From assembly GCA_902619105.1 (NCBI GenBank), contig CACNCV010000002.1, positions 236,436 through 297,071 on the forward strand: a stretch of 60,636 nucleotides of DNA, read 5' to 3'. Below are positions 1 to 60,636 of this stretch, piece by piece. Below the pieces are notes generated by a model. That model was not told the origin of the DNA. It searched no databases and saw nothing but the letters and a program-made list of their open reading frames with translations. The stretch comes from an uncultured Pelagibacteraceae bacterium (GTDB lineage Bacteria > Pseudomonadota > Alphaproteobacteria > Pelagibacterales > AG-422-B15). How positions within the stretch are numbered: position 1 is the stretch's first letter; every line of letters begins with the position of its first letter. The translations under genes were made by a program, and so were the position numbers.

Positions 1-2233
1 ATTCTTCTAACCAGGACATGACTCTCGCAGCGCCACCAGTTGTCGTTGTCATGTGATAGTGATTTTCTCCCAACCTACTTGTAACCCCATCATCAAATAT
101 CATGCCATGCTCATTGCACATTAATCCGTATCTGCATGAGCCGATTTCAAGTTTTGACCAAGCGTTTGTATAAATCATATTGAGGAATTTGGCGGCATCA
201 GGCCCTTGAAGATCAATCTTTCCAAGGGTTGATGCATCTAATATGCCCAAGCTATTTCTTACTGCTAAACATTCTCTTTTGACTGCTTGGTGAATATCCT
301 CTTTGTTTTGAGGAAAATAATATGGTCTTTTCCATTGCCCAACATCCTCAAATACAGCTTTATTTTCAACATGCCATTCATGCATTGATGTTTTTCGTTC
401 AGGGTCAAAAAGCTTGTCAACGCTTCTTCCGGCTATAGCTCCAATCGTCTGAGGGGCATAAGGCGGTCTAAAAGTTGTGTGACCTATTTCGTCGACAGGT
501 TTATTGTGAATATGAGACATCAAAGCCAATGCATTAACATTGGATGTTTTTCCTTGGTCAGTGCCCATCCCTGTTGTTGTGTACCTTTTTGTATGTTCTA
601 CACTGATGTAGCCTTCTCGTTGCGCTAAAAAAATATCTGCAGCAGTTACATCGTTTTGAAAATCAATGAAATGTTTAGATCCTTTTGTAACTTTTTTCTT
701 ACCTAACATATATGGCTCAACATCAGAATGTGTGAACTCTATCTCTTCTTTTCCAGTCCAATTAACTTTTTCAACGCTATTGAAATTAAGTTCATTAGCT
801 GCTGCTATTCCTGCTTCAAATGATTCATTAAGATTTTCTTGCAGATTAAACTGACCATTATTCGAACCAATTATTTTTTGGTTTTCGATGATTTTATCAG
901 GAACAAAAGTATTTATCTTTAGATCATATTTTAGTTTACCTCTTGATTGGCTGAACAGTTGGACTGCTGGATTCCATCCACCAGACATTAATACACAATC
1001 AGTATGAATATTTTCAACTTCTCCTGTTAGTTGATTTTGATTTTTATCAACTTGCTGTATTTCTATTCTATTTACTTTCTTATCACCATAGGTCTTAATA
1101 ACCGAATATGACTTAAAAACTGTTATATTTAATGATTTACATTTTTCACTAATTCTTGCATTTAAAAGATCTCTTGTATCTACGACTGTTACTTTAGCCC
1201 CCTTTTCAACAAACTCAAAAGCGGTTAAATAAGCATGGTCATTGTTTGTAAAAAGCACAACTGACTTACCTGGTAATACTCCGTACCTAGAGAGATACTT
1301 TTGACCTGCAGATGCCATCATGATACCAGGTCTATCATTGTCAGCAAAAACAAGCGGTCTTTCAAAAGCTCCTTGTGCCAAAATAACTTTTTTTGAACGT
1401 ATGCGCCAATATCTCTCTCTTGGTAAAGTGCTTGAAAATTCTACATGGTGATTAGTAACTTTTTCTAAAGCCGTTAAATAGTTGTAATCATAATACCCCA
1501 TTGCGGTGGTTCTTTTGAGAATTACAACATTAGCTAAGCCGTTTAATTCATCTATGATTTTTTTCAGCCATTTTTTTCCGTCTTTTTCATTGATACTAAA
1601 ATTATAATCGAGGAGATATCCTCCTAATTCGGGATTTTCATCTATAAGCAAAACTTTACACCCCGATCGACCTGCACCCAAAGCTGCGAGTAAACCCGAG
1701 ATGCCACCACCTACAATAGTGATATCAGTGTAATAAAATTTCTGTTCATATCTATCTGGGTTTTTTGCTGTAGGTGACTGACCTAACCCAGCAGCTTTTC
1801 TTATGAAATGCTCATAAAATAACCACATGCTTGGAGGCCATTTAAATGTTTTGTAATAAAAACCTGCAGGGAATATTCTTGATAGAAAGTTGTTCATTGC
1901 TCCAATGTCAAAATTAACTGATGGCCAACAATTTTGACTAGAAGCTTCCAGACCTTCATAAAGCTCTACTTCTGTTGCACGAATATTTGGCTCTGTTCGT
2001 GCTCCAAGTCCTAATTGAACAATTGCATTTGGCTCCTCTGAACCTGCAGTTAAAATTCCTCTTGCGCGATGATACTTAAAACTTCTACCTATTAAATGAA
2101 CATCGTTAGCTAATAACGCAGAAGCTAACGTATCGCCCTGATACCCAATATAAGACTTTCCATTAAAAACAAAGTTAATTGGCTTTTCCCTGTTTACTTT
2201 ACCGCCGTAAATTGTCCTATTTTGATTACTCAT
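1..2233 (-). CDS. soxA: Sarcosine oxidase alpha subunit (3' end outside window)
   Basis: The open frame starts at an ATG (2233-2231) and runs off the left edge, giving about 744 of the usual ~1000 residues. In the translation I see an N-terminal 2Fe-2S-like fold (GYQGDTLASALLAN, FKYHRARGI), an FAD-binding GGGISGLLAALGAGRSG near residue 170, a second nucleotide-binding segment (GVLPGKSVVLFTNNDHAYL), and the start of the GcvT-like tetrahydrofolate domain (LDASTLGKIDLQGPDAAKF, then MTTTTGGAA at the edge). This is the large subunit of the heterotetrameric enzyme that oxidises sarcosine to glycine and passes the methyl group to THF. The start overlaps soxD by 8 bp. The gamma subunit (soxG) is expected just left of the window. 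Family identity is secure; only the 3' end is missing. Confidence 0.95.
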   Translation of the reverse strand, partial: MSNQNRTIYGGKVNREKPINFVFNGKSYIGYQGDTLASALLANDVHLIGRSFKYHRARGILTAGSEEPNAIVQLGLGARTEPNIRATEVELYEGLEASSQNCWPSVNFDIGAMNNFLSRIFPAGFYYKTFKWPPSMWLFYEHFIRKAAGLGQSPTAKNPDRYEQKFYYTDITIVGGGISGLLAALGAGRSGCKVLLIDENPELGGYLLDYNFSINEKDGKKWLKKIIDELNGLANVVILKRTTAMGYYDYNYLTALEKVTNHHVEFSSTLPRERYWRIRSKKVILAQGAFERPLVFADNDRPGIMMASAGQKYLSRYGVLPGKSVVLFTNNDHAYLTAFEFVEKGAKVTVVDTRDLLNARISEKCKSLNITVFKSYSVIKTYGDKKVNRIEIQQVDKNQNQLTGEVENIHTDCVLMSGGWNPAVQLFSQSRGKLKYDLKINTFVPDKIIENQKIIGSNNGQFNLQENLNESFEAGIAAANELNFNSVEKVNWTGKEEIEFTHSDVEPYMLGKKKVTKGSKHFIDFQNDVTAADIFLAQREGYISVEHTKRYTTTGMGTDQGKTSNVNALALMSHIHNKPVDEIGHTTFRPPYAPQTIGAIAGRSVDKLFDPERKTSMHEWHVENKAVFEDVGQWKRPYYFPQNKEDIHQAVKRECLAVRNSLGILDASTLGKIDLQGPDAAKFLNMIYTNAWSKLEIGSCRYGLMCNEHGMIFDDGVTSRLGENHYHMTTTTGGAARVMSWLEE

Positions 2234-2510
2234 TTGATATCACCGGCTTCGCTTCACCCATTTTATATGTTTTTATTATTTGATCTGTGACAGTGTCTCT
2301 CATTACATTAAACCATCGTCTACATCCATGATCGTGAGTCCATCTTTCAAAATGGGTTCCTTTTGGATTTTCTCTAAAAAAAAGATACTTGCCCCATTCT
2401 TCATCACTTATTTCAGATGGGTTATCTGGCCTTGCAATGTGAGCTTCGCCGTGACATGTGAATTCTGTCTGATCTCTTTCCCCACAATATGGACAATTAA
2501 TTATAAACAT
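2226..2510 (-). CDS. soxD: Sarcosine oxidase delta subunit
   Basis: A 94-aa protein, the usual length for SoxD. Seen: an N-terminal zinc-binding CPYCG pair with a further Cys-x-His in FTCHGEAH, the conserved RP-x-N/P-x-D segment, and HDHGCRRWFNVMRDT near the C-terminus. In the heterotetramer delta binds zinc and stabilises the alpha/beta interface; it is not catalytic. It lies between soxB (11-bp gap upstream) and soxA (8-bp overlap downstream), the standard soxBDA order, so it is probably co-translated with soxA. Confidence 0.95.
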   Translation of the reverse strand: MFIINCPYCGERDQTEFTCHGEAHIARPDNPSEISDEEWGKYLFFRENPKGTHFERWTHDHGCRRWFNVMRDTVTDQIIKTYKMGEAKPVISNE

Positions 2511-2521
2511 AAAAAAAATTA

Positions 2522-3763
2522 TTAATGAGCAACTGCTGCCGCTGCAGCTTCATCAACTAAGGCTCCTGAGAAATGTCTTTCTAATGAAAAAGGAGCTGCA
2601 ATATCATTTGGCTCTCCTCTAAAAACTGTCTCAGCAAATACATGAGCTGACCCTGGAGTTGCTTTGAATCCACCAGTTCCCCAACCGCAGTTAATAAATA
2701 AGTCTTTTACAGGGGTCTTGCCTATTATTGGGCTTCTATCTGGGGTTACATCTACAATGCCTCCCCAGCTGCGAAGCATTTTAAGTCTTGAGAATATTGG
2801 AAATAATTCAACTAAGGGAGCCATCATATGTTCAATCATATCAAAGGATCCTCGCTGAGAATATGAGTTATAGGCATCAGAACCTGCTCCAACAACTAGT
2901 TCACCTTTATCTGATTGACTTACATAAACATGAACGGAGTTTGACATGATGACACAATCCAGAATTGGTTTAACAGGCTCGCTTACTAAAGCCTGTAAGG
3001 GTACAGAGTTTATTGGGAGAGAAAAACCTGCCATATTAGCTAATACTGAGGAGTGTCCAGCAGGTACGAGACCAACTTTATCAACTTTAACAGAACCTTT
3101 TGTTGTTTGTAATCCAACAACCTTGCCATTTGATATATCTATTCCTTTAACCTCACAGTTTTGAATTATATCGACACCAAGATTTTCTGCCGCTCGTGCA
3201 TACCCCCATGCTACAGCATCATGACGCGCTGTTCCTGCTCGCCTCTGGAGTAAGGCCCCTAAAACAGGATACCTGCCATTAACATTAATATGAGGTATTT
3301 TTTTTGCAACTTGATCCTGATTTAGAATTTCAGCGTCAATACCATTTAAATAATTAGAATAACCTCTCCTTGTGATTTCTTGCATGTCATGAACCGAGTG
3401 CGCTAAGTGAAATAAACCTCTTTGTGAAAACATTACATTAAAATTAAGTTCACTAGAAAGGCCTTCCCATAAATTAACAGCATGATTATAAAGAGCTGCA
3501 CTTTCATCCCATAAGTAATTTGATCTTATTATGGTTGTGTTACGTCCAGTATTACCCCCACCAATCCATCCCTTCTCAAGAACAGCAATATTTTTAACAC
3601 CAAATTCTTTTGCTAGGTAATAGGCAGTTCCTAATCCATGACCGCCACCTCCAACTATTACTACATCATATTCAGGTTTAAGATCAGGACTGCTCCATGC
3701 TTTTTCCCAATTCTCATGATAAGAAAATGAATTCTTAACTAAATTGTATAGTGAGTATTTCAT
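2522..3763 (-). CDS. soxB: Sarcosine oxidase beta subunit
   Basis: A 413-aa flavoprotein, typical of SoxB. The FAD Rossmann motif VIVGGGGHGLGTAYYLA is at about residues 35-51, followed by the family segment GGGNTGRNTTIIRSNYL (about 67-83), and the C-terminal CGWGTGGFKATPGSAH loop that contacts the flavin. Beta carries the sarcosine oxidation site. The ATG overlaps the upstream DadA-type gene as ATGA (4 bp), so the two are translationally coupled. With soxD and soxA it completes the last step of the betaine to dimethylglycine to sarcosine to glycine route encoded in this window. Confidence 0.95.
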   Translation of the reverse strand: MKYSLYNLVKNSFSYHENWEKAWSSPDLKPEYDVVIVGGGGHGLGTAYYLAKEFGVKNIAVLEKGWIGGGNTGRNTTIIRSNYLWDESAALYNHAVNLWEGLSSELNFNVMFSQRGLFHLAHSVHDMQEITRRGYSNYLNGIDAEILNQDQVAKKIPHINVNGRYPVLGALLQRRAGTARHDAVAWGYARAAENLGVDIIQNCEVKGIDISNGKVVGLQTTKGSVKVDKVGLVPAGHSSVLANMAGFSLPINSVPLQALVSEPVKPILDCVIMSNSVHVYVSQSDKGELVVGAGSDAYNSYSQRGSFDMIEHMMAPLVELFPIFSRLKMLRSWGGIVDVTPDRSPIIGKTPVKDLFINCGWGTGGFKATPGSAHVFAETVFRGEPNDIAAPFSLERHFSGALVDEAAAAAVAH

Positions 3764-4995
3764 AACTTAAACCTCTTTACAGAATACGGTGACAAATCTA
3801 AATCTGTATTGTTTGCGCAAATTTGTTGTGCAACCAGTTTTCCTGATATGCCACCTAATGACCACCCAATATGTTGATGGCCAAAATTATAATAAATATA
3901 AGGGTTTTTTGGAGATTGTCCAATCACTGGAAGAGAGTCAGGCACCGACGGCCTGAACCCTACCCATGTTTTTTGAGGAAGGTCTGCTGAGGGAAAAACT
4001 TCCTTTAATGCCCGGTTTAAAAAGTTAAGAACTCTGTCATTTTTTGTTTGATTTAACGCTCCAAATTCAACAATTCCACCCGTTCTTAGGCCGTCAGACA
4101 TAGGTGTAAAATATGTTCCTCGTTCTTGCCAAGATATTGGTCTTTTTACAATATTCTTCAATTCTGGATTGACTAAATGGTAACCCCTTTCAGCTTCCAG
4201 TGGCACTTTGTCGCCTATATGTTTAAGCAGATCATTAGACCATACTCCAGATGTAATCACGACTCTATCGTGCAGGGTCTCTTCTGAGTTTGTTTTAATA
4301 TTTATTTGATTAGTTTCAGTTTTTTTGATGGATATAACTTTCTCTTTTTTGAATTTTCCTCCTTTTTTAATAAACAGTTTCATTAATGCTTCGCTAACCT
4401 TGATCGGACTTTTTGCAAAATAACTACCTTCAAATAAGGCCCCTTTGTAAAAGATATTATTAATATTAGGTTCAAGATCAGAAATATCATCTCGACTTAG
4501 AGTTGTTATTTTAACACCTGTTTCTTCTCTTTTAGGAAAATCTTGTTTTGCAGCATTAAAAAATAATTTTGTAGACCATCCATACATGATAGACTCTCTT
4601 GATATATAATCTTCTGCATTTGCTTCATTGAATAGATCTTCATAACCATCATCCATATGTGACAGTAAAGTTGTTAAATGTTGAACGGTGTGGTTAACTT
4701 TTTCATTTCTGCAATTGCTCAAGTATTTAATAATCCATGGAAATGTCTCGCTTAATCGTTTTAGGCTAATGAATAAGGGGCTGTTTTTGTTTAGCAATAA
4801 ATATGGAAATAAATAAAAATAGGATGATGAATTAGTTGGTATATTTGCATATTTTGCATAAGTTCCAGCATTGCCGTAACTTGCTTGTGATCCAGGATCA
4901 TTCATGTCATACAAGGTCACATCTTGACCGTACTTCTTAAGCCAATTGGCTGAAGAAATGCCAACAATTCCCGCTCCTATTACTGCTATTTTCAT
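3760..4995 (-). CDS. DadA-family FAD-dependent amino-acid dehydrogenase/oxidase
   Basis: A 411-aa protein of the DAO superfamily. Seen: N-terminal FAD motif IGAGIVGISSANWLKKYG (residues 6-23), YDMNDPGSQASYGNAG, which matches the DadA flavin/substrate segment, and the C-terminal GFRPSVPDSLPVIGQSP plus NFGHQHIGWSLG loop. DadA-type enzymes oxidise D-amino acids, or in some clades N-methyl amino acids, hydroxyproline or glycine. It overlaps soxB by 4 bp and belongs to the sarcosine oxidase transcription unit, so an N-methylated or D-amino-acid substrate feeding glycine metabolism is likely. The exact substrate cannot be read from the sequence. Confidence 0.85.
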   Translation of the reverse strand: MKIAVIGAGIVGISSANWLKKYGQDVTLYDMNDPGSQASYGNAGTYAKYANIPTNSSSYFYLFPYLLLNKNSPLFISLKRLSETFPWIIKYLSNCRNEKVNHTVQHLTTLLSHMDDGYEDLFNEANAEDYISRESIMYGWSTKLFFNAAKQDFPKREETGVKITTLSRDDISDLEPNINNIFYKGALFEGSYFAKSPIKVSEALMKLFIKKGGKFKKEKVISIKKTETNQINIKTNSEETLHDRVVITSGVWSNDLLKHIGDKVPLEAERGYHLVNPELKNIVKRPISWQERGTYFTPMSDGLRTGGIVEFGALNQTKNDRVLNFLNRALKEVFPSADLPQKTWVGFRPSVPDSLPVIGQSPKNPYIYYNFGHQHIGWSLGGISGKLVAQQICANNTDLDLSPYSVKRFKL

Positions 4996-5001
4996 TTGTA
5001 A

Positions 5002-6057
5002 CTATTGTGATTTCATTTCTAGAAGTCTGCTTATGGTTCTGTTAAATTTATCTTTCAAATGATATGCACTGCCAAGATCGCTTATTTCTTTTTCTGTGCT
5101 TAAATATAATTTAATTTTATTATCATAGAGAACATCAATTAAATTAATAAATCTTTCTTGAAGATTAGAATTTGTATTTCCAAAATTTGGAACATTTTCA
5201 ACGATTAATCTATCAATTAATTTAATTAACTCGATGTAGTCTTCAGTGCCTCTATTATCGCCACAAATTTCATTGAATTGAAAACGAGCTATTCTATTAG
5301 ATAAATTCTTAACAACAAAATTTCTCTTCTTCACACTTATTACTTTATCCTCGACTGAAGTTTTATTTGAATGGATAGAAAAAATATCATTTATTTTAAG
5401 CTTGCTAACCGGTGAATTTGATAAAAAAAAGTTCTTTTCTTCTTTTAATGATCTTGTTCTATAGTCAATGTCTATTGATAGATGATGAATTAGAGAGTTA
5501 TTTTTAATTAAATTAATAAATGGAATAAAAAGTTCTCTTTGCAGCCCTTCTTTGTATAAGTCTTCTGGGCTGGAATTAGAAGTTAATACAATTAAAATAT
5601 TATTTTTAAAGAACTCCTCAAATAAATGCCCAAGAATCATTGCGTCAGCTATATTTGTGACCTGGAATTCATCAAAAAATATGAGACTTGATTTCGATTT
5701 AATGCCTTTTACAAGTTTTGAAATTATAAAATCTCTTGAATTTTTTTCATTTCTGAGTTGGTGTAATTGATCATGTATATTAATCATAAACTCATGAAAA
5801 TGGACTCTTTGTTTTTCTTTTAAATTTACGTCATCATAGAATAAATCCATAATGAGTGTTTTTCCAATGCCCACTCCCCCGTATAAATAAAAGCATTTCT
5901 TTTGATTTAAATTGTATCGAAATAGTTTTTTTATAAAATTTCTGCTCGAACCTAACAAAAATTTATCTAATTCAATAACTAAATCTTTTTGCTTAATATT
6001 ATGTTCAATATGCTTATCTTTACAGAGCTGTTCGTAAACTTTTAAAGCTTCTGACAC
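5002..6057 (-). CDS. zapE: Cell division ATPase ZapE (AFG1-like)
   Basis: A 351-aa AFG1/ZapE P-loop ATPase. Walker A GGVGIGKT is at residues 60-67, Walker B LIFFDEFQ at 125-132, and the family segment HFHEFMINIHDQLHQLR lies between them. The start is GTG (6057-6055), 12 nt after the stop of the dimethylglycine dehydrogenase. ZapE associates with the Z-ring in gammaproteobacteria; its yeast relative Afg1 handles mitochondrial proteins. It has no obvious link to betaine metabolism, and its place inside this co-directional cluster looks like streamlined packing rather than a functional link. Confidence 0.88.
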   Translation of the reverse strand: MSEALKVYEQLCKDKHIEHNIKQKDLVIELDKFLLGSSRNFIKKLFRYNLNQKKCFYLYGGVGIGKTLIMDLFYDDVNLKEKQRVHFHEFMINIHDQLHQLRNEKNSRDFIISKLVKGIKSKSSLIFFDEFQVTNIADAMILGHLFEEFFKNNILIVLTSNSSPEDLYKEGLQRELFIPFINLIKNNSLIHHLSIDIDYRTRSLKEEKNFFLSNSPVSKLKINDIFSIHSNKTSVEDKVISVKKRNFVVKNLSNRIARFQFNEICGDNRGTEDYIELIKLIDRLIVENVPNFGNTNSNLQERFINLIDVLYDNKIKLYLSTEKEISDLGSAYHLKDKFNRTISRLLEMKSQ

Positions 6058-6069
6058 TTTTTCAAGTAG

Positions 6070-8505
6070 CTAAGATCTAAGTTTCTGATTATCAGGATCG
6101 TATGGACTTTCGGGTATTACCGTTACATCAAACATATCTCCCAAAATATCGATCTTTAACTTTGTGCCTACTTCTGAATGAGCTGGATTGACCATAGCTA
6201 AAGCGAGAGACTTATTAACTCGAAAGCCAAAATTTCCACCTGTAGCGCGACCAATAACTTTGCCATCAGCATATATTGGATTATTGCCAAGCACATCAGC
6301 ATCTTTGACACCATGAACTTCAAGAGTTACGAAGGAATTTTCAAAACCTTTTTCTCTCCACTGAACTAATGCATCTCTTCCTATGAATTGACCTTTGTTT
6401 GGGTGAATGAACCTGTCTATTCCTGACTCATATCCTGCGTATTCAATTGATAATTCTGTACCAATTAGTTTGTAGGATTTCTCAATTCTCAAAGAGTCCA
6501 TTGCTCTTATGCCAAAAGGCTTTAAACCCAGATCTTTTCCTGCATCCATTAATGTATCGAATATATGATTTTGTACTTCAATTGGTGAGTGGATTTCCCA
6601 TCCTAATTCGCCAACGAAATTTACTCTTATTGCAAGTGTTTCTGCAGCGCCAATTTTTACTTTTTTACCAGATAGCCATGGGAAACCCTCATTTGTGAAA
6701 TCATCCTCAGATACTCTTTGAAGAAGTTCTCTCGACTTCGGACCAGCGACAACTAATACTCCAATTTGATTTGTAATATTTTCAAATTTTACACTTCTGT
6801 CACCGGGCATATGTTTTTTTACCCAATCATGGTCCAGCCGCTGCCAAGCTCCTGCAGAAACACAATAAAAACTGTCATGAGACTCTCTCATTATTGTAAA
6901 TTCTGAGTGTACTCCTCCTTTAGAATTCAAAGCATGACAGAGATTTGTCCTTCCTATCTTTTTTGGTAATTTATTAGCAACTAAATTGTCTAAGAATTCT
7001 TCTGCTCCTGGTCCGCTTATTCTGCATTTTGCAAATGCGGTCATATCTAAAAGACCTACATTTTCTGTTACATTTTTACATTCATTTCCAATGTGCTCAA
7101 ACCAAGCTGATCGCCTGAATGACCAATCGTCTTCTTGAGGAACTCCCTCAGGAGCAAACCAGTTTGCGCGCTCCCAACCAAACTTTTGACCAAACACTGC
7201 ACCTAAATTTTTCAACCTATCATAACAAGGAGCTTGTCTTAATGGCCGGCCTGCAGGCCTTTCTTCATCAGGATAATGGATTGTGAAGACGTTAGCATAA
7301 GCCTCTTCATTTTTTTTGATTAAATATGATTTTGATGCGTAATCGCCAAACCTTCTGGGTTCAACCCCGAGCATATCAATAGTCGGTTCGCCATCAACAA
7401 TCCATTCTGCGATCTGCCAGCCTGCACCACCAGCAGCTGTAACGCCAAACGAATGACCGTCATTTAAATATAAATTTTTTCTATCCCATGCTGGACCGAT
7501 AATTGGGCTTCCATCTGGAGTATAACAAATAGCACCATTATAAACTTTCTTGATTCCTGCTTCTCCAAAAATAGGAACTCTGTGAATGGCATGCTCTATA
7601 TGGGGGCCAAGTCTGTCTAAGTCTTCTTGGAATAATTCATACTCACAATCTTTGCTAGGTCCATTGACATAGCAACATGGTGCACCATTTTCATATGGTC
7701 CAAGAATTAATCCACCAGCTTCCTCACGCATATACCATGCGCCGTCAGATCCTCTAAGTACACCCATTTCAGGAAGGCCTTCTTTTTGTCTTTCTAGAAT
7801 TTTAGGATGAGCTTCTGTAACGATATATTGATGCTCAACAGGTATCACTGGGATATCTAATCCAACCATTTCTCCGGTTTGCCTGACAAAATTTCCCGAG
7901 CATGAAACAACAATATCACATTTGATTTCACCTTTATCAGTTGTAACAATCCAACTATCATCTGGTAACTGTTCAAGTCCTATAACTGCTGTTTGTCTGT
8001 AAATTTCAGCTCCAAGCGCTCTTGCTCCTTTTGCTAGAGCTTGCGTAAGATCATTGGGTTGTATGTATCCATCCTCAGGGTGCTGTATAGCACCCACTAA
8101 GCCCTCAGTTGAACAAAGCGGCCAAACTTTTTGAACTTCTTCGGGAGTTAAAAAATTGACTTTAACACCTATTGTTTCCGCAACACCTGCATATTGACGA
8201 TACTCATCCATTCTATCCTGGTTTTCAGCAAGTCGAATATTACTTACTTGCCTAAAGCCAACATCTTGACCAGTTTCTTTTTCAAGTTCTTGATAAAATT
8301 TAACTGAGTATTTATGGATTTGACCAACAGAGTAACTCATGTTGAATAAAGGCATCAAACCCGCAGCGTGCCACGTCGAACCTGATGTAAGTTCTTTGCG
8401 TTCGCACAAAACTAAATCAGACCATCCTTTTTTTGCAAGGTGGTAAAGCGTACTAACTCCAACTACACCGCCACCAATGACGACAACTTTAGCTTTGTTT
8501 TTCAT
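6070..8505 (-). CDS. Dimethylglycine/sarcosine dehydrogenase-type flavoprotein with GcvT domain
   Basis: About 811 aa with two parts: an N-terminal FAD/DAO domain (VVVIGGGVVGVSTLYHL at about 7-23, then SGSTWHAAGL, where His46 matches the histidine that carries covalent FAD in DMGDH/SARDH), and a C-terminal half with FAO and GcvT folds (LLDMTAFAKCRISGPGAEEFL, GELGWEIHSP). These enzymes oxidise dimethylglycine or sarcosine and transfer the released one-carbon unit to THF. I chose ATG 8505-8503: a longer reading from a TTG at 8526 would overlap the stop of the upstream DUF1326 gene and has no support. With the HMT and soxBDA it fills the middle step of betaine demethylation. Sarcosine versus dimethylglycine preference is unresolved. 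Confidence 0.9.
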   Translation of the reverse strand: MKNKAKVVVIGGGVVGVSTLYHLAKKGWSDLVLCERKELTSGSTWHAAGLMPLFNMSYSVGQIHKYSVKFYQELEKETGQDVGFRQVSNIRLAENQDRMDEYRQYAGVAETIGVKVNFLTPEEVQKVWPLCSTEGLVGAIQHPEDGYIQPNDLTQALAKGARALGAEIYRQTAVIGLEQLPDDSWIVTTDKGEIKCDIVVSCSGNFVRQTGEMVGLDIPVIPVEHQYIVTEAHPKILERQKEGLPEMGVLRGSDGAWYMREEAGGLILGPYENGAPCCYVNGPSKDCEYELFQEDLDRLGPHIEHAIHRVPIFGEAGIKKVYNGAICYTPDGSPIIGPAWDRKNLYLNDGHSFGVTAAGGAGWQIAEWIVDGEPTIDMLGVEPRRFGDYASKSYLIKKNEEAYANVFTIHYPDEERPAGRPLRQAPCYDRLKNLGAVFGQKFGWERANWFAPEGVPQEDDWSFRRSAWFEHIGNECKNVTENVGLLDMTAFAKCRISGPGAEEFLDNLVANKLPKKIGRTNLCHALNSKGGVHSEFTIMRESHDSFYCVSAGAWQRLDHDWVKKHMPGDRSVKFENITNQIGVLVVAGPKSRELLQRVSEDDFTNEGFPWLSGKKVKIGAAETLAIRVNFVGELGWEIHSPIEVQNHIFDTLMDAGKDLGLKPFGIRAMDSLRIEKSYKLIGTELSIEYAGYESGIDRFIHPNKGQFIGRDALVQWREKGFENSFVTLEVHGVKDADVLGNNPIYADGKVIGRATGGNFGFRVNKSLALAMVNPAHSEVGTKLKIDILGDMFDVTVIPESPYDPDNQKLRS

Positions 8506-8510
8506 ATGAA

Positions 8511-9191
8511 TTATGGTCCGGCCCAATCAACAGCACAATATTCGGCACTTCCACCTGTGAAATCCCAATTACGGCCGTGATCTCTAATCCTACTTCTTTT
8601 TGATCCTTTGCAAACAATTATTTCTGGCGCAACCCAATATTTTAAGTTTGATACTTTTACTACTTCACCTCTCTCTTTTCCTGGCTCATGTTCAATTCGA
8701 CCATCTAAGATTTCTGGAATTGTAAACGACCATCCATCGTCGGTTTCTTTATATGATATAGAACATCTTTTTACGCCAAGGAAGTTTGCAATCATATGTC
8801 TAAACCAACCTGTTTGTCCACCTGCTTGACCTGAGAAAATAACTGCGAGCGCATCAGCTGCATCATCAGATGCTTTTTCATCAATATATAATCCTGCTGT
8901 CCAACCACCTGAACCTAAAGGGCCAGGAACTTCTAAAAGAATAGCAACATTTAAACCACTTAAATCCATAATTCCTTTAGACTCTCTTTTGATAGGGTTA
9001 AATCCAGACCACTTTTCTTCTGCGTATCCTTCTTCGATATTAATTCCCCACCATGAAAAGCATTTACCATTTGGTGAATTTGGAACCGCTCTCCCCAGGG
9101 ACATCGGACAATTGCAAAATACATCGCAGTTACAATTCAGCAAAAAATTTCCTTTTATTTCCCAATGTAAGTTTAGTGGATTTACAGTCAT
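8511..9191 (-). CDS. DUF1326 domain protein (Cys-rich N-terminus)
   Basis: A 226-aa soluble protein of the DUF1326 family; biochemical function unknown to me. The N-terminus has a striking C-x-C-x3-C-x-C cluster (Cys20, 22, 26, 28) with another Cys at 44, typical of this family and suited to soft-metal binding. No signal peptide is visible. It follows a DUF2182 membrane protein by 4 bp; DUF1326/DUF2182 neighbours are a recurring pair in proteobacteria. Upstream in the same unit are PCu(A)C and SCO1, so a cytoplasmic copper-binding role is my inference from the company it keeps. Confidence 0.8.
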   Translation of the reverse strand: MTVNPLNLHWEIKGNFLLNCNCDVFCNCPMSLGRAVPNSPNGKCFSWWGINIEEGYAEEKWSGFNPIKRESKGIMDLSGLNVAILLEVPGPLGSGGWTAGLYIDEKASDDAADALAVIFSGQAGGQTGWFRHMIANFLGVKRCSISYKETDDGWSFTIPEILDGRIEHEPGKERGEVVKVSNLKYWVAPEIIVCKGSKRSRIRDHGRNWDFTGGSAEYCAVDWAGP

Positions 9192-9195
9192 ATAG

Positions 9196-10077
9196 TTAAA
9201 TAAGTATTAAATACGCCCCCCAACCTACAAGAAGAATGCCCAGAAATCTAGAACTAAGTTTCTCGTAAGGCAGCATTTTTTCAGCCAATACAATTATTGT
9301 TATTGCGACAACCCAAAGTAAATTCATAACTCCATTTACAAAAAGCAGAAGCATAAGAACCCAGCAACACCCTAGGCAAAATAAACCATGCTTTAGACCC
9401 ACATAGGCAACATTTCCGTATCCTTTAATAGGACCAGCCATCAGAAACGATAAGGGGTTTCTGCATTTCTCAAGACATGTATCTTTCAAACTTGTAAATT
9501 GAAATGCACCTGCTCCAACAAGAAATAATCCTGCAAGAATATTGTTTTGTAATGTTCCCATCATATCGACTACTCCGTTATTGTGAAAAATATATTGAAG
9601 AGTACATGCAATAAGTGAAAAAATTGTCCAAATTAAAATATAAGTGAATGAAATCACTATCATCTCAATAATAATATTCGACGATATTTGCATATTCGAT
9701 CTCATCATTCTAAAAATATTTAAAAAAATAAATGTAGATGGAAGCATCATCGCAAACATCATGACGGTCCACATTACGAACATCACGATAAAATCATTTA
9801 TTGTCCACTTTTCTGTCATTGGCATCATAAGAAAATTGATTGATGAGTTTTTTTCATTCATATTCATTGAGTCCATAGTCATTTCTGTATCAGACATTGA
9901 GTTCATTGACATTTCATTTTCTGACGCGGTTTCCATTGACATTGTCATTGGATTTTTATTTTGCATCATTGAGTCCATTGGATTAGATGCCATGAGGAAT
10001 AAATAATACCAAGCTAAAGCAATTAGTAAGGTGAGAAAAAAAAGTGTGGTGATATATTCAATTTTAAATGTTTTCAT
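9196..10077 (-). CDS. DUF2182 integral membrane protein with Met-rich periplasmic segment
   Basis: A 293-aa membrane protein. A first helix (about residues 9-29) is followed by a hydrophilic Met-rich stretch with 17 methionines between residues 29 and 87, largely as M-x-M pairs. Several further helices follow, and near the C-terminus is the family hallmark HGLFCLGCCWVLML followed by G-x-MNLLWVV and an EK. DUF2182 proteins are annotated as predicted metal-binding membrane proteins. Mets motifs are known Cu(I) ligands in CopA, Ctr1 and similar proteins. The gene starts at TAATG, overlapping the PCu(A)C stop by 1 nt. A copper-transfer or uptake role is inferred, not shown. Confidence 0.82.
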   Translation of the reverse strand: MKTFKIEYITTLFFLTLLIALAWYYLFLMASNPMDSMMQNKNPMTMSMETASENEMSMNSMSDTEMTMDSMNMNEKNSSINFLMMPMTEKWTINDFIVMFVMWTVMMFAMMLPSTFIFLNIFRMMRSNMQISSNIIIEMIVISFTYILIWTIFSLIACTLQYIFHNNGVVDMMGTLQNNILAGLFLVGAGAFQFTSLKDTCLEKCRNPLSFLMAGPIKGYGNVAYVGLKHGLFCLGCCWVLMLLLFVNGVMNLLWVVAITIIVLAEKMLPYEKLSSRFLGILLVGWGAYLILI

Positions 10078-10532
10078 TAATGTTCTGTATGATCATCTAA
10101 ACTTTTTTGAGTTTCAACCTCAAAAAGCACTTTGATCTCGCCTGCATTTTCAAATACTAAAAACCCTTCTAAACTTATTCCATGAGTTAATTCAATACTA
10201 AAATTTGAAAACATTATATGGTGCGTGCCGGGTTTGAGCGATTTAGCTTTTTGTGGAGGGATTTCAATAAAATCAACTTTACTCATTGTAACTATTCCAT
10301 TCTCTTCACTTGAATAATGTAACTCAGTATCTGCAAAGTCAGTAACAACTTTAATTAAACGATCTGTCTCGAAACCTATGTTTACTATTTTCATATATCC
10401 AGCTGCAGGGCCTGATGAAATTACAAACTTAATGTGTGGGTGATTTATATTAATATGATCTTTTTGAAATTGGTGAGCAGCTCCAATTTTTGTAGAAACT
10501 AAAAACAAAACTATTATTAGTGCTTTATACAA
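10077..10532 (-). CDS. Periplasmic copper chaperone, PCu(A)C family
   Basis: A 151-aa secreted protein with a signal peptide at the N-terminus (hydrophobic LIIVLFLVS, likely cleaved near GAA-H). The Cu(I) motif H-x10-M-x21-H-x-M is fully kept: His72, Met83, His105, Met107. Known PCu(A)C proteins deliver copper to the Cu-A site of cytochrome c oxidase together with SCO1. The start appears to be TTG (10532-10530) right after TAAGGG: the in-frame stop just upstream and the signal peptide leave no better choice. A His-rich N-terminal segment after the signal (HQFQKDHININHPH) may add metal affinity. Lies within the SCO1-DUF2182 unit. Confidence 0.88.
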   Translation of the reverse strand: MYKALIIVLFLVSTKIGAAHQFQKDHININHPHIKFVISSGPAAGYMKIVNIGFETDRLIKVVTDFADTELHYSSEENGIVTMSKVDFIEIPPQKAKSLKPGTHHIMFSNFSIELTHGISLEGFLVFENAGEIKVLFEVETQKSLDDHTEH

Positions 10533-10535
10533 CCC

Positions 10536-10781
10536 TTAATCTCTCTCTGTCGAAAACATACAGACATCGTTAACACAAGTTAAAACGCATAATAAGTTTT
10601 TATCTTTGTTATGATAAGATGCCCATAATTCAGTCTTTTCATGTTTTAAAAGAAGCTCAACATTAGCATCACAATTTTTTTTTGATGCTTGTTCAGATGC
10701 CAATTCTCTATATTTATTTGTTTCTATTATTTCGGAACAAGACAATAAAATAAAAAAAATAAATATTGATATTTTATACAT
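10536..10781 (-). CDS. Small Cys-containing lipoprotein, unknown function
   Basis: An 81-aa protein beginning MYKISIFIFFILLSC: a hydrophobic signal with a lipobox (LLSC), so a lipoprotein anchored through Cys15. The mature part has four more cysteines (NCDAN, LLCVLTC, DVC). I do not recognise a family. It sits between SCO1 (2-nt gap) and PCu(A)C (3-nt gap) in one transcription unit, which suggests a periplasmic part in copper or cytochrome oxidase assembly. The spacing and the signal support it being a real gene. Confidence 0.65.
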   Translation of the reverse strand: MYKISIFIFFILLSCSEIIETNKYRELASEQASKKNCDANVELLLKHEKTELWASYHNKDKNLLCVLTCVNDVCMFSTERD

Positions 10782-10783
10782 TG

Positions 10784-11434
10784 TTATAGATTTTTTAAAT
10801 CTTCAACCATTTGATCAATACTAGAACCAAAGGGAAGTATGCTTCTTAATACATCATTATCATCAAAAATATAATAGAAAGCAGTATGTTGAACCATGTA
10901 ATTTTTTTCTTTATTACTTATTTCATCAGATTGTTCAGATGTACCTAGATAATTTTGATGTTCTGAATTTGTTGCCGGCTCAACATGTACAAAAAAATCT
11001 TTCCATATTGGCATAAGATTTTCATGTGTCCCCGTTAAACCAATTAAATTATTGCTAAAGTTGCTAAGAAATTCTTTCAATCGGTCAGGGTTATCCCTAG
11101 CAGGATCAACTGTTACAAAGAAAAATTTTATATTTTCTATTGAATGGTTTTCTCTATTTAATTGATCAATGGCATTACTCATAAGATTTGCACTAATTGG
11201 ACAAATATCTGGGCAATGAGTAAAGCCAAAAAAGAATACTTTACTATATCCGCTGTAAGTTCTTTCACTTACATCAACTCCAAAATGGTCAACTGCTGTG
11301 AATTTTAAATCAATATCATTTGATACTTTTGAAGTATTGTCTCTAAATAATTCAGAAACTGCCCAACCGGCGACGACTGCTAATATTATTATTAAGAGGA
11401 ATAAAAGTTGATTAACTCTACTTCTTGAAATCAT
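10784..11434 (-). CDS. SCO1/SenC family copper chaperone
   Basis: A 216-aa thioredoxin-fold protein anchored by one N-terminal helix (about residues 9-27). The copper-binding C-x3-C is in FTHCPDICP (Cys74, Cys78), and the third ligand is His183 in VQHTAFYY. FVTVDPARDNP is the usual SCO segment. SCO proteins load or reduce the Cu-A centre of cytochrome c oxidase. The start overlaps the stop of the upstream DmdA-like gene as TAATG (1 nt), an unexpected link between a demethylase and copper assembly; it then leads the lipoprotein, PCu(A)C, DUF2182 and DUF1326 genes. Confidence 0.92.
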   Translation of the reverse strand: MISRSRVNQLLFLLIIILAVVAGWAVSELFRDNTSKVSNDIDLKFTAVDHFGVDVSERTYSGYSKVFFFGFTHCPDICPISANLMSNAIDQLNRENHSIENIKFFFVTVDPARDNPDRLKEFLSNFSNNLIGLTGTHENLMPIWKDFFVHVEPATNSEHQNYLGTSEQSDEISNKEKNYMVQHTAFYYIFDDNDVLRSILPFGSSIDQMVEDLKNL

Positions 11435-12570
11435 TATTCCATTTTTTCGAGTCTAGAACTAAATGGTAAAGGGACAACTTCAACTTCTCGTTTCTCTCCA
11501 TCATGATCAATCTGATAAACTTCTTCTGAATTAATTAAATCAATATCAATGAACCCTAAGGCAATATTGCATCCAAAGTTTGGGCTATATATACAGCTGG
11601 TTACAAATCCTTTTTTTTCAGAATTATTGTCAAACAATGGTATTCTTGCCATATTATAACCAATTTTCTTTCCTGAAATTTTAAAACCAGTGAATTGTTT
11701 TTTAATGCCCTCTTTTCTTATTTTTAAGAGAGCATCTTTTCCTACAAAGTCCGCTTCTTGATCAAGATCATAAAATTTTGGTAAGTTTAGTTCTAAAGGG
11801 TTCTCAGCTAATGAGGTATCTCCTTGGTGGGAAATCATACCGGCTTCAATTCTATCTATTTGATTAGGACAACTTGGTGCAATTTTAAACTCTTTTCCTG
11901 CTTCCATTAGTGCGTTCCATAATGCCGGTCCATCTACTTCTCTTGTTATATAAATTTCGTATCCAAACTGATTACTCCAACCGCTGCGTGCAATGATGAT
12001 ATCTAATCCAAATAAGTTAGTTTCGATAAATTGATAATATTTTAATCCCATAATAACTGGATCATCATTTGTAGCTTTTCTCATGAGTTCTTTTGAGCGC
12101 GGGCCTTGCAATGAAAGTGGGCAAGCTTCAGGCTCTGAAATTTTAACATTAAATTTACTAGATAAAGCGACGCCTTTGCACCACAATATTGCATCAGAAT
12201 CTGCAATGCTTAGCCAATATTTATTATCATTAAACTTTAAAATTAATGGATCATTTATGATTCCACCATTTTCATCTGTCATAAACGCGTAACGACAAAA
12301 ACCATCTTTGAAAGTTGATAGATTTCTTGGCGTCATGTACTGAACAAATTTAGCGGCGTCCTCTCCAATAATTTCAATTTGTCTCTCTGCTGCAACATCC
12401 CATAATGTTACATCGTTTATTAATGATTGATATTCCTCCTCAGGAGTTGTGTAGCCAACAGGCATTGTCATACGGTTATAAGTTGTAAAATTGGTAGCAC
12501 CATATTTTAGTGTCTCTTCAAAGAAAGGTGATTTTCTAATCCTTGGGGTGTATATGATACCTTTTGACAT
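11434..12570 (-). CDS. DmdA-like tetrahydrofolate-dependent demethylase (GcvT family)
   Basis: A 378-aa GcvT-fold protein whose segments match dimethylsulfoniopropionate demethylase DmdA as I remember the Pelagibacter enzyme (~369 aa): LWDVAAERQIEI (about 56-67), MTPRNLS, DENGGIINDPLILK, WLSIADSDAILW, IIARSGWSNQFGYEIY, APSCPNQIDRIEAG. DmdA transfers a methyl from DMSP to THF. AGGAG lies 6 nt before the ATG. It is divergent from the homocysteine methyltransferase and next to dimethylglycine dehydrogenase, so betaine-derived or other N-methyl substrates are also possible. Member of the DmdA/GcvT family: sure; DMSP as substrate: likely but unproven. A second, longer paralogue is at 27409-28752. 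Confidence 0.85.
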   Translation of the reverse strand: MSKGIIYTPRIRKSPFFEETLKYGATNFTTYNRMTMPVGYTTPEEEYQSLINDVTLWDVAAERQIEIIGEDAAKFVQYMTPRNLSTFKDGFCRYAFMTDENGGIINDPLILKFNDNKYWLSIADSDAILWCKGVALSSKFNVKISEPEACPLSLQGPRSKELMRKATNDDPVIMGLKYYQFIETNLFGLDIIIARSGWSNQFGYEIYITREVDGPALWNALMEAGKEFKIAPSCPNQIDRIEAGMISHQGDTSLAENPLELNLPKFYDLDQEADFVGKDALLKIRKEGIKKQFTGFKISGKKIGYNMARIPLFDNNSEKKGFVTSCIYSPNFGCNIALGFIDIDLINSEEVYQIDHDGEKREVEVVPLPFSSRLEKME

Positions 12571-12675
12571 TCTGTTCTCCTTAATGATCAGACCTTATAG
12601 ACCATAAAGTCATAAAAAGTAAATCCTTTTCCTAAGTTTCTACTTACTTATTGAAACTATAAATGCTAAAAAATA

Positions 12676-13602
12676 ATGATGAGCGAAAGATACGAAAATT
12701 TAATGAAACGTATTCATGCTGGAGAAAATATTCTTCTTGACGGGGCCACAGGTTCAGAACTTGAAAACCGTGGTATTAAAATGGATAATTCTTGGTGTGG
12801 TACAGCCTCCTTAGAGAGCGATACATTGAAGCAAATACATAAAGATTATATTGAGGCTGGCTCAAGTATTATAACTACTAATACTTATGCAACAAATCGG
12901 ATGATCTTAGAAACTGCAGGGGTAGATAATCAATTTAAAGAAATAAATCTAAGTGCGATAAATGCAGCTCTTAAAGCAAGGGAGGAATGTGGTAGAGATG
13001 ATGTACTTATAGCTGGGTCCTTATCTCATCAAATACCGTATGAGGATGCTTTTGAAACACAAGAAGAAAGAGAGAAATTTAAGAAAAAACTCACACCCGA
13101 ATATTTTCAAAAATCCTTTGATGAGCTCGCTTTTTTTCTAGCCGATAATGGGTGTGATTTTATTCTACTCGAGTTGATGTATCGACCAGATCGAATTGAG
13201 ATAATTTTTGACTCAGCAAGTAAGGCTGGATTGCCTGTGTGGGCTGGATTTTCATCTAGAAATAAAGATGGGTTGATAGCCCTTACTACAGACTATGACT
13301 ATAGTTTTAAAAAAATGATTAGTAATGTGAAACATCATAAGTTGGATGCTGTAGGAATAATGCATTGTGAAATTAATGTAATAGAACAAAGTATTAAAGA
13401 ACTTAAAGAAGTATATGACCTTCCTGTTATGGCGTACCCAGAAGTAGCGGTATTTAATTTTCCACACTACGACATGAGCAATGTAATTTCTCCTGATGAT
13501 TATTTAATTGAAGCAAAAAAGTGGAAGGATGCTGGAGCACAAATTATAGGTGGATGTTGCGGCACAACAGTTGAACACATTAAAGTACTCAATCAATTAT
13601 AA
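12676..13602 (+). CDS. Homocysteine S-methyltransferase family protein (betaine-homocysteine methyltransferase-like)
   Basis: A 308-aa zinc methyltransferase. ILLDGATGSELENRGI (about 19-34) is the family N-terminus. The three zinc cysteines are in place: Cys231 in GIMHCE, and Cys294/Cys295 in the C-terminal GGCCGT. Relatives methylate homocysteine using betaine (BHMT) or S-methylmethionine (MmuM). Beside a betaine importer, dimethylglycine dehydrogenase and sarcosine oxidase, betaine is the best guess for the donor, which would give dimethylglycine and methionine. Start: two adjacent ATGs (12676, 12679) with no strong ribosome site, so the first codon is uncertain by one residue. Confidence 0.85.
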   Translation: MMSERYENLMKRIHAGENILLDGATGSELENRGIKMDNSWCGTASLESDTLKQIHKDYIEAGSSIITTNTYATNRMILETAGVDNQFKEINLSAINAALKAREECGRDDVLIAGSLSHQIPYEDAFETQEEREKFKKKLTPEYFQKSFDELAFFLADNGCDFILLELMYRPDRIEIIFDSASKAGLPVWAGFSSRNKDGLIALTTDYDYSFKKMISNVKHHKLDAVGIMHCEINVIEQSIKELKEVYDLPVMAYPEVAVFNFPHYDMSNVISPDDYLIEAKKWKDAGAQIIGGCCGTTVEHIKVLNQL

Positions 13603-14514
13603 TTAGCCCGCATCATCTTCAGTCCTTGATGCAAAAATTATTTCTGTTAACCCGGCAAATATAATAAAAGAGCTACCTAATATTTCTCGCCATCCAATAA
13701 GCTCATCTGTTAATACCGCGGCGCTGAAAGTTCCTACAACTATTTCAAAAAGTATAATTATAGAAAATATGCCTGCACCAATTCTACTTGGTGCACCTAA
13801 GATCACTATATTTGTCGGTATATGAAATAAAATTGCAATTAAAATTAGCCACGGCATCATTGTAACCCATGACTCTATTGTTGGAGCATCACCTAGGTAG
13901 TCGCTCAAGAAATATGATTGTATTAATGTAAATAAGCCGCCATAAAAAAAGAACGAAAATAAGATAGGATATATTCCCTCTGGCTTTTTTATCTCCATTC
14001 TAACTGCTGATGCAGCAATAAGAATTCCGCCTAATAAAGCAATCCAATCACCAGAATTTTGTGGTAATGGTATCACGCCGTCTTGTCCAAAAACAATCCA
14101 AACACCAGATAGTGCAAGAGCTAATGTTATGTACCTATAAAAACGTGGAATTTGTCTTAGAAACACTATTTCAAAAAGAGTCGTCCAAACGGGAGTTATA
14201 TAAAAGAGTATTAAAGCTCTAACTACATCTGTAAGTAAAAAACTATTAGCGTAGCAAGCAATGCCGCCTCCAAACAAAAGTCCAATTAGAGGATATTCTA
14301 GGCCAAAAGACTGACCTTTATAAAGCCTCCAGAGCGAGATTGGTAGCAGCATTACAAAAGGTATAACCATTTGAGAAATCGTTGCCCATCCGCCCGTTAA
14401 ACCACCAGCCTCTAACGCTCTTTGAGGGATCCAGAATAAACCCCACATACCCGCAGCAACTAATAATGCAAAGCTAATTGTGTAATAGTAAGGATGTCTT
14501 GGTGTAGTTATCAT
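13603..14514 (-). CDS. EamA/DMT-family transporter
   Basis: A 303-aa protein with about ten hydrophobic helices and two related halves, the EamA (drug/metabolite transporter) layout: WGLFWIPQRALEAGGLTGG in helix 1, ALILFYITPVWTTLFE in the first half, GAPSRIGAGIFSIIILFEIVVGTFSAAVLTDE in the second. It ends directly against the stop of the convergent methyltransferase (no gap) and starts downstream of the ProX terminator, so it probably has its own promoter or gets readthrough. Substrate unknown; export of a metabolite or uptake of an osmolyte are both possible. Confidence 0.85.
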   Translation of the reverse strand: MITTPRHPYYYTISFALLVAAGMWGLFWIPQRALEAGGLTGGWATISQMVIPFVMLLPISLWRLYKGQSFGLEYPLIGLLFGGGIACYANSFLLTDVVRALILFYITPVWTTLFEIVFLRQIPRFYRYITLALALSGVWIVFGQDGVIPLPQNSGDWIALLGGILIAASAVRMEIKKPEGIYPILFSFFFYGGLFTLIQSYFLSDYLGDAPTIESWVTMMPWLILIAILFHIPTNIVILGAPSRIGAGIFSIIILFEIVVGTFSAAVLTDELIGWREILGSSFIIFAGLTEIIFASRTEDDAG

Positions 14515-14524
14515 GATAAATAAT

Positions 14525-14560
14525 TAAAAAAAAGGCCTTGCACAAAAGTAACAAGGCCTT
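14525..14560 (-). terminator. Rho-independent terminator after proX
   Basis: Perfect 9-bp inverted repeat (AAGGCCTTG at 14532-14540, CAAGGCCTT at 14552-14560) with an 11-nt loop. On the minus strand the hairpin is followed by a run of eight T. It sits 26 bp downstream of the proX stop, so it ends the proW-proX transcript before the EamA transporter. Confidence 0.9.
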
Positions 14561-14585
14561 AATTTTCTGATTTAGCTATTTAGAC

Positions 14586-15590
14586 TTACGGAAGCCAAGC
14601 TTTCCATTCGTCAGTACTGTTTTTCCATTCAGCAACAGCTTCTTCGACAGATAAACCATCGTCACCAACTCTTACAAGCATTTTTGCTTGATCCGTGTTA
14701 GAGAAAGCCATCTTTTGAAAGAATGCTTTTGCATCAGCATTAGCAGGATCATTGATCATGTCAGGATTCATATAATTCATCGTGTAGTCTTTATCCCAAC
14801 CTGTAGCAGGCCATGCTGCAGTTCCACAATCTTGCCAGTTATTAGCTTCAGTAAAACTATCACAGTATTTGTAATCTGGCAGTTTTACACCAACCATTTC
14901 ATTCTTACCGAAGAAAAAGTGTGGTTCCCAAAGATAAAGAAGGAATGCCTCACCTCTATCGTAAGCTCCTTGAGCTTCCGCTAGGGCTGCAACTTCAGTA
15001 CCTAGTTCTGATGCTTCAAAATCAATTCCTAAAAGATCTAATCTTTTTTGGTCATGACAGTTCCAACCAGCAACTGGACATCCAATCAATCTACCTTTTG
15101 AACCTGTTTCAGGTGTAGCAAATTGATCTTTATATTTATTTAAATCACTCCAGTCTTTAAAATCTGGGTTTGCGTCAACAAAGTATTTTGGAACATAGTA
15201 ATCAGACATTCCAATGATACCACTTGTGTACGCGTCAACAGTTCCATCACCAGAATACTCTTTTACAACCTCTCCGTCATAAATTAGATTAGTGTTGAGC
15301 ATTACATCGTCAGCCTCAGCATAACTTGGCCAACTTTCACATGCGAAGTCAATATCGCCAGCGGCAATAGCTTCCCATAGACCTGTTCCTGAAGCAAATT
15401 CTATTCTATCAATTCTATAGCCTAGCTCCTCTTCAAGGATAGCAACTGCAACCTGACATGTTATTTCTCCACCAGTCCAGTCAGCAACAGCAGCTGTTAA
15501 ACGCTTTGCGTTGGCAGTACCTGCCGATAGAACTAAAAAAGAAGACAAAATCAGGGCAGCAAAAGTTTTTGCAAATAATGAATTTTTCAT
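14586..15590 (-). CDS. proX: Glycine betaine/proline ABC transporter, periplasmic binding protein
   Basis: A 334-aa OpuAC/ProX-type binding protein. The signal peptide (about 29 residues, cleavage near TANA-KR) is followed by ADWTGGEITCQVAVAILEEELGYRI, the typical N-terminal lobe, and many Trp/Tyr residues (WPSYAEAD, SDYYVPKYF, LYLWEPHFFFG) of the kind that form the aromatic cage for quaternary ammonium. A strong ribosome site (AGGGGA, 5 nt before ATG) and a 121-bp spacer from proW suggest extra expression of the binding protein. The gene ends in a strong terminator. Binds betaine or a related osmolyte such as DMSP or choline. Confidence 0.92.
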   Translation of the reverse strand: MKNSLFAKTFAALILSSFLVLSAGTANAKRLTAAVADWTGGEITCQVAVAILEEELGYRIDRIEFASGTGLWEAIAAGDIDFACESWPSYAEADDVMLNTNLIYDGEVVKEYSGDGTVDAYTSGIIGMSDYYVPKYFVDANPDFKDWSDLNKYKDQFATPETGSKGRLIGCPVAGWNCHDQKRLDLLGIDFEASELGTEVAALAEAQGAYDRGEAFLLYLWEPHFFFGKNEMVGVKLPDYKYCDSFTEANNWQDCGTAAWPATGWDKDYTMNYMNPDMINDPANADAKAFFQKMAFSNTDQAKMLVRVGDDGLSVEEAVAEWKNSTDEWKAWLP

Positions 15591-15711
15591 TAATTTCCCC
15601 TTTTTATTAATTAATTAATGAATAATTCTAGACCAAAAAAGATGAATAAGTAAACCGCTTTATCAATATTTTTTGAAGAAAAGTATAAGGAAATATGTAT
15701 ATATATTAGAT

Positions 15712-17832
15712 CTATAAACCTAGGGCATCTCGCTGTTTTTTTGTCCATGCGAGACTTATACGGTCAATTATCATAGCTAATAAGCAAATTCCAATCCCTG
15801 CAGCGAGAGCTCTGCCGGTATCTGATCGAGCTAAACCGTTAAATACTTCAAGACCTAGTCCTTTCCCGCCAATAAGAGGTGTGACAATTTGCATTGCAAA
15901 AGCCATCATGACTGTTTGATTGAAACCCATAACCAAACTAGGAACTGCTAAAGGAAATTTTATCTTATTGAGAGTCTGAATTGTAGTGCCTCCAAACGAC
16001 TTTGATACTTCTGAATATGTGGAAGAAACTTGAGACAGGCCCAATACAGTTAAGCGAATTATTGGAGGTATGGAGTATATAATTGTTGCGAGCAACGCAG
16101 AAAATGCCCCGCCACCAAAAAACATTAATACTGGAACAAGATAACAAAAATATGGCAATGTTTGCATTGCATCTAATATAACCTCATTGATATTTTGAAA
16201 GCGTTTACTGTAAGAAGCAATAATGCCTATAGGAACTCCTATTACAAAACACAGAAGAACTGAGATAAGAACAGATGAAAGAGTTATCATTGCTTCAGTC
16301 CAAATATTGCATGCACCGATGAAAACTAAAAGAATAGCAGTAATAATTGCAAATCTAATTCCAACAGATTTCCAGCTAATTAGAACCAATGCGCCAATTG
16401 TGAACCAATACGGCAAATACGTTAGATAAAAATCAAATGGTCTTAGAAGGTAAATAACAACAGTTGATCTGATTGTTTTGGTAATTGAAATAAATGTATC
16501 ATTTACAACTAATGATTTTACACCGGCAGCAATTTCTTCTCTTATTGAAAGATTCCATGCATCTGGAAAAGTTCCTATTGCAGCAACGTTTGCATCATAA
16601 TAAACGATGCCTATTAATATTAGTAATCCAGAGAAAAAGAAATAATGAGCATTTATAAACTGTGCAATCGCAGAGCCGTAATCTTTATTAAATTGAGAAA
16701 TTACTGAATTTAAAATGAAAGAAAAAATTCTAATAAGGCTTGAGAATACAAATGCAAATGCAAAATGAATTAATTGTAGAGGTTTTTCTACCTGTCGTGC
16801 TATGGGATAAATATCCCATGTTTGTGGTAAAAGATAAAATTTTTGACTATCCGATGGCAGAGTTACTGTTTCTCTACTAGCGGCTTTGCCAAATCTATCA
16901 AACATGATTGCCATTAAAAGAACGCAAATGCCCCCTTCCAATGCAGCTCCGACTTCTAGTTTTTTTATCGATACCCAAATATCTGAACCTAGACCTTGAG
17001 CCCCAATAAAAGTTGCTAAAACAACCAAGGCCAAAGCCATCATTATTGTTTGGTTAACGCCCATCATGATGCTTGGAAGAGCTAATGGAATTTGTACTTT
17101 AAATAAAATTTGGCTCTTACTAGAGCCAAAAGCCGTTGCCGTTTCTACTGTTTCATTAGGGACCTGACGTATACCTAAGTTTGTCAGACGAATAATAGGA
17201 GGCATTGAATAAATCATTGTTGCAAGAATTGCAGGTGCGCCTCCAATTCCAAAGAAAAACATTGCTGGGATAAGATAAACAAATGCAGGCATCACTTGCA
17301 TTATATCGAGTGCTGGTTTCATATTTCTCTCAAAACGATCACTTAATGCACAGAAAATGCCAAGTATCACTCCAACGGCTACAGATAAGAATACTGATAG
17401 ACCCATAAGAGCAAGAGTTTCCATCGCAGAATCCCATAGTCCAACCATTCCCCAATACATGGTGCCAAAAAGAACCAGAATACCTAATCTAATTCCACCA
17501 AATGCAAGTGATGGAATAAGCAATAACGCTGCTATGAATACCCAAGATGAATCTAGTAAAAAATCCTCGAGCATCCAATAAAGGTCTTTTACATAACCAG
17601 CAACCATCCTTGTATAAACTTTAATATTATCTTTTAAAAAATCTTCACCAGCATTGACCCAAGCTGTAAAAGTAAAAGCATCTGTTATAAAGACAGGAAA
17701 TTCCGAAACATCTTCACCTTGGAATGCAAGCCAGATTGAAGCTAGAATTGCAGCAAAAATGAGCCCAGGAATGATTAGGCTCTGAGTACTACTTTTAGAA
17801 GATAAAAGAGATGTATCTTGGGTTAATGCCAT
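15712..17832 (-). CDS. proW: Double-length ProW-type permease (two fused permease domains)
   Basis: 706 aa, about twice a normal ProW. Two similar membrane domains are visible: one with ALSDRFERNMKPALDIMQVMPAFVYLIPAMFFFGIGGAPAI and IRLTNLGIRQVPNETVETATAFGSS, and a second with ASYSKRFQNINEVILDAMQTLPYFCYLVPVLMFFGGGAFSAL and IRLTVLGLSQVSSTYSEVSKSFGG. Each has its own EAA-type loop that docks on the ATPase. A single fused chain would replace the usual permease homodimer. Transcribed toward proX and divergent (86-bp gap) from proV. Confidence 0.92.
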   Translation of the reverse strand: MALTQDTSLLSSKSSTQSLIIPGLIFAAILASIWLAFQGEDVSEFPVFITDAFTFTAWVNAGEDFLKDNIKVYTRMVAGYVKDLYWMLEDFLLDSSWVFIAALLLIPSLAFGGIRLGILVLFGTMYWGMVGLWDSAMETLALMGLSVFLSVAVGVILGIFCALSDRFERNMKPALDIMQVMPAFVYLIPAMFFFGIGGAPAILATMIYSMPPIIRLTNLGIRQVPNETVETATAFGSSKSQILFKVQIPLALPSIMMGVNQTIMMALALVVLATFIGAQGLGSDIWVSIKKLEVGAALEGGICVLLMAIMFDRFGKAASRETVTLPSDSQKFYLLPQTWDIYPIARQVEKPLQLIHFAFAFVFSSLIRIFSFILNSVISQFNKDYGSAIAQFINAHYFFFSGLLILIGIVYYDANVAAIGTFPDAWNLSIREEIAAGVKSLVVNDTFISITKTIRSTVVIYLLRPFDFYLTYLPYWFTIGALVLISWKSVGIRFAIITAILLVFIGACNIWTEAMITLSSVLISVLLCFVIGVPIGIIASYSKRFQNINEVILDAMQTLPYFCYLVPVLMFFGGGAFSALLATIIYSIPPIIRLTVLGLSQVSSTYSEVSKSFGGTTIQTLNKIKFPLAVPSLVMGFNQTVMMAFAMQIVTPLIGGKGLGLEVFNGLARSDTGRALAAGIGICLLAMIIDRISLAWTKKQRDALGL

Positions 17833-17918
17833 GTAAAATAGTATTCCTCAAGGTTAAATAAATTATTCAAAAATCCTCAACATAGTATAACATTCAGCAG
17901 ATAAAGCACTCAAAAATA

Positions 17919-18959
17919 ATGGAAAAAAATGACAAAATAGTATGCACAAATATATGGAAGGTATTTGGGCCAAATGAAAAAAGTGTTCTTACAAATTTAG
18001 ACAAAAATCTTTCAAGAAGTGAAGTGCAAGAAAAAACTGGACATGTGGTTGCAGTTAAAGATGTAAGTTTCTCAGTTCAAAAAGGTGAAACGTTCGTTGT
18101 AATGGGTTTGTCAGGTAGTGGTAAATCTACATTAGTAAGATGTTTATCAAGACTGATTGAGCCAACAGCAGGTGAGGTAAAAATTGACAATCAAGATGTA
18201 ACGCAGATGAGTAATAAAGATTTAACAGATCTGAGGCGTAATAGAATGAGTATGGTATTTCAGCACTTTGGTCTTTTCCCTCATCGAAGAGTGATAGAAA
18301 ATATTGGCTATGGACTTGAAATAAGGGGAGTAAAGAAAAAAGATCGATTAGATAAGTCAATGGAAACACTTAAACTTGTAGGACTAGAAGGTTGGGATCA
18401 ACATTACCCTCGTGAATTGTCAGGTGGAATGCAACAAAGAGTTGGACTAGCTAGAGCTCTGGCAGTTGATCCAGAGATTCTAATTTTTGACGAACCTTTC
18501 TCAGCACTGGATCCATTGATAAGAAGGGAAATGCAAGACGAGTTAATTAGCATTCAAAAAATGGTTCAAAAAACAATGGTATTCATCACACATGATTTTT
18601 CTGAAGCTATTAAAATGGGTGATCATATTGCAATTATGAAAGATGGAGAAATATCACAAGTTGGTACACCAGAGGAAATTGTTGCAAATCCTGTCGATCA
18701 ATATGTAAAAGACTTCACTGAAGATGTTCCTAAATACAAAGTTTTAAGTGCGGGTAAATGCGCAAGAAAAGAATGCTGCGAAGATACAAAAAACCTTTTT
18801 GCCCAGGGCAATGAGTGTATTAACAGTGACGTTAAAATCGATACTTTAATTAATCAGATAGCTGATACTGACAAAAAATATCCTGTAATCGATGCAGTTT
18901 CAGGAGAACTAATTGGTGAAATTGATCGGTCAATTGTCCTAAAATCTATGACATCTTAA
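17919..18959 (+). CDS. proV: Glycine betaine/proline ABC transporter, ATP-binding protein
   Basis: A 346-aa ABC ATPase. Walker A GLSGSGKST is at 63-71, the Q-loop in VFQHFGLFPHR, the signature LSGGMQQR near 166, Walker B ILIFDEPFSALDP near 187, and the H-loop in FITHDFSEA. QHFGLFPHR/VIENIGYGLEIRG is typical of ProV/OpuAA. The tail after about residue 275 is shorter than the two CBS domains of E. coli ProV: a Cys-rich patch (GKCARKECCED) then one CBS-like half (DTDKKYPVIDAVSGELIGEI). It is transcribed away from proW-proX and leads into the alcohol dehydrogenase gene, an uncommon split of this transporter. Confidence 0.92.
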   Translation: MEKNDKIVCTNIWKVFGPNEKSVLTNLDKNLSRSEVQEKTGHVVAVKDVSFSVQKGETFVVMGLSGSGKSTLVRCLSRLIEPTAGEVKIDNQDVTQMSNKDLTDLRRNRMSMVFQHFGLFPHRRVIENIGYGLEIRGVKKKDRLDKSMETLKLVGLEGWDQHYPRELSGGMQQRVGLARALAVDPEILIFDEPFSALDPLIRREMQDELISIQKMVQKTMVFITHDFSEAIKMGDHIAIMKDGEISQVGTPEEIVANPVDQYVKDFTEDVPKYKVLSAGKCARKECCEDTKNLFAQGNECINSDVKIDTLINQIADTDKKYPVIDAVSGELIGEIDRSIVLKSMTS

Positions 18960-18979
18960 TTAATTAAAACAAATAAACC

Positions 18980-20170
18980 ATGACGCTTTTCAATTTGAAC
19001 AAAGAAGAAATTCTTGCCCCTCAAGATTGGGGCTTTCCGGTACCGATAGCATATGGTCCAGGTAGATTTTCCGAAATTGGAACTTATTGTTCTCAGAATA
19101 AGATAACCAATCCACTGATTGTCACTGATAGTGGCAGTGTTGATCTTCCCTTCATTGATAACTTGGTCGAAATTTTAAAAAAATCGAAAATTAATTCTGG
19201 TATTTACTCAAAAATTTCACCCAATCCAAGAGATGATGAAATTGCATCAGGAAAAAAACTTTTCAATGATAATAATCATGATGCAATAATTGCCATTGGC
19301 GGTGGAAGCGCCATGGATGGTGGTAAGTCAATTTGTCTAACCGCTAATAATGAAATTGAGTTATTTGACTTTGAGTGGGAAAAGACACCTCAAGTCATTG
19401 GACCAGATAATAAATTTCCTAAACTTATTACAATTCCTACAACAGCTGGAACAGGCGCTGAAACAGAAAGTACAGCAATGGTAACAGATACCAAACAAGG
19501 AATTAAACTTTGTATAATGCATCCTGAATTGAAGCCTTCATTGGCATTGCTCGATCCTGAACTAACATTAGGATTACCCTCAAATCTTACAGCATGGACA
19601 GGTGCAGATGCAATGATCCACTCAATTGAGGGTTATTGTGTTCCAGGTTTTCACCCCTTATGTGACGGTGCCGCACTCGAAAGTCTAAACTTAATTTCTA
19701 AATCACTCATTACAGCTGTAGAAGAACCAAATAATCTTGAAGCAAGAGGGGCTATGCTTGTTGCTTCGTGTTTGGGGGGAGTTTCTTTTATAAAAGGGCT
19801 GGGTCTTGTTCACGCTATTGCGCATATGGTTGGGGCAGAATTTAATACGCATCACGGACTAACTAATGCTATTATTTTGCCAGCAGTTCTAAGATACAAC
19901 CTACCAGATATGGAAGAGAAAGTGATGAGAATGGCTCAGGCAATGCAATATAAAGATCATACTGCAAATCATTTCATCGAAAGCATGGAAAAAATACTAG
20001 ATCGAATTAAGATACCCAAGGGTTTAAATGAAATTGGTGTTCCAGAAGATTGTATTGAGAGAATATCTGAAAAGTCAATGATTGATACAGCCTTTGGCAC
20101 TAACCCTCGTTCAGCCACATTGGATGATGTTAGAGAGCTCGTCAAGGTCAGTATTTTTGGAGCTCGATAA
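18980..20170 (+). CDS. Iron-containing alcohol dehydrogenase
   Basis: A 396-aa group III (Fe-ADH) dehydrogenase. The NAD(P) motif GGGSAMDGGKS is near 109-119, TIPTTAGTGAETESTAMV near 150, and the metal-binding His/Asp set includes DAMIHSIEGY and VHAIAHMVGAEFNTHHG. These enzymes reduce aldehydes or oxidise alcohols with NAD(P). It follows proV by 20 bp and precedes the amidase by 12 bp, so it is probably part of one plus-strand unit running to 24144. The substrate is unknown; an alcohol or aldehyde intermediate of osmolyte or amide breakdown is a reasonable guess. Confidence 0.9.
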   Translation: MTLFNLNKEEILAPQDWGFPVPIAYGPGRFSEIGTYCSQNKITNPLIVTDSGSVDLPFIDNLVEILKKSKINSGIYSKISPNPRDDEIASGKKLFNDNNHDAIIAIGGGSAMDGGKSICLTANNEIELFDFEWEKTPQVIGPDNKFPKLITIPTTAGTGAETESTAMVTDTKQGIKLCIMHPELKPSLALLDPELTLGLPSNLTAWTGADAMIHSIEGYCVPGFHPLCDGAALESLNLISKSLITAVEEPNNLEARGAMLVASCLGGVSFIKGLGLVHAIAHMVGAEFNTHHGLTNAIILPAVLRYNLPDMEEKVMRMAQAMQYKDHTANHFIESMEKILDRIKIPKGLNEIGVPEDCIERISEKSMIDTAFGTNPRSATLDDVRELVKVSIFGAR

Positions 20171-20182
20171 AAAATCTCGTAG

Positions 20183-21607
20183 ATGATTACTCATTTATCT
20201 GTTCGGGAACAAGTTGACTTAATTTCTAAAAAAGAAATAAAAGTTGAAGAACTTTTTCAAGAATACTTGTCCAATATTGAAAAGCTTAATCCTAAACTTA
20301 ACGCCATTGTGTCACTAAGAGACAAAGATTGGATTATTGATAAAGCAAAGGTACAGGATGCACAAAAAGTTGATGTTACAGGAAAACAAATTTTATTTGG
20401 ACTTCCATTTGTTTCAAAAGAATTATTCGACGTCACTGGACTGCCAACTACTTATGGAATACTTGAATATCAAAATAGTTTTCCACAAAATGACTCGTTA
20501 ATTGTAAAAAAAATAAAGCATCAAGGAGCCACAATTATTGGAAAATCAAATATGGCAGAACTAGCGATTGGATCTCATACAAAGAATAAATTATTTGATT
20601 CAGTCTCAAATCCTTATAACTACAATCTATCACCTGGCGGTTCAAGCGGAGGAGCGTCAGCAGCTGTAGCTAGCTGCCTCGTTCCATTTTCTGATGGTAC
20701 GGACATGATGGGCTCTTGCAGAAACCCTGCAGCTTTCACAAATCTATATGGTTTTAGACCATCTCCTGGACTGATACCTGATAAAAGAGAAATCAGTAAG
20801 TTTCCTGTATTGACGACTCCAGGTGGAATTGCCCGAACACCTGATGACCTAAGTATTTTTTTAGATGCCGTCGTTGGAAAAGATATAGAAGATCCCTACT
20901 CGTTTAACTTTGAGGGTTCATTTCAGTCAATTACTAAAAATTTATCTAGTGAAATAAAAATTGGTTGGATTAACAACTTTGTTGAACACTATCCTTTTGA
21001 AGAAGGAATTATAGAATTATGCGAAACCTCTTTAAACAAACTCGTGAAAACAGACAAAAAAATATTTGTAGAAAAATGCAAAGTTAATATTGATCCAGAT
21101 AAACTATGGGAGACATGGTGCACTCTCAGATCAAAAATCACATTTAATGATATTTCTGCAATGCAAATTAAGGATTTTGATGAACTAAGCTTTCCAGCTA
21201 AATGGGAATACGATGAAGGAAGCAAAGTTTCAGATGATCAAGTTTCTAATTCCATTGATTGGTATAATAATTATAAAAAGTATGTCGATAGTATATTTGA
21301 AAAATATGATTTTATTGCTTTACCATCAGCACAATTGTTTCCATTTAACAAAGAAATAGATTTTCCAAAAAGTATTTCAAAAACCCAGATGGACACATAC
21401 CATCGCTGGATGGAAGTTACGGTATTTGCAAGCATGTTTCAATTGCCTACCATCTCATTACCAGTTGGCTTTAATGCTGAGGGACTACCAATGGGCATGC
21501 AATTAATTGGAAAAAATAAATCAGATGAAAAAGTAATACAAATTGGAAAATATTATGAAGAAATCTTTAATCATTCAAAAATAAAACCTAGTATAATTAA
21601 TGGTTAA
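20183..21607 (+). CDS. Amidase (amidase signature family)
   Basis: A 474-aa amidase-signature hydrolase. The catalytic Lys is in PFVSKELFDV, the cis-Ser loop in SPGGSSGGASAAVA, and the nucleophile loop reads GTDMMGSCRNPAAF, where the family usually has GTDTGGS-x-R-x-PA: the serine is kept but TG is replaced by MM. The C-terminal LPTISLPVGFNAEGLPMGMQLIG is typical. Such enzymes hydrolyse linear or cyclic amides. It overlaps the next gene, a beta-lactamase-fold serine hydrolase, by 8 bp. Together the two resemble NylA/NylB in fold and length (493 and 392 aa in the known nylon-oligomer hydrolases). The substrate is not known. Confidence 0.9.
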   Translation: MITHLSVREQVDLISKKEIKVEELFQEYLSNIEKLNPKLNAIVSLRDKDWIIDKAKVQDAQKVDVTGKQILFGLPFVSKELFDVTGLPTTYGILEYQNSFPQNDSLIVKKIKHQGATIIGKSNMAELAIGSHTKNKLFDSVSNPYNYNLSPGGSSGGASAAVASCLVPFSDGTDMMGSCRNPAAFTNLYGFRPSPGLIPDKREISKFPVLTTPGGIARTPDDLSIFLDAVVGKDIEDPYSFNFEGSFQSITKNLSSEIKIGWINNFVEHYPFEEGIIELCETSLNKLVKTDKKIFVEKCKVNIDPDKLWETWCTLRSKITFNDISAMQIKDFDELSFPAKWEYDEGSKVSDDQVSNSIDWYNNYKKYVDSIFEKYDFIALPSAQLFPFNKEIDFPKSISKTQMDTYHRWMEVTVFASMFQLPTISLPVGFNAEGLPMGMQLIGKNKSDEKVIQIGKYYEEIFNHSKIKPSIING

Positions 21608-22763
21608 TAAGTTAGTAGATACTCCAAACCCAACTCTTGTGACATTACGCGACAATAAAGCTAAATGGAACCTTCCTGAATATAGAAGAACCGGCTATAG
21701 GAATCTTCATAAAATAAACAGATATGGCCTTTTGTTAAGATCAGATTACGTTCTTTTGCTTAATGAAAACAGTAAAGATGAAATAGCTAAAATAAACTCA
21801 GTAATGGAAATGACGAGCCATAAATCTTTTTGCTCTTTAATAGTTGGGAGAGGGCAAGAAATATTTTTTGAGAAATATGCAAAAGATTTCTCTTCTGAAA
21901 CACCGCATACAATAATGTCAATTTCAAAGATGTTTTTAAATCTATTTGTCGGTGAATTAGTTGAGAAAGGTGAATTGCAATTGGAAAAACCTATTGGCTA
22001 TTATTTGCCCAATATTGGAGAAGGATATTCAAAAGCGACGGTGCAAAACGTATTAAATATGAACATTATTAATGCTTTTACCGAAGATTATACTGACCCG
22101 TATTCAACATCATTTATGCATGAAACTGTTGGTGGCTGGCGAATACCAGATGAAGATAAAGATGAAAAGTTTCAAGAAGATTTCTTGAACAGTATTCAAA
22201 CAGATGGAACTAATTCTGTAATAAACAATTCTGATAAAGCATTTTATAAGTCGGCAAACAGCGACGTAATTGCTCTACTGATTGAAAAATTAAGTGGGAT
22301 AGAGCTGCGAGAGTGGCTTCTCTCGTCAGTAGAAGCAATGGGTCTTGAAGATGGTTTGTATATGGCAACAGATAGAGGTGGGATGCCATGGCTGTCCGGT
22401 GGTGGTTGTCTTGTTGCGAGAGATTTGCTACGCATGGGACTGCTTTTCTCAAGAAAAGGTCTTGGGATCAGAAATAGAATAGCTGGCTCTAGTAAATTTA
22501 TTGATGATACACTTTCTGAAAAAGGTCCAAAATATATGCACTTAAAAGATGGAAAATTTGTTTATTATGCAAATCAAACTATGAAATCTAATAATTGGAT
22601 TGGGCATTCTGGATACGGTGGGCAATTTTTAATGATTAACTTAGAAACAAATGTTGTTGCAAGTTTTTTTTCTGTTTTAGAAACCGACTCAGCAACTGAT
22701 GAAGACTATAAAGCCAAAATGATTCTGATGCTTGAGGAAGTAACATCAAAGCAATATTCATAG
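21600..22763 (+). CDS. Beta-lactamase-fold serine hydrolase (NylB/EstB-like)
   Basis: A 387-aa serine hydrolase of the class C beta-lactamase/DD-peptidase fold. The active-site S-x-x-K is SISK at 107-110, the tyrosine is Tyr216 in YKSANSD, and the third motif is HSGYGGQF near the C-terminus. These spacings are close to those I recall for 6-aminohexanoate-dimer hydrolase NylB (Ser112, Lys115, Tyr215). No signal peptide is seen, so it is probably cytoplasmic and not a cell-wall enzyme. It is translationally coupled to the amidase through an 8-bp overlap and likely acts on the amidase product or a related small amide or ester. Confidence 0.85.
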   Translation: MVNKLVDTPNPTLVTLRDNKAKWNLPEYRRTGYRNLHKINRYGLLLRSDYVLLLNENSKDEIAKINSVMEMTSHKSFCSLIVGRGQEIFFEKYAKDFSSETPHTIMSISKMFLNLFVGELVEKGELQLEKPIGYYLPNIGEGYSKATVQNVLNMNIINAFTEDYTDPYSTSFMHETVGGWRIPDEDKDEKFQEDFLNSIQTDGTNSVINNSDKAFYKSANSDVIALLIEKLSGIELREWLLSSVEAMGLEDGLYMATDRGGMPWLSGGGCLVARDLLRMGLLFSRKGLGIRNRIAGSSKFIDDTLSEKGPKYMHLKDGKFVYYANQTMKSNNWIGHSGYGGQFLMINLETNVVASFFSVLETDSATDEDYKAKMILMLEEVTSKQYS

Positions 22764-22775
22764 AAAGGATAGATA

Positions 22776-23159
22776 ATGAGAGGATACGTAATGGTTGGGT
22801 CGAGTGATTTAAAAGAATCTAAAGCATTCTATGATGTTGTCCTTGCGGTAATGGGAATAGTTTCAATTTACGAGGATGAGGTGTGTGTAGGCTATGCACA
22901 TAAGGGAAATGATGAAGTAGAGTTCTACATAACAAAACCAGCAAATGGAGAGTCTGTTACATATGGAAATGGTACACAGATATCCTTTTTGACCGAGTCA
23001 AAAGAACAAGTTGATAAGTTTCATAAAACTGCTTTAGGACTTGGAGCGCAAAATGAAGGAGATCCAGGTTTTAGGCCAAGTGACAGTAATGTTTATTATG
23101 CATACATCAGAGACCCAGATGGTAACAAAATTTGCTCATACACAAGTGTAAATGTCTAG
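22776..23159 (+). CDS. VOC family (glyoxalase/bleomycin-resistance fold) protein
   Basis: A 127-aa single VOC domain: GYVMVGSSDLKESKAFYDVVLAVMGI at the N-terminus and YYAYIRDPDGNKICSY at the C-terminus, with possible metal ligands near the second beta strand and in DPDGNKI. VOC proteins include glyoxalases, dioxygenases and isomerases; the specific reaction cannot be told. Sits in the amidase unit, 12 bp after the serine hydrolase and overlapping the next gene by 8 bp. Confidence 0.85.
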   Translation: MRGYVMVGSSDLKESKAFYDVVLAVMGIVSIYEDEVCVGYAHKGNDEVEFYITKPANGESVTYGNGTQISFLTESKEQVDKFHKTALGLGAQNEGDPGFRPSDSNVYYAYIRDPDGNKICSYTSVNV

Positions 23160-24144
23160 AGCTGCTAGATTTAAATTATATCGAGCATTGCTTATAGTTG
23201 CTGTTGTTTTAATAGTACCTGTCATCTTTGTTGTAGGAATTACTCTGCCCTATTTATTTAATACAATAAAAATAACTTTTCCTGATATTGTCATTGATAA
23301 AGACGTTGAAAGCTATATTGCTGAAAAAGAACTGCTTTTTAAAAATACTGATCCCCGAGCAAAGAAAAAAATCATATGGCATGATGATGCGAAAGTTAAA
23401 ACTGAATATTCAATTGTTTATCTTCATGGAAGTTTTGCGACGGGGCGTCAGCAAGAAGATGTTTTGGTAAAGATTGCCAAAAAATTAAAGGCTAATTTGT
23501 TTATATCAAGACTAGCTGGCCATGGCTCTGGTTTTGAATCTACAAAAACTCTGGAAGCCAAAAATTTTCTCGAAGATGCAGCCGAAGCTGTTGCAGTAGG
23601 CAATAAAATCGGAAAAAAAGTTATATTAATGGGTTTTTCAGCTGGAGGTTCATTTGCATTAATGGCTGCAAAAGATCAAAAATTAAGTGAAAAAATTGAT
23701 CATTTGGTGCTTGTGGCGCCATGGACTCCCAAGCTATCTCCTCCTTATTTCTTAGCGGCTACTGGGTTATTTTTTAAAAGCCAATACAAGTTTAATTTTC
23801 CTAGAATGTTTAACTTGCCAAATGAAGAATGGGATCCTTTTTGGGTTAATGAATTTCACAGGGAACTCCCAAGACAGCTTTGGGTGGCGGCATTTTCAGG
23901 AAAGAAACTTGAATTTCAAGAGACTAAGATTCCACTTTTAGTATTTTATGAAGAAAAAGATAAAGTAGTAAACGCTGAGGGAGTTAAAAAAATATTTGAA
24001 AAATGGAAAGGACCTAAGAAAATAATTAATAACGATACTAATTTAGGAGGCTTTAATTATCATGATATTATTGGAATTCTAAACTCCCCACAAGATGATT
24101 TCTTTGTTGAGGAAATCAACAACTGGATAGAAGTTAACTCTTAA
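23152..24144 (+). CDS. Membrane-anchored alpha/beta hydrolase
   Basis: A 330-aa alpha/beta hydrolase with an N-terminal transmembrane helix (about residues 13-38). The nucleophile elbow is GFSAGGS near 161-167, the oxyanion region lies in YLHGSFATGRQQED, and LVFYEEKDKVVNAEGV carries the likely acid and NYHDIIG the His. The domain is probably periplasmic, held at the inner membrane. The start overlaps the VOC gene by 8 bp. An esterase or lipase-like role on a small ester or acylated metabolite is inferred. Its 3' end overlaps the convergent malonyl-CoA synthetase by 11 bp. Confidence 0.85.
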   Translation: MSRAARFKLYRALLIVAVVLIVPVIFVVGITLPYLFNTIKITFPDIVIDKDVESYIAEKELLFKNTDPRAKKKIIWHDDAKVKTEYSIVYLHGSFATGRQQEDVLVKIAKKLKANLFISRLAGHGSGFESTKTLEAKNFLEDAAEAVAVGNKIGKKVILMGFSAGGSFALMAAKDQKLSEKIDHLVLVAPWTPKLSPPYFLAATGLFFKSQYKFNFPRMFNLPNEEWDPFWVNEFHRELPRQLWVAAFSGKKLEFQETKIPLLVFYEEKDKVVNAEGVKKIFEKWKGPKKIINNDTNLGGFNYHDIIGILNSPQDDFFVEEINNWIEVNS

Positions 24145-25645
24145 ATAAACTTTTATTATTTTCTCTCAATTTATTTTTTTGAACTTTGCCCATAGAATTT
24201 CTAGGTAAATTCGACATAAATATTATTTTTTTTGGTTGTTTATATTTAGCAATTTTATCTTTTGTATAATCCAATATTTGACTACTATCATTTTTATCAT
24301 CTGTTGTCACTACTGCCGCAACAACTGCTTCGCCAAAATCATCATGATGAACACCAAAAACTGCTGACTCTGTAATATTTGGCAACTCATTTATCACATC
24401 TTCTATTTCCTTAGGATAAACATTTAGTCCACCGCTTATAATCATATCTTTATCTCTACCAACAATAGTAAAGTAGCCATTTTCATCTTTCTTTGCGAGA
24501 TCACCTGTTATGAAGAAACCATCATCTTTAAATGATTCTTTGGTCTTTTCTTCCATTCCCCAGTACCCCTTGAAAATATTTTCGCCCTTAAGTTCAATAG
24601 TTCCTATTTGACCCTCCTCTACTTCCTTACCTTCTTCATTGACTATTCTTATTTCAATGCCTGGTAGAGGTATGCCTACTGTACCTGCTTTTCGTAATCC
24701 GTCATATGGATTTGAAATATTCATATTTGTTTCTGTCATGCCATATCTCTCAAGAATTTTTTTACCAGTTCTTTTTTCAAATTCGATGTGAGTTTCTGAT
24801 AGTAAAGGTGCCGAACCAGAAATAAATAGTCTCATGTGTTTTGCTGACTCATTATTTAATTTTTCATTTGCCAACAATCTCGTATAAAAAGTTGGCACGC
24901 CCATCATGGATGTGGCTCTTTTCATCCAAAGCAAGGCTTTTTCAGCATCAAATTTTTCCAAGAAAATCATTGATCCTCCAACAATTGCAAGAAGATTACA
25001 TGCAACAAAAAGACCGTGAGTATGGTAAATAGGTAGCATATGTAAAAGCACATCATTTTCTGTAAATTTCCAAAAATTTCTTAAAACTTCAGAATTTGAA
25101 ACCAAATTTCTATGCGATAGCATCGCTCCTTTTGATTTTCCAGTAGTGCCAGATGTATATAAAATGGCAGCTAAGTCATTTTCGTTTCTTTTAATAGATT
25201 GAAATTTTTTTGGATAGTTTTTTATCTGATCAATCAATGAACCAGTTTCATCTAAATTTAATGATAAAATTGAAACAGAAGAATAGCTAACTAAGTTTTT
25301 TACTTCATTTTGAATTTTATCATCGACAATTATCACCTTAGGTTTGGCGTCATTAAAGAAATATTCTAGTTCACTTAGGGTATAGCCAGTATTGAGTGGC
25401 AGATAAACACCTCCAGCTTTGATGGTCGCTACGTATGTAGCAAGTTGAATCACATTCTTTTCTGCCTGTATGGCCACTCGGTCACCCGGTAATAAATTAA
25501 TATCTATTAAGTAATTAGAAATTTGATTTACAATTTCATGAAATTCTAAGTAACTTATCTCTTTATTTTCATTGATCAAAAAAATATTTGAACTCGTTTC
25601 GTTAGATTTGAATATTTCGTCAAATAGATAGTTTGATTCAGTCAT
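24134..25645 (-). CDS. matB: Malonyl-CoA synthetase (MatB-like AMP-binding ligase)
   Basis: About 503 aa, ANL superfamily. The AMP motif LYTSGTTGKSKGA and the MatB-type run LPIYHTHGLFVACN, SMMGVPTFYTRLLANE, RLFISGSAPLLSETH and ILERYGMTETNM-x-SNPYDG all match malonyl-CoA synthetase, which activates malonate with ATP and CoA. I chose ATG 25645, which overlaps the upstream stop by 8 bp as many pairs here do; a start at 25657 is possible and would add four residues. It is downstream of an enolase-superfamily gene and may supply malonyl-CoA from scavenged malonate or methylmalonate. Confidence 0.85.
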   Translation of the reverse strand: MTESNYLFDEIFKSNETSSNIFLINENKEISYLEFHEIVNQISNYLIDINLLPGDRVAIQAEKNVIQLATYVATIKAGGVYLPLNTGYTLSELEYFFNDAKPKVIIVDDKIQNEVKNLVSYSSVSILSLNLDETGSLIDQIKNYPKKFQSIKRNENDLAAILYTSGTTGKSKGAMLSHRNLVSNSEVLRNFWKFTENDVLLHMLPIYHTHGLFVACNLLAIVGGSMIFLEKFDAEKALLWMKRATSMMGVPTFYTRLLANEKLNNESAKHMRLFISGSAPLLSETHIEFEKRTGKKILERYGMTETNMNISNPYDGLRKAGTVGIPLPGIEIRIVNEEGKEVEEGQIGTIELKGENIFKGYWGMEEKTKESFKDDGFFITGDLAKKDENGYFTIVGRDKDMIISGGLNVYPKEIEDVINELPNITESAVFGVHHDDFGEAVVAAVVTTDDKNDSSQILDYTKDKIAKYKQPKKIIFMSNLPRNSMGKVQKNKLRENNKSLFKS

Positions 25646-26783
25646 TACTATTTTCATCCAATGAATAAATGCTCAACTCAGATAAAATACTTTCGTGAAC
25701 AACTATACCAAGTCCAGCTGATTTATTTATATGTGCTTTATTATCAATAATATCAAAAGGTAACTCACAAAATTTCTTTGAAAAGTTTATAAAATCTGGA
25801 AATATTTCAGCCTTTTCTGAATTAGAAATACTTGAGCAAACATGAAGCATCGCAGATGCTGAAACGGACATTGAATTCCAGCAATGCGGAGAAATAGAGA
25901 TGCCATTATTTGATGCTTCATTTGATATCTGGATAATATCAATAAGTCCGCCCATACCTGAAATATCAGGATTAAATATATTTGCTGCATTCCTCTTTAT
26001 TAATTCTCTGAAATGGACCAAGCCTGATTGCTTTTCGCCAGTTACAATTTTCATATTAAAAGTATTTTTGATCTCAGCAAGTAAGCTAATATTCTCACCA
26101 TCAACAGGCTCTTCTATCCAGTAAGGATTAAATAACGATACTTCTTTTAAAAAAGATTTTGTCTGATCTAAATCTTTAGGCACAGCTAAATCAAGCATTA
26201 GTGGTAATTCATCTCCTATTATTTCTCTAACTTTTTCAACAAACTGAATTGAAATTGATACGCTATCTAGCATTGGATATATTTTAATTCCCCCATATTT
26301 CTCTCCAAAAAATTTTTCTATTTGCCTTAAATAATCATTTGTGTCTTTTTTTAAATCGCTCCAACACGTAGCATAAATGGGAACATTTGATTTGGGGCTT
26401 TTTGTTAGTAAAGAATTTAAAGGAAGATTTTTTAGCTTCCCTGATATGTCCCATAATGCAATTTCAATGGCGCTTGTGGCAGAGCTGAAATCTAAACCTC
26501 TGTGACCATCACTTAACAATGAAATTTTATTATAAAATGACTTTATTGTTAGATTTGGAATATTCGAAATTTCTTTAAATAGTTCTTTTATAATAATCGC
26601 AATACCCTTTTCTCTAAGATTTATAGAGAACGCTTCTCCCCAACCTTCAATTCCATCTTCAGTAGTTATTTTTATAAGGATAAATTTTTTTGTATTTGAC
26701 CATTGATCATCAGACAGATGATTATCGGTTATCCAGATCTTTAACCTTGAGAGTTTACCAATGCTTATATCTTGATTATTCAT
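25638..26783 (-). CDS. Enolase-superfamily (mandelate racemase/muconate lactonizing) enzyme
   Basis: A 381-aa MR/MLE-fold protein. Barrel residues are visible in order: GGIKIYPML (Lys base region), MLDLAVPKD (first metal Asp), WIEEPV (Glu), VTGEKQSG (Glu), NPDISGMGG, and SPHCWN (His). The His and the spacing fit the mandelate racemase/acid-sugar dehydratase subgroup rather than dipeptide epimerases. The substrate is probably a hydroxy acid or sugar acid. Coupled with matB, but no pathway linking the two is clear. Confidence 0.85.
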   Translation of the reverse strand: MNNQDISIGKLSRLKIWITDNHLSDDQWSNTKKFILIKITTEDGIEGWGEAFSINLREKGIAIIIKELFKEISNIPNLTIKSFYNKISLLSDGHRGLDFSSATSAIEIALWDISGKLKNLPLNSLLTKSPKSNVPIYATCWSDLKKDTNDYLRQIEKFFGEKYGGIKIYPMLDSVSISIQFVEKVREIIGDELPLMLDLAVPKDLDQTKSFLKEVSLFNPYWIEEPVDGENISLLAEIKNTFNMKIVTGEKQSGLVHFRELIKRNAANIFNPDISGMGGLIDIIQISNEASNNGISISPHCWNSMSVSASAMLHVCSSISNSEKAEIFPDFINFSKKFCELPFDIIDNKAHINKSAGLGIVVHESILSELSIYSLDENSND

Positions 26784-26843
26784 TATCAGTATTAATATTA
26801 GATGGAATATAATTTAATTTGATCTTTAACATATATAAAAAAA

Positions 26844-26858
26844 ACCTTATGTTAAGGT
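26844..26858. promoter_or_regulatory. Inverted repeat touching the msrA start codon
   Basis: ACCTTA-TGT-TAAGGT, perfect 6-bp arms, ends exactly at the base before the msrA ATG. The only Shine-Dalgarno-like bases (AAGG) are inside the right arm with no spacer, so normal initiation is not supported. It could be an operator or a translational element; function is a guess. Confidence 0.35.
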
Positions 26859-27353
26859 ATGATTTCAAAGTTAATACTAGGCGCAGGATGTTTTTGGGGA
26901 GTAGAAGTTCTTTTTGAAGAAATGTCTGGCGTTAAAAAAGTAATTTCAGGGTATGCCGGCGGGCATACAGAAAACCCTACATACGAAGAAGTCTGTACAG
27001 GTAAGTCAGGACACATTGAAGTTGTTGAGATTGAGTATGATAATCGTGAAGTAAAGTTTGAGGAATTGTTAGACAAGTTTTTCTTTATTCATGATCCAAC
27101 TCAGATGAATCGTCAAGGTCCAGACATTGGTGAACAATACAAATCAGTTATTTTTTGTAATTCTGATGAAGAAAGAAGAATATCGGAAAGCAAAATTGAT
27201 GAGATTAATAACTCAGGCGAACATCAAAACAAAGTAGCTACAGAATTAAGAGAGAATGCTAAATTTTGGCCTGCTGAAGAATACCACCAAGACTTCATAG
27301 AAAAAAATGGTAAAGTTTGCTATCACCAACTTTACGTACAACACAAATCCTAA
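26859..27353 (+). CDS. msrA: Peptide methionine sulfoxide reductase MsrA
   Basis: A 164-aa MsrA. The catalytic Cys is in GAGCFWGVE (the family GCFWG motif) at about residues 9-17, with SGYAGGHTENPTYEEVCTG, FFFIHDPTQMNRQGPDIGEQYKS and AEEYHQDF following in the usual order. It repairs methionine-S-sulfoxide using thioredoxin. The start is fixed by an in-frame stop just upstream and the short distance to GCFWG. Divergent from the enolase-superfamily gene and convergent with the demethylase at 27409. Confidence 0.95.
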   Translation: MISKLILGAGCFWGVEVLFEEMSGVKKVISGYAGGHTENPTYEEVCTGKSGHIEVVEIEYDNREVKFEELLDKFFFIHDPTQMNRQGPDIGEQYKSVIFCNSDEERRISESKIDEINNSGEHQNKVATELRENAKFWPAEEYHQDFIEKNGKVCYHQLYVQHKS

Positions 27354-27370
27354 AATGTATTATTAATAAT

Positions 27371-27396
27371 GCTCAGCACGTTGATTTGTGCTGAGC
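27371..27396. terminator. Hairpin between convergent msrA and the demethylase
   Basis: Perfect 9-bp inverted repeat (GCTCAGCAC at 27371-27379, GTGCTGAGC at 27388-27396) with an 8-nt loop, placed between two convergent genes. Neither side has a clean T run, only AT-rich flanks, so it may be a weak bidirectional terminator or an mRNA 3'-end stabiliser. Confidence 0.6.
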
Positions 27397-27408
27397 AATT
27401 AATATAAA

Positions 27409-28752
27409 CTAGCCTTTTACAACTTCTCTTGTATTCGCGTTGAAAGACTCAGTGAACGGAACATCAACTGTTACGGCGTCTACTGGTACTCCTGGCTCAT
27501 CAGCATAAATATCAGGTAAATGAACTTTAAATTTTTTACCTAGTTCCCATTTTGGAAAACCATTTGGATTAAGAGTTCCATCAAAAGGTATATAACCCAT
27601 AGCTATATTTTTTCCTTTTTCAGGATGATACCAAGGTGAAGTAATAAAGCCACATGGGTCTCCACCGTCACCAGGAGACACAAGCCAAAAATCAGGCGCA
27701 TACTCATCAATTGGTTTGCCACCAATCTCAAATCCAACCAATTGTAACTTGTATGGCTTATGACCATCTTTCAAGTCAGCCTTCATCTTTTCAAGCGCTT
27801 GCTTACCGATATAATCACCTTTTTTCTCCCACTCACCTTTTCCAGATAAAGAAACTTGATAGCCCAGATTACATTGAAAAGGATTGTGCTCATGATCTAA
27901 GTCCTGACCCCAGGATAAAATACCTGCTTGTATTCTTCTGTGGTGAGCAGGTGCGATAACCATTAGATTATGTTTCTTGCCTGCTTCCAAAACGGCATCC
28001 CACATATCGTCGGCATAGAGCGTCGCATTTCGTAAATAAATTTCATAACCGGACTCGCCAGAGAAACCAGTTTGAGAAATCACGCAACTTCTTCCACCAA
28101 CTTTAACTTCTGCTAGACCATAAAAAGGAATATTATCAAGATCAACTTGATCACCCACTAGGTCTTTCATTAAGGCAATGGCTTTTGGTCCTTGAATTTG
28201 AACAGGGCACGCGTCGATCTCATCTATTTCTACATCAAATCTTTTATCAGCGTTTACGCCTTGTAAATAAAGTCCAATATCTGAATCTGACAAACTAAAC
28301 CAAAACTCATCTTTTGAGATTCTTAAAAGAATAGGATCGTTTAGGACTCCACCCTTATAGTTACATAATATTACGTACCTAGCTCTTAAGGGGGATATCT
28401 TTGTAGCATCTCTCGTAATTACATAGTCTGTAAATTTTTCAGCATCTGGACCAATTACACGTATTTGTCTCTCAACTGCAACATTCCACATAGTCACGTG
28501 GTTTTTAATTGCTTCATATTCAACCATTGCTCCACCATCTTCTGGCTTTACATAACCCCTGGGATGATAAATACGGTTATAAACTGTTGCTCTCCAACAA
28601 CCCGCTTCCATCGACTTATGCCAGTATGGTGACTTTCTCACTCGAGTTGAAATCAACATTTCAACTTTTGTTGGTCCACTTTGGCGTAAATTGTATGGAA
28701 CATGTCTGTCGCTTTGATCAACAGTAGTGTTATGTTCTATTTTTTTAGACAT
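27409..28752 (-). CDS. Second DmdA/GcvT-like THF-dependent demethylase (long form)
   Basis: 447 aa, longer than DmdA (~369) or GcvT (~370) because of an N-terminal extension (about 30 residues before LISTRVRKSPYW) and an extended C-terminus (VDAVTVDVPFTESFNANTREVVKG). The core keeps MWNVAVERQIRVIGPDA, GGVLNDPILLRI, WFSLSDSDIGLYLQG and SQTGFSGESGYEIY. It overlaps the MetF-like gene upstream by 8 bp, so methyl-THF from this enzyme would go straight to MetF. Substrate candidates are DMSP, a methoxy or an N-methyl compound; LigM-type aryl demethylases look more distant. GGAG lies before the ATG. Confidence 0.82.
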   Translation of the reverse strand: MSKKIEHNTTVDQSDRHVPYNLRQSGPTKVEMLISTRVRKSPYWHKSMEAGCWRATVYNRIYHPRGYVKPEDGGAMVEYEAIKNHVTMWNVAVERQIRVIGPDAEKFTDYVITRDATKISPLRARYVILCNYKGGVLNDPILLRISKDEFWFSLSDSDIGLYLQGVNADKRFDVEIDEIDACPVQIQGPKAIALMKDLVGDQVDLDNIPFYGLAEVKVGGRSCVISQTGFSGESGYEIYLRNATLYADDMWDAVLEAGKKHNLMVIAPAHHRRIQAGILSWGQDLDHEHNPFQCNLGYQVSLSGKGEWEKKGDYIGKQALEKMKADLKDGHKPYKLQLVGFEIGGKPIDEYAPDFWLVSPGDGGDPCGFITSPWYHPEKGKNIAMGYIPFDGTLNPNGFPKWELGKKFKVHLPDIYADEPGVPVDAVTVDVPFTESFNANTREVVKG

Positions 28753-29485
28753 AGTAGTTCTCCTTTTCTAACCATTCGTTTGCTTTTTTTATTCCACCAA
28801 ACGCATAAATGTGAAAATGTTCAACGTTCTCTTTTAATTCTTGAATTACATCATCAGGTGTCTGAACAGTCAATAAATCAAAAATTTTAGATGCATTTTT
28901 TTTTGCGAAATTAAGCGTATTCTTTAGTCCAACAAATCCAGCGAATTTAACTAGAGTCTTCATAGAAGCCGGACCCGCAACGCCTACATGAACAGGAAGT
29001 GGTGCTCCAGAAATAAAAGACGATAATGCGTCTGTATCTTGTGTCCACTGTGTTACAATATAGTCAGCAAATGGGGCCTTTGATTTCATTGCTTCTTCAA
29101 TAGCTGCATCGCTCATATTTGGAGATCCTTCAGGGTGACCAGCAATACCTATTTTCATTCCATCAAACAATCCAGTTTCTATAAGTTGAAGTGAACAATG
29201 ATATTTTCCTAAAATATCTCGATCACCACCAATTATTAAAACTTGTTTAACTCCAGCCTCTTTAACTTGCTCAATATATGACTTTAACATATCTGAATCA
29301 GTAATTGAACGTGCTGGAAAGTGAGGAATGGGATTATAACCTGCACTAGCTAACGCTTTGGTTTGTTCAATAACGTCAAGATAACTTGTGCCAGGCAAAA
29401 ATGTAATATAAATATCATTGAGTTTAGGCAAATCGGATAGATTTGTCTTTGTAGTCACCTCTAATGAAAAATTTACATTTCCCAT
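28745..29485 (-). CDS. Short methylenetetrahydrofolate reductase (MetF-like)
   Basis: A 246-aa MTHFR-fold protein, shorter than E. coli MetF (296). Visible are FLPGTSYLDVIEQT, PHFPARSITDSD, QVLIIGGDRD, GIAGHPEGSP, DYIVTQWTQD and LPVHVGVAGPASMKTL. These correspond to FAD- and folate-binding loops (HFPAR, GG-DRD, GYPE-like GHPEG, TQ-x-x). Joined by overlap to a methyl-THF-producing demethylase, it probably runs in the oxidative direction (methyl-THF to methylene-THF) rather than for methionine synthesis. A related metF-ligM arrangement is known in sphingomonads. Its leader can form a pseudoknot (see 29509-29558). Confidence 0.85.
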   Translation of the reverse strand: MGNVNFSLEVTTKTNLSDLPKLNDIYITFLPGTSYLDVIEQTKALASAGYNPIPHFPARSITDSDMLKSYIEQVKEAGVKQVLIIGGDRDILGKYHCSLQLIETGLFDGMKIGIAGHPEGSPNMSDAAIEEAMKSKAPFADYIVTQWTQDTDALSSFISGAPLPVHVGVAGPASMKTLVKFAGFVGLKNTLNFAKKNASKIFDLLTVQTPDDVIQELKENVEHFHIYAFGGIKKANEWLEKENYYV

Positions 29486-29508
29486 AATGCTGTTAATGAG
29501 TGTACCGC

Positions 29509-29558
29509 TTAAGCCACGCGAATTTTAAATTGCACTGCTTGGCTTAATTTTGCAGCGC
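29509..29558 (-). promoter_or_regulatory. Predicted H-type pseudoknot in the metF-like mRNA leader
   Basis: Read on the minus strand: stem 1 GCGCUGC (29558-29552) with GCAGUGC (29538-29532), 7 pairs including one G-U; stem 2 UUAAGCCA (29547-29540) with UGGCUUAA (29516-29509), 8 pairs. The stems interlock, with loops of 4, 1 and 15 nt, the shape of SAM-II, SAM-V and preQ1 riboswitches. On the plus strand the G-U becomes an A-C mismatch, which favours RNA in the metF direction. The 3' strand ends 23 nt before the metF ATG. I could not match it to a known class by sequence. Confidence 0.5.
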
Positions 29559-29675
29559 TATTTGAGTCTCCTAAAACAAAATTTAAGTAAAAATTTGTTC
29601 TATAGCAATACATTTTTGTAGACTCCTATCTGTAAAGTTCTTAAGTTGTCTAGGTTTTTAATATTAGTATCATTT

Positions 29676-31343
29676 ATGGCTGTACTCTCAGATATTGAAA
29701 TTGCTAGACAAAATAGCATGGCTCCTATTGAAGAAATTGCTTCAAAATTAGACTTAAAAGATCAAAATCTCCAAAAATTTGGCCACCACATTGCTAAAAT
29801 TGATACTCAACATATAGAAAGTAATGGCAAAAACGGAAAACTCATTTTAGTTACAGCCATTTCGCCTACCCCAGCGGGTGAAGGAAAGACTACTACATCA
29901 GTTGGTCTTAGTGATGGCTTAAATAAAATTGGAAAACAGTCATTGGTATGCTTGAGAGAACCCAGTTTAGGACCTTGCTTTGGTGTCAAAGGTGGTGCTG
30001 CAGGAGGTGGTTACGCCCAAGTAGTACCAATGGATAAAATTAATTTACATTTCACAGGTGATTTTCATGCAATCACATCAGCACATAACCTCCTTGCATC
30101 GATGATTGATAACCATATTTATTGGGGAAACGATTTAGGAATTGATACAAGAAGAGTGGTTTGGGGACGTGTTGTAGATTTAAATGATCGTGCTTTAAGA
30201 AATATTAATGTTAATTTAGGCGGTATAGCCAACGGATACCCTCGTGAGGATAAATTCGATATTACTGTTGCATCTGAAGTGATGGCAATTTTTTGTTTAT
30301 CTACAAGTTTGGACGATTTACAAAATAGACTTGGGAATATCATTGTTGGTTACACAAGGGAAAAGAAAGAAATTACGGCCCGAGACTTAAATGCAGACGG
30401 CGCGATGACTACTTTGCTAAAAGATGCTTTCTTACCTAATCTTGTTCAAACACTTGAAAAAAATCCTGCTATCATTCATGGGGGTCCTTTTGCAAATATT
30501 GCCCATGGATGCAATTCTTTAGTTGCTACTCAAACTGCTCTTAAATTAAGTGATTATGTTGTAACAGAAGCAGGCTTTGGTGCAGATCTTGGAGCAGAAA
30601 AATTTTTAGACATAAAGTGCCGTAAAGGAAAATTAAATCCTTCAGCAATAGTAATAGTTGCAACAGTTCGAGCGTTAAAAATGCATGGTGGTATGGATAA
30701 AAAAGAATTAAAAAATGAAAATGTTGAAGCTGTAAAAAAAGGTTTATCAAATTTAAAGCAGCACATTGCAAATATGCAAATGTATGGAGCGCCTGTTACA
30801 GTTGCTATTAATCATTTCATATCTGACAGTGAAAAAGAATTATCAGCAATCAGCGATTGCTGTGACTCATTAAATGTAAAGTCATTTAATTGCACACATT
30901 GGAGCAATGGTGGTGCAGGCACAGAGGAACTAGCAAAGCACATAGTAGAAATTACCGAGCAAAATGCTCCAAAGATAAAGCACCTGTATCCGGACGAAAT
31001 GAAATTGTGGGATAAGATGAAAAAAATTGCACAAGAAATATATGGAGCGAGCGATATTATTGCTGACCAAAAAATAAGAATGCAGTTTGACGACTTGGAG
31101 GAAAAATATGGCCATTACCCAATATGTGTAGCTAAAACTCAATACAGCTTCTCAACTGATCCAAATCTAAGAGGCGCTCCAAAAGACCATGTAGTTCCTA
31201 TCAGAGAAGTTAGACTAGCAGCGGGTGCAGAATTTCTTGTAGTTGTATGCGATAAGATTATGACTATGCCAGGTCTGCCTAGAGTTCCAGCTGCAAATGC
31301 TATACACTTAAATAAAAATGGCGACATAGAGGGATTGTTTTAA
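29676..31343 (+). CDS. fhs: Formate-tetrahydrofolate ligase
   Basis: 555 aa, the normal length. The family signature [18 protein letters not shown] (P-loop, about residues 62-79), [40 protein letters not shown] and [13 protein letters not shown]-like ([18 protein letters not shown]) are present. It makes or, in reverse, cleaves 10-formyl-THF with ATP/ADP, so it can end C1 oxidation by releasing formate and ATP. I start at ATG 29676 ([10 protein letters not shown]); a TTG 30 bp upstream is not supported. Divergent from the metF-demethylase pair and overlapping the acyl-CoA ligase by 1 nt (TAATG). Confidence 0.96.
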
Positions 31344-32986
31344 TGGCTCACATGTATGATACAAATTTAGACAAAAACGATGCAAATTTTGCACCCTTGT
31401 CTCCTTTAAGTTTTCTCATACGAGCAGCGGAAGTTTATCCAAACAGAACTTCGATTATACATGGCAAAAAACAATTTACATGGTCTGAAACATATAAAAG
31501 AAGTAAACAGCTTGCGAGCGCACTTTCTAAAAGAGGTATAGGAAAGGGAGATACTGTTGCGGTTCTTTGTTTTAATACACCTGAAATATATGAGACACAT
31601 TTTGGTGTTCCGATGATAGGCGCTGTATTAAATACGATAAACATAAGATTAGATGTAGATACAATTAGCTATATTCTTGAGCACGGTGAAGCAAAAGCAT
31701 TGATTACTGACAATGAGCTTTCACCGACGATAAAACAAGTACTCGACAAGATAAAAAATAAAATTCTTGTAATAGATATTGATGATGAGCTAGCAAATCA
31801 TCCTGAGGGAGCTGGAGAGAATCTTGGAGAAATTAATTATGAGGATTTTCTTTTAACAGGTGACAGTGATCTCGAATGGAGTTTACCAGATGATGAATGG
31901 CAATCATTAGCGCTCAACTATACGTCAGGCACCACTGGATTACCAAAAGGGGTTGTTTATCATCACAGAGGCTCATACTTGATGGCACTTGGATCTGTTA
32001 CTGCTTTTAGTATGCCAATGCATCCTACTTATATGTGGGTTGTTCCAATGTTTCATTGTAATGGTTGGGGTAATCCCTACACGCTTACAGCCCTAGCAGG
32101 CACGAGTGTATGCCTTAGATATGTTTCAGCTAAAAATATGTTTGATGCTATTGCAGATCATAAAGTAACTCACTTTGGTGGCGCGCCAATTGTTCTAAAT
32201 TTTCTAGCACAAGCAACAGCTGAGGAAAAAAGAGAATACTCTCAACAAGTATATGTGGTCACAGCAGGAGCTCCTCCACCCGCAGCCACATTAGAAGCGG
32301 TTCAAAAAATGGGTTTTGACGTTACTCATGTTTATGGACTGACTGAAACATACGGACATATTTCATTATGCGCATGGCAGGATGAATGGAATGAGCTATC
32401 AGTTGAAGAACAGTCAAAGCTTAGATCAAGGCAGGGCGTAAAGTTTCCGATGATGGATGGCCTAGCAATTATGAACCCTGAGACTATGGAGCACGTTAAG
32501 AATGACGGTGAAGAAATAGGTGAGATCATGATACGCGGCAACTGTGTAATGAAGGGATATTTAAAAAATAAGGAAGAAACAGATAAAGCTATGGCAGGAG
32601 GCTGGTTTCACTCAGGTGATCTGGCTGTAATGCATCCAAATGGTTACATTCAAATAAAAGATAGAAGCAAAGATATAATCATCTCTGGTGGTGAAAATGT
32701 CTCATCAGTTGAAATAGAAAATACACTTTATAAACATCCATCTGTATTATTTGCTGCAGTGGTTGCAAAACCGGATGAAAAATGGGGTGAAACACCATGT
32801 GCTTTTATTGAATTAAAAGATCAAAATGATAGCGTGAGTGAAGGCGATATTATTTCGTTTTGTAAGGAAACTCTCGCTGGCTTTAAGTGTCCTAAAAAAG
32901 TCGTTTTTACTGAACTACCAAAAACTTCAACGGGTAAGATATTAAAATACGAACTGAGAGAAATGGCTAAAGCTGCCGACGCTTAA
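31343..32986 (+). CDS. Acyl-CoA synthetase, DmdB-like
   Basis: A 547-aa ANL ligase. Seen: PLSPLSFLIRAAEVYPNRTSIIHG (N-terminus typical of the DmdB/medium-chain group), AMP motif NYTSGTTGLPKGVVYHHRG near 190-208, VPMFHCNGWG, VYGLTETYGH, GWFHSGDLAVMHPNGY, and the C-terminal lysine in LPKTSTGKILKYELR. DmdB makes methylmercaptopropionyl-CoA in DMSP demethylation. Next to fhs and across from a DmdA-like/MetF pair this role is attractive, but sequence alone does not separate it from short or medium-chain acyl-CoA ligases. dmdC and dmdD are not in the window. Confidence 0.85.
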   Translation: MAHMYDTNLDKNDANFAPLSPLSFLIRAAEVYPNRTSIIHGKKQFTWSETYKRSKQLASALSKRGIGKGDTVAVLCFNTPEIYETHFGVPMIGAVLNTINIRLDVDTISYILEHGEAKALITDNELSPTIKQVLDKIKNKILVIDIDDELANHPEGAGENLGEINYEDFLLTGDSDLEWSLPDDEWQSLALNYTSGTTGLPKGVVYHHRGSYLMALGSVTAFSMPMHPTYMWVVPMFHCNGWGNPYTLTALAGTSVCLRYVSAKNMFDAIADHKVTHFGGAPIVLNFLAQATAEEKREYSQQVYVVTAGAPPPAATLEAVQKMGFDVTHVYGLTETYGHISLCAWQDEWNELSVEEQSKLRSRQGVKFPMMDGLAIMNPETMEHVKNDGEEIGEIMIRGNCVMKGYLKNKEETDKAMAGGWFHSGDLAVMHPNGYIQIKDRSKDIIISGGENVSSVEIENTLYKHPSVLFAAVVAKPDEKWGETPCAFIELKDQNDSVSEGDIISFCKETLAGFKCPKKVVFTELPKTSTGKILKYELREMAKAADA

Positions 32987-34434
32987 GAAAAATGAATAGA
33001 ATCGTCATTTAGTCGGCCAAATTTAATACCAAAGAAATCTTTAAAATAATTTTGTGTATTGATCCATGGTGACCTGCTGCCTTGTTGGGGGAATAAATGA
33101 ATGGCTCGATGTATATATCCTGAGGAAAATTCAGTCGCGAGCCAATCTTTTTCAGCTTTCACATCCACTGGAACCCTTGGTACACAATGACTGTAGTTAT
33201 TCTTATCAAGATAATTAATTAATCTACATGCATATTCACAGGTTAAATCTGCTTTCAAGGTCCAAGATGCATTAATATAACCAAAAGAATTTACGAAATT
33301 TGGAATACCGCTGAACATCATACTTTTATAAGTCATTGTTTCAGAAGGCTCGACTAATTTGCCGTCGATATGAACTTGGACACCACCAAAAGATTGTAAG
33401 TTTAAGCCTGTAGCAGTTACTACAACATCAGCTTCAATATTTTGCCCTGATTTTAGCTTTATTCCCTTACTAGTAAACTTATCGATATGATCTGTAACGA
33501 CTGACGCTCTATTGTCTCTTATGGACTCAAACAAATCGCCATTTGGAATAAGACACATTCTCTGTTCCCATGGATAATATCGCGGAGTAAAATGTTTTGA
33601 AATATCGTGATTAGGCAATAATTCTTTAACTCCATCTATGAGCTTTCGTTTTACATATTTTGGATATGATCTACAAATTCTGTAGAGAAGCTGCTGAAAA
33701 AATACATTTCGTAACCTAACAAGAGTGTAAGACATTTTTTGTGGTAAAACTTTTTTTAAAAAATTCGCAAATCTATCTTCATCTGGACTTGGAAAATAAT
33801 ATGTTGGCGAGCGTTGTAACATCGTTACGTGTTTAGCTTTTTTTGATAGTTCGGGAACTATAGTTGCTGCTGTTGCGCCACTACCAATAACAACCATTTT
33901 CTTATCTGTGTAGTCAAAATTTTCAGGCCACTTCTGAGGATGTATTAATTTACCTTCGTACTTGTCTAGGTCATCAAATTCAGGTGTGTATCCTTCATCA
34001 TAATTATAGTATCCTGTCCCCATGAATAGAAAATTTGCTGTTAATAATATTTCTTGCTCATGATGAGCAGCTCTTACTTCCCAATTTCGCTCTGCTGAAT
34101 TCCAGTTTGCGCTTAAAACTTTGTGACTAAATTTTATTTTTTCGCGTAAATTATTTTCTTCAACTGTTTCTTCTAAATAACTTAATATAGAAGGTCCATT
34201 TGCTATTGTTTTTTGCTCCTTCCATGGCTTAAATGCATACCCGAGTGTGAACATATCGGAGTCTGATCTTATTCCTGGATATTTAAATAAGTCCCATGTA
34301 CCGCCTATATTCTCTCTCCCTTCAATAATACAAAAGGATTTATTAGGACAATTTTTTTTTAAGTAATATCCAGCTCCTATACCCGAGATTCCAGCGCCAA
34401 TTACAATTACATTAAAATGATTGCTATTTTCCAT
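32983..34434 (-). CDS. Flavin-containing monooxygenase, Baeyer-Villiger type
   Basis: A 483-aa FAD/NADPH monooxygenase. The FAD motif is GAGISGIGAGYYL (13-25), the NADPH motif GSGATAATIVPEL, and the BVMO fingerprint is close to F-x-G-x3-H-x3-W-P: YEGKLIHPQKWP (the first residue is Tyr rather than Phe). GTWDLFKYPGIRSDSDMFTLGY and the C-terminal FVNSFGYINASWTLKADL are typical. It would insert oxygen into ketones or oxidise amines or sulfides. It is the last gene of a tight four-gene operon with two methyltransferases and a ferredoxin reductase; the substrate is unknown. Convergent with the acyl-CoA ligase (4-bp overlap). Confidence 0.88.
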   Translation of the reverse strand: MENSNHFNVIVIGAGISGIGAGYYLKKNCPNKSFCIIEGRENIGGTWDLFKYPGIRSDSDMFTLGYAFKPWKEQKTIANGPSILSYLEETVEENNLREKIKFSHKVLSANWNSAERNWEVRAAHHEQEILLTANFLFMGTGYYNYDEGYTPEFDDLDKYEGKLIHPQKWPENFDYTDKKMVVIGSGATAATIVPELSKKAKHVTMLQRSPTYYFPSPDEDRFANFLKKVLPQKMSYTLVRLRNVFFQQLLYRICRSYPKYVKRKLIDGVKELLPNHDISKHFTPRYYPWEQRMCLIPNGDLFESIRDNRASVVTDHIDKFTSKGIKLKSGQNIEADVVVTATGLNLQSFGGVQVHIDGKLVEPSETMTYKSMMFSGIPNFVNSFGYINASWTLKADLTCEYACRLINYLDKNNYSHCVPRVPVDVKAEKDWLATEFSSGYIHRAIHLFPQQGSRSPWINTQNYFKDFFGIKFGRLNDDSIHFS

Positions 34435-34439
34435 TGATA

Positions 34440-35069
34440 TTAATTCTTAATCGATATTTCCACTGCATCATATATATTATTTCTATACTCTAATTTCGAG
34501 CTAAAATTTTGAGACAGATATTCCCCTGATTCTCTCACATAGTCGAAATATTCAGCCATTTCATCTTTAAAAATCCCAACATTATCAGCAAATACTACAG
34601 AATTTTTGACAATTATGCCCTTTGATTCCAAAAGTTTTAAATCCGAAAGATACTTTTTCTTGGCATGGTCAATAAATACAAAATCAGCATTGAAATTTAA
34701 TTTTGGTATTATTTCCTCAGCACTTCCGTACATCAAGTTTACTTTATGATCTAGTCCAGCAAAGTTAATTAATTCTTTCGCTATTTCTATAGAGCGAATG
34801 TCTGAGTCAATCGAAGTTAATTGACTTTTTTCTCCAATAGTTGATGAGATTAATACTGCTGAATATCCAATAAAAGTTCCTAACTCTATTACATTATTTG
34901 GTTCTGACTTTAAAAGATGATTTTTTAGAATTTCTCCTTTTTCTGGACCGACATTCATTAAGAATTGACCACTCTCTAACACAAAATTATCTATTGTTTG
35001 CAGTATAGATTTCGGATTGTTTCTTTCAGCATTTGAAAAAACATAATCCAAAGTTTGTCGCATCAACAT
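34440..35069 (-). CDS. O-methyltransferase (COMT-like, class I SAM)
   Basis: A 209-aa Rossmann methyltransferase. SAM motif I NVIELGTFIGYSAVLI, acidic ribose ligand region SIDSDIRSIEIAKELI, GSAEEIIPKL, and FVFIDHAKKKYLSDLKLLE, which carries the metal/acid residues of cation-dependent catechol O-methyltransferases. It starts 3 nt after the upstream methyltransferase stop and ends 5 nt before the monooxygenase ATG. A small phenolic or catechol-like acceptor is expected from the family; not proven. Confidence 0.85.
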   Translation of the reverse strand: MLMRQTLDYVFSNAERNNPKSILQTIDNFVLESGQFLMNVGPEKGEILKNHLLKSEPNNVIELGTFIGYSAVLISSTIGEKSQLTSIDSDIRSIEIAKELINFAGLDHKVNLMYGSAEEIIPKLNFNADFVFIDHAKKKYLSDLKLLESKGIIVKNSVVFADNVGIFKDEMAEYFDYVRESGEYLSQNFSSKLEYRNNIYDAVEISIKN

Positions 35070-35072
35070 AAC

Positions 35073-35699
35073 TTATTTTAGCGGACTAGCGGCGCCCCAG
35101 TAATGATAGCTTAAAAATTTTGGTCCAGGAACATACATGCTGTCTATTTTATCTATTTTAAAATTAGCTTTTGTTATTTCATTTGGAATATCTACATCAA
35201 GATGACAACCGCCCGCTATCCTTTTTTGAATCCCGTTCATTCTTTTTTGCCATTTCAAAACATTTGAGTCAGGAGATTTGCCATGTTCAGAGAATAGAAA
35301 TTTAGCGTTTGGTTTCATAACTCTGTTTATTTCAGACATAGCACTGCCTAAGCCAGGAATGGAACACATTGTGTAAGTGCTAATCACTGTATCAAATGAG
35401 TTATTATCGAAAGGCAATTCCTCAGCCTTAAGTTGTTGGATATTCAAATCTATATTTTTTAATTCTGCATTTTGTTTTGCTTTTTTCAACAATACGCCAT
35501 CTGGCTCAACAGCAAACACCTCAGATACATTTGCTTTATTGTAATAATTAAAGTTTAATCCTGAACCAATACCTATTTCTAATATTCTACCAGACGCAAA
35601 GGGTATTACTTTTTCTCTTTGTTTTCTGAATGGTTTCATTTGCATCGCATAATTAATGAGATGCGGACAAATATATTTATCGTATAGTTTTTGCAGCAA
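35073..35699 (-). CDS. Class I SAM-dependent methyltransferase (UbiE/METTL7-like)
   Basis: A 208-aa methyltransferase. The family N-terminus LYDKYICPHLINYAMQMKPFRKQR and motif I GRILEIGIGSGLNFNYY are followed by VFAVEPD, AEELPFDNNSFDTVISTYTMCSIP and a C-terminal SMYVPGPKFLSYHYWGAASP. Because the conserved N-terminus begins right after it, the TTG at 35699-35697, which directly abuts the upstream stop (TAATTG), is the best start. The methyl acceptor is unknown (the METTL7-like group includes thiol, arsenic and lipid methylation proposals). Second gene of the operon. Confidence 0.82.
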   Translation of the reverse strand: MLQKLYDKYICPHLINYAMQMKPFRKQREKVIPFASGRILEIGIGSGLNFNYYNKANVSEVFAVEPDGVLLKKAKQNAELKNIDLNIQQLKAEELPFDNNSFDTVISTYTMCSIPGLGSAMSEINRVMKPNAKFLFSEHGKSPDSNVLKWQKRMNGIQKRIAGGCHLDVDIPNEITKANFKIDKIDSMYVPGPKFLSYHYWGAASPLK

Positions 35700-36725
35700 T
35701 TATTTTACACCTAATTTTTTTTGAATATCGCTTGATGAAGTTGTGTATCGAAAAGTTAGCGTTTCATCTGGTCTAGCGCGTATAAATGCTTTCTGTGCTG
35801 CTAGGGCAGCTTCATGAAAGCCTGATAGAATTAACTTTAGTTTACCTGGGTAATAAGAAATGTCTCCCATTGCAAATACACCTGATAAATTCGTTTCAAA
35901 ATTTTCCGTATTTACCTCAATTTGTTTTTCATTCAAATTTAGGCCCCAATCATTAATGGGTCCTAGCTCCATTTTAAGTCCATAAAAAATTAAGATTTCG
36001 TCACAATCTATAATTTTTTCATTTCCGTCATTATCTTTTATGATTGCTTTTTCAACTCTATCACTGCCCTTAACATCACTAATCTGATTTTTTGTGATCA
36101 AGTCAACTTGACCTTCTTTAACAAGTTGTTTCATTAAATTAACCGTGTGATTAGCTGCTTTAAACTCATCACGTCTATGAACTAATGTTACGTGAGAAGC
36201 AATTTTTGAAAGTTCAACAGTCCAATCAAGTGCGCTATCACCTCCACCAAAAATTATAATCTTTTTATCTTTATAAAAGTTTTTATCAGGTATCGAATAT
36301 TGAATACCTTTATTTTCATATTTTGATACATTTTCAATTGGTGGTTTTCGTGGCTCGAATGAGCCAACGCCACCAGCTATAAATATATTAGGAGTTTCAA
36401 AAACTTTATTGCCCGTAGTTTTAAGTTTCCATAAGCCGCCAGTATTTATTATTTCATCAATTCTTTCATTTAGGTGAAACGGAGTATTAAATGGCTTGAT
36501 TTGTTTTTGTAAATTTTCAATTAATGATAATCCAGTACACTCTGGAAGCGCAGGTATATCGTAAATTGGTTTGTCTGGATATAATTCAGCACATTGTCCT
36601 CCAATTTTGTCAAGATTATCTACAACGTGACTATCAAGTCCTAATATACCCAACTCAAATACTGCAAACAGACCCACAGGGCCTGCTCCAATTATTAGAC
36701 AATCTGTCTTGATAGTTTCAGACAT
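35700..36725 (-). CDS. Ferredoxin-NADP+ reductase, thioredoxin reductase-like
   Basis: A 341-aa two-domain flavoprotein of the TrxR-like FNR type. FAD motif IIGAGPVGLFAVFELG (11-26), then GGQCAELYPDKPIYDIPALPECTG, which is diagnostic of this class, NADPH motif IIFGGGDSALDWTVEL, and GVFAMGDISYYPGKLKLILSGFHEAALAA. It lacks the CxxC of thioredoxin reductase. It moves electrons between NADPH and ferredoxin, and the 2Fe-2S ferredoxin at 37894-38214 is a likely partner. First gene of the operon with two methyltransferases and the monooxygenase. Confidence 0.92.
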   Translation of the reverse strand: MSETIKTDCLIIGAGPVGLFAVFELGILGLDSHVVDNLDKIGGQCAELYPDKPIYDIPALPECTGLSLIENLQKQIKPFNTPFHLNERIDEIINTGGLWKLKTTGNKVFETPNIFIAGGVGSFEPRKPPIENVSKYENKGIQYSIPDKNFYKDKKIIIFGGGDSALDWTVELSKIASHVTLVHRRDEFKAANHTVNLMKQLVKEGQVDLITKNQISDVKGSDRVEKAIIKDNDGNEKIIDCDEILIFYGLKMELGPINDWGLNLNEKQIEVNTENFETNLSGVFAMGDISYYPGKLKLILSGFHEAALAAQKAFIRARPDETLTFRYTTSSSDIQKKLGVK

Positions 36726-36777
36726 ATATTTATTCCTTGTTATATGATAATAAATAATATTACTTATTGATTATACA

Positions 36778-37377
36778 ATGATTTTATTGCGCAGATACCT
36801 ATTATATTTAATTGCAGTAATATTGATTGCTGTAGCCTTTACTTATGCCTCCGCCAAGCTTTACGAAGAATTTGCATTTATCAAGAACGACAATTGGCAA
36901 ATTTTGCCATCTCCAGGCGATAAAAATAGAGATATTTACACAAGGGCCGCTGTCGCAATGAGAGGAACATTTGCTTTGGCAAAGCCTGAAGCTGCATATT
37001 TCCATGCATTTAACGACATTGAAGAACTAGAATTACAAGGCAACTGCAATTATCATTTATTCGGAAATGATATTGAATCTAGATGGTGGAGTATCACCGT
37101 CTACAATGAGGACGGTTATTTAGTTGAAAATAATGAAAAAATATATGCGTTAAATAGTGAAACAATTGATTTTAATATCGATGGCGGGTTCGATATTTTT
37201 TTAACTAATGACAATAATTTTATTTCAAAAGTAGCTGATAAAAATTGGATGAGAACACCTAGTGATGAGAGTTTTTCCGTCGCATTAAGAATTTATTTAC
37301 CAGGTGAAGAATATTTCTCAAAATTGAAGAGAGTGGATTTGCCGGTTATTGAAAAATTGGAGTGTGGTGATGAGTAA
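36778..37377 (+). CDS. DUF1214-domain membrane-anchored protein
   Basis: A 199-aa protein with one N-terminal helix (about residues 8-25) and a DUF1214-like domain: AKPEAAYFHAFNDIEELELQGNCNYHLFG and SRWWSITVYNEDGYLVENNEKIYALNS are the family hallmarks. Function unknown; probably periplasmic. It forms a pair with the next gene (8-bp overlap), and DUF1214/DUF1254-related pairs recur in alphaproteobacteria. Divergent from the ferredoxin reductase operon. Confidence 0.75.
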   Translation: MILLRRYLLYLIAVILIAVAFTYASAKLYEEFAFIKNDNWQILPSPGDKNRDIYTRAAVAMRGTFALAKPEAAYFHAFNDIEELELQGNCNYHLFGNDIESRWWSITVYNEDGYLVENNEKIYALNSETIDFNIDGGFDIFLTNDNNFISKVADKNWMRTPSDESFSVALRIYLPGEEYFSKLKRVDLPVIEKLECGDE

Positions 37378-37897
37378 TTTAGTTAAAAAATTATTTGCAC
37401 TTGTATTCATTGGGTTTTCACTTCATCTAGTGATAATTTACTACACACCTAGTTTAATGATGAAGTTTATCGGTAGAAATTGGGAAGAGCAAAATATGAT
37501 TAATAATTCATTTGCTCGCGATTTACCTGACTCAGAATTTACTGAAGTTATAAGACCAAGCGCTGACATACTTTATGGTGGATGTGCTTATGACGTTACT
37601 TATTTTCCATTGGTTATAGAAACTGAAGTACCTGAGTCTTACTGGTCGATATCATTCTTTTCAGAAAACACTGACAACTTTTCTACAATAAATGAAAATG
37701 CGCACAACTTTGGTAAGCTTAAAATTTATTTGTTTGGACCTAATTCTATGCCAACAAAGGTAAATGATGGTTTTATTGTTGTTTCCCCGTCTAATAAAGG
37801 CCTTATGTTAATGAGACAATTTATAGGAAATGGTTCTAAACTTGATAAATTAAATGAGATACAAAATAGTTTAGACTGTAAACTTGAGGGTTCTTAA
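37370..37897 (+). CDS. DUF1254-related membrane-anchored protein
   Basis: A 175-aa protein with an N-terminal helix and a periplasmic domain ([57 protein letters not shown]), related in shape to its neighbour. It ends with hydrophilic residues after [16 protein letters not shown] 37370 overlaps the upstream stop by 8 bp; a TTG start 21 bp earlier is less likely. It overlaps the convergent ferredoxin by 4 bp. Function unknown. Confidence 0.72.
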
Positions 37898-38214
37898 AAC
37901 TGCTTCTCAGGCATATTAACAACTAAACCGTCTAGCTCATCAGAGACAGTAATTTGACAACTTAATCTGCTGTTATCTTTAACGTCAAAAGCAAAATCCA
38001 GCATATCTTCCTCAGAGTCCTCTTTCGGAGGCAGTTTTTCTATCCATTCTTTTGCTACATATACATGACAAGTAGCACATGCACATGCACCGCCACAATC
38101 TGCATCAATACCAGGTATTTTATTCTTGATCGCACCCTCCATGACAGTCAGCCCACTACTAACATCAATTTCGTGCTCCACGCCGCTAAATTCGATATAT
38201 TTGATCTTTGCCAT
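37894..38214 (-). CDS. 2Fe-2S ferredoxin (adrenodoxin type)
   Basis: A 106-aa ferredoxin. Cluster ligands C-x5-C-x2-C in [13 protein letters not shown] and a distant Cys in RLSCQITV fit the adrenodoxin/FdxB group; [22 protein letters not shown] is the typical acidic helix for redox partners. I begin at ATG 38214 (MAKIKYIEF); a TTG-initiated version from 38271 would reach into the terminator and is rejected. It may serve the ferredoxin reductase at 35700, or a cytochrome P450 or other monooxygenase elsewhere. Confidence 0.92.
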
Positions 38215-38268
38215 TGAGATTTTTTTAAGAATATTTAAAAATGCATTGCTTAAGGGGATCAAATACAT

Positions 38269-38372
38269 CAAAAAAGCGCCAAAGCAAGAATTTTCTCACT
38301 TTAGCGCTTTTTCTGGGGCCGGTCGAACCCCGAAACGCATGAACGTCTCATTGCGAACGGTCATTCTAGGAA
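38269..38372 (-). ncRNA. Candidate small RNA gene ending in a strong terminator
   Basis: The gap between ferredoxin and the divergent D-glutamate genes has no credible coding frame but holds a GC-rich block (about 38315-38360) in an AT-rich genome. Read on the minus strand it folds into CGCA(A)UG/CAUGCG (38355-38336, 7-nt loop) with flanking CCG/CGG, and GGGG/CCCC (38331-38315). It is followed by AAAAAGCGCUAAAG/CUUUGGCGCUUUUU (38312-38271), a 14-bp terminator with a U run. A terminator in this sense, with no gene upstream of it, implies a short transcript of about 100 nt. It lacks the SRP and tmRNA hallmarks I know. Ends are approximate. Confidence 0.45.
38271..38312 (-). terminator. Rho-independent terminator between the RNA candidate and ferredoxin
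   Basis: Arms 38271-38284 and 38299-38312 are 14-nt complements with one position that is a U-G wobble on the minus strand but a C-A mismatch on the plus strand. Six T follow on the minus strand. It faces transcripts coming from the right. Confidence 0.8.
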
Positions 38373-38412
38373 GGTATTTTTTTTGAAACAAGGGATTATT
38401 TATGCAAAAAAG

Positions 38413-38421
38413 TTATCCACA
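38413..38421 (+). promoter_or_regulatory. Perfect DnaA box TTATCCACA
   Basis: Exact match to the consensus DnaA box, 53 bp before the DUF1611 gene. A second box follows 14 bp downstream in the same orientation. Two boxes are too few to claim an origin, but DnaA binding here is plausible. Confidence 0.4.
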
Positions 38422-38435
38422 CGAATTAAGCACAC

Positions 38436-38444
38436 TTATCCCCA
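38436..38444 (+). promoter_or_regulatory. DnaA-box-like TTATCCCCA
   Basis: One mismatch from TTATCCACA, same orientation as the box at 38413, 23 bp start to start (about two helical turns). Located in the AT-rich part of the gap. Confidence 0.35.
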
Positions 38445-38465
38445 CTCAAACATTAACTTATTAAC

Positions 38466-39461
38466 ATGATATCAAAACCGTATTTATTATTTCTTGGAGA
38501 CGCAAAAGATGATTTGGCAATAAAGACTGCTGCAGGTGTTAATTACTGGCGTCCAGATTGGTGTATCGGTCAAATGAGCCTTCCAAATGCCAAATCTAGC
38601 TTAGGTTTAAAGGAAATGAGTATAGAAGAAGCTGTTAAGAATGGCGCCAAGACATTTGTTATTGGCGTAGTGAATGCCGGGGGCGTTATGCCTGAAGAAT
38701 GGAAATCTATTATAATTAATGCAATATCATCTGGAATGAATGTAGCCAGTGGAATGCATACAAAACTATCCTCGTTTAGTGAAATTGCAGAAGCGGCTGA
38801 AAGAAATAATGTTCAACTTCATGATTTACGGTTTAGTAAAAAACAATTTCAGACAGGAAAAGGAATAAAACGATCAGGCAAAAGACTACTTACTGTTGGA
38901 ACAGATTGTTCTGTGGGAAAGAAATATACAGCACTCGCAATTGAAAGAGCGATGCAGAGTAATCAAATAGATGCATCTTTCAAAGCAACTGGACAAACTG
39001 GAATCTTAATTGCAGAAAGTGGCATTGCAATTGATGCTATTGTTTCTGATTTTATCTCAGGAGCAGTCGAATGGTTATCGCCTGACAATGATAAAAATCA
39101 CTGGGATATTATTGAAGGTCAGGGATCTCTGTTTCACCCTTCATTCGCAGGAGTTTCACTAGGATTGCTTCATGGAAGCCAACCGGATGCATTTGTTGTA
39201 TGTCATGAACCAACACGAACTAATATGAGGGGCGTGGATACACCTTTACCGAGTATAAGAGAGGTTATCGATCAGACAATACAAAATGGTAAGCTTACTA
39301 ATAAGCAAATACAATGTATTGGCATTGCACTTAATACATCTAATTGTGAGTCTGAGGCAAGTGATCATAAGGACAGATTATCTAAAGAATATGGCTTACC
39401 ATGTTTAGACCCTTTACAAGACAGCCTTGATCCATTCATTCAGATTATTGAAAAAATTTGA
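38466..39461 (+). CDS. dgcN: DUF1611 protein, DgcN-like (D-glutamate N-acetyltransferase)
   Basis: A 331-aa DUF1611 protein: N-terminal Rossmann part (PYLLFLGDAKDDLAIKTAAGVNYWR; GVVNAGGVMPEEW) and a C-terminal P-loop part with VGTDCSVGKKYTALAIERAM near 145-163, then DIIEGQGSLFHPSFAGVSLGLLHGSQPD and CHEPTRTNMRG. DUF1611 proteins beside an enolase-superfamily racemase match the DgcN-DgcA pair described for D-glutamate use in marine bacteria, where DgcN N-acetylates D-glutamate. The next gene is exactly that partner, 7 bp on. Function by family and context; confidence in the family is high. Confidence 0.85.
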   Translation: MISKPYLLFLGDAKDDLAIKTAAGVNYWRPDWCIGQMSLPNAKSSLGLKEMSIEEAVKNGAKTFVIGVVNAGGVMPEEWKSIIINAISSGMNVASGMHTKLSSFSEIAEAAERNNVQLHDLRFSKKQFQTGKGIKRSGKRLLTVGTDCSVGKKYTALAIERAMQSNQIDASFKATGQTGILIAESGIAIDAIVSDFISGAVEWLSPDNDKNHWDIIEGQGSLFHPSFAGVSLGLLHGSQPDAFVVCHEPTRTNMRGVDTPLPSIREVIDQTIQNGKLTNKQIQCIGIALNTSNCESEASDHKDRLSKEYGLPCLDPLQDSLDPFIQIIEKI

Positions 39462-39468
39462 AACATTA

Positions 39469-40452
39469 ATGTCTAATATTCAGATAAAGCATATATCTTG
39501 GGATTTAAATAAATCATTTAATATTTCTAGAGGTTCTAAAACTACAGCCGAAACAATTGAAGTACAGATAGAAAGTAATAATTTTTATGGTCATGGCGAG
39601 TGTGTTCCTTATAAAAGGTATGATGAAACTATTGATAGCGTAACTTCGGAAATTAACAATTTAAAACCAGACATTGAAGAAGGTAATGTCAACTTAACTA
39701 ATCTCGATAATTTCTTAAAAAATGGGGCAGCAAGAAATGCAATTGACTGTGCGATGTGGGATCTTGAATGTAAGATTAAAAATACCTCGATTTGGAAATT
39801 AATGGGAGTTACAAAACCAACTACATTACCTGGCAGCTATACCGTAGTATTAGATGAGCCAGAAAAAATGATAGAGGATGTAAGTAATCATCTAGAATTT
39901 CCAACATTAAAATTAAAAGTTAATAAAAACGATCTTCACCAAATCTTAACAAAAACAAGAGAGCTTTCTCCAAATAAAGTATTAATCGTTGATGCTAATG
40001 AGGCATTCAATATAGATGACTTAAAATCAAATGCTGATTTATTTGTAAAAACAAAGATTGATTTAATAGAACAACCACTGTTATCTGAAAATGATGATGA
40101 GCTAAAAGGATTGAATTTTCCTATTTCTTTATGTGCAGATGAGTCATTCCATGACAGTTCTGATTTGGCAAAAGTGGCTCATAAATATAATACGATAAAT
40201 ATTAAACTCGACAAAACCGGTGGTCTTTCAGAAGCAGTAAAAATAGTCGAAGAGGCAAAAAAGTTAGACCTAAAAATCATGCTTGGATGCATGGTCTCCA
40301 GCTCCTTATCAATGTTGCCGTTATTGCCGCTATATGAAAAAGCGGATTTTATAGATCTTGATGGACCTTGCTTTATAGCTAATGATAGAAAAAATGGACT
40401 TATTTATGAAAACGGTATGATGCTAGTTAAGGAAGATCTTTGTTGGGGTTAA
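39469..40452 (+). CDS. dgcA: Enolase-superfamily racemase, DgcA-like (N-acetyl-D-glutamate racemase / dipeptide epimerase family)
   Basis: A 327-aa MLE-subgroup protein. The K-x-K base is in LKLKVNKND, metal ligands in IVDANEAF, LIEQPL and LCADESFHD, the second catalytic Lys in INIKLDKTGG, and the end loop is LGCMVSSSLSML: the dipeptide-epimerase pattern. Start ATG 39469, 7 bp after the DgcN stop; a TTG-initiated extension from 39427 would overlap dgcN and lacks support. As DgcA it would turn N-acetyl-D-glutamate into the L form, feeding peptidoglycan-derived D-glutamate into metabolism. L-Ala-D/L-Glu epimerase is the alternative. Confidence 0.85.
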   Translation: MSNIQIKHISWDLNKSFNISRGSKTTAETIEVQIESNNFYGHGECVPYKRYDETIDSVTSEINNLKPDIEEGNVNLTNLDNFLKNGAARNAIDCAMWDLECKIKNTSIWKLMGVTKPTTLPGSYTVVLDEPEKMIEDVSNHLEFPTLKLKVNKNDLHQILTKTRELSPNKVLIVDANEAFNIDDLKSNADLFVKTKIDLIEQPLLSENDDELKGLNFPISLCADESFHDSSDLAKVAHKYNTINIKLDKTGGLSEAVKIVEEAKKLDLKIMLGCMVSSSLSMLPLLPLYEKADFIDLDGPCFIANDRKNGLIYENGMMLVKEDLCWG

Positions 40453-40453
40453 A

Positions 40454-40639
40454 TTATTTTTCTGCTTTTGGTGTAAAGATTTTCTTTCCATTGTAAGTGC
40501 CGGTTGTCATATCAACGTGATGAGAAAGTCTCATTTCACCAGACTCTTTATCTTCAATAAAATTTTTTCCCTTTAGACGTAAATGAGATCTTCTCATACC
40601 TCTTTTGGAATTCGATATCTTACTCTTTGGGACAGCCAT
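40454..40639 (-). CDS. rpmF: 50S ribosomal protein L32
   Basis: A 61-aa protein with the L32 N-terminus MAVPKSKISNSKRGMRRSH and HHVDMTTGTYNGKKIF at the C-terminus. It is a cysteine-free (zinc-independent) form. GGAAA lies 4 nt upstream of the ATG. It follows hisI by 11 bp, not the plsX neighbour seen in many bacteria. Confidence 0.96.
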   Translation of the reverse strand: MAVPKSKISNSKRGMRRSHLRLKGKNFIEDKESGEMRLSHHVDMTTGTYNGKKIFTPKAEK

Positions 40640-40650
40640 TTTATTTTCCT

Positions 40651-41115
40651 TTATAATTTAGTTGGATTTGGTTCATCTCCGTAAACTTCATCAGGATCAA
40701 AAACTTTTTCTTCTGTTGTGAACCTTAATCCAGACTTATTTGCAGTATCTTCTAAGTCAATTTCGCGGTAAAAACAAGACTTATAACCAACATGACAACT
40801 AGCGCCATTTTCTCCTATATCAACCTTCAAACAAAGGGCATCTTGATCATCATCAATTAGGATTTCCTTTACTTTTTGAGTATATCCACTTTTAGCTCCT
40901 TTATGCCATAAGGCATTTCGACTTCTGCTAAAGTAGAAAGCTTCTTTCGTTGTAATAGTTTTTTTAAGTGCCTCTTCATTCATAAAACCTGTCATTAAAA
41001 TTTCATTAGTTCTATAGTCAACTGTTGTAACAACTATCAAACCATTATCATCGAATTTAGGGGCAAGTTCATTGCTCTCTTCAACCTGCTGTACTGATTG
41101 TCTTTTCTTAAACAT
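40651..41115 (-). CDS. hisI: Phosphoribosyl-AMP cyclohydrolase
   Basis: A 154-aa HisI: VTTVDYRTNEILMTGFMNEEALKKT, YFSRSRNALWHKGAKSGYTQKV, DDDQDALCLKVD, and the zinc Cys pair in GASCHVGYKSCFYR. Third step of the late histidine pathway (opening the PR-AMP ring). Stand-alone form without the HisE domain, as is usual in alphaproteobacteria. About 20 residues at the N-terminus and 25 at the C-terminus flank the core. Away from other his genes. Confidence 0.95.
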   Translation of the reverse strand: MFKKRQSVQQVEESNELAPKFDDNGLIVVTTVDYRTNEILMTGFMNEEALKKTITTKEAFYFSRSRNALWHKGAKSGYTQKVKEILIDDDQDALCLKVDIGENGASCHVGYKSCFYREIDLEDTANKSGLRFTTEEKVFDPDEVYGDEPNPTKL

Positions 41116-41189
41116 AATTTATACTTGTCAAATAATTTAGGGTGGGTTTAACTTAAAAAATTAAATAATTCAATTAATTAAACATAAAT

Positions 41190-41687
41190 ATGACAAACAA
41201 TAAAGACCCTATAAAACCTGTCAGAGCCCAAGGCGCTAGGACAACGTTTTTTCCTCCTTATGCCCTAATGATTGGATTGATAGCATCAAGCCTCCTTGAC
41301 AGTTTTTTTTTACATTTGCCTCTCTTTAAAGGAAGTATGATAGTTTTAATCATCGGATTAATTATTGCTGTTTCCTCTTTTTTAATGGCTATTTACACCT
41401 TAAAAATATTTTCTGATAATGAAGAAAACCCTCACCCAAAATCAGTTCAAAATCAATTGTTTGTTGGTGGAACATTCAAATATTCAAGAAATCCAATTTA
41501 CTTAGCAATGGTAATAATTCTATTAAGTTGCGGACTTGCATTCAACTCATGGTGGTATGTAATTAGTGCGGCTATATCAATACCACTATTGACTTATGGA
41601 GTAATAATTCCAGAGGAAAAATATCTTGAAAAAGAATTCGGAAATGTTTACTTAGACTACAAGAAGTCAGTCAGAAGATGGCTTTGA
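41190..41687 (+). CDS. Isoprenylcysteine methyltransferase-family membrane protein
   Basis: A 165-aa protein with about four hydrophobic helices and the ICMT/PEMT-family C-terminus: GGTFKYSRNPIYLAMVIILLSCG and IPEEKYLEKEFGNVYLDYKKSVRRWL (the R-NP-Y and E-x2-L-x3-F-x3-Y residues bind SAM/substrate). The bacterial role is not well known; likely methylation of a lipid or thiol. The plus-strand MFS gene follows after 22 bp. Confidence 0.85.
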   Translation: MTNNKDPIKPVRAQGARTTFFPPYALMIGLIASSLLDSFFLHLPLFKGSMIVLIIGLIIAVSSFLMAIYTLKIFSDNEENPHPKSVQNQLFVGGTFKYSRNPIYLAMVIILLSCGLAFNSWWYVISAAISIPLLTYGVIIPEEKYLEKEFGNVYLDYKKSVRRWL

Positions 41688-41709
41688 AATAACTTCATAA
41701 ATTTTAAAT

Positions 41710-42939
41710 ATGTACAGCTTGCTTAAGGGAACATGGGCCCTATTTTTTGGTGTTGCAATGATAATGCTTGCTAATGGGCTTCAAGGCAGCTTGATTGGAG
41801 TCAGGGCATCAATCGAAGGGTACTCTGCTGCATCAGCGGGTATTATACTTACTGGATATTATGCCGGATTCTTATCTGGTGCCCTCTTGATACCCCATCG
41901 CATTAAAAGTGTTGGACATGTAAGAATGTTTGCAGCTCTTGCATCAATTGCTTCTATCTCAATTCTCTTGCATTCAATTCATGTAAGTTTCTTTGGATGG
42001 TTTTTAATGCGTTTTATATCTGGAATGTGTTTTGTAGGCATGTATACCGTTGCAGAAAGTTGGATCAATGACCTTTCGGAAAATAATAATAGAGGTAAAG
42101 CTTTATCTATTTATATGATGGTTAGTATGGCTGGAAGTGCAGTAGGTCAATTATTTCTGAATTTAGCAAATCCAGAAACCGCATCTTTGTTCATGCTCGT
42201 TTCAATTCTAATTTCCATATCTCTCGTACCAATATTAATTGTTGTTAGTAAACAGCCAGATTTCAGTGTTACTGAGTTTTTAAATGTCAGACAGCTTTAT
42301 GAAGCATCGCCTCTTGGAGTAATTGCTGCTATGATGACAGGTTTGGCTCATGGAACTCTTTGGGGAATCGGGACCATATATGGTTTAAAAAGTGGACTAT
42401 CAATTGAGCAAGTATCAATTTTTATGTTTACATTTATTATTGGAGGAGCACTAAATCAGTATCTTATCGGCTATTTGTCAGATACGTATGATAGAAGAAC
42501 AATTATCGTAATTGTTGCTTTTTTAGCAGGTGTCTTCTCTATTTTAGCTCTAATTTTTGGTAATACTTTTTCTGTTCTCGTAGCAATTACTTTCATATTT
42601 GGAGGTCTGACTGTGCCTCTCTATGCGCTATCGATTGCACATACAAATGATTTTTTGTCAAAAAGAGAAATGGTTGCAGCAAGCTCAGGGCTTCAACTGG
42701 CAGGAGGCATAGGCCTTACAATTGGACCTATCTTAGGAGGGCTGGCAATTGATATAATTGGAGCTTCAGGTTTTTGGATATATTTATTCCTAATTCACAC
42801 CAGCCTAGGTTTATTTGGGATATACAGAATGACGATCAGAACTGCTGTTCCATTAGAGGATCAAGGAAGCACTGTGCTTGTAAGCAGTAGAGCTTCGCCT
42901 GTTTCTATGGAATTGTATCCAGACGCTGAAGAGGGTTAA
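41710..42939 (+). CDS. MFS transporter (YcaD-like)
   Basis: A 409-aa major facilitator protein with about 12 helices. LLKGTWALFFGVAMIMLANGLQGSLIGVRA opens helix 1; FISGMCFVGMYTVAESWIND and the cytoplasmic loop SDTYDRRTIIVIV (MFS motif A-like) are typical of the YcaD subgroup. The hydrophilic tail RTAVPLEDQGSTVLVSSRASP is an addition. Substrate unknown. Ends 1 bp before the convergent dehalogenase stop. Confidence 0.9.
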   Translation: MYSLLKGTWALFFGVAMIMLANGLQGSLIGVRASIEGYSAASAGIILTGYYAGFLSGALLIPHRIKSVGHVRMFAALASIASISILLHSIHVSFFGWFLMRFISGMCFVGMYTVAESWINDLSENNNRGKALSIYMMVSMAGSAVGQLFLNLANPETASLFMLVSILISISLVPILIVVSKQPDFSVTEFLNVRQLYEASPLGVIAAMMTGLAHGTLWGIGTIYGLKSGLSIEQVSIFMFTFIIGGALNQYLIGYLSDTYDRRTIIVIVAFLAGVFSILALIFGNTFSVLVAITFIFGGLTVPLYALSIAHTNDFLSKREMVAASSGLQLAGGIGLTIGPILGGLAIDIIGASGFWIYLFLIHTSLGLFGIYRMTIRTAVPLEDQGSTVLVSSRASPVSMELYPDAEEG

Positions 42940-42940
42940 T

Positions 42941-43801
42941 TTAAATAGACTTCAACCAATTATCTATATTTTCACTTATTTCGTCAGGTGAGTCTTCTTG
43001 AACAAAATGGTTGCCTTTTACAGTCGCTTCGGATTGATTTTTAAATTTTCTACAAAATTCAATTAGAGGCTTTGGCATTAAACGGCCTGGCTCTGCAATA
43101 ATTAAAAGTTTTGGTATTTCTGTCTCCATCATGAAAGATAGGTTTTTTTTAACTTCTTCATGGACGTGCTTCGGTTCTTTATCAATTGGTATTTGTCGCG
43201 GCCAGTCCAAAGTTGGTCTTCTATCCTCTCCAGGATTAAGAAATGGTTTTCTATAAACAGCCATAGTTTCTTCACTTAGAGGAGTAATTGGGTCTGTTCC
43301 CAACATTTTTTCAACAAAGAAATTTTCTTCTAAAACCTTTTTGTCACCTTTTTCGGACCTCAGCATCATAAATAAACTTTTAAGCGGTTCTTGCATTTCT
43401 TCAGATTTAATCGGCGCAATAACTGTTTCAAAGTAACATATGCCTCTTACTTTATCTGAATTCTCTCTCGCCCATTTAATACTTAATGGCCCTCCCCAGT
43501 CTTGTCCTACAAGGGTAATTTTTTCGTTTAAATTTAGACTTTTTATTAATTCAGATAAGTATTCAAAATGAGTATCAAATGTATAAGTCATATGACCAGG
43601 ATTATCTAACTTATCAGAGTCACCCATACCAATCATATCTGCCGCAATGCATCTGTAACCACTATTTAAGTTTTTAATAATATTTCTATACAAATAGGAT
43701 GAGCTTGGGTTTCCGTGAAAAAAGATTATTGGATCACCTGTGCCAACATCGACATATGCAATTTTTTTATTTTTATGAGTAAAAATTTTTTTTTCTGTCA
43801 T
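42941..43801 (-). CDS. Haloalkane dehalogenase-like alpha/beta hydrolase
   Basis: 286 aa. FFHGNPSSSYLYRNII (27-42) matches the HGNP-x-SS-x-LWRNI signature of haloalkane dehalogenases; the nucleophile is Asp in VGQDWGGPLSIKWA, with the neighbouring Trp that holds halide. The base His is in KGNHFVQED near the C-terminus. It would hydrolyse carbon-halogen bonds in alkyl halides, a reaction seen in marine bacteria near algae. Other aspartate-type hydrolases are possible. The ATG overlaps the nitroreductase stop by 4 bp. Last gene of the lpxB-recX-led operon. Confidence 0.85.
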   Translation of the reverse strand: MTEKKIFTHKNKKIAYVDVGTGDPIIFFHGNPSSSYLYRNIIKNLNSGYRCIAADMIGMGDSDKLDNPGHMTYTFDTHFEYLSELIKSLNLNEKITLVGQDWGGPLSIKWARENSDKVRGICYFETVIAPIKSEEMQEPLKSLFMMLRSEKGDKKVLEENFFVEKMLGTDPITPLSEETMAVYRKPFLNPGEDRRPTLDWPRQIPIDKEPKHVHEEVKKNLSFMMETEIPKLLIIAEPGRLMPKPLIEFCRKFKNQSEATVKGNHFVQEDSPDEISENIDNWLKSI

Positions 43802-44460
43802 TTTTTTATAAATTTACACCAATCTTCTGGTGATCTTCTATTAGTTTTATAATTATTTAATGGCGAGGAGTCATCTCTGTATCCAATTGCCATGCCACAG
43901 AATAACATGAGATCAGAGTCGGCTTCAACAAATTCAGATACCATTTTCTGCCTAAGTGACCAAGATTCCTGTGCACAAGTATCAATTCCTTCTTCTTGAG
44001 CAAGTAGCATAAATGTCTGTAGGAACATTCCTAAATCTGACCACTGAGGTTGGTTCATCTGGCGGTCTACAAAACAGAATAATGCTGCAGGTGCACCAAA
44101 AAAAGTGAAATTTTTAAGCATTTGATCTACCCTTGCTTGCGAATCTGATCTTTCAATTCCAATAGAACCATATAACTGTTCACCAACTTCAAACCGTGAA
44201 GTTCTATAAGGCTCTTTTAGTTTTGCAGGATAAATTGGGTACTCAGGTGTGTCTATGCCCTTCCATTTATCCTGAAATTCAAGAAAACGTTTCATCGAGT
44301 TTCCATTTATTATAAATATTCTCCATGGCTGTAAATTGCCTCCCGATGGGGATCGAGAAGACTTATAAATTAGGCTTTCTAGTATTTCATTCGATACCTG
44401 CTTTTTTGTAAAAGCTCTTACTGATTGGCGATTGTTTACGGCCTCTGAAACAGTTGTCAT
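43798..44460 (-). CDS. Nitroreductase-family FMN enzyme
   Basis: A 220-aa nitroreductase: NNRQSVRAFTKKQVSNEILE, SRSPSGGNLQPWRIFIING, FFGAPAALFCFVDRQM, MFLQTFMLLAQEEGIDTCAQESWSL and MLFCGMAIGYRD (the usual GMAIGY). Binds FMN, reduces nitro, quinone or flavin substrates with NAD(P)H. The start forms an ATGA overlap with a 43-aa upstream gene and its end overlaps the dehalogenase, so the three are translationally coupled. Confidence 0.9.
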   Translation of the reverse strand: MTTVSEAVNNRQSVRAFTKKQVSNEILESLIYKSSRSPSGGNLQPWRIFIINGNSMKRFLEFQDKWKGIDTPEYPIYPAKLKEPYRTSRFEVGEQLYGSIGIERSDSQARVDQMLKNFTFFGAPAALFCFVDRQMNQPQWSDLGMFLQTFMLLAQEEGIDTCAQESWSLRQKMVSEFVEADSDLMLFCGMAIGYRDDSSPLNNYKTNRRSPEDWCKFIKK

Positions 44461-44588
44461 AATTTAATTTTTATTCTTTTTTTTTCATGAAGTTTTTTTT
44501 TATTTGCGACCTTTTTTGGTCTAAACTTATCTGTCCTTAACTGTCTTGCAATAGGATTACTTTTTAATTTACTTTTTTTCTTTTTCAT
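44457..44588 (-). CDS. 43-aa basic protein resembling the ArfA ribosome-rescue core
   Basis: A short frame from ATG 44588-44586 to TGA 44459-44457. It begins 3 bp after the SDR stop and its stop overlaps the nitroreductase start as ATGA, so it is a genuine operon member. The protein is very basic (Lys-rich ends) with the core SNPIARQLRTDKFRPKKVAN followed by KKK. This resembles the ArfA pattern N-x-I-A-x-x-L-x-x-x-x-F-R-x-(x)-V-x-x-x-K-K of the alternative ribosome-rescue factor, but it lacks ArfA's hydrophobic C-terminus. Real gene: likely; ArfA relation: by pattern only. Confidence 0.6.
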   Translation of the reverse strand: MKKKKSKLKSNPIARQLRTDKFRPKKVANKKKLHEKKRIKIKL

Positions 44589-44591
44589 TCT

Positions 44592-45347
44592 TTACAGAAG
44601 CACACTGCCTCCATCTACCATCAGGGTTTGTCCTGTAACGAATTTACTTTGATCACTTGCAAGATAAAGAATAGTTCCATATATATCATCAACTTCAAGT
44701 GTCTTTTGTAATATCTGCCCTTTAGAAATAACCTCAAAACCACGTTCTGCTTTTTCTCCTAAAAATTCCTTTGCCGACTCGGTTCTTACCATAGATGGCG
44801 CTACTGCATTCACACGAATGTTATCTTTTCCCATTTCTCTCGCCATAACCCGAGTTAGTCCAATCACGGCAGCTTTTGATGTAGCGTAATCTGCGGCGTA
44901 AGGCATGCCGTATTTAGCTGCTAGAGAAGCGATATTTATTATTGAGCCACTTTTGTTTTCTCTCATTATTGGAGATATTGCTCTGCAGCAATTCCAAAGT
45001 CCTTTGACATTAACATTCATCGCTTTGTCCCATTGATCTGGATCAATATCTTCAAATCGTGAGCTTTTTAATGCTCCATATAGTGCAGCGTTATTTACAA
45101 GTACATCTATTTTAGAAAATTTATCAACTGCCTTCGCCATCATATTATTGCATGAGTTTATATCTGTCACATCGAGATTTAGACTTAAAAATTTATCTGT
45201 AACTTCGCTCACCTTTTTCTCTGTCTCAGAACAATCAGATATATCTGCAAAAATAATATTCGCTTCTGCTTTCGCAAATTCAAGGGCATATTTCTGTCCC
45301 AGGCCTCTTGCAGCACCTGTAACAATAATTGTTTTATCTTTGATCAT
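44592..45347 (-). CDS. Short-chain dehydrogenase/reductase
   Basis: A 251-aa classical SDR: TGAARGLGQKYA (TGxxxGxG, about 11-22), DVLVNNAALYG (NNAG-like), catalytic Ser in INIASLAAKYG, YATSK (Y-x3-K), and C-terminal FVTGQTLMVDGG. Oxidises or reduces a hydroxyl/keto group with NAD(P). The start overlaps the recX stop region by 14 bp. Substrate unknown. Confidence 0.9.
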   Translation of the reverse strand: MIKDKTIIVTGAARGLGQKYALEFAKAEANIIFADISDCSETEKKVSEVTDKFLSLNLDVTDINSCNNMMAKAVDKFSKIDVLVNNAALYGALKSSRFEDIDPDQWDKAMNVNVKGLWNCCRAISPIMRENKSGSIINIASLAAKYGMPYAADYATSKAAVIGLTRVMAREMGKDNIRVNAVAPSMVRTESAKEFLGEKAERGFEVISKGQILQKTLEVDDIYGTILYLASDQSKFVTGQTLMVDGGSVLL

Positions 45348-45864
45348 AAATATCTTCTAGCTCCTCTATGCTCATTTCAAATAATATCTTCTTTACGATG
45401 TTATATGAAAAACCTGCTCTTGACAAAACTCCAAGTTCTCTCATTTTTATTTTTTCTGTAAGTTCATTTTTCCTATAAGGTCCTATAGATTTCTTTTTTG
45501 CTAACGTACAAGCGGCTATAAGATCAATATTTTTAACTGAATTTCTAATGTTCTGTATTGCATCAATAATTATATTATCCTTTACGTATAGTTCCTTAAG
45601 TTTGAATTCAATTTTTTTTAGTGACCAACCCTTATTTAGATAATTCCTGATTTTACTCTCAGAAAATAGCTGATCATTAAGAATTTTTTGTCTTTCTAAT
45701 GAAAAAATTATTTCATTGATAATTTCTTCTGAGTTAATACTTAAATGACTATCTTTAACCTTTCGTCTTAGATAATTTCTTAAGTTTTCTGAGCTCGATG
45801 CGTATCTTTGTAAGTACCATAAAGCTTTTGACTCAATTTCAGTATAATTAGATTTATTTTTCAT
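45334..45864 (-). CDS. recX: Regulatory protein RecX
   Basis: 176 aa, helical, with the RecX pattern: ALWYLQRYASSSENLRNYLRRKV, FSESKIRNYLNKGWSLKKIEFKLKE, and the third repeat ELTEKIKMRELGVLSRAGFSYNIVKKIL. RecX modulates RecA filaments. It is not next to recA here but between lpxB (11-bp overlap) and an SDR, so expression probably follows that operon. Divergent sequence, as usual for RecX. Confidence 0.85.
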   Translation of the reverse strand: MKNKSNYTEIESKALWYLQRYASSSENLRNYLRRKVKDSHLSINSEEIINEIIFSLERQKILNDQLFSESKIRNYLNKGWSLKKIEFKLKELYVKDNIIIDAIQNIRNSVKNIDLIAACTLAKKKSIGPYRKNELTEKIKMRELGVLSRAGFSYNIVKKILFEMSIEELEDIYDQR

Positions 45865-46990
45865 TAACTATCTGAATAATTTTTTCTGCTGCCATTATAC
45901 TTGGTATGCTTTGAGATTTAAGTTTCGAAGTAGCTTCACTTGCATTTGATAGAACTTCTTGAAGGTAATCATTATCATCTAAAAATTTTTTTAAATAATA
46001 CATAATATTATCTTTATTGCTTTTACTTTGTAGCAGCTCAGGAATGATAAACTTCCCTTGTATAATATTAATTAAATTACCCATTCTAGTTTTAATAAGG
46101 AATTGTAGTATAAAATAGGTTACAGGATTGAATTTGTATGCTGTCACATATGGTGTATTAAAATATGAAACTTCCAGAGCTGCAGTCCCTGAGGTCACAA
46201 TGCCAAGTTTTGCATGATAGTAATAAGAGTATTTAATATGCTCATCTAGAATTATTTTTATTATATTTTGTAAACCGAATTGACTTAAGATATCTTCTAC
46301 ATAAAAAGTCATTTCTTTTGTAAGTGGCATTACAAGCTCATACTTGTCATCTAACTTCATGGCCCTTATTACTTCTAAGTAAATTGGTAAAAGAGATACA
46401 ACTTCCTTTTTTCTACTTCCCGGTAAAATTAAGAAAACTTCTCTGTCTCCCTCAGTAATTTGATGCTTTTTAAAGTTTTCAATATTTATCTCTGTTATCG
46501 GATGACCTACAAAAGTTGTCGGCACTTCATATTTCTCAAATATTTTCTTCTCAAAGGGTAGAATTGTCAGCAAGTGGTCTACTGATTTTTTTACTGTATG
46601 GACACGTCCAGGTCTCCATGCCCAAACGCTAGGAGCCACATAATGAAGAATTTTTAATTTATTATTTCGTTTTTTTATCCGTTCAGCAATTCTCAATGTA
46701 AAATCCGGACTATCAACTGTGAAAATAATATCAGGATCAAGATCAATAATTTGATTAACCACTGATTTTATTATGCGATTTATTTTAAATATCTTAGGAA
46801 TAACTTCAATTAATCCCATCACATTAATTTCTGATATATCAAAAAATTTTTGAATACCCTCTTTTTCAAGGGCTCTTCCACCTATACCGAAAATTTTAAG
46901 AGGCTCATTTGAAATTTTTTTTAGTTCTTTTATGGCTGATGCGGCTAATTTATCGCCAGACTCTTCACCGGTTATTACTACAATCTTCAT
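45854..46990 (-). CDS. lpxB: Lipid-A-disaccharide synthase
   Basis: 378-aa GT19 glycosyltransferase: VVITGEESGDKLAASAI at the N-terminus, FGIGGRALEKEGIQKFFDISEINVMG, DSPDFTLRIAERIKK, YVAPSVWAWRPGRV, ILPFEKKIFEKYEVPTTFVGHPITE, PGSRKKEV and VTSGTAALEVSYFNTPYVTAYK. Condenses UDP-diacylglucosamine with lipid X at the inner membrane. Shows that the organism makes lipid A. First gene of the operon to 42941. Confidence 0.95.
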   Translation of the reverse strand: MKIVVITGEESGDKLAASAIKELKKISNEPLKIFGIGGRALEKEGIQKFFDISEINVMGLIEVIPKIFKINRIIKSVVNQIIDLDPDIIFTVDSPDFTLRIAERIKKRNNKLKILHYVAPSVWAWRPGRVHTVKKSVDHLLTILPFEKKIFEKYEVPTTFVGHPITEINIENFKKHQITEGDREVFLILPGSRKKEVVSLLPIYLEVIRAMKLDDKYELVMPLTKEMTFYVEDILSQFGLQNIIKIILDEHIKYSYYYHAKLGIVTSGTAALEVSYFNTPYVTAYKFNPVTYFILQFLIKTRMGNLINIIQGKFIIPELLQSKSNKDNIMYYLKKFLDDNDYLQEVLSNASEATSKLKSQSIPSIMAAEKIIQIVNEK

Positions 46991-47031
46991 TTTACTATTT
47001 GATCTAATTGTTTATATTTATACCATTATAT

Positions 47032-47619
47032 ATGTCTAAAAACGTAACATTTTGCTTTGATTTTGGAAGTCCTTACTCCTACCTAGCCTACAATAATCTT
47101 CAAGTAATTAAAGACGAAGGAGCTGAAATTGAAATTATGCCTGTTCTGTTGGGAGGCATATTTAAGGCTACAGGAAATCAACCGCCTGCAACTGTCCAAA
47201 AAAAGGGAGAATATATGTTTAAAGATATTACTCGTTGGACAAAAACACTCAATATTCCATTTAAGATGAATCCCTATTTTCCAATATTAACAGTGCCTCA
47301 TATGCGAGGGGCGGTATTAGCCCAAAAAAATGATATTTTAGAAAATTACATGCAAGTTATGTTTGAGTCTATTTGGACAAAAGCAATGAATCTTAATGAT
47401 CAGGAACTTCTGACCCAAGTCGCCACTGAATCTGGAATGGATGCAAATAGTTTTGCTGAAGGAATTTCAAGTGATGAAATTAAAAATAAATTAAGAGAGA
47501 ATACTGAATTTGCTATTAATAAAGGAGCGTTTGGAGTACCAACATTTTACATCGATGATGAAATGTATTGGGGCATTGACAGTATGAAATTTCTTGTTGA
47601 ATATTTAAAAAATCAATAA
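47032..47619 (+). CDS. DsbA-family 2-hydroxychromene-2-carboxylate isomerase-like protein
   Basis: A 195-aa DsbA/kappa-GST fold protein: FCFDFGSPYSYLAYNNLQVI (the Ser of FGSPYSY binds glutathione in HCCA isomerase), PVLLGGIFKATGNQPPA, and FGVPTFYIDDEMYWGID at the end. No CxxC. ATG 47032 is taken as the start (MSKNVTF); a TTG 24 bp upstream is unlikely. May act on an aromatic intermediate or a glutathione adduct. Divergent from lpxB, convergent with the next SDR. Confidence 0.88.
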   Translation: MSKNVTFCFDFGSPYSYLAYNNLQVIKDEGAEIEIMPVLLGGIFKATGNQPPATVQKKGEYMFKDITRWTKTLNIPFKMNPYFPILTVPHMRGAVLAQKNDILENYMQVMFESIWTKAMNLNDQELLTQVATESGMDANSFAEGISSDEIKNKLRENTEFAINKGAFGVPTFYIDDEMYWGIDSMKFLVEYLKNQ

Positions 47620-48432
47620 TCAGCCATTATCCTCTTCATTATAATTACGAGCAATAATAGCCCCTAAACCAGGGAAATATCTTGATATATATAATGCTAT
47701 TTTTGGAAAGCTTATTCTAGGAACAATATAAGCTTCTCTTTTATTTGCTTCTATTGATTTAATAATCATTTCTGAGGCTTTATCCAAATCCATACCTTGA
47801 CTTTCATGGCCTCTATCATTAGCACCATAAGGAGTGCCGTCTCCAGTTAAGGCTTTCATACCTATCTCAGTGTTAACAAATCCTGGAGCGACAGTGTTAA
47901 CTTTAATATTATGTTCATGAACTTCAGCTCGAAGCGAGTCCATAAAACCGTGCAATGCATGTTTTGATGAAGCATAAACAGTTCTTTTTTTTGATCCAAA
48001 TTTTCCAGACAAACTGGTGTTCGTTACTATCTGACCTTTTTTATTTGATATCATTTGTGGAAGCAAACACTTAGTTAATTTAACAACGGAGAGAAAATTT
48101 AGATTCATAACTTGTGTATACACATTAAAATCTGTTTCATTCGCTGCAGAATATGCAGATACTCCAGCATTATTAAAGAGTATATCTATTGAACCAACCT
48201 CACGAGTAACTCTATTAACTAAATCGTCAATGGACTCCAAATTTGAGAGATCGTGATCAAAAATATGCGCCTTTGCATTTCCACATTCTTTTTTTACATC
48301 CTCTAGTTTGTCTCTATTTCGCGCAGTTAATATTACTTCTGCACCTAATTTTGATAGCTTAATTGCAACTGATCGGCCAATGCCGGATGAAGCGCCCGTA
48401 ACCCAAATTCTTTTATTATGAAAATAGCTCAT
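47620..48432 (-). CDS. Short-chain dehydrogenase/reductase
   Basis: A 270-aa SDR: WVTGASSGIGRSVA near 10-23, DILFNNAGVSAYS, NTSLSGKFGSKKRTVYASSKHALHGFMDSLRAE with Ser and Y-x3-K, and APGFVNTEIGMKAL. C-terminal extension VPRISFPKIALYISRYFPGLGAIIARNY suggests membrane contact, as in lipid-acting SDRs. ATG 48432 preferred over an upstream TTG at 48459 that would overlap the divergent GNAT gene. Confidence 0.88.
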   Translation of the reverse strand: MSYFHNKRIWVTGASSGIGRSVAIKLSKLGAEVILTARNRDKLEDVKKECGNAKAHIFDHDLSNLESIDDLVNRVTREVGSIDILFNNAGVSAYSAANETDFNVYTQVMNLNFLSVVKLTKCLLPQMISNKKGQIVTNTSLSGKFGSKKRTVYASSKHALHGFMDSLRAEVHEHNIKVNTVAPGFVNTEIGMKALTGDGTPYGANDRGHESQGMDLDKASEMIIKSIEANKREAYIVPRISFPKIALYISRYFPGLGAIIARNYNEEDNG

Positions 48433-48453
48433 AGAATTATATAATCTAACATT

Positions 48454-48927
48454 ATGCAACTAAGACTAGCAAGAAATAAAGACGGAAATCAAATAATCAA
48501 CTTAATCAAAAGATGCTTTAAGGATTATAAAAATTGCTACCTTGATGTAGACAACGACTCTCCAGAGTTAAGAGATGTTTATTCTTACTTTAAAAATAAA
48601 AAAGGAAAGTTCTGGGTATATGTTGATAAAAATAAAATTATCGGATGCATGGGCTATATACCACATGAAAAAAATAACTTAGAAATACATAAGCTATATA
48701 TAGATAAAAATTATCGAATGAAGGGCTTGGCAAAAAAACTAATGTTAAGGATTGAGAGTATTGCAAAGAAATATAAAAAAAGAAAGATAGTGCTATGGAC
48801 TGATACTAGATTCAAGGAAGCTCACAAAATGTATAAAAAATTAAATTATAAAAAAATGTCAAAAACAAGAAAGTTAAATGACATAAGCAATACAACTGAA
48901 TATGCCTTCCAAAAAGTAATTAATTAG
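48454..48927 (+). CDS. GNAT-family N-acetyltransferase
   Basis: A 157-aa GNAT domain: QLRLARNKDGNQIINLIKRCF, KIIGCMGYIPHEKNNLEIHKLYIDKNYRMKGLAKKLMLRIE (the acetyl-CoA loop R-x-x-G-L-A), and ARFKEAHKMYKKLNYKKMSK-like DTRFKEAHKMYKKLNYKK. Acetylates an unknown amine. Very Lys-rich. Overlaps the convergent permease by 8 bp. Confidence 0.85.
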   Translation: MQLRLARNKDGNQIINLIKRCFKDYKNCYLDVDNDSPELRDVYSYFKNKKGKFWVYVDKNKIIGCMGYIPHEKNNLEIHKLYIDKNYRMKGLAKKLMLRIESIAKKYKKRKIVLWTDTRFKEAHKMYKKLNYKKMSKTRKLNDISNTTEYAFQKVIN

Positions 48928-49603
48928 CTTTCACTGTTCCTAATTTTCTCTCCGCTAACCCAACAGCTAAAACTATAATGAAGTTGATAATTAAATATAT
49001 TGATCCTGCTACTAAAAATATTTCAACGGGTGCATAGGTTTTTGAGATTATAGTTCGAGCTATTCCAGTAATTTCCATGAGCGTGATAATTGAAATCAAT
49101 GAACTGGCTTTGACCATTAATATCAACTCATTACCATAAGCTGGCAATGCTTGTCGTACGGTAATTGGAAGTGTAATTAGCAGAAATGTCTTAATTTTAT
49201 TCAGTCCTAATGCTCCTGATGCTTCTATAAAATTTTTAGACACAGAAAGGATACCTCCTCGAATTATTTCAGAGGAATAAGCACCAGTGCTGATAGTCAG
49301 TGTAATGATACCACACCAATATGGCTCTTTTAAAATTGGCCACAATATACTATCTCGAATAAATGAAAATTGACCAAGACCATAATAAACAAAATACAAC
49401 TGCAGTAACAGGGGTGTCCCCCTAATTAAATAAACAAAATAATATGCAGGAATTGACATTGATTTTTTGCCAGAAATTCTCATCAATGCCACGATTATTG
49501 CTAATGCTAGCCCGAGTACTGTTGAAATAGAAACCACTTGTAATGTAAGAGGAATACCCTCAATTATTTTGAAAAATGACTCATACATTAATTCAAATCT
49601 CAT
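48920..49603 (-). CDS. Polar amino-acid ABC transporter permease (HisM-like)
   Basis: A 227-aa permease with about five helices: IPLTLQVVSISTVLGLALAIIVALMR, YFVYLIRGTPLLLQLYFVYYG, the EAA loop GAYSSEIIRGGILSVSKNFIEASGALGLNKIKTFLLITLP, and ALPAYGNELILMVKASSLISII. The ATG overlaps the upstream permease stop as ATGA. Imports a basic or polar amino acid together with the next two genes. Confidence 0.92.
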   Translation of the reverse strand: MRFELMYESFFKIIEGIPLTLQVVSISTVLGLALAIIVALMRISGKKSMSIPAYYFVYLIRGTPLLLQLYFVYYGLGQFSFIRDSILWPILKEPYWCGIITLTISTGAYSSEIIRGGILSVSKNFIEASGALGLNKIKTFLLITLPITVRQALPAYGNELILMVKASSLISIITLMEITGIARTIISKTYAPVEIFLVAGSIYLIINFIIVLAVGLAERKLGTVKAN

Positions 49604-50313
49604 AGCGCCCCCTTAGATACAAAACCTTTAGAGTAAGTATTTTCAGCTTTATCAAATAAAATGTTAGAAAGCCTGGTAATTACCAAATACAGAATAATTG
49701 CAGCCGTATAAAATATAAATGGTTCATGTGTCGAGCCCGCGGCAATACGCGACTGTCGCATAATTTCAACTAACCCTGTAACACTAATTAGCGCGGTATC
49801 TTTAAGTGTGATTTGCCACACATTACCAATACCTGGCAATGCAATTCTTGCAACTTGTGGGAATATTACTCTTCCATATAGACCATATCCATTTAATCCA
49901 AGTGTTTTGCCTGCCTCAAACTGCCCTTTATGAACGGAGTTAACCGCACCTCGAATTACTTCTGTAGAATAAGCCCCTGAAATTGCACCGACAGCAATTG
50001 TACCAATTGTAAATGCATTCAGTTCAATATAGCCATCATATCCAAAAATTTTAGCAATATACATCACTGCGCCGCTGCCACCAAAAAAAAGAAGGTATAT
50101 GACTAAAAGCTCTGGTATTCCTCTTATTATTGTTGTGTATGTATTTGCTATTATTTTTAGAATAAAAATATTTGATAGTTTACATGCAGCAAAAATAATT
50201 CCTATCAGAATACCTAAAAGTAAAGATGACGCACTTACAAGAACTGTCATCAGTGCACCCATAAGCATCTCATCTCCCCATCCAGATGAACCAAAGGAAA
50301 ATACTTCAAACAT
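49600..50313 (-). CDS. Polar amino-acid ABC transporter permease (HisQ-like)
   Basis: A 237-aa permease: GALMTVLVSASSLLLGILIGIIFA, TYTTIIRGIPELLVIYLLFFGG, EAA loop GAYSTEVIRGAVNSVHKGQFEAGKTLGLNGYGLYGRVIFPQ, and ALPGIGNVWQITLKDTALISV. The RGIPELLVIYLLFFG segment is typical of HisQ/OccQ/ArtQ importers of arginine, lysine, ornithine or opines. It lies after the binding-protein gene and an intercistronic terminator. No ATPase gene is adjacent. Confidence 0.92.
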   Translation of the reverse strand: MFEVFSFGSSGWGDEMLMGALMTVLVSASSLLLGILIGIIFAACKLSNIFILKIIANTYTTIIRGIPELLVIYLLFFGGSGAVMYIAKIFGYDGYIELNAFTIGTIAVGAISGAYSTEVIRGAVNSVHKGQFEAGKTLGLNGYGLYGRVIFPQVARIALPGIGNVWQITLKDTALISVTGLVEIMRQSRIAAGSTHEPFIFYTAAIILYLVITRLSNILFDKAENTYSKGFVSKGAL

Positions 50314-50325
50314 ATTTATTTATAT

Positions 50326-50362
50326 AAAAAAAAACGGCTGAGTATAAGTCAGCCGTTTTTTT
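50326..50362 (-). terminator. Terminator between binding protein and permease genes
   Basis: Perfect CGGCTGA (50335-50341) / TCAGCCG (50349-50355) stem with a 7-nt loop, extended by A and T runs; nine T follow the stem on the minus strand. Partial termination here would give far more binding protein than permease, a common design in ABC importers. Confidence 0.92.
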
Positions 50363-50380
50363 ACGTTATTAATTTCAAAA

Positions 50381-51214
50381 TTACGGTGCTAAGTCTTTAC
50401 CAAACCATTGCATTGATATTTTAGAAATTGTTCCATCTGCAGCTGCATCAGCTATTGCTTTATCAAACATCGCTTTTAGATCAGCATCTCCTTGTCTGAT
50501 ACCTGCGCCAACACCTTCACCTAAAAGTCCTCCAAATACATTTGGACCAAAAGTTACTACATTAGAACCACCTGAAGTTTCCATAAATGCCTCTGCCGTT
50601 CCTACGTCACATAACATTGCATCTATTCTACCAGCTGCAAGATCAAGATTCATTTCATCTTGTGTTGGATAAACCTTTAAGTTTGAGTCTAAGTATTTAT
50701 TTGCAAAATCTTCATGAATTGTTGCAACAGTAACTCCAATATTCATGCCTTTCATTGCATTATTTAACGCGCTTATTGTACCAGAAGTAGCACTGCTATC
50801 ATCATCAAGATTTAAGTTTTTTGCTGAAGTAAAAGTGCTTAATGGTGAACTGTTAAGCGTAAAAAATCTAGCTGGCTCTGTCATGTAAGCTTTAGAAAAA
50901 CTTATCGTTTTTTTTCTTTCTTCAGTCACTGACATACCTGCCATGATTACATCATATTTACCATTAACTAGTGCAGGAATAATTCCATCCCAGTCCTGTT
51001 GAACGAACTCACATTCAGCATTCATTCTTTTGCATAGATCCCTTGCAAGGTCTAACTCAGCACCTACAAGGTTTCCAGATGCATCTGTGAAATTCCATGG
51101 TTCGTATGCACCTTCTGTACCAATTCTAATTTTTGACCAATGACCGTCGGCAAATGCCATTGAAGCTATTGCACTCATAGCCAATCCAATTATTAATAAT
51201 TTTAAATTTTTCAC
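50381..51214 (-). CDS. Polar amino-acid ABC transporter, periplasmic binding protein
   Basis: A 277-aa SBP_bac_3 protein: signal peptide of about 22 residues (cleavage after AMA-type MAFA), then KIRIGTEGAYEPWNFTDASGNLVGAELDLARDLCKRM, DWDGIIPALVNGKYDVIMAGMSVTEERKKTISFS and GRIDAMLCDV. Related to the arginine/lysine/ornithine binding proteins. It starts at GTG (51214) with a strong GGAGG 7 nt upstream, and is followed by a terminator before the permeases. Confidence 0.93.
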   Translation of the reverse strand: MKNLKLLIIGLAMSAIASMAFADGHWSKIRIGTEGAYEPWNFTDASGNLVGAELDLARDLCKRMNAECEFVQQDWDGIIPALVNGKYDVIMAGMSVTEERKKTISFSKAYMTEPARFFTLNSSPLSTFTSAKNLNLDDDSSATSGTISALNNAMKGMNIGVTVATIHEDFANKYLDSNLKVYPTQDEMNLDLAAGRIDAMLCDVGTAEAFMETSGGSNVVTFGPNVFGGLLGEGVGAGIRQGDADLKAMFDKAIADAAADGTISKISMQWFGKDLAP

Positions 51215-51298
51215 TTAATTTCCTCCAAATTGAAATAAACAGAGGCATAGGGTCTATTAAAATTACTAAATGAGCAAGAAAAATGTTAGTTTTACTTA

Positions 51299-51526
51299 TT
51301 ATTTTTGAAGCCTATTCCAAAGATATATAATTATTGCAACAGAAATTATACCTACTACACCCTCACTTCCTAGTTGGTTAATCAAACCTACTAAGTTCTG
51401 AGTAATATTTTTTCCCAAAAAAGGTGAAGATGGTCCAAAGAGCACTTCCAAAATTATAGCTATTGCTATCAACAATAAGCCAAAATCAATGATTTCTCTT
51501 AATATTTGCTTAATTCTTGAGATCAT
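51299..51526 (-). CDS. Small two-helix membrane protein, paralogue B
   Basis: A 75-aa protein with two hydrophobic helices (FGLLLIAIAIILEVLF and GVVGIISVAIIIYLW) joined by a polar loop. It shares the pattern S-x-PF-x-G, N-x-V-x-L-x-NQLG-x-x-GVVG with the 71-aa protein directly upstream. I do not recognise the family. A hairpin with an SD-like GGGAGG lies 5' of its start (51538-51571). Probably a membrane-inserted oligomer; no function can be assigned. Confidence 0.7.
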   Translation of the reverse strand: MISRIKQILREIIDFGLLLIAIAIILEVLFGPSSPFLGKNITQNLVGLINQLGSEGVVGIISVAIIIYLWNRLQK

Positions 51527-51537
51527 ATTCTAATTTT

Positions 51538-51571
51538 TATCACCTCCCATGCTTAAACACGGGAAGTGATA
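51538..51571 (-). promoter_or_regulatory. Intercistronic hairpin masking a GGAGG sequence
   Basis: On the minus strand UAUCACUUCCC (51571-51561) pairs with GGGAGGUGAUA (51548-51538): 11 pairs with one U-G, loop of 12 nt. The plus strand would have a C-A mismatch there, so the fold belongs to the small-gene mRNA. The 3' arm contains the strong SD-like GGGAGG, 16 nt before the ATG of the 75-aa gene. It is followed by A rather than U, so it is not a terminator. Confidence 0.55.
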
Positions 51572-51577
51572 ATATAT

Positions 51578-51793
51578 TTAATCTCTGAATAACCAGAGAA
51601 TAACACCAACAGCAATCAATCCAACAACTCCGGCATTACCTAATTGGTTCACTAGAGATACGATATTGCTGGCTATATTGCCAACAAATGGGATGCTTCC
51701 TCCGCTGAGTAGGCCAACAACAATACCCAAAGCTAGCAGTGAAAGACCAAGGCTTGTTAGAGCCTTTATCGCGTTCTGTGCGTTTCTAATCAT
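51578..51793 (-). CDS. Small two-helix membrane protein, paralogue A
   Basis: A 71-aa protein: LGLSLLALGIVVGLLSG helix, loop GSIPFVGNIASNIVSLVNQLGNA, second helix GVVGLIAVGVILWLF. A strong ribosome site (GAGGGGG, 7 nt from ATG) and an upstream 16-bp palindrome suggest high or regulated expression. Paralogue of the 75-aa protein downstream. Function unknown; the twin arrangement with conserved loop NQLG suggests that the pair may form a hetero-oligomer. Confidence 0.72.
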   Translation of the reverse strand: MIRNAQNAIKALTSLGLSLLALGIVVGLLSGGSIPFVGNIASNIVSLVNQLGNAGVVGLIAVGVILWLFRD

Positions 51794-51825
51794 AACTTTC
51801 CCCCTCGTTATGTTTATTTAGATAA

Positions 51826-51841
51826 GTACTATATTTAGTAC
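51826..51841. promoter_or_regulatory. 16-bp palindrome upstream of the small-protein genes
   Basis: GTACTA-TATT-TAGTAC, perfect 6-bp arms, 33 bp before the ATG of the 71-aa gene. On the minus strand it contains TATAGT, a possible -10 element, so the palindrome could be an operator over the promoter. The 190-bp gap 51794-51983 otherwise shows only AT-rich sequence. Confidence 0.4.
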
Positions 51842-51983
51842 ATACATGCACACTATATTCAAAATATGGTAAAACAAGCTTCTTTTGAAATTTAAGTAAT
51901 TGAATTTATTTGCTTTTTCGTAAAATATTTTAAAATGTCACATTAATACAACATTATTTTTATCTATGTCTTTGAATTTGATT

Positions 51984-53510
51984 CTATTCAATCTGCGATA
52001 ATAACTCTAATGCTAGTTGATTAATATCTATCGTTCTTGATGAAAGCCCATATATCTTCTTATCAGGTCTAATAATTATTTCCCCTATTTCTAAGTATTC
52101 AGATAACTCGGAACCTAAACTAAAGCCTGCATAGTCATGAATAAATTTAAAATTTAAATTTACCAATTTTTCATAAACGCCATCATTCAATTTGTTTTTG
52201 ATGTCTTTACTTGAAAATATTGCAAAACAGTTTCCAACTAATTTATCTAAACAGCCATCATTTTCATTATTAGTAATTTCTTTATTAGAAAGTCTTCTAT
52301 TTATGATCAGTTCATTTTGCGAATGGCTAAAAATGCCTTTTATTGAGTCTTTCTCTTCAATACTATTTTTTCTTCCAAATGCTTGATCTCTAGCCTCCGG
52401 TGCGATTGACTCCTCTAGTGGCATATTTTTCTGAAATGCCATAGATAATGAGTCAATTAATTGCCCAAGCGCTATAGATGATTTTATTGTTTGCTTTATT
52501 TGTTCAGTTCTTTCTAAACTATAAGAAAGTAGTAAATTTTTATTACAATTAGAATGCACAACCAAGTTAATTTTCCATATCAAATTTAATATATCTCTAA
52601 TGCCAGTATTCAATCCTTGACTTGCGTAGGGTGGCATTTGGTAAGCAGAGTCACCTATTAGGAATATATTGTCTTTTTGAAAGGTTTTAGCATAAGATCC
52701 TCTAAAATTTTGAATAGATACATTTTCTATTTCGTAATGATCATGTTGAATCCATTTTGAGATTAAATTTTGAATATTATTTTTTTTAATTACTTTTTGA
52801 TGTTGTTCGCCTGCAAGTAATTGAAATTCAAATCTATGCCTTTTATTTGAAAGAGAGATATAGGAAGTTGGCCTTGTATCGTCGCAAATTTGTCTGAAAA
52901 CATTTTCTAGCCTATTATTATCTTTAAGTAAAATATCGACAAGAAGCCAATTTTTTGAGTATCTCTCGTCAACAGTTTCAATATCTAATTTTCTTCTAAC
53001 AAAGGAATTTATTCCATCGCATGCAAGCAGATAAAGTGCCTCAAAATGATTTAACTTATTACCACTTTTTGTATCAAGCCTTACTTTGTTATCATTTGTA
53101 ATAAAATTAATAGGCTCGTTATCAAATAGTAAATCTATATTTTTATCAGCCATACATATTTCTCTTATTATTTTCTCAATTTCTGGCTGAAAAAAAGTAC
53201 AGATAGAAGGAAAGCCGTTATCAGTATTTAATACTGGATTACGCTGAATCACTCTTCCATTGGTCAATACAATGTCAGTAAAATCTGGTTTATTTAGAAA
53301 TACTTTAACGGCGTTGTATAAACCAATACCTTCCAATAAACGTAAGCTTTCATCGTCGAATGATATAGCGTTTGAAGTAAATTCAGCGTCTGATCTTGAC
53401 TCAATAACTAGTGTTCTAAGATTGTATCGGCTGCATACTTTTGCACAGATTTGACCAATTAGTCCAAAGCCCACAATGGCAACATCATATTGATTAATAT
53501 TACTAGTCAA
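51984..53510 (-). CDS. FAD-dependent aromatic hydroxylase-like protein (MhpA/UbiH type)
   Basis: About 508 aa. The FAD motif VAIVGFGLIGQICAKV (with Phe-Gly for the usual G-x-G) is near the start; the second FAD segment is IFLIGDSAYQMPPYASQGLNTGIRDILNLIWKI (the GD-x-AH-like motif reads GDSAYQMPP), and LLACDGINSFVRRKL is the DG motif. C-terminal thioredoxin-like extension (ISPD-type ends). These enzymes hydroxylate phenolic acids. The start TTG at 53510 has an ideal AGGAG-TAATT ahead of it and is preferred to the longer TTG at 53552. Substrate unknown. Confidence 0.85.
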   Translation of the reverse strand: MTSNINQYDVAIVGFGLIGQICAKVCSRYNLRTLVIESRSDAEFTSNAISFDDESLRLLEGIGLYNAVKVFLNKPDFTDIVLTNGRVIQRNPVLNTDNGFPSICTFFQPEIEKIIREICMADKNIDLLFDNEPINFITNDNKVRLDTKSGNKLNHFEALYLLACDGINSFVRRKLDIETVDERYSKNWLLVDILLKDNNRLENVFRQICDDTRPTSYISLSNKRHRFEFQLLAGEQHQKVIKKNNIQNLISKWIQHDHYEIENVSIQNFRGSYAKTFQKDNIFLIGDSAYQMPPYASQGLNTGIRDILNLIWKINLVVHSNCNKNLLLSYSLERTEQIKQTIKSSIALGQLIDSLSMAFQKNMPLEESIAPEARDQAFGRKNSIEEKDSIKGIFSHSQNELIINRRLSNKEITNNENDGCLDKLVGNCFAIFSSKDIKNKLNDGVYEKLVNLNFKFIHDYAGFSLGSELSEYLEIGEIIIRPDKKIYGLSSRTIDINQLALELLSQIE

Positions 53511-53601
53511 AATTACTCCTAGATAATGAAATCGCTTGACTCTTACTTTCAATTTAGTTTCAATTCAAGCCATTATTTAATTTGATAAAAAAAGATTTGA
53601 A

Positions 53602-54708
53602 GTGGTTAAAATAGTAAACTCATGGAATGAGTGGGATCCCCTAAAACACATAATTGTTGGAAGAGCAGATAATTGTTGTATTGCTCCAGTTGAGCCTGCA
53701 ATGGCTCCAAAAATTCCGGAAGATTCTGACATGAAAGGTAAATTTGGACCAAGGCCACAACATACAATTGATAGAGCTAATTATTTACTTGATAATTTCT
53801 CTGATATTTTAGAGAAAAGAGGAATAAAAGTAGATCGTCCATCACCACTAGATTTCAATCAGAAAATCGGCACTCCAGATTGGAGCATAGAAACAATGTT
53901 TGGCTGTATGCCTCCTAGAGACGTTATACTCACTTTAGGTAGTGAGATGCTAGAGGCCACAATGTCCTTTCGTTCAAGATGGTTTGAGTATTTGTGTTAT
54001 CGACCTCTATTACAAAGTTTTTTTGAACAAGATCCAGAAATGAAATGGGAAACTGCTCCAAAACCAAGGTTAACGAATAAATCATACAGGGATAATTATC
54101 TCGCAGACGAGATCACAATAGATCAAAGGTATGAGTGGGTTGCTGACAAAAAATTTGTAACGACTGAAGAAGAGCCTTTGTTTGATGCAGCTGATGTGTT
54201 GAGAATGGGTAAAGATTTGTTTATTCAACACGGCTTTACAACAAACTTGAAGGGTATAGAGTGGATCAAAAGGCACTTTCCAGATCAGCGTATTCATGTT
54301 TTAAATTTCCCTACCGATCCTTTTCCTACTCATATTGATGCTACATTTACCCCTTTAAGGCCAGGGTTGATATTAAATAATCCTGAAAGAAGACTCCCTG
54401 ATGAACAAAGAAAAATTTTTCATGATAATGATTGGGAAATAGTTGAAGCAGCTCGTCCTTCGCACAATTCCCCTCCTCCACTATGCTACTCAAGCGTATG
54501 GTTAAGTATGAATGTACTCATGTTGGACCCTAAAACAGTTTGTGTTGAGGAAACCGAAGTTCACCAAATGGATCAACTTGATAAGTTAAATTTTGAAGTT
54601 GTTCCAGTTCCTTTCAGGGATGCCTATCCATTTGGTGGCGCTTTACACTGTGCAACGACTGATGTTTATCGTGAAAGTAGTCAAGAGGATTACTTCACAA
54701 AACAGTAA
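53602..54708 (+). CDS. Glycine amidinotransferase-like enzyme
   Basis: 368-aa amidinotransferase (AGAT/StrB1 family), starting at GTG. Matches to human AGAT in order: VNSWNEWDPLKHIIVGRAD, LFDAADVLRMGKDLFIQ (catalytic Asp), NLKGIEWIKRHFPDQRIHVLNF, THIDATFTPLRPGLILNNPER (catalytic His), SSVWLSMNVLMLD, and PFGGALHCATTDVYR (catalytic Cys). Transfers the amidine of arginine to an amine such as glycine, giving guanidinoacetate and ornithine. Bacterial relatives also use other acceptors, so the product is open. Adjacent FAD hydroxylase is divergent. Confidence 0.9.
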   Translation: MVKIVNSWNEWDPLKHIIVGRADNCCIAPVEPAMAPKIPEDSDMKGKFGPRPQHTIDRANYLLDNFSDILEKRGIKVDRPSPLDFNQKIGTPDWSIETMFGCMPPRDVILTLGSEMLEATMSFRSRWFEYLCYRPLLQSFFEQDPEMKWETAPKPRLTNKSYRDNYLADEITIDQRYEWVADKKFVTTEEEPLFDAADVLRMGKDLFIQHGFTTNLKGIEWIKRHFPDQRIHVLNFPTDPFPTHIDATFTPLRPGLILNNPERRLPDEQRKIFHDNDWEIVEAARPSHNSPPPLCYSSVWLSMNVLMLDPKTVCVEETEVHQMDQLDKLNFEVVPVPFRDAYPFGGALHCATTDVYRESSQEDYFTKQ

Positions 54709-54709
54709 T

Positions 54710-55849
54710 TTAATAATTTGTTTTCTCAATTATGATATTACGATTGATATAACAATTCATTAGAAGTCCAAATCCAAACATCACTGCCAGCATCGAACTT
54801 CCCCCATATGATATAAATGGAAGCGGAACTCCAACCACTGGCAATAAACCTGTGACCATCCCAATATTTACAAAAACGTAAATAAAGAAAACATTGCAGA
54901 CACCTAAGGACAAATATTTACTAAATAAACTGCGGCTTTTAAGTGCGAGTCGAATAGAAACCATGATTAGGCCTGCGTATATAAGCAATAATATTAAAGT
55001 GCCTAAAAAACCAAATTCTTCACCTAACATTGTAAATATGAAATCTGTTTGCATTTCGGGAAGAAAATTAAGGTGGCTCTGTGTACCTTCCATGTAACCC
55101 TTGCCAAAAATACCACCGGAACCGAGTGCAATTTTTGATTGCATTATATGATATCCATTTCCAAGAGGATCTCGCTCGGGGTTAAAAAAAGTGAGTACTC
55201 TATCTTTTTGATATTCTTTAAGATATTGCCACAAAAGTGGTAAAGAACAGATAATTGAAAATAATCCAACCATGAAGTATTTATAATGTAAACCTGAAAT
55301 CCAAAAAAGACTGATTCCGCCAAGTAAAATTATTAATGCAGTACCTAAATCTGGCTGGATGATTACAAGTAAAACTGGAACTGTGGTAATAATTAATGGA
55401 ATAATTAAAGTTTTAACAAAACTATTATCATTATTTATTGAGTGAAAATACTTAGCTAAAGCTAATACTAAAGTATATTTAACAAATTCAGACGGCTGCA
55501 GGCTTATCCCTGCTATGCTGATCCATCGAGTAGCACCGTTACTTTCAATACCAAAAAAGGGGATAATAATAAGAGAAAGAATACTTAGTATAAAAATGAT
55601 ATATGCGTACCCAAATATAATTCTCAAATCAAAAAGTATGACAATAAAAAAAATAATCAATCCTAATATAAATCGTTGAGAGTGTTTAAGTGGCCACGAA
55701 TTAAAGTCTCCATTTGAAATACTATATAATGCTGCTAAGCCAATGAAAAATAATGTTACTATTAAGGCTAATAGAAGGTAATTGATATTTTGTAATTTAG
55801 CGAGGGTAGAGCTATATAAATTGTTTTGTTTAAACATTAAATATTTCAT
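54710..55849 (-). CDS. mrdB: Rod shape-determining SEDS glycosyltransferase RodA
   Basis: 379 aa with about ten helices: QPSEFVKYTLVLALAKYFH, VIIQPDLGTALIILLGGISLFWISG, NPERDPLGNGYHIMQSKIALGSGGIFGKGYMEGTQSHLNFLPEMQTDFIFTMLGEEFG, and PFISYGGSSMLAVMFGFGLLMN. SEDS polymerase for sidewall peptidoglycan, working with PBP2. The start overlaps mrdA by 20 bp (a second ATG at 55837 would reduce this to 8 bp). Confidence 0.95.
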   Translation of the reverse strand: MKYLMFKQNNLYSSTLAKLQNINYLLLALIVTLFFIGLAALYSISNGDFNSWPLKHSQRFILGLIIFFIVILFDLRIIFGYAYIIFILSILSLIIIPFFGIESNGATRWISIAGISLQPSEFVKYTLVLALAKYFHSINNDNSFVKTLIIPLIITTVPVLLVIIQPDLGTALIILLGGISLFWISGLHYKYFMVGLFSIICSLPLLWQYLKEYQKDRVLTFFNPERDPLGNGYHIMQSKIALGSGGIFGKGYMEGTQSHLNFLPEMQTDFIFTMLGEEFGFLGTLILLLIYAGLIMVSIRLALKSRSLFSKYLSLGVCNVFFIYVFVNIGMVTGLLPVVGVPLPFISYGGSSMLAVMFGFGLLMNCYINRNIIIEKTNY

Positions 55850-57701
55850 TTCTTTTTAGATGAAGCTTCTTATTAAATAAGTATTTGAATATATCTGAGG
55901 CAATAGGAGCTGCAGAACCTGAACCACTACCTCCATGCTCTACTATTACAGTAACTGCATATTTTGGATCTATAGTTGGACCGTAACCAATAAATAGGCC
56001 ATGATCTCTTTTTTCCCATGGCAAATCCTTATTTTTTATTAAACCTTCTTCTCTTTCTTTAATTGATATTGCTCTCACTTGAGACGTTCCAGTTTTACCC
56101 GCCATTTGATACTTGCCATTAATTCGAGACCTGTAAGACGTACCTCCAGGCATGTTAGTAGCTTCATCTAATGCATTTTTTATAATTTTTAAGTGTGAAG
56201 GATCTGCAATAATTCGCTCATCATAAACATTTGGTATTTCGTTTTCAAATACTAACTTTGGAGTAAGTCTCTTACCATTATTAATTAATTGAGCTAAAGC
56301 TAGAGATAACTGAGCTGAAGTTGTAAGAAAATATCCTTGACCAATACCAGCAGACAGTGTTTCTCCTACCATCCATCGACTACCAAGGTTTTCAAATTTC
56401 CATTGTTTATCAGGAACTACACCACTTTTTTCTTCATAAAGAGATTTGAAAACTTTTTCACCCAACCCGTACCTCTTACAAACTTCAGCAATTTTATTAA
56501 TACCTATTCTTCTTGCAATTTGATAAAAATAAACATCACAAGATACTTTGATTGCCTTAGTCATATCAACATTACCGTGCCCTTCTTTCTTCCAACAGTG
56601 AAATGTTTTGTATCCCGACTCTAAACTGGAGTCTTCTATTTGATGTTTGCCATTACAAAAAAATGATTCTTTATGAGAAACTCCCATTTCTAAAGCTGCG
56701 AGAGCAACAAATGGTTTTATTGTTGATCCAGGTGGATATTGGTTAGATATCGATTTATTAATTAAAGGTTTATATTTATCTAATAAAAGATTGTCCCAAG
56801 TTTTATTTGAAATTGATTTACTAAATATATTTGGATCGTAGGATGGTGAGGAAGCCAATGCATAAAATTCACCATTTTTAACATTAATAACTGATACACT
56901 TCCACTGACTCCTTTTAGCCTTTCATAGCAAAACTTTTGTAATTCTGAATCAATTGTAAGTTGTATATAATTACCTTGCACGCTATTCACACGATCAAGT
57001 TCTCTAATTTCTCTTCCACTCGCATTGACTTCAATATTCTTGTTGCCAAGTTTGCCGCGCAAAGTTTCATCTTTAGCTTTTTCTATGCCTATCTTACCTG
57101 TTTTAGCGGTACTTAATTTAGACAATGGATTTGATTTTTCCTCTTCCTTATTTATTGAAGAAACATATCCAATTAAATGTGAGTGTGACTCACCTTGGGT
57201 ATAATATCTTTTAAATCCTATTTGTGGATAAATACCTTCTAGCTTATGAATATTAACATTTATTGTTGAAAAATCTTTCCAAGTTAAATCATCAATAACT
57301 GCGATAGGAATAAATTTTTTTCTAGAATTAACTTCCTTTAATATTTTTTCTATATCAATTGGTGTATTTGGCAATATGGATTGTAATTTTACTAGTGATT
57401 TTTTTACGTCTTCAGTTTCTTCTTTTATTATCACAACTTCATATTTTTGTTTATTGACAGCCATTGGTCGACCTTGCAAATCAAAAATAATACCTCTTTG
57501 AGGCTCTAGAAATCTGTGAGTTATTCTATTTTTATCAGATAATTTCTTGTAATTACTATTCTCAACTATTTGCAAATAAGCCAATCTCCCAACTAGAACA
57601 GAAAATACACCAGCTTTTGCAATAGTTACAAGCGCAGCTCTTCTATTAATTAAATTTTCTGTATCATATTTCTGAAAAATAAATTTATCTGATTTTTTCA
57701 T
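55830..57701 (-). CDS. mrdA: Penicillin-binding protein 2
   Basis: 623-aa class B PBP with one N-terminal helix (GVFSVLVGRLAYLQIV). Transpeptidase motifs in order: YPPGSTIKPFVALAALE (SxxK), KVSCDVYFYQ (SxN-like SCD), and AGKTGTSQV (KTG). The pedestal segment RGIIFDLQGRPMAVN and SHLIGYVSS match PBP2. Crosslinks lateral wall peptidoglycan with RodA. Sits between mreD and rodA with overlaps of 17 and 20 bp. Confidence 0.95.
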   Translation of the reverse strand: MKKSDKFIFQKYDTENLINRRAALVTIAKAGVFSVLVGRLAYLQIVENSNYKKLSDKNRITHRFLEPQRGIIFDLQGRPMAVNKQKYEVVIIKEETEDVKKSLVKLQSILPNTPIDIEKILKEVNSRKKFIPIAVIDDLTWKDFSTINVNIHKLEGIYPQIGFKRYYTQGESHSHLIGYVSSINKEEEKSNPLSKLSTAKTGKIGIEKAKDETLRGKLGNKNIEVNASGREIRELDRVNSVQGNYIQLTIDSELQKFCYERLKGVSGSVSVINVKNGEFYALASSPSYDPNIFSKSISNKTWDNLLLDKYKPLINKSISNQYPPGSTIKPFVALAALEMGVSHKESFFCNGKHQIEDSSLESGYKTFHCWKKEGHGNVDMTKAIKVSCDVYFYQIARRIGINKIAEVCKRYGLGEKVFKSLYEEKSGVVPDKQWKFENLGSRWMVGETLSAGIGQGYFLTTSAQLSLALAQLINNGKRLTPKLVFENEIPNVYDERIIADPSHLKIIKNALDEATNMPGGTSYRSRINGKYQMAGKTGTSQVRAISIKEREEGLIKNKDLPWEKRDHGLFIGYGPTIDPKYAVTVIVEHGGSGSGSAAPIASDIFKYLFNKKLHLKRNEIFNV

Positions 57702-58170
57702 ATTTATTTTGTATATACAAAATTATTGAGTTTAATGGAAAGTATAATAATAGAATGACAAAGAACGATAAAAATTCACTCAGTGATAAATAGTTGAGTT
57801 GGTAATTAAAATAGATAAATAAATTTTTAAAAATAAAGAACGCTAATATTGCTATAGCAAAAATAATAAATTTAATTTTTTGTTGCTCAAATACACCATA
57901 ATTTGATGATATTTGACTCAAAAAATAGAATAACAAATAAGTACTTCCAGAATATCCTAAATTCATTCCAAATAAAATATCTTGAAAAATACCCCAAACA
58001 AATATGAAAAAAGGGACAAGCCATTCGCTTTTATTCCATTTTATTGAATACAAAAAAGTAGAGAGAATTAAAGTTAGATCTATAAGATCAAGATTAAATA
58101 CATTGTTTAATGAAATAAAAAAAAGAAAAAATCCATTTAATATCAAATAGTCTTTAGCACTTAAATTCAT
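57685..58170 (-). CDS. mreD: Rod shape-determining protein MreD
   Basis: 161-aa membrane protein with about five helices and the MreD hallmark PFFIFVWGIFQDILFGMNLGYSG. Start ATG 58170 lies directly after a TTG that abuts the mreC stop; ATG is preferred. Scaffold partner of MreC in the elongasome. Confidence 0.88.
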   Translation of the reverse strand: MNLSAKDYLILNGFFLFFISLNNVFNLDLIDLTLILSTFLYSIKWNKSEWLVPFFIFVWGIFQDILFGMNLGYSGSTYLLFYFLSQISSNYGVFEQQKIKFIIFAIAILAFFIFKNLFIYFNYQLNYLSLSEFLSFFVILLLYFPLNSIILYIQNKYEKIR

Positions 58171-58173
58171 CAA

Positions 58174-59013
58174 TTAACTTTCATTTTCTAGTTTATAATT
58201 CAATAGCTTTACATGAGATAAAGATGTAATATCTTCGAACAAATTAATCTCTATTTCGTTATTTTTTTTTCCTACAACTTGGCCAATAAGTTGAAATGGA
58301 GGAAATATTCCACCTTTACCCGATGTTGTAACTAAATCTCCAATGCTAATTTTTTCAATATCTTCAATAAATCTAACAGTTGGATTTTCACGGCCTTGCC
58401 CTATTAATATACCATCATAACCTTCATCAGAAACTATCACTGGAATTCTGCTGTTGACATTACTTAATAGAAGTACGCGTGAGAGATTTTCACTAACATG
58501 AGATACCCTGCCTATGATAGCAGTAGACCCCGATACTGGCATATCCGCTTCAACATTTTCTTCTTTTCCTGCATTGATTATTAAAGTTCCGTTAAAATTG
58601 TTTGAGAAATCACCTACTATTCTTGAAGTTATAAAATCAAATTGAATCTCACTGGATACATTTAAAAGTTTTTCATATTGGGCAATTTTTAGTTTCATTG
58701 AAACCATTTCCTGAAAATTTGCCGAGTCTAGCAATTGCATTTCCTTAAACTTTTTATTTTCTTTGTAAATATTCTGAATTTCATAAATGCTTACAAGTCC
58801 ATCTTTAATTAAACTAACGGGACTGGAAACAATCGAAGTTATCAAGTGGATAGAGTTTATACTTTTTGTTCTAATTTCGTTCAAAAAAATACTGTTATCA
58901 AATCTTCCAAAATAAAAAATTAAAGAAAATACAATTAGAATTAATGGTATAAGAGTAGCTGCATAGCTATTCTTATTGACGTATCTTGAATAAAAATTAC
59001 GTGATGTCCTCAC
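58174..59013 (-). CDS. mreC: Rod shape-determining protein MreC
   Basis: 279 aa: one N-terminal helix, a coiled-coil stretch (KKFKEMQLLDSANFQEMVSMKLKIAQYEKLL) and beta domains with DMPVSGSTAIIGRVSHVSENLSRVLLLSNVNSRIPV and GDLVTTSGKGGIFPP (GD-x-V-x-TSG). Periplasmic elongasome scaffold. GTG start (59013), 13 bp after mreB. Confidence 0.93.
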   Translation of the reverse strand: MRTSRNFYSRYVNKNSYAATLIPLILIVFSLIFYFGRFDNSIFLNEIRTKSINSIHLITSIVSSPVSLIKDGLVSIYEIQNIYKENKKFKEMQLLDSANFQEMVSMKLKIAQYEKLLNVSSEIQFDFITSRIVGDFSNNFNGTLIINAGKEENVEADMPVSGSTAIIGRVSHVSENLSRVLLLSNVNSRIPVIVSDEGYDGILIGQGRENPTVRFIEDIEKISIGDLVTTSGKGGIFPPFQLIGQVVGKKNNEIEINLFEDITSLSHVKLLNYKLENES

Positions 59014-59026
59014 AGTTAGACTTTAA

Positions 59027-60079
<1,053 letters not shown>

Positions 60080-60082
60080 TTA

Positions 60083-60636
60083 TCAAACGCCAGTGCCACC
60101 TGACATACTCGCTGGAGCTGACTTTTCTCTTTTAATTATCAATTTGTTTAGGGCATTTATATATGCTTTTGCTGACGCAACAAGTGTATCCGTATGTGCG
60201 CCAAGTCCGACAACAGTTTTTCCATCTTCAGCCAACCTAACAGAAACTTCAGCTTGGGCATCTGTACCCTCAGTAACAGCATGAACTTGATACAGCAATA
60301 ATTTTCCTTTGTGTGGGATAAGTTGACTTAAACCATTAAAGATTGCGTCAACAGGTCCATCTCCAGTTGAAGTTACTGTCCTGTGCTCATCATCAATTAA
60401 AAGACTGATCTCCGCTTTTTGAGGTCCTTTCGTTCCTGCGATAACTTGCAAATCCTGTAGTAAAATAGAGTCATTCACTCTAATTACCTGGTCATCAATA
60501 ATAGCAATAATGTCTTCATCATAAATATTTTTCTTTTTGTCAGCTAAATTTTTAAAATTTTCAAAGGCCTCTTCAATTACGTTATCATTAATTGAATAAC
60601 CAAGTTCAATTATTTTTTGTTTGAATGCATGTCTGC
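60083..60636 (-). CDS. leuA: 2-isopropylmalate synthase, C-terminal part (5' end outside window)
   Basis: The frame stays open to the right edge, about 183 residues. It starts in RHAFKQKIIELGYSINDN and FEDFKNLADKKKNIYDEDI-like sequence, the end of the catalytic region, followed by the regulatory domain: LLQDLQVIAGTKGPQKAEISLLI, TGDGPVDAIFNGLSQLIP, DAQAEVSVRL, GLGAHTDTLVASAKAYINALNKL. The allosteric domain where leucine binds is complete. First committed step of leucine synthesis. An internal GTG at 60478 is not the start, because coding similarity continues upstream of it. Confidence 0.95.
   Translation of the reverse strand, partial: RHAFKQKIIELGYSINDNVIEEAFENFKNLADKKKNIYDEDIIAIIDDQVIRVNDSILLQDLQVIAGTKGPQKAEISLLIDDEHRTVTSTGDGPVDAIFNGLSQLIPHKGKLLLYQVHAVTEGTDAQAEVSVRLAEDGKTVVGLGAHTDTLVASAKAYINALNKLIIKREKSAPASMSGGTGV

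Follow-up and report, generated by a model that had tools for sequence, protein, structure and literature searches.

A conserved orphan pseudoknot RNA in the metF leader of one SAR11 family is a candidate riboswitch

Main finding

Comparative sequence analysis identifies the leader of a metF-like gene in one family of SAR11, a group of abundant ocean bacteria, as a real, conserved and orphan cis-regulatory RNA that is not in Rfam. The element was studied in the window, that is, the whole stretch of 60,636 nucleotides analysed here, whose near relatives are titled Pelagibacteraceae or Pelagibacterales, which places it in SAR11; its family we take to be subclade II. A compact H-type pseudoknot is followed by a hairpin that holds the metF start codon, and the best reading would be a lineage-specific orphan riboswitch or leader RNA, with a riboswitch as the best single reading. 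We give even chances to the fuller proposal that the pseudoknot is a metabolite-sensing riboswitch acting on translation, with a folate or one-carbon metabolite as the most plausible ligand. The initial annotation had presented the pseudoknot as a candidate riboswitch: the RNA proves to be conserved, read on the metF strand, tied to metF and compensated in one of its stems, and ligand binding stays the candidate part of that description. Were it a switch, it would show one lineage's way of metering metabolic flow and would provide an orphan aptamer as small as ~55 nt.

Structure of the pseudoknot

The pseudoknot occupies positions 29558-29509 of the minus strand, 5' of the MetF-like gene, and rereading of the window sequence reproduced the stems, pairings, loops and distance to the gene described in the initial annotation. 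Stem P1 pairs GCGCUGC (29558-29552) with GCAGUGC (29538-29532) over 7 bp, including one G-U, and stem P2, the pseudoknot stem, pairs UUAAGCCA (29547-29540) with UGGCUUAA (29516-29509) over 8 bp. In minus-strand order the elements run P1, AAAA (4 nt), P2, A (1 nt), P1', a 15-nt loop and P2', and 23 nt lead from the 3' end of P2' to the metF AUG at 29485. An H-type pseudoknot with stems of 7 and 8 bp arose once when the intergenic region was dinucleotide-shuffled 400 times, a plain stem search of both strands found three such places in the whole window, and the ordinary folding energy of the leader is unremarkable (z -1.07). The evidence from the single sequence is thus unusual, not unique, and suggestive, not decisive; the pseudoknot is judged real because it is conserved in 27 distinct leaders. 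The other two places have their 5' ends at 51581 and 9789, both on the minus strand. The strand P2' lies within the invariant CGCGTGGCTTAAGCG (29506-29520, minus strand), where it is flanked by CGC (29520-29518) and GCG (29508-29506). These two triplets could pair into a small stem, P3, enclosing the P2 strand, which would give a kissing-loop form; they are identical in all 27 rows, hence P3 yields no covariation signal.

Conservation and covariation

The core alignment (A1) comprises 18 distinct sequences, a wider alignment 20 and the leader alignment (A2) 27. Every row of A2 has the blocks TGCAAAATTAAGCCAAGCA (19 nt) and CGCGTGGCTTAAGCG (15 nt) without a single difference, and on a tree of 18 metF sequences these 34 core sites underwent no change at all; mean numbers of changes on the same tree were 1.84 for upstream sites, 2.17 for the linker and 2.93 for third codon positions of metF. 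The initial annotation had looked to compensatory change in the stems for confirmation; P1 compensates, and P2 never varies. In A1, two-sided changes affect four of the nine P1 pairs and 89.5% of P1 cells are paired. L075 and L078 carry one internal mismatch each. None of 500 shuffles matched the covariation score of the whole structure, a result that was the same when 500 shuffles were made of the 27 rows; the count of pairs that change on both sides was attained in 298 of 500 shuffles of A1. A tree-based test placed three of the nine P1 pairs at E 0.013, 0.016 and 0.061, with three further pairs that never vary and three that are not significant, on a background in which several unrelated column pairs score similarly and the top one higher. 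The stricter helix test gave 590/5000 for P1 as aligned and 181/5000 once a bulged base was removed from two rows. Compensatory support for P1 is moderate. Its direction is given by the 17 G-U and zero A-C cells counted in P1 among the 18 distinct sequences of the family, which point to the metF sense alone and bear out the earlier argument that the G-U pair marks the transcript direction. The P2 pairing is present in 27/27 rows with zero variation, so that covariation offers no test of it; that the two invariant blocks hold eight Watson-Crick pairs was equalled in 5 of 20000 block shuffles.

Start-codon hairpin and linker

The best clue to mechanism is a start-codon hairpin that is new here and absent from the initial annotation. 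It extends over 29464-29485 of the minus strand as AUGGGAAAU-GUAA-AUUUUUCAU, with 9 bp and the metF AUG inside, and was returned together with P1 by RNAalifold on 20 leaders. Its pairs are intact in all 27 leaders, where the only substitutions in the pairs turn U-A into U-G and A-U into G-U, at third codon positions, and every codon change in the hairpin either preserves a pair or falls in the loop. Across the 20 leaders Gly2 is written only as GGA or GGG, Asn3 and Asn5 only as AAT, Phe6 only as TTT and Ser7 only as TCA or TCG, while the loop codon Val4 and codons 8-12 of metF vary. Of the other invariant residues in metF, one of the four Asn, none of the six Phe, one of the 15 Gly and one of the four Ser show a hairpin-compatible codon pattern. 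Among the 55 open reading frames of the window, metF is the only one whose AUG is fully paired at -4.5 kcal/mol or lower within the first 24 nt. Synonymous versions drawn from codon usage folded as well as the real start region in 468 cases out of 5000, so that selection on the hairpin is indicated by the evolutionary pattern more than by energy. The hairpin suggests translational control, and it would bring such control to a setting where the Shine-Dalgarno sequence is seldom used: a Shine-Dalgarno-like 4-mer is present in 8 of the 55 window frames, and none stands before metF.

Between pseudoknot and hairpin lies a variable AU-rich linker (29486-29505, minus strand) free of a Shine-Dalgarno sequence, 20 nt long here and 16-22 nt among loci. 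A search for switch pairing that would join the two structures found nothing beyond a weak AAAAUU/AAUUUU match, which is retained merely as a weak idea, and no terminator-like site was found in 29440-29720.

Promoter region and 5' end

The likely metF promoter lies at 29580-29608 on the minus strand, with TTGCTA (29608-29603) and TAAATT (29585-29580) separated by 17 nt. Both hexamers are conserved in the 20-row alignment, and this conservation points to a likely transcript start near 29572; a consensus promoter scan made no call at the site. The putative 5' end coincides with the conserved AGGAGACTC (29564-29572, minus strand), and AGGAGAY is retained in all 18 matched core sequences, with an offset of one column in L063 and L073. 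In the window it reads AGGAGAC, which is perfect as a Shine-Dalgarno-like word; no start codon stands at a usable distance from it. A small upstream frame (AGGAG, then TTG CAA AAT TAA) was rejected on the ground that the window lineage has CTG instead of TTG, as was an upstream extension of metF, for which open frames add no more than a few codons in several members. The initial annotation had also suggested a preceding hairpin from the pair GAGTCT/AGACTC. One of its arms may go untranscribed, because the conserved promoter-like hexamers, at which the consensus scan was silent, fall between the arms. A second conserved intergenic block, at 29600-29660 on the minus strand (ACTTAAGAA ... GTCTA..AAAAATGTATTG), lies between the starts of metF and of a formate-THF ligase and probably corresponds to the two promoters; it contains CTTAAG, which is also found in the pseudoknot core.

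Distribution

A pattern search of the order matched 44 of 297 genomes, namely 44 of the 53 in the window's family and none of the 244 in the sister family. A covariance model of the metF-leader RNA (R1), searched in family, order, class and phylum genome samples, found the same 44 family genomes, each with a single match at an E no higher than 5.5e-17, including all 12 high-quality genomes of the family. The nine family genomes that lack the element comprise eight without a metF match and one whose metF is cut off by the contig start. Wherever the core occurs among loci (133/133 copies, redundancy included), it precedes the metF start by 16-22 nt. R1 gave no credible copy in the 244 sister-family genomes, found only the genome of origin and one weak match (G314, E 0.0012) among the 385 genomes of the class sample, and recovered the genome of origin alone at E up to 0.001 among the 398 of the phylum sample; these samples overlap with one another and with that of the order, and the stricter filters of the large searches are able to lose weak matches. 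As far as seen, the element belongs to one family and one gene.

Nine weak sister-family matches in the order sample (E 0.0036-0.038, 244 genomes) are no more than chance expectation at the per-genome cut-off of 0.05. The family genome G092 has a second match within an open frame at a looser threshold (E 0.034), and the genome of origin has three weak matches besides the metF leader (E 0.64, 4.2 and 7.4). Twelve weak matches outside the metF leader, that is, the nine in the sister family, those in G092 and G314 and the one at E 0.64, were taken as chance because all lie inside open frames of at least 168 aa, on either strand. Fifteen pattern matches on viral contigs were rejected for want of the invariant GCAAAATT block, and a MetF scan of the viral contigs gave no relative. 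The metF leaders of the sister family (14 stretches and L071, searched with filters off) yielded nothing better than E 0.2, and the motif is absent from them by eye. Six sister-family metF leaders (L149, L153, L155, L156, L159 and L160) share a different stretch directly before metF, consisting of GAATTTCTTTGACAG, about 20 nt and a word like or similar to ATAATGATC, an arrangement suggestive of a strong promoter and a very short leader.

Metabolic setting

The gene downstream of the RNA encodes a MetF-like methylene-THF reductase of 246 aa (28745-29485, minus strand; PF02219, 29.3 bits; PDB 7xg9, E 1.5e-34) that scores far under the NCBIfam cut-offs. It is overlapped, in the same operon, by a gene for a GcvT/DmdA-like aminomethyltransferase (27409-28752, minus strand; PF01571, 140 bits; PDB 3tfh), whose best NCBIfam model is DmdA at 236.6 bits against a cut-off of 410, and the formate-THF ligase gene is divergent from metF, at 29676. 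According to Sun et al. (PMC3160333), the Pelagibacter pair SAR11_1264-1265 is such a metF-aminomethyltransferase pair and metF is placed in methyl-THF oxidation, a route proposed for SAR11 that the two genes fit. The genome of origin has two homocysteine S-methyltransferase-type frames (310 and 351 aa, PF02574), and its PF02574 matches include no MetH-sized frame; these features fit methyl-THF oxidation and make a folate the first ligand candidate. One homocysteine S-methyltransferase-type frame lies in the window (12676-13602, PF02574, 169 bits) and the second elsewhere in the genome. Expression values are at hand for Pelagibacter HTCC1062, which we take to be a member of the sister family. 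In Table 1 of PMC5069961, the stationary-phase mRNA of metF and its partner falls to 0.20/0.12 and 0.10/0.10, with listed protein values of 1.38/1.46 and 1.29/1.30. These data show that SAR11 regulates an operon of this kind and bear on the fact of regulation, not on its manner.

Discussion

In general, a riboswitch is expected to be a structured leader that is conserved and accompanies a metabolic gene, and such a leader was found here. We propose that metF and the aminomethyltransferase gene share an mRNA whose 5' leader is this RNA: a compact pseudoknot, built on an invariant core that resembles an aptamer, and ~20 nt downstream of it the hairpin that hides the AUG. The ligand would stabilise the folded pseudoknot at the upstream edge of the ribosome landing site; the 30S subunit could then not open the hairpin and MetF would not be made (OFF). 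The most plausible ligand would be a folate or one-carbon metabolite that the two enzymes produce or consume, such as THF or 5-methyl-THF. In this scheme we infer the promoter, the translational level, the OFF direction, small-molecule binding and the identity of the ligand alike. A translational switch is the natural reading, because there is no terminator-like site and no Shine-Dalgarno sequence and the AUG sits in a hairpin ~20 nt past the pseudoknot; that ligand binding would close the system is suggested by likeness to SAM-V as presented in PMC6061858. A more specific version is somewhat doubtful: a new riboswitch class of one SAR11 family, whose pseudoknot (possibly in kissing-loop form) senses a folate, for instance 5-methyl-THF or THF, or a methylated osmolyte and gates methyl-group oxidation through a hairpin that locks up the metF start codon, in place of a hidden Shine-Dalgarno sequence. 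It speaks against a riboswitch that invariance throughout a stem is unusual in an aptamer and might reflect recognition by protein or of DNA, and that one copy per genome before one gene is a narrow distribution.

The leader may instead be the target of a protein, whether MetF, the aminomethyltransferase or some other RNA-binding protein, in translational feedback that involves no small-molecule aptamer, a reading that we hold to be unlikely without dismissing it: an entirely invariant P2 is expected of a sequence-specific protein site, and a single copy before one operon agrees with it, but no candidate RNA-binding protein was identified and invariance extends equally to the single-stranded bases of the loops, as it does in aptamers. 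It is rather improbable that the leader is constitutive, setting mRNA stability or basal translation with no sensing at all. Its narrow distribution and an AUG hairpin that could merely tune translation would suit such a role, whereas 34 invariant positions, loops included, go beyond the needs of a mere stability pseudoknot. We find it very improbable that the conserved sequence is a DNA operator, in which a transcription factor would bind the inverted repeat TTAAGCCA / TGGCTTAA. That repeat is invariant and adjoins the promoter, yet the spacing between the invariant half-sites varies by 1-2 nt, P1 compensates between the repeats with the one-directional G-U signature of an RNA, and the site lies downstream of the presumed promoter.

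Descent from SAM-II or SAM-V by divergence is hardly credible, even though the H-type layout and a methyl-metabolism gene invite it and a replacement is conceivable given that SAM-V was found in none of 36 genomes from the window's family and in 12 of 23 from the sister family (stricter filters). No Rfam family matched at the gathering cut-off, and searches with two members found, among matches up to E 10, no SAM family nor any other; the library detects SAM-II at 44.7 bits in the genome of origin and SAM-V at ~85 bits in the sister family. In particular, the metF leader gave no match to the models of SAM-V (RF01826), SAM-II (RF00521, SAM_alpha), THF or SAM-SAH, the last two being families that we presume to lie in the plausible ligand field; the initial annotation had likewise been unable to align it with the SAM-II and SAM-V cores. 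The motifs of the 2017 set of 224 candidates were covered solely as far as Rfam includes them. The leader resembles SAM-II in being an H-type pseudoknot, and SAM-V in being a short one close to the start codon, in leaders of SAR11 methyl/sulfur genes. SAM-V controls translation from near the start, according to PMC6061858, and hides a Shine-Dalgarno sequence just 3' of its pseudoknot; the metF leader differs in lacking that sequence, in pairing the AUG itself and in a core unlike the SAM-V consensus.

The favoured reading, an orphan riboswitch or leader RNA, has a counterpart in the candidate novel riboswitch before ordL in Pelagibacter, as reported in PMC5069961. Both are orphan leader RNAs of SAR11 methyl/sulfur metabolism; by description, on which alone the two were compared, the ordL RNA differs in its gene and in belonging to the sister family, in whose 244 genomes R1 has no credible match. 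No title among the literature matches listed was recognised as describing a metF-leader RNA, and the word "metF" is absent from the main text of PMC2704228 and PMC2864571. SAM-II occurs elsewhere in genomes of the window's family: of the 53, 43 have a match with E no higher than 1e-3 and 37 have one above the cut-off. The copy above cut-off in the genome of origin (C1:162628-162704, minus strand; L200:1029-1105) precedes a MetX-like frame, named by eye, and is unlike the metF leader in having a terminator-like stem with a T-run; it is probably by this SAM-II match that SAM is sensed in the family.
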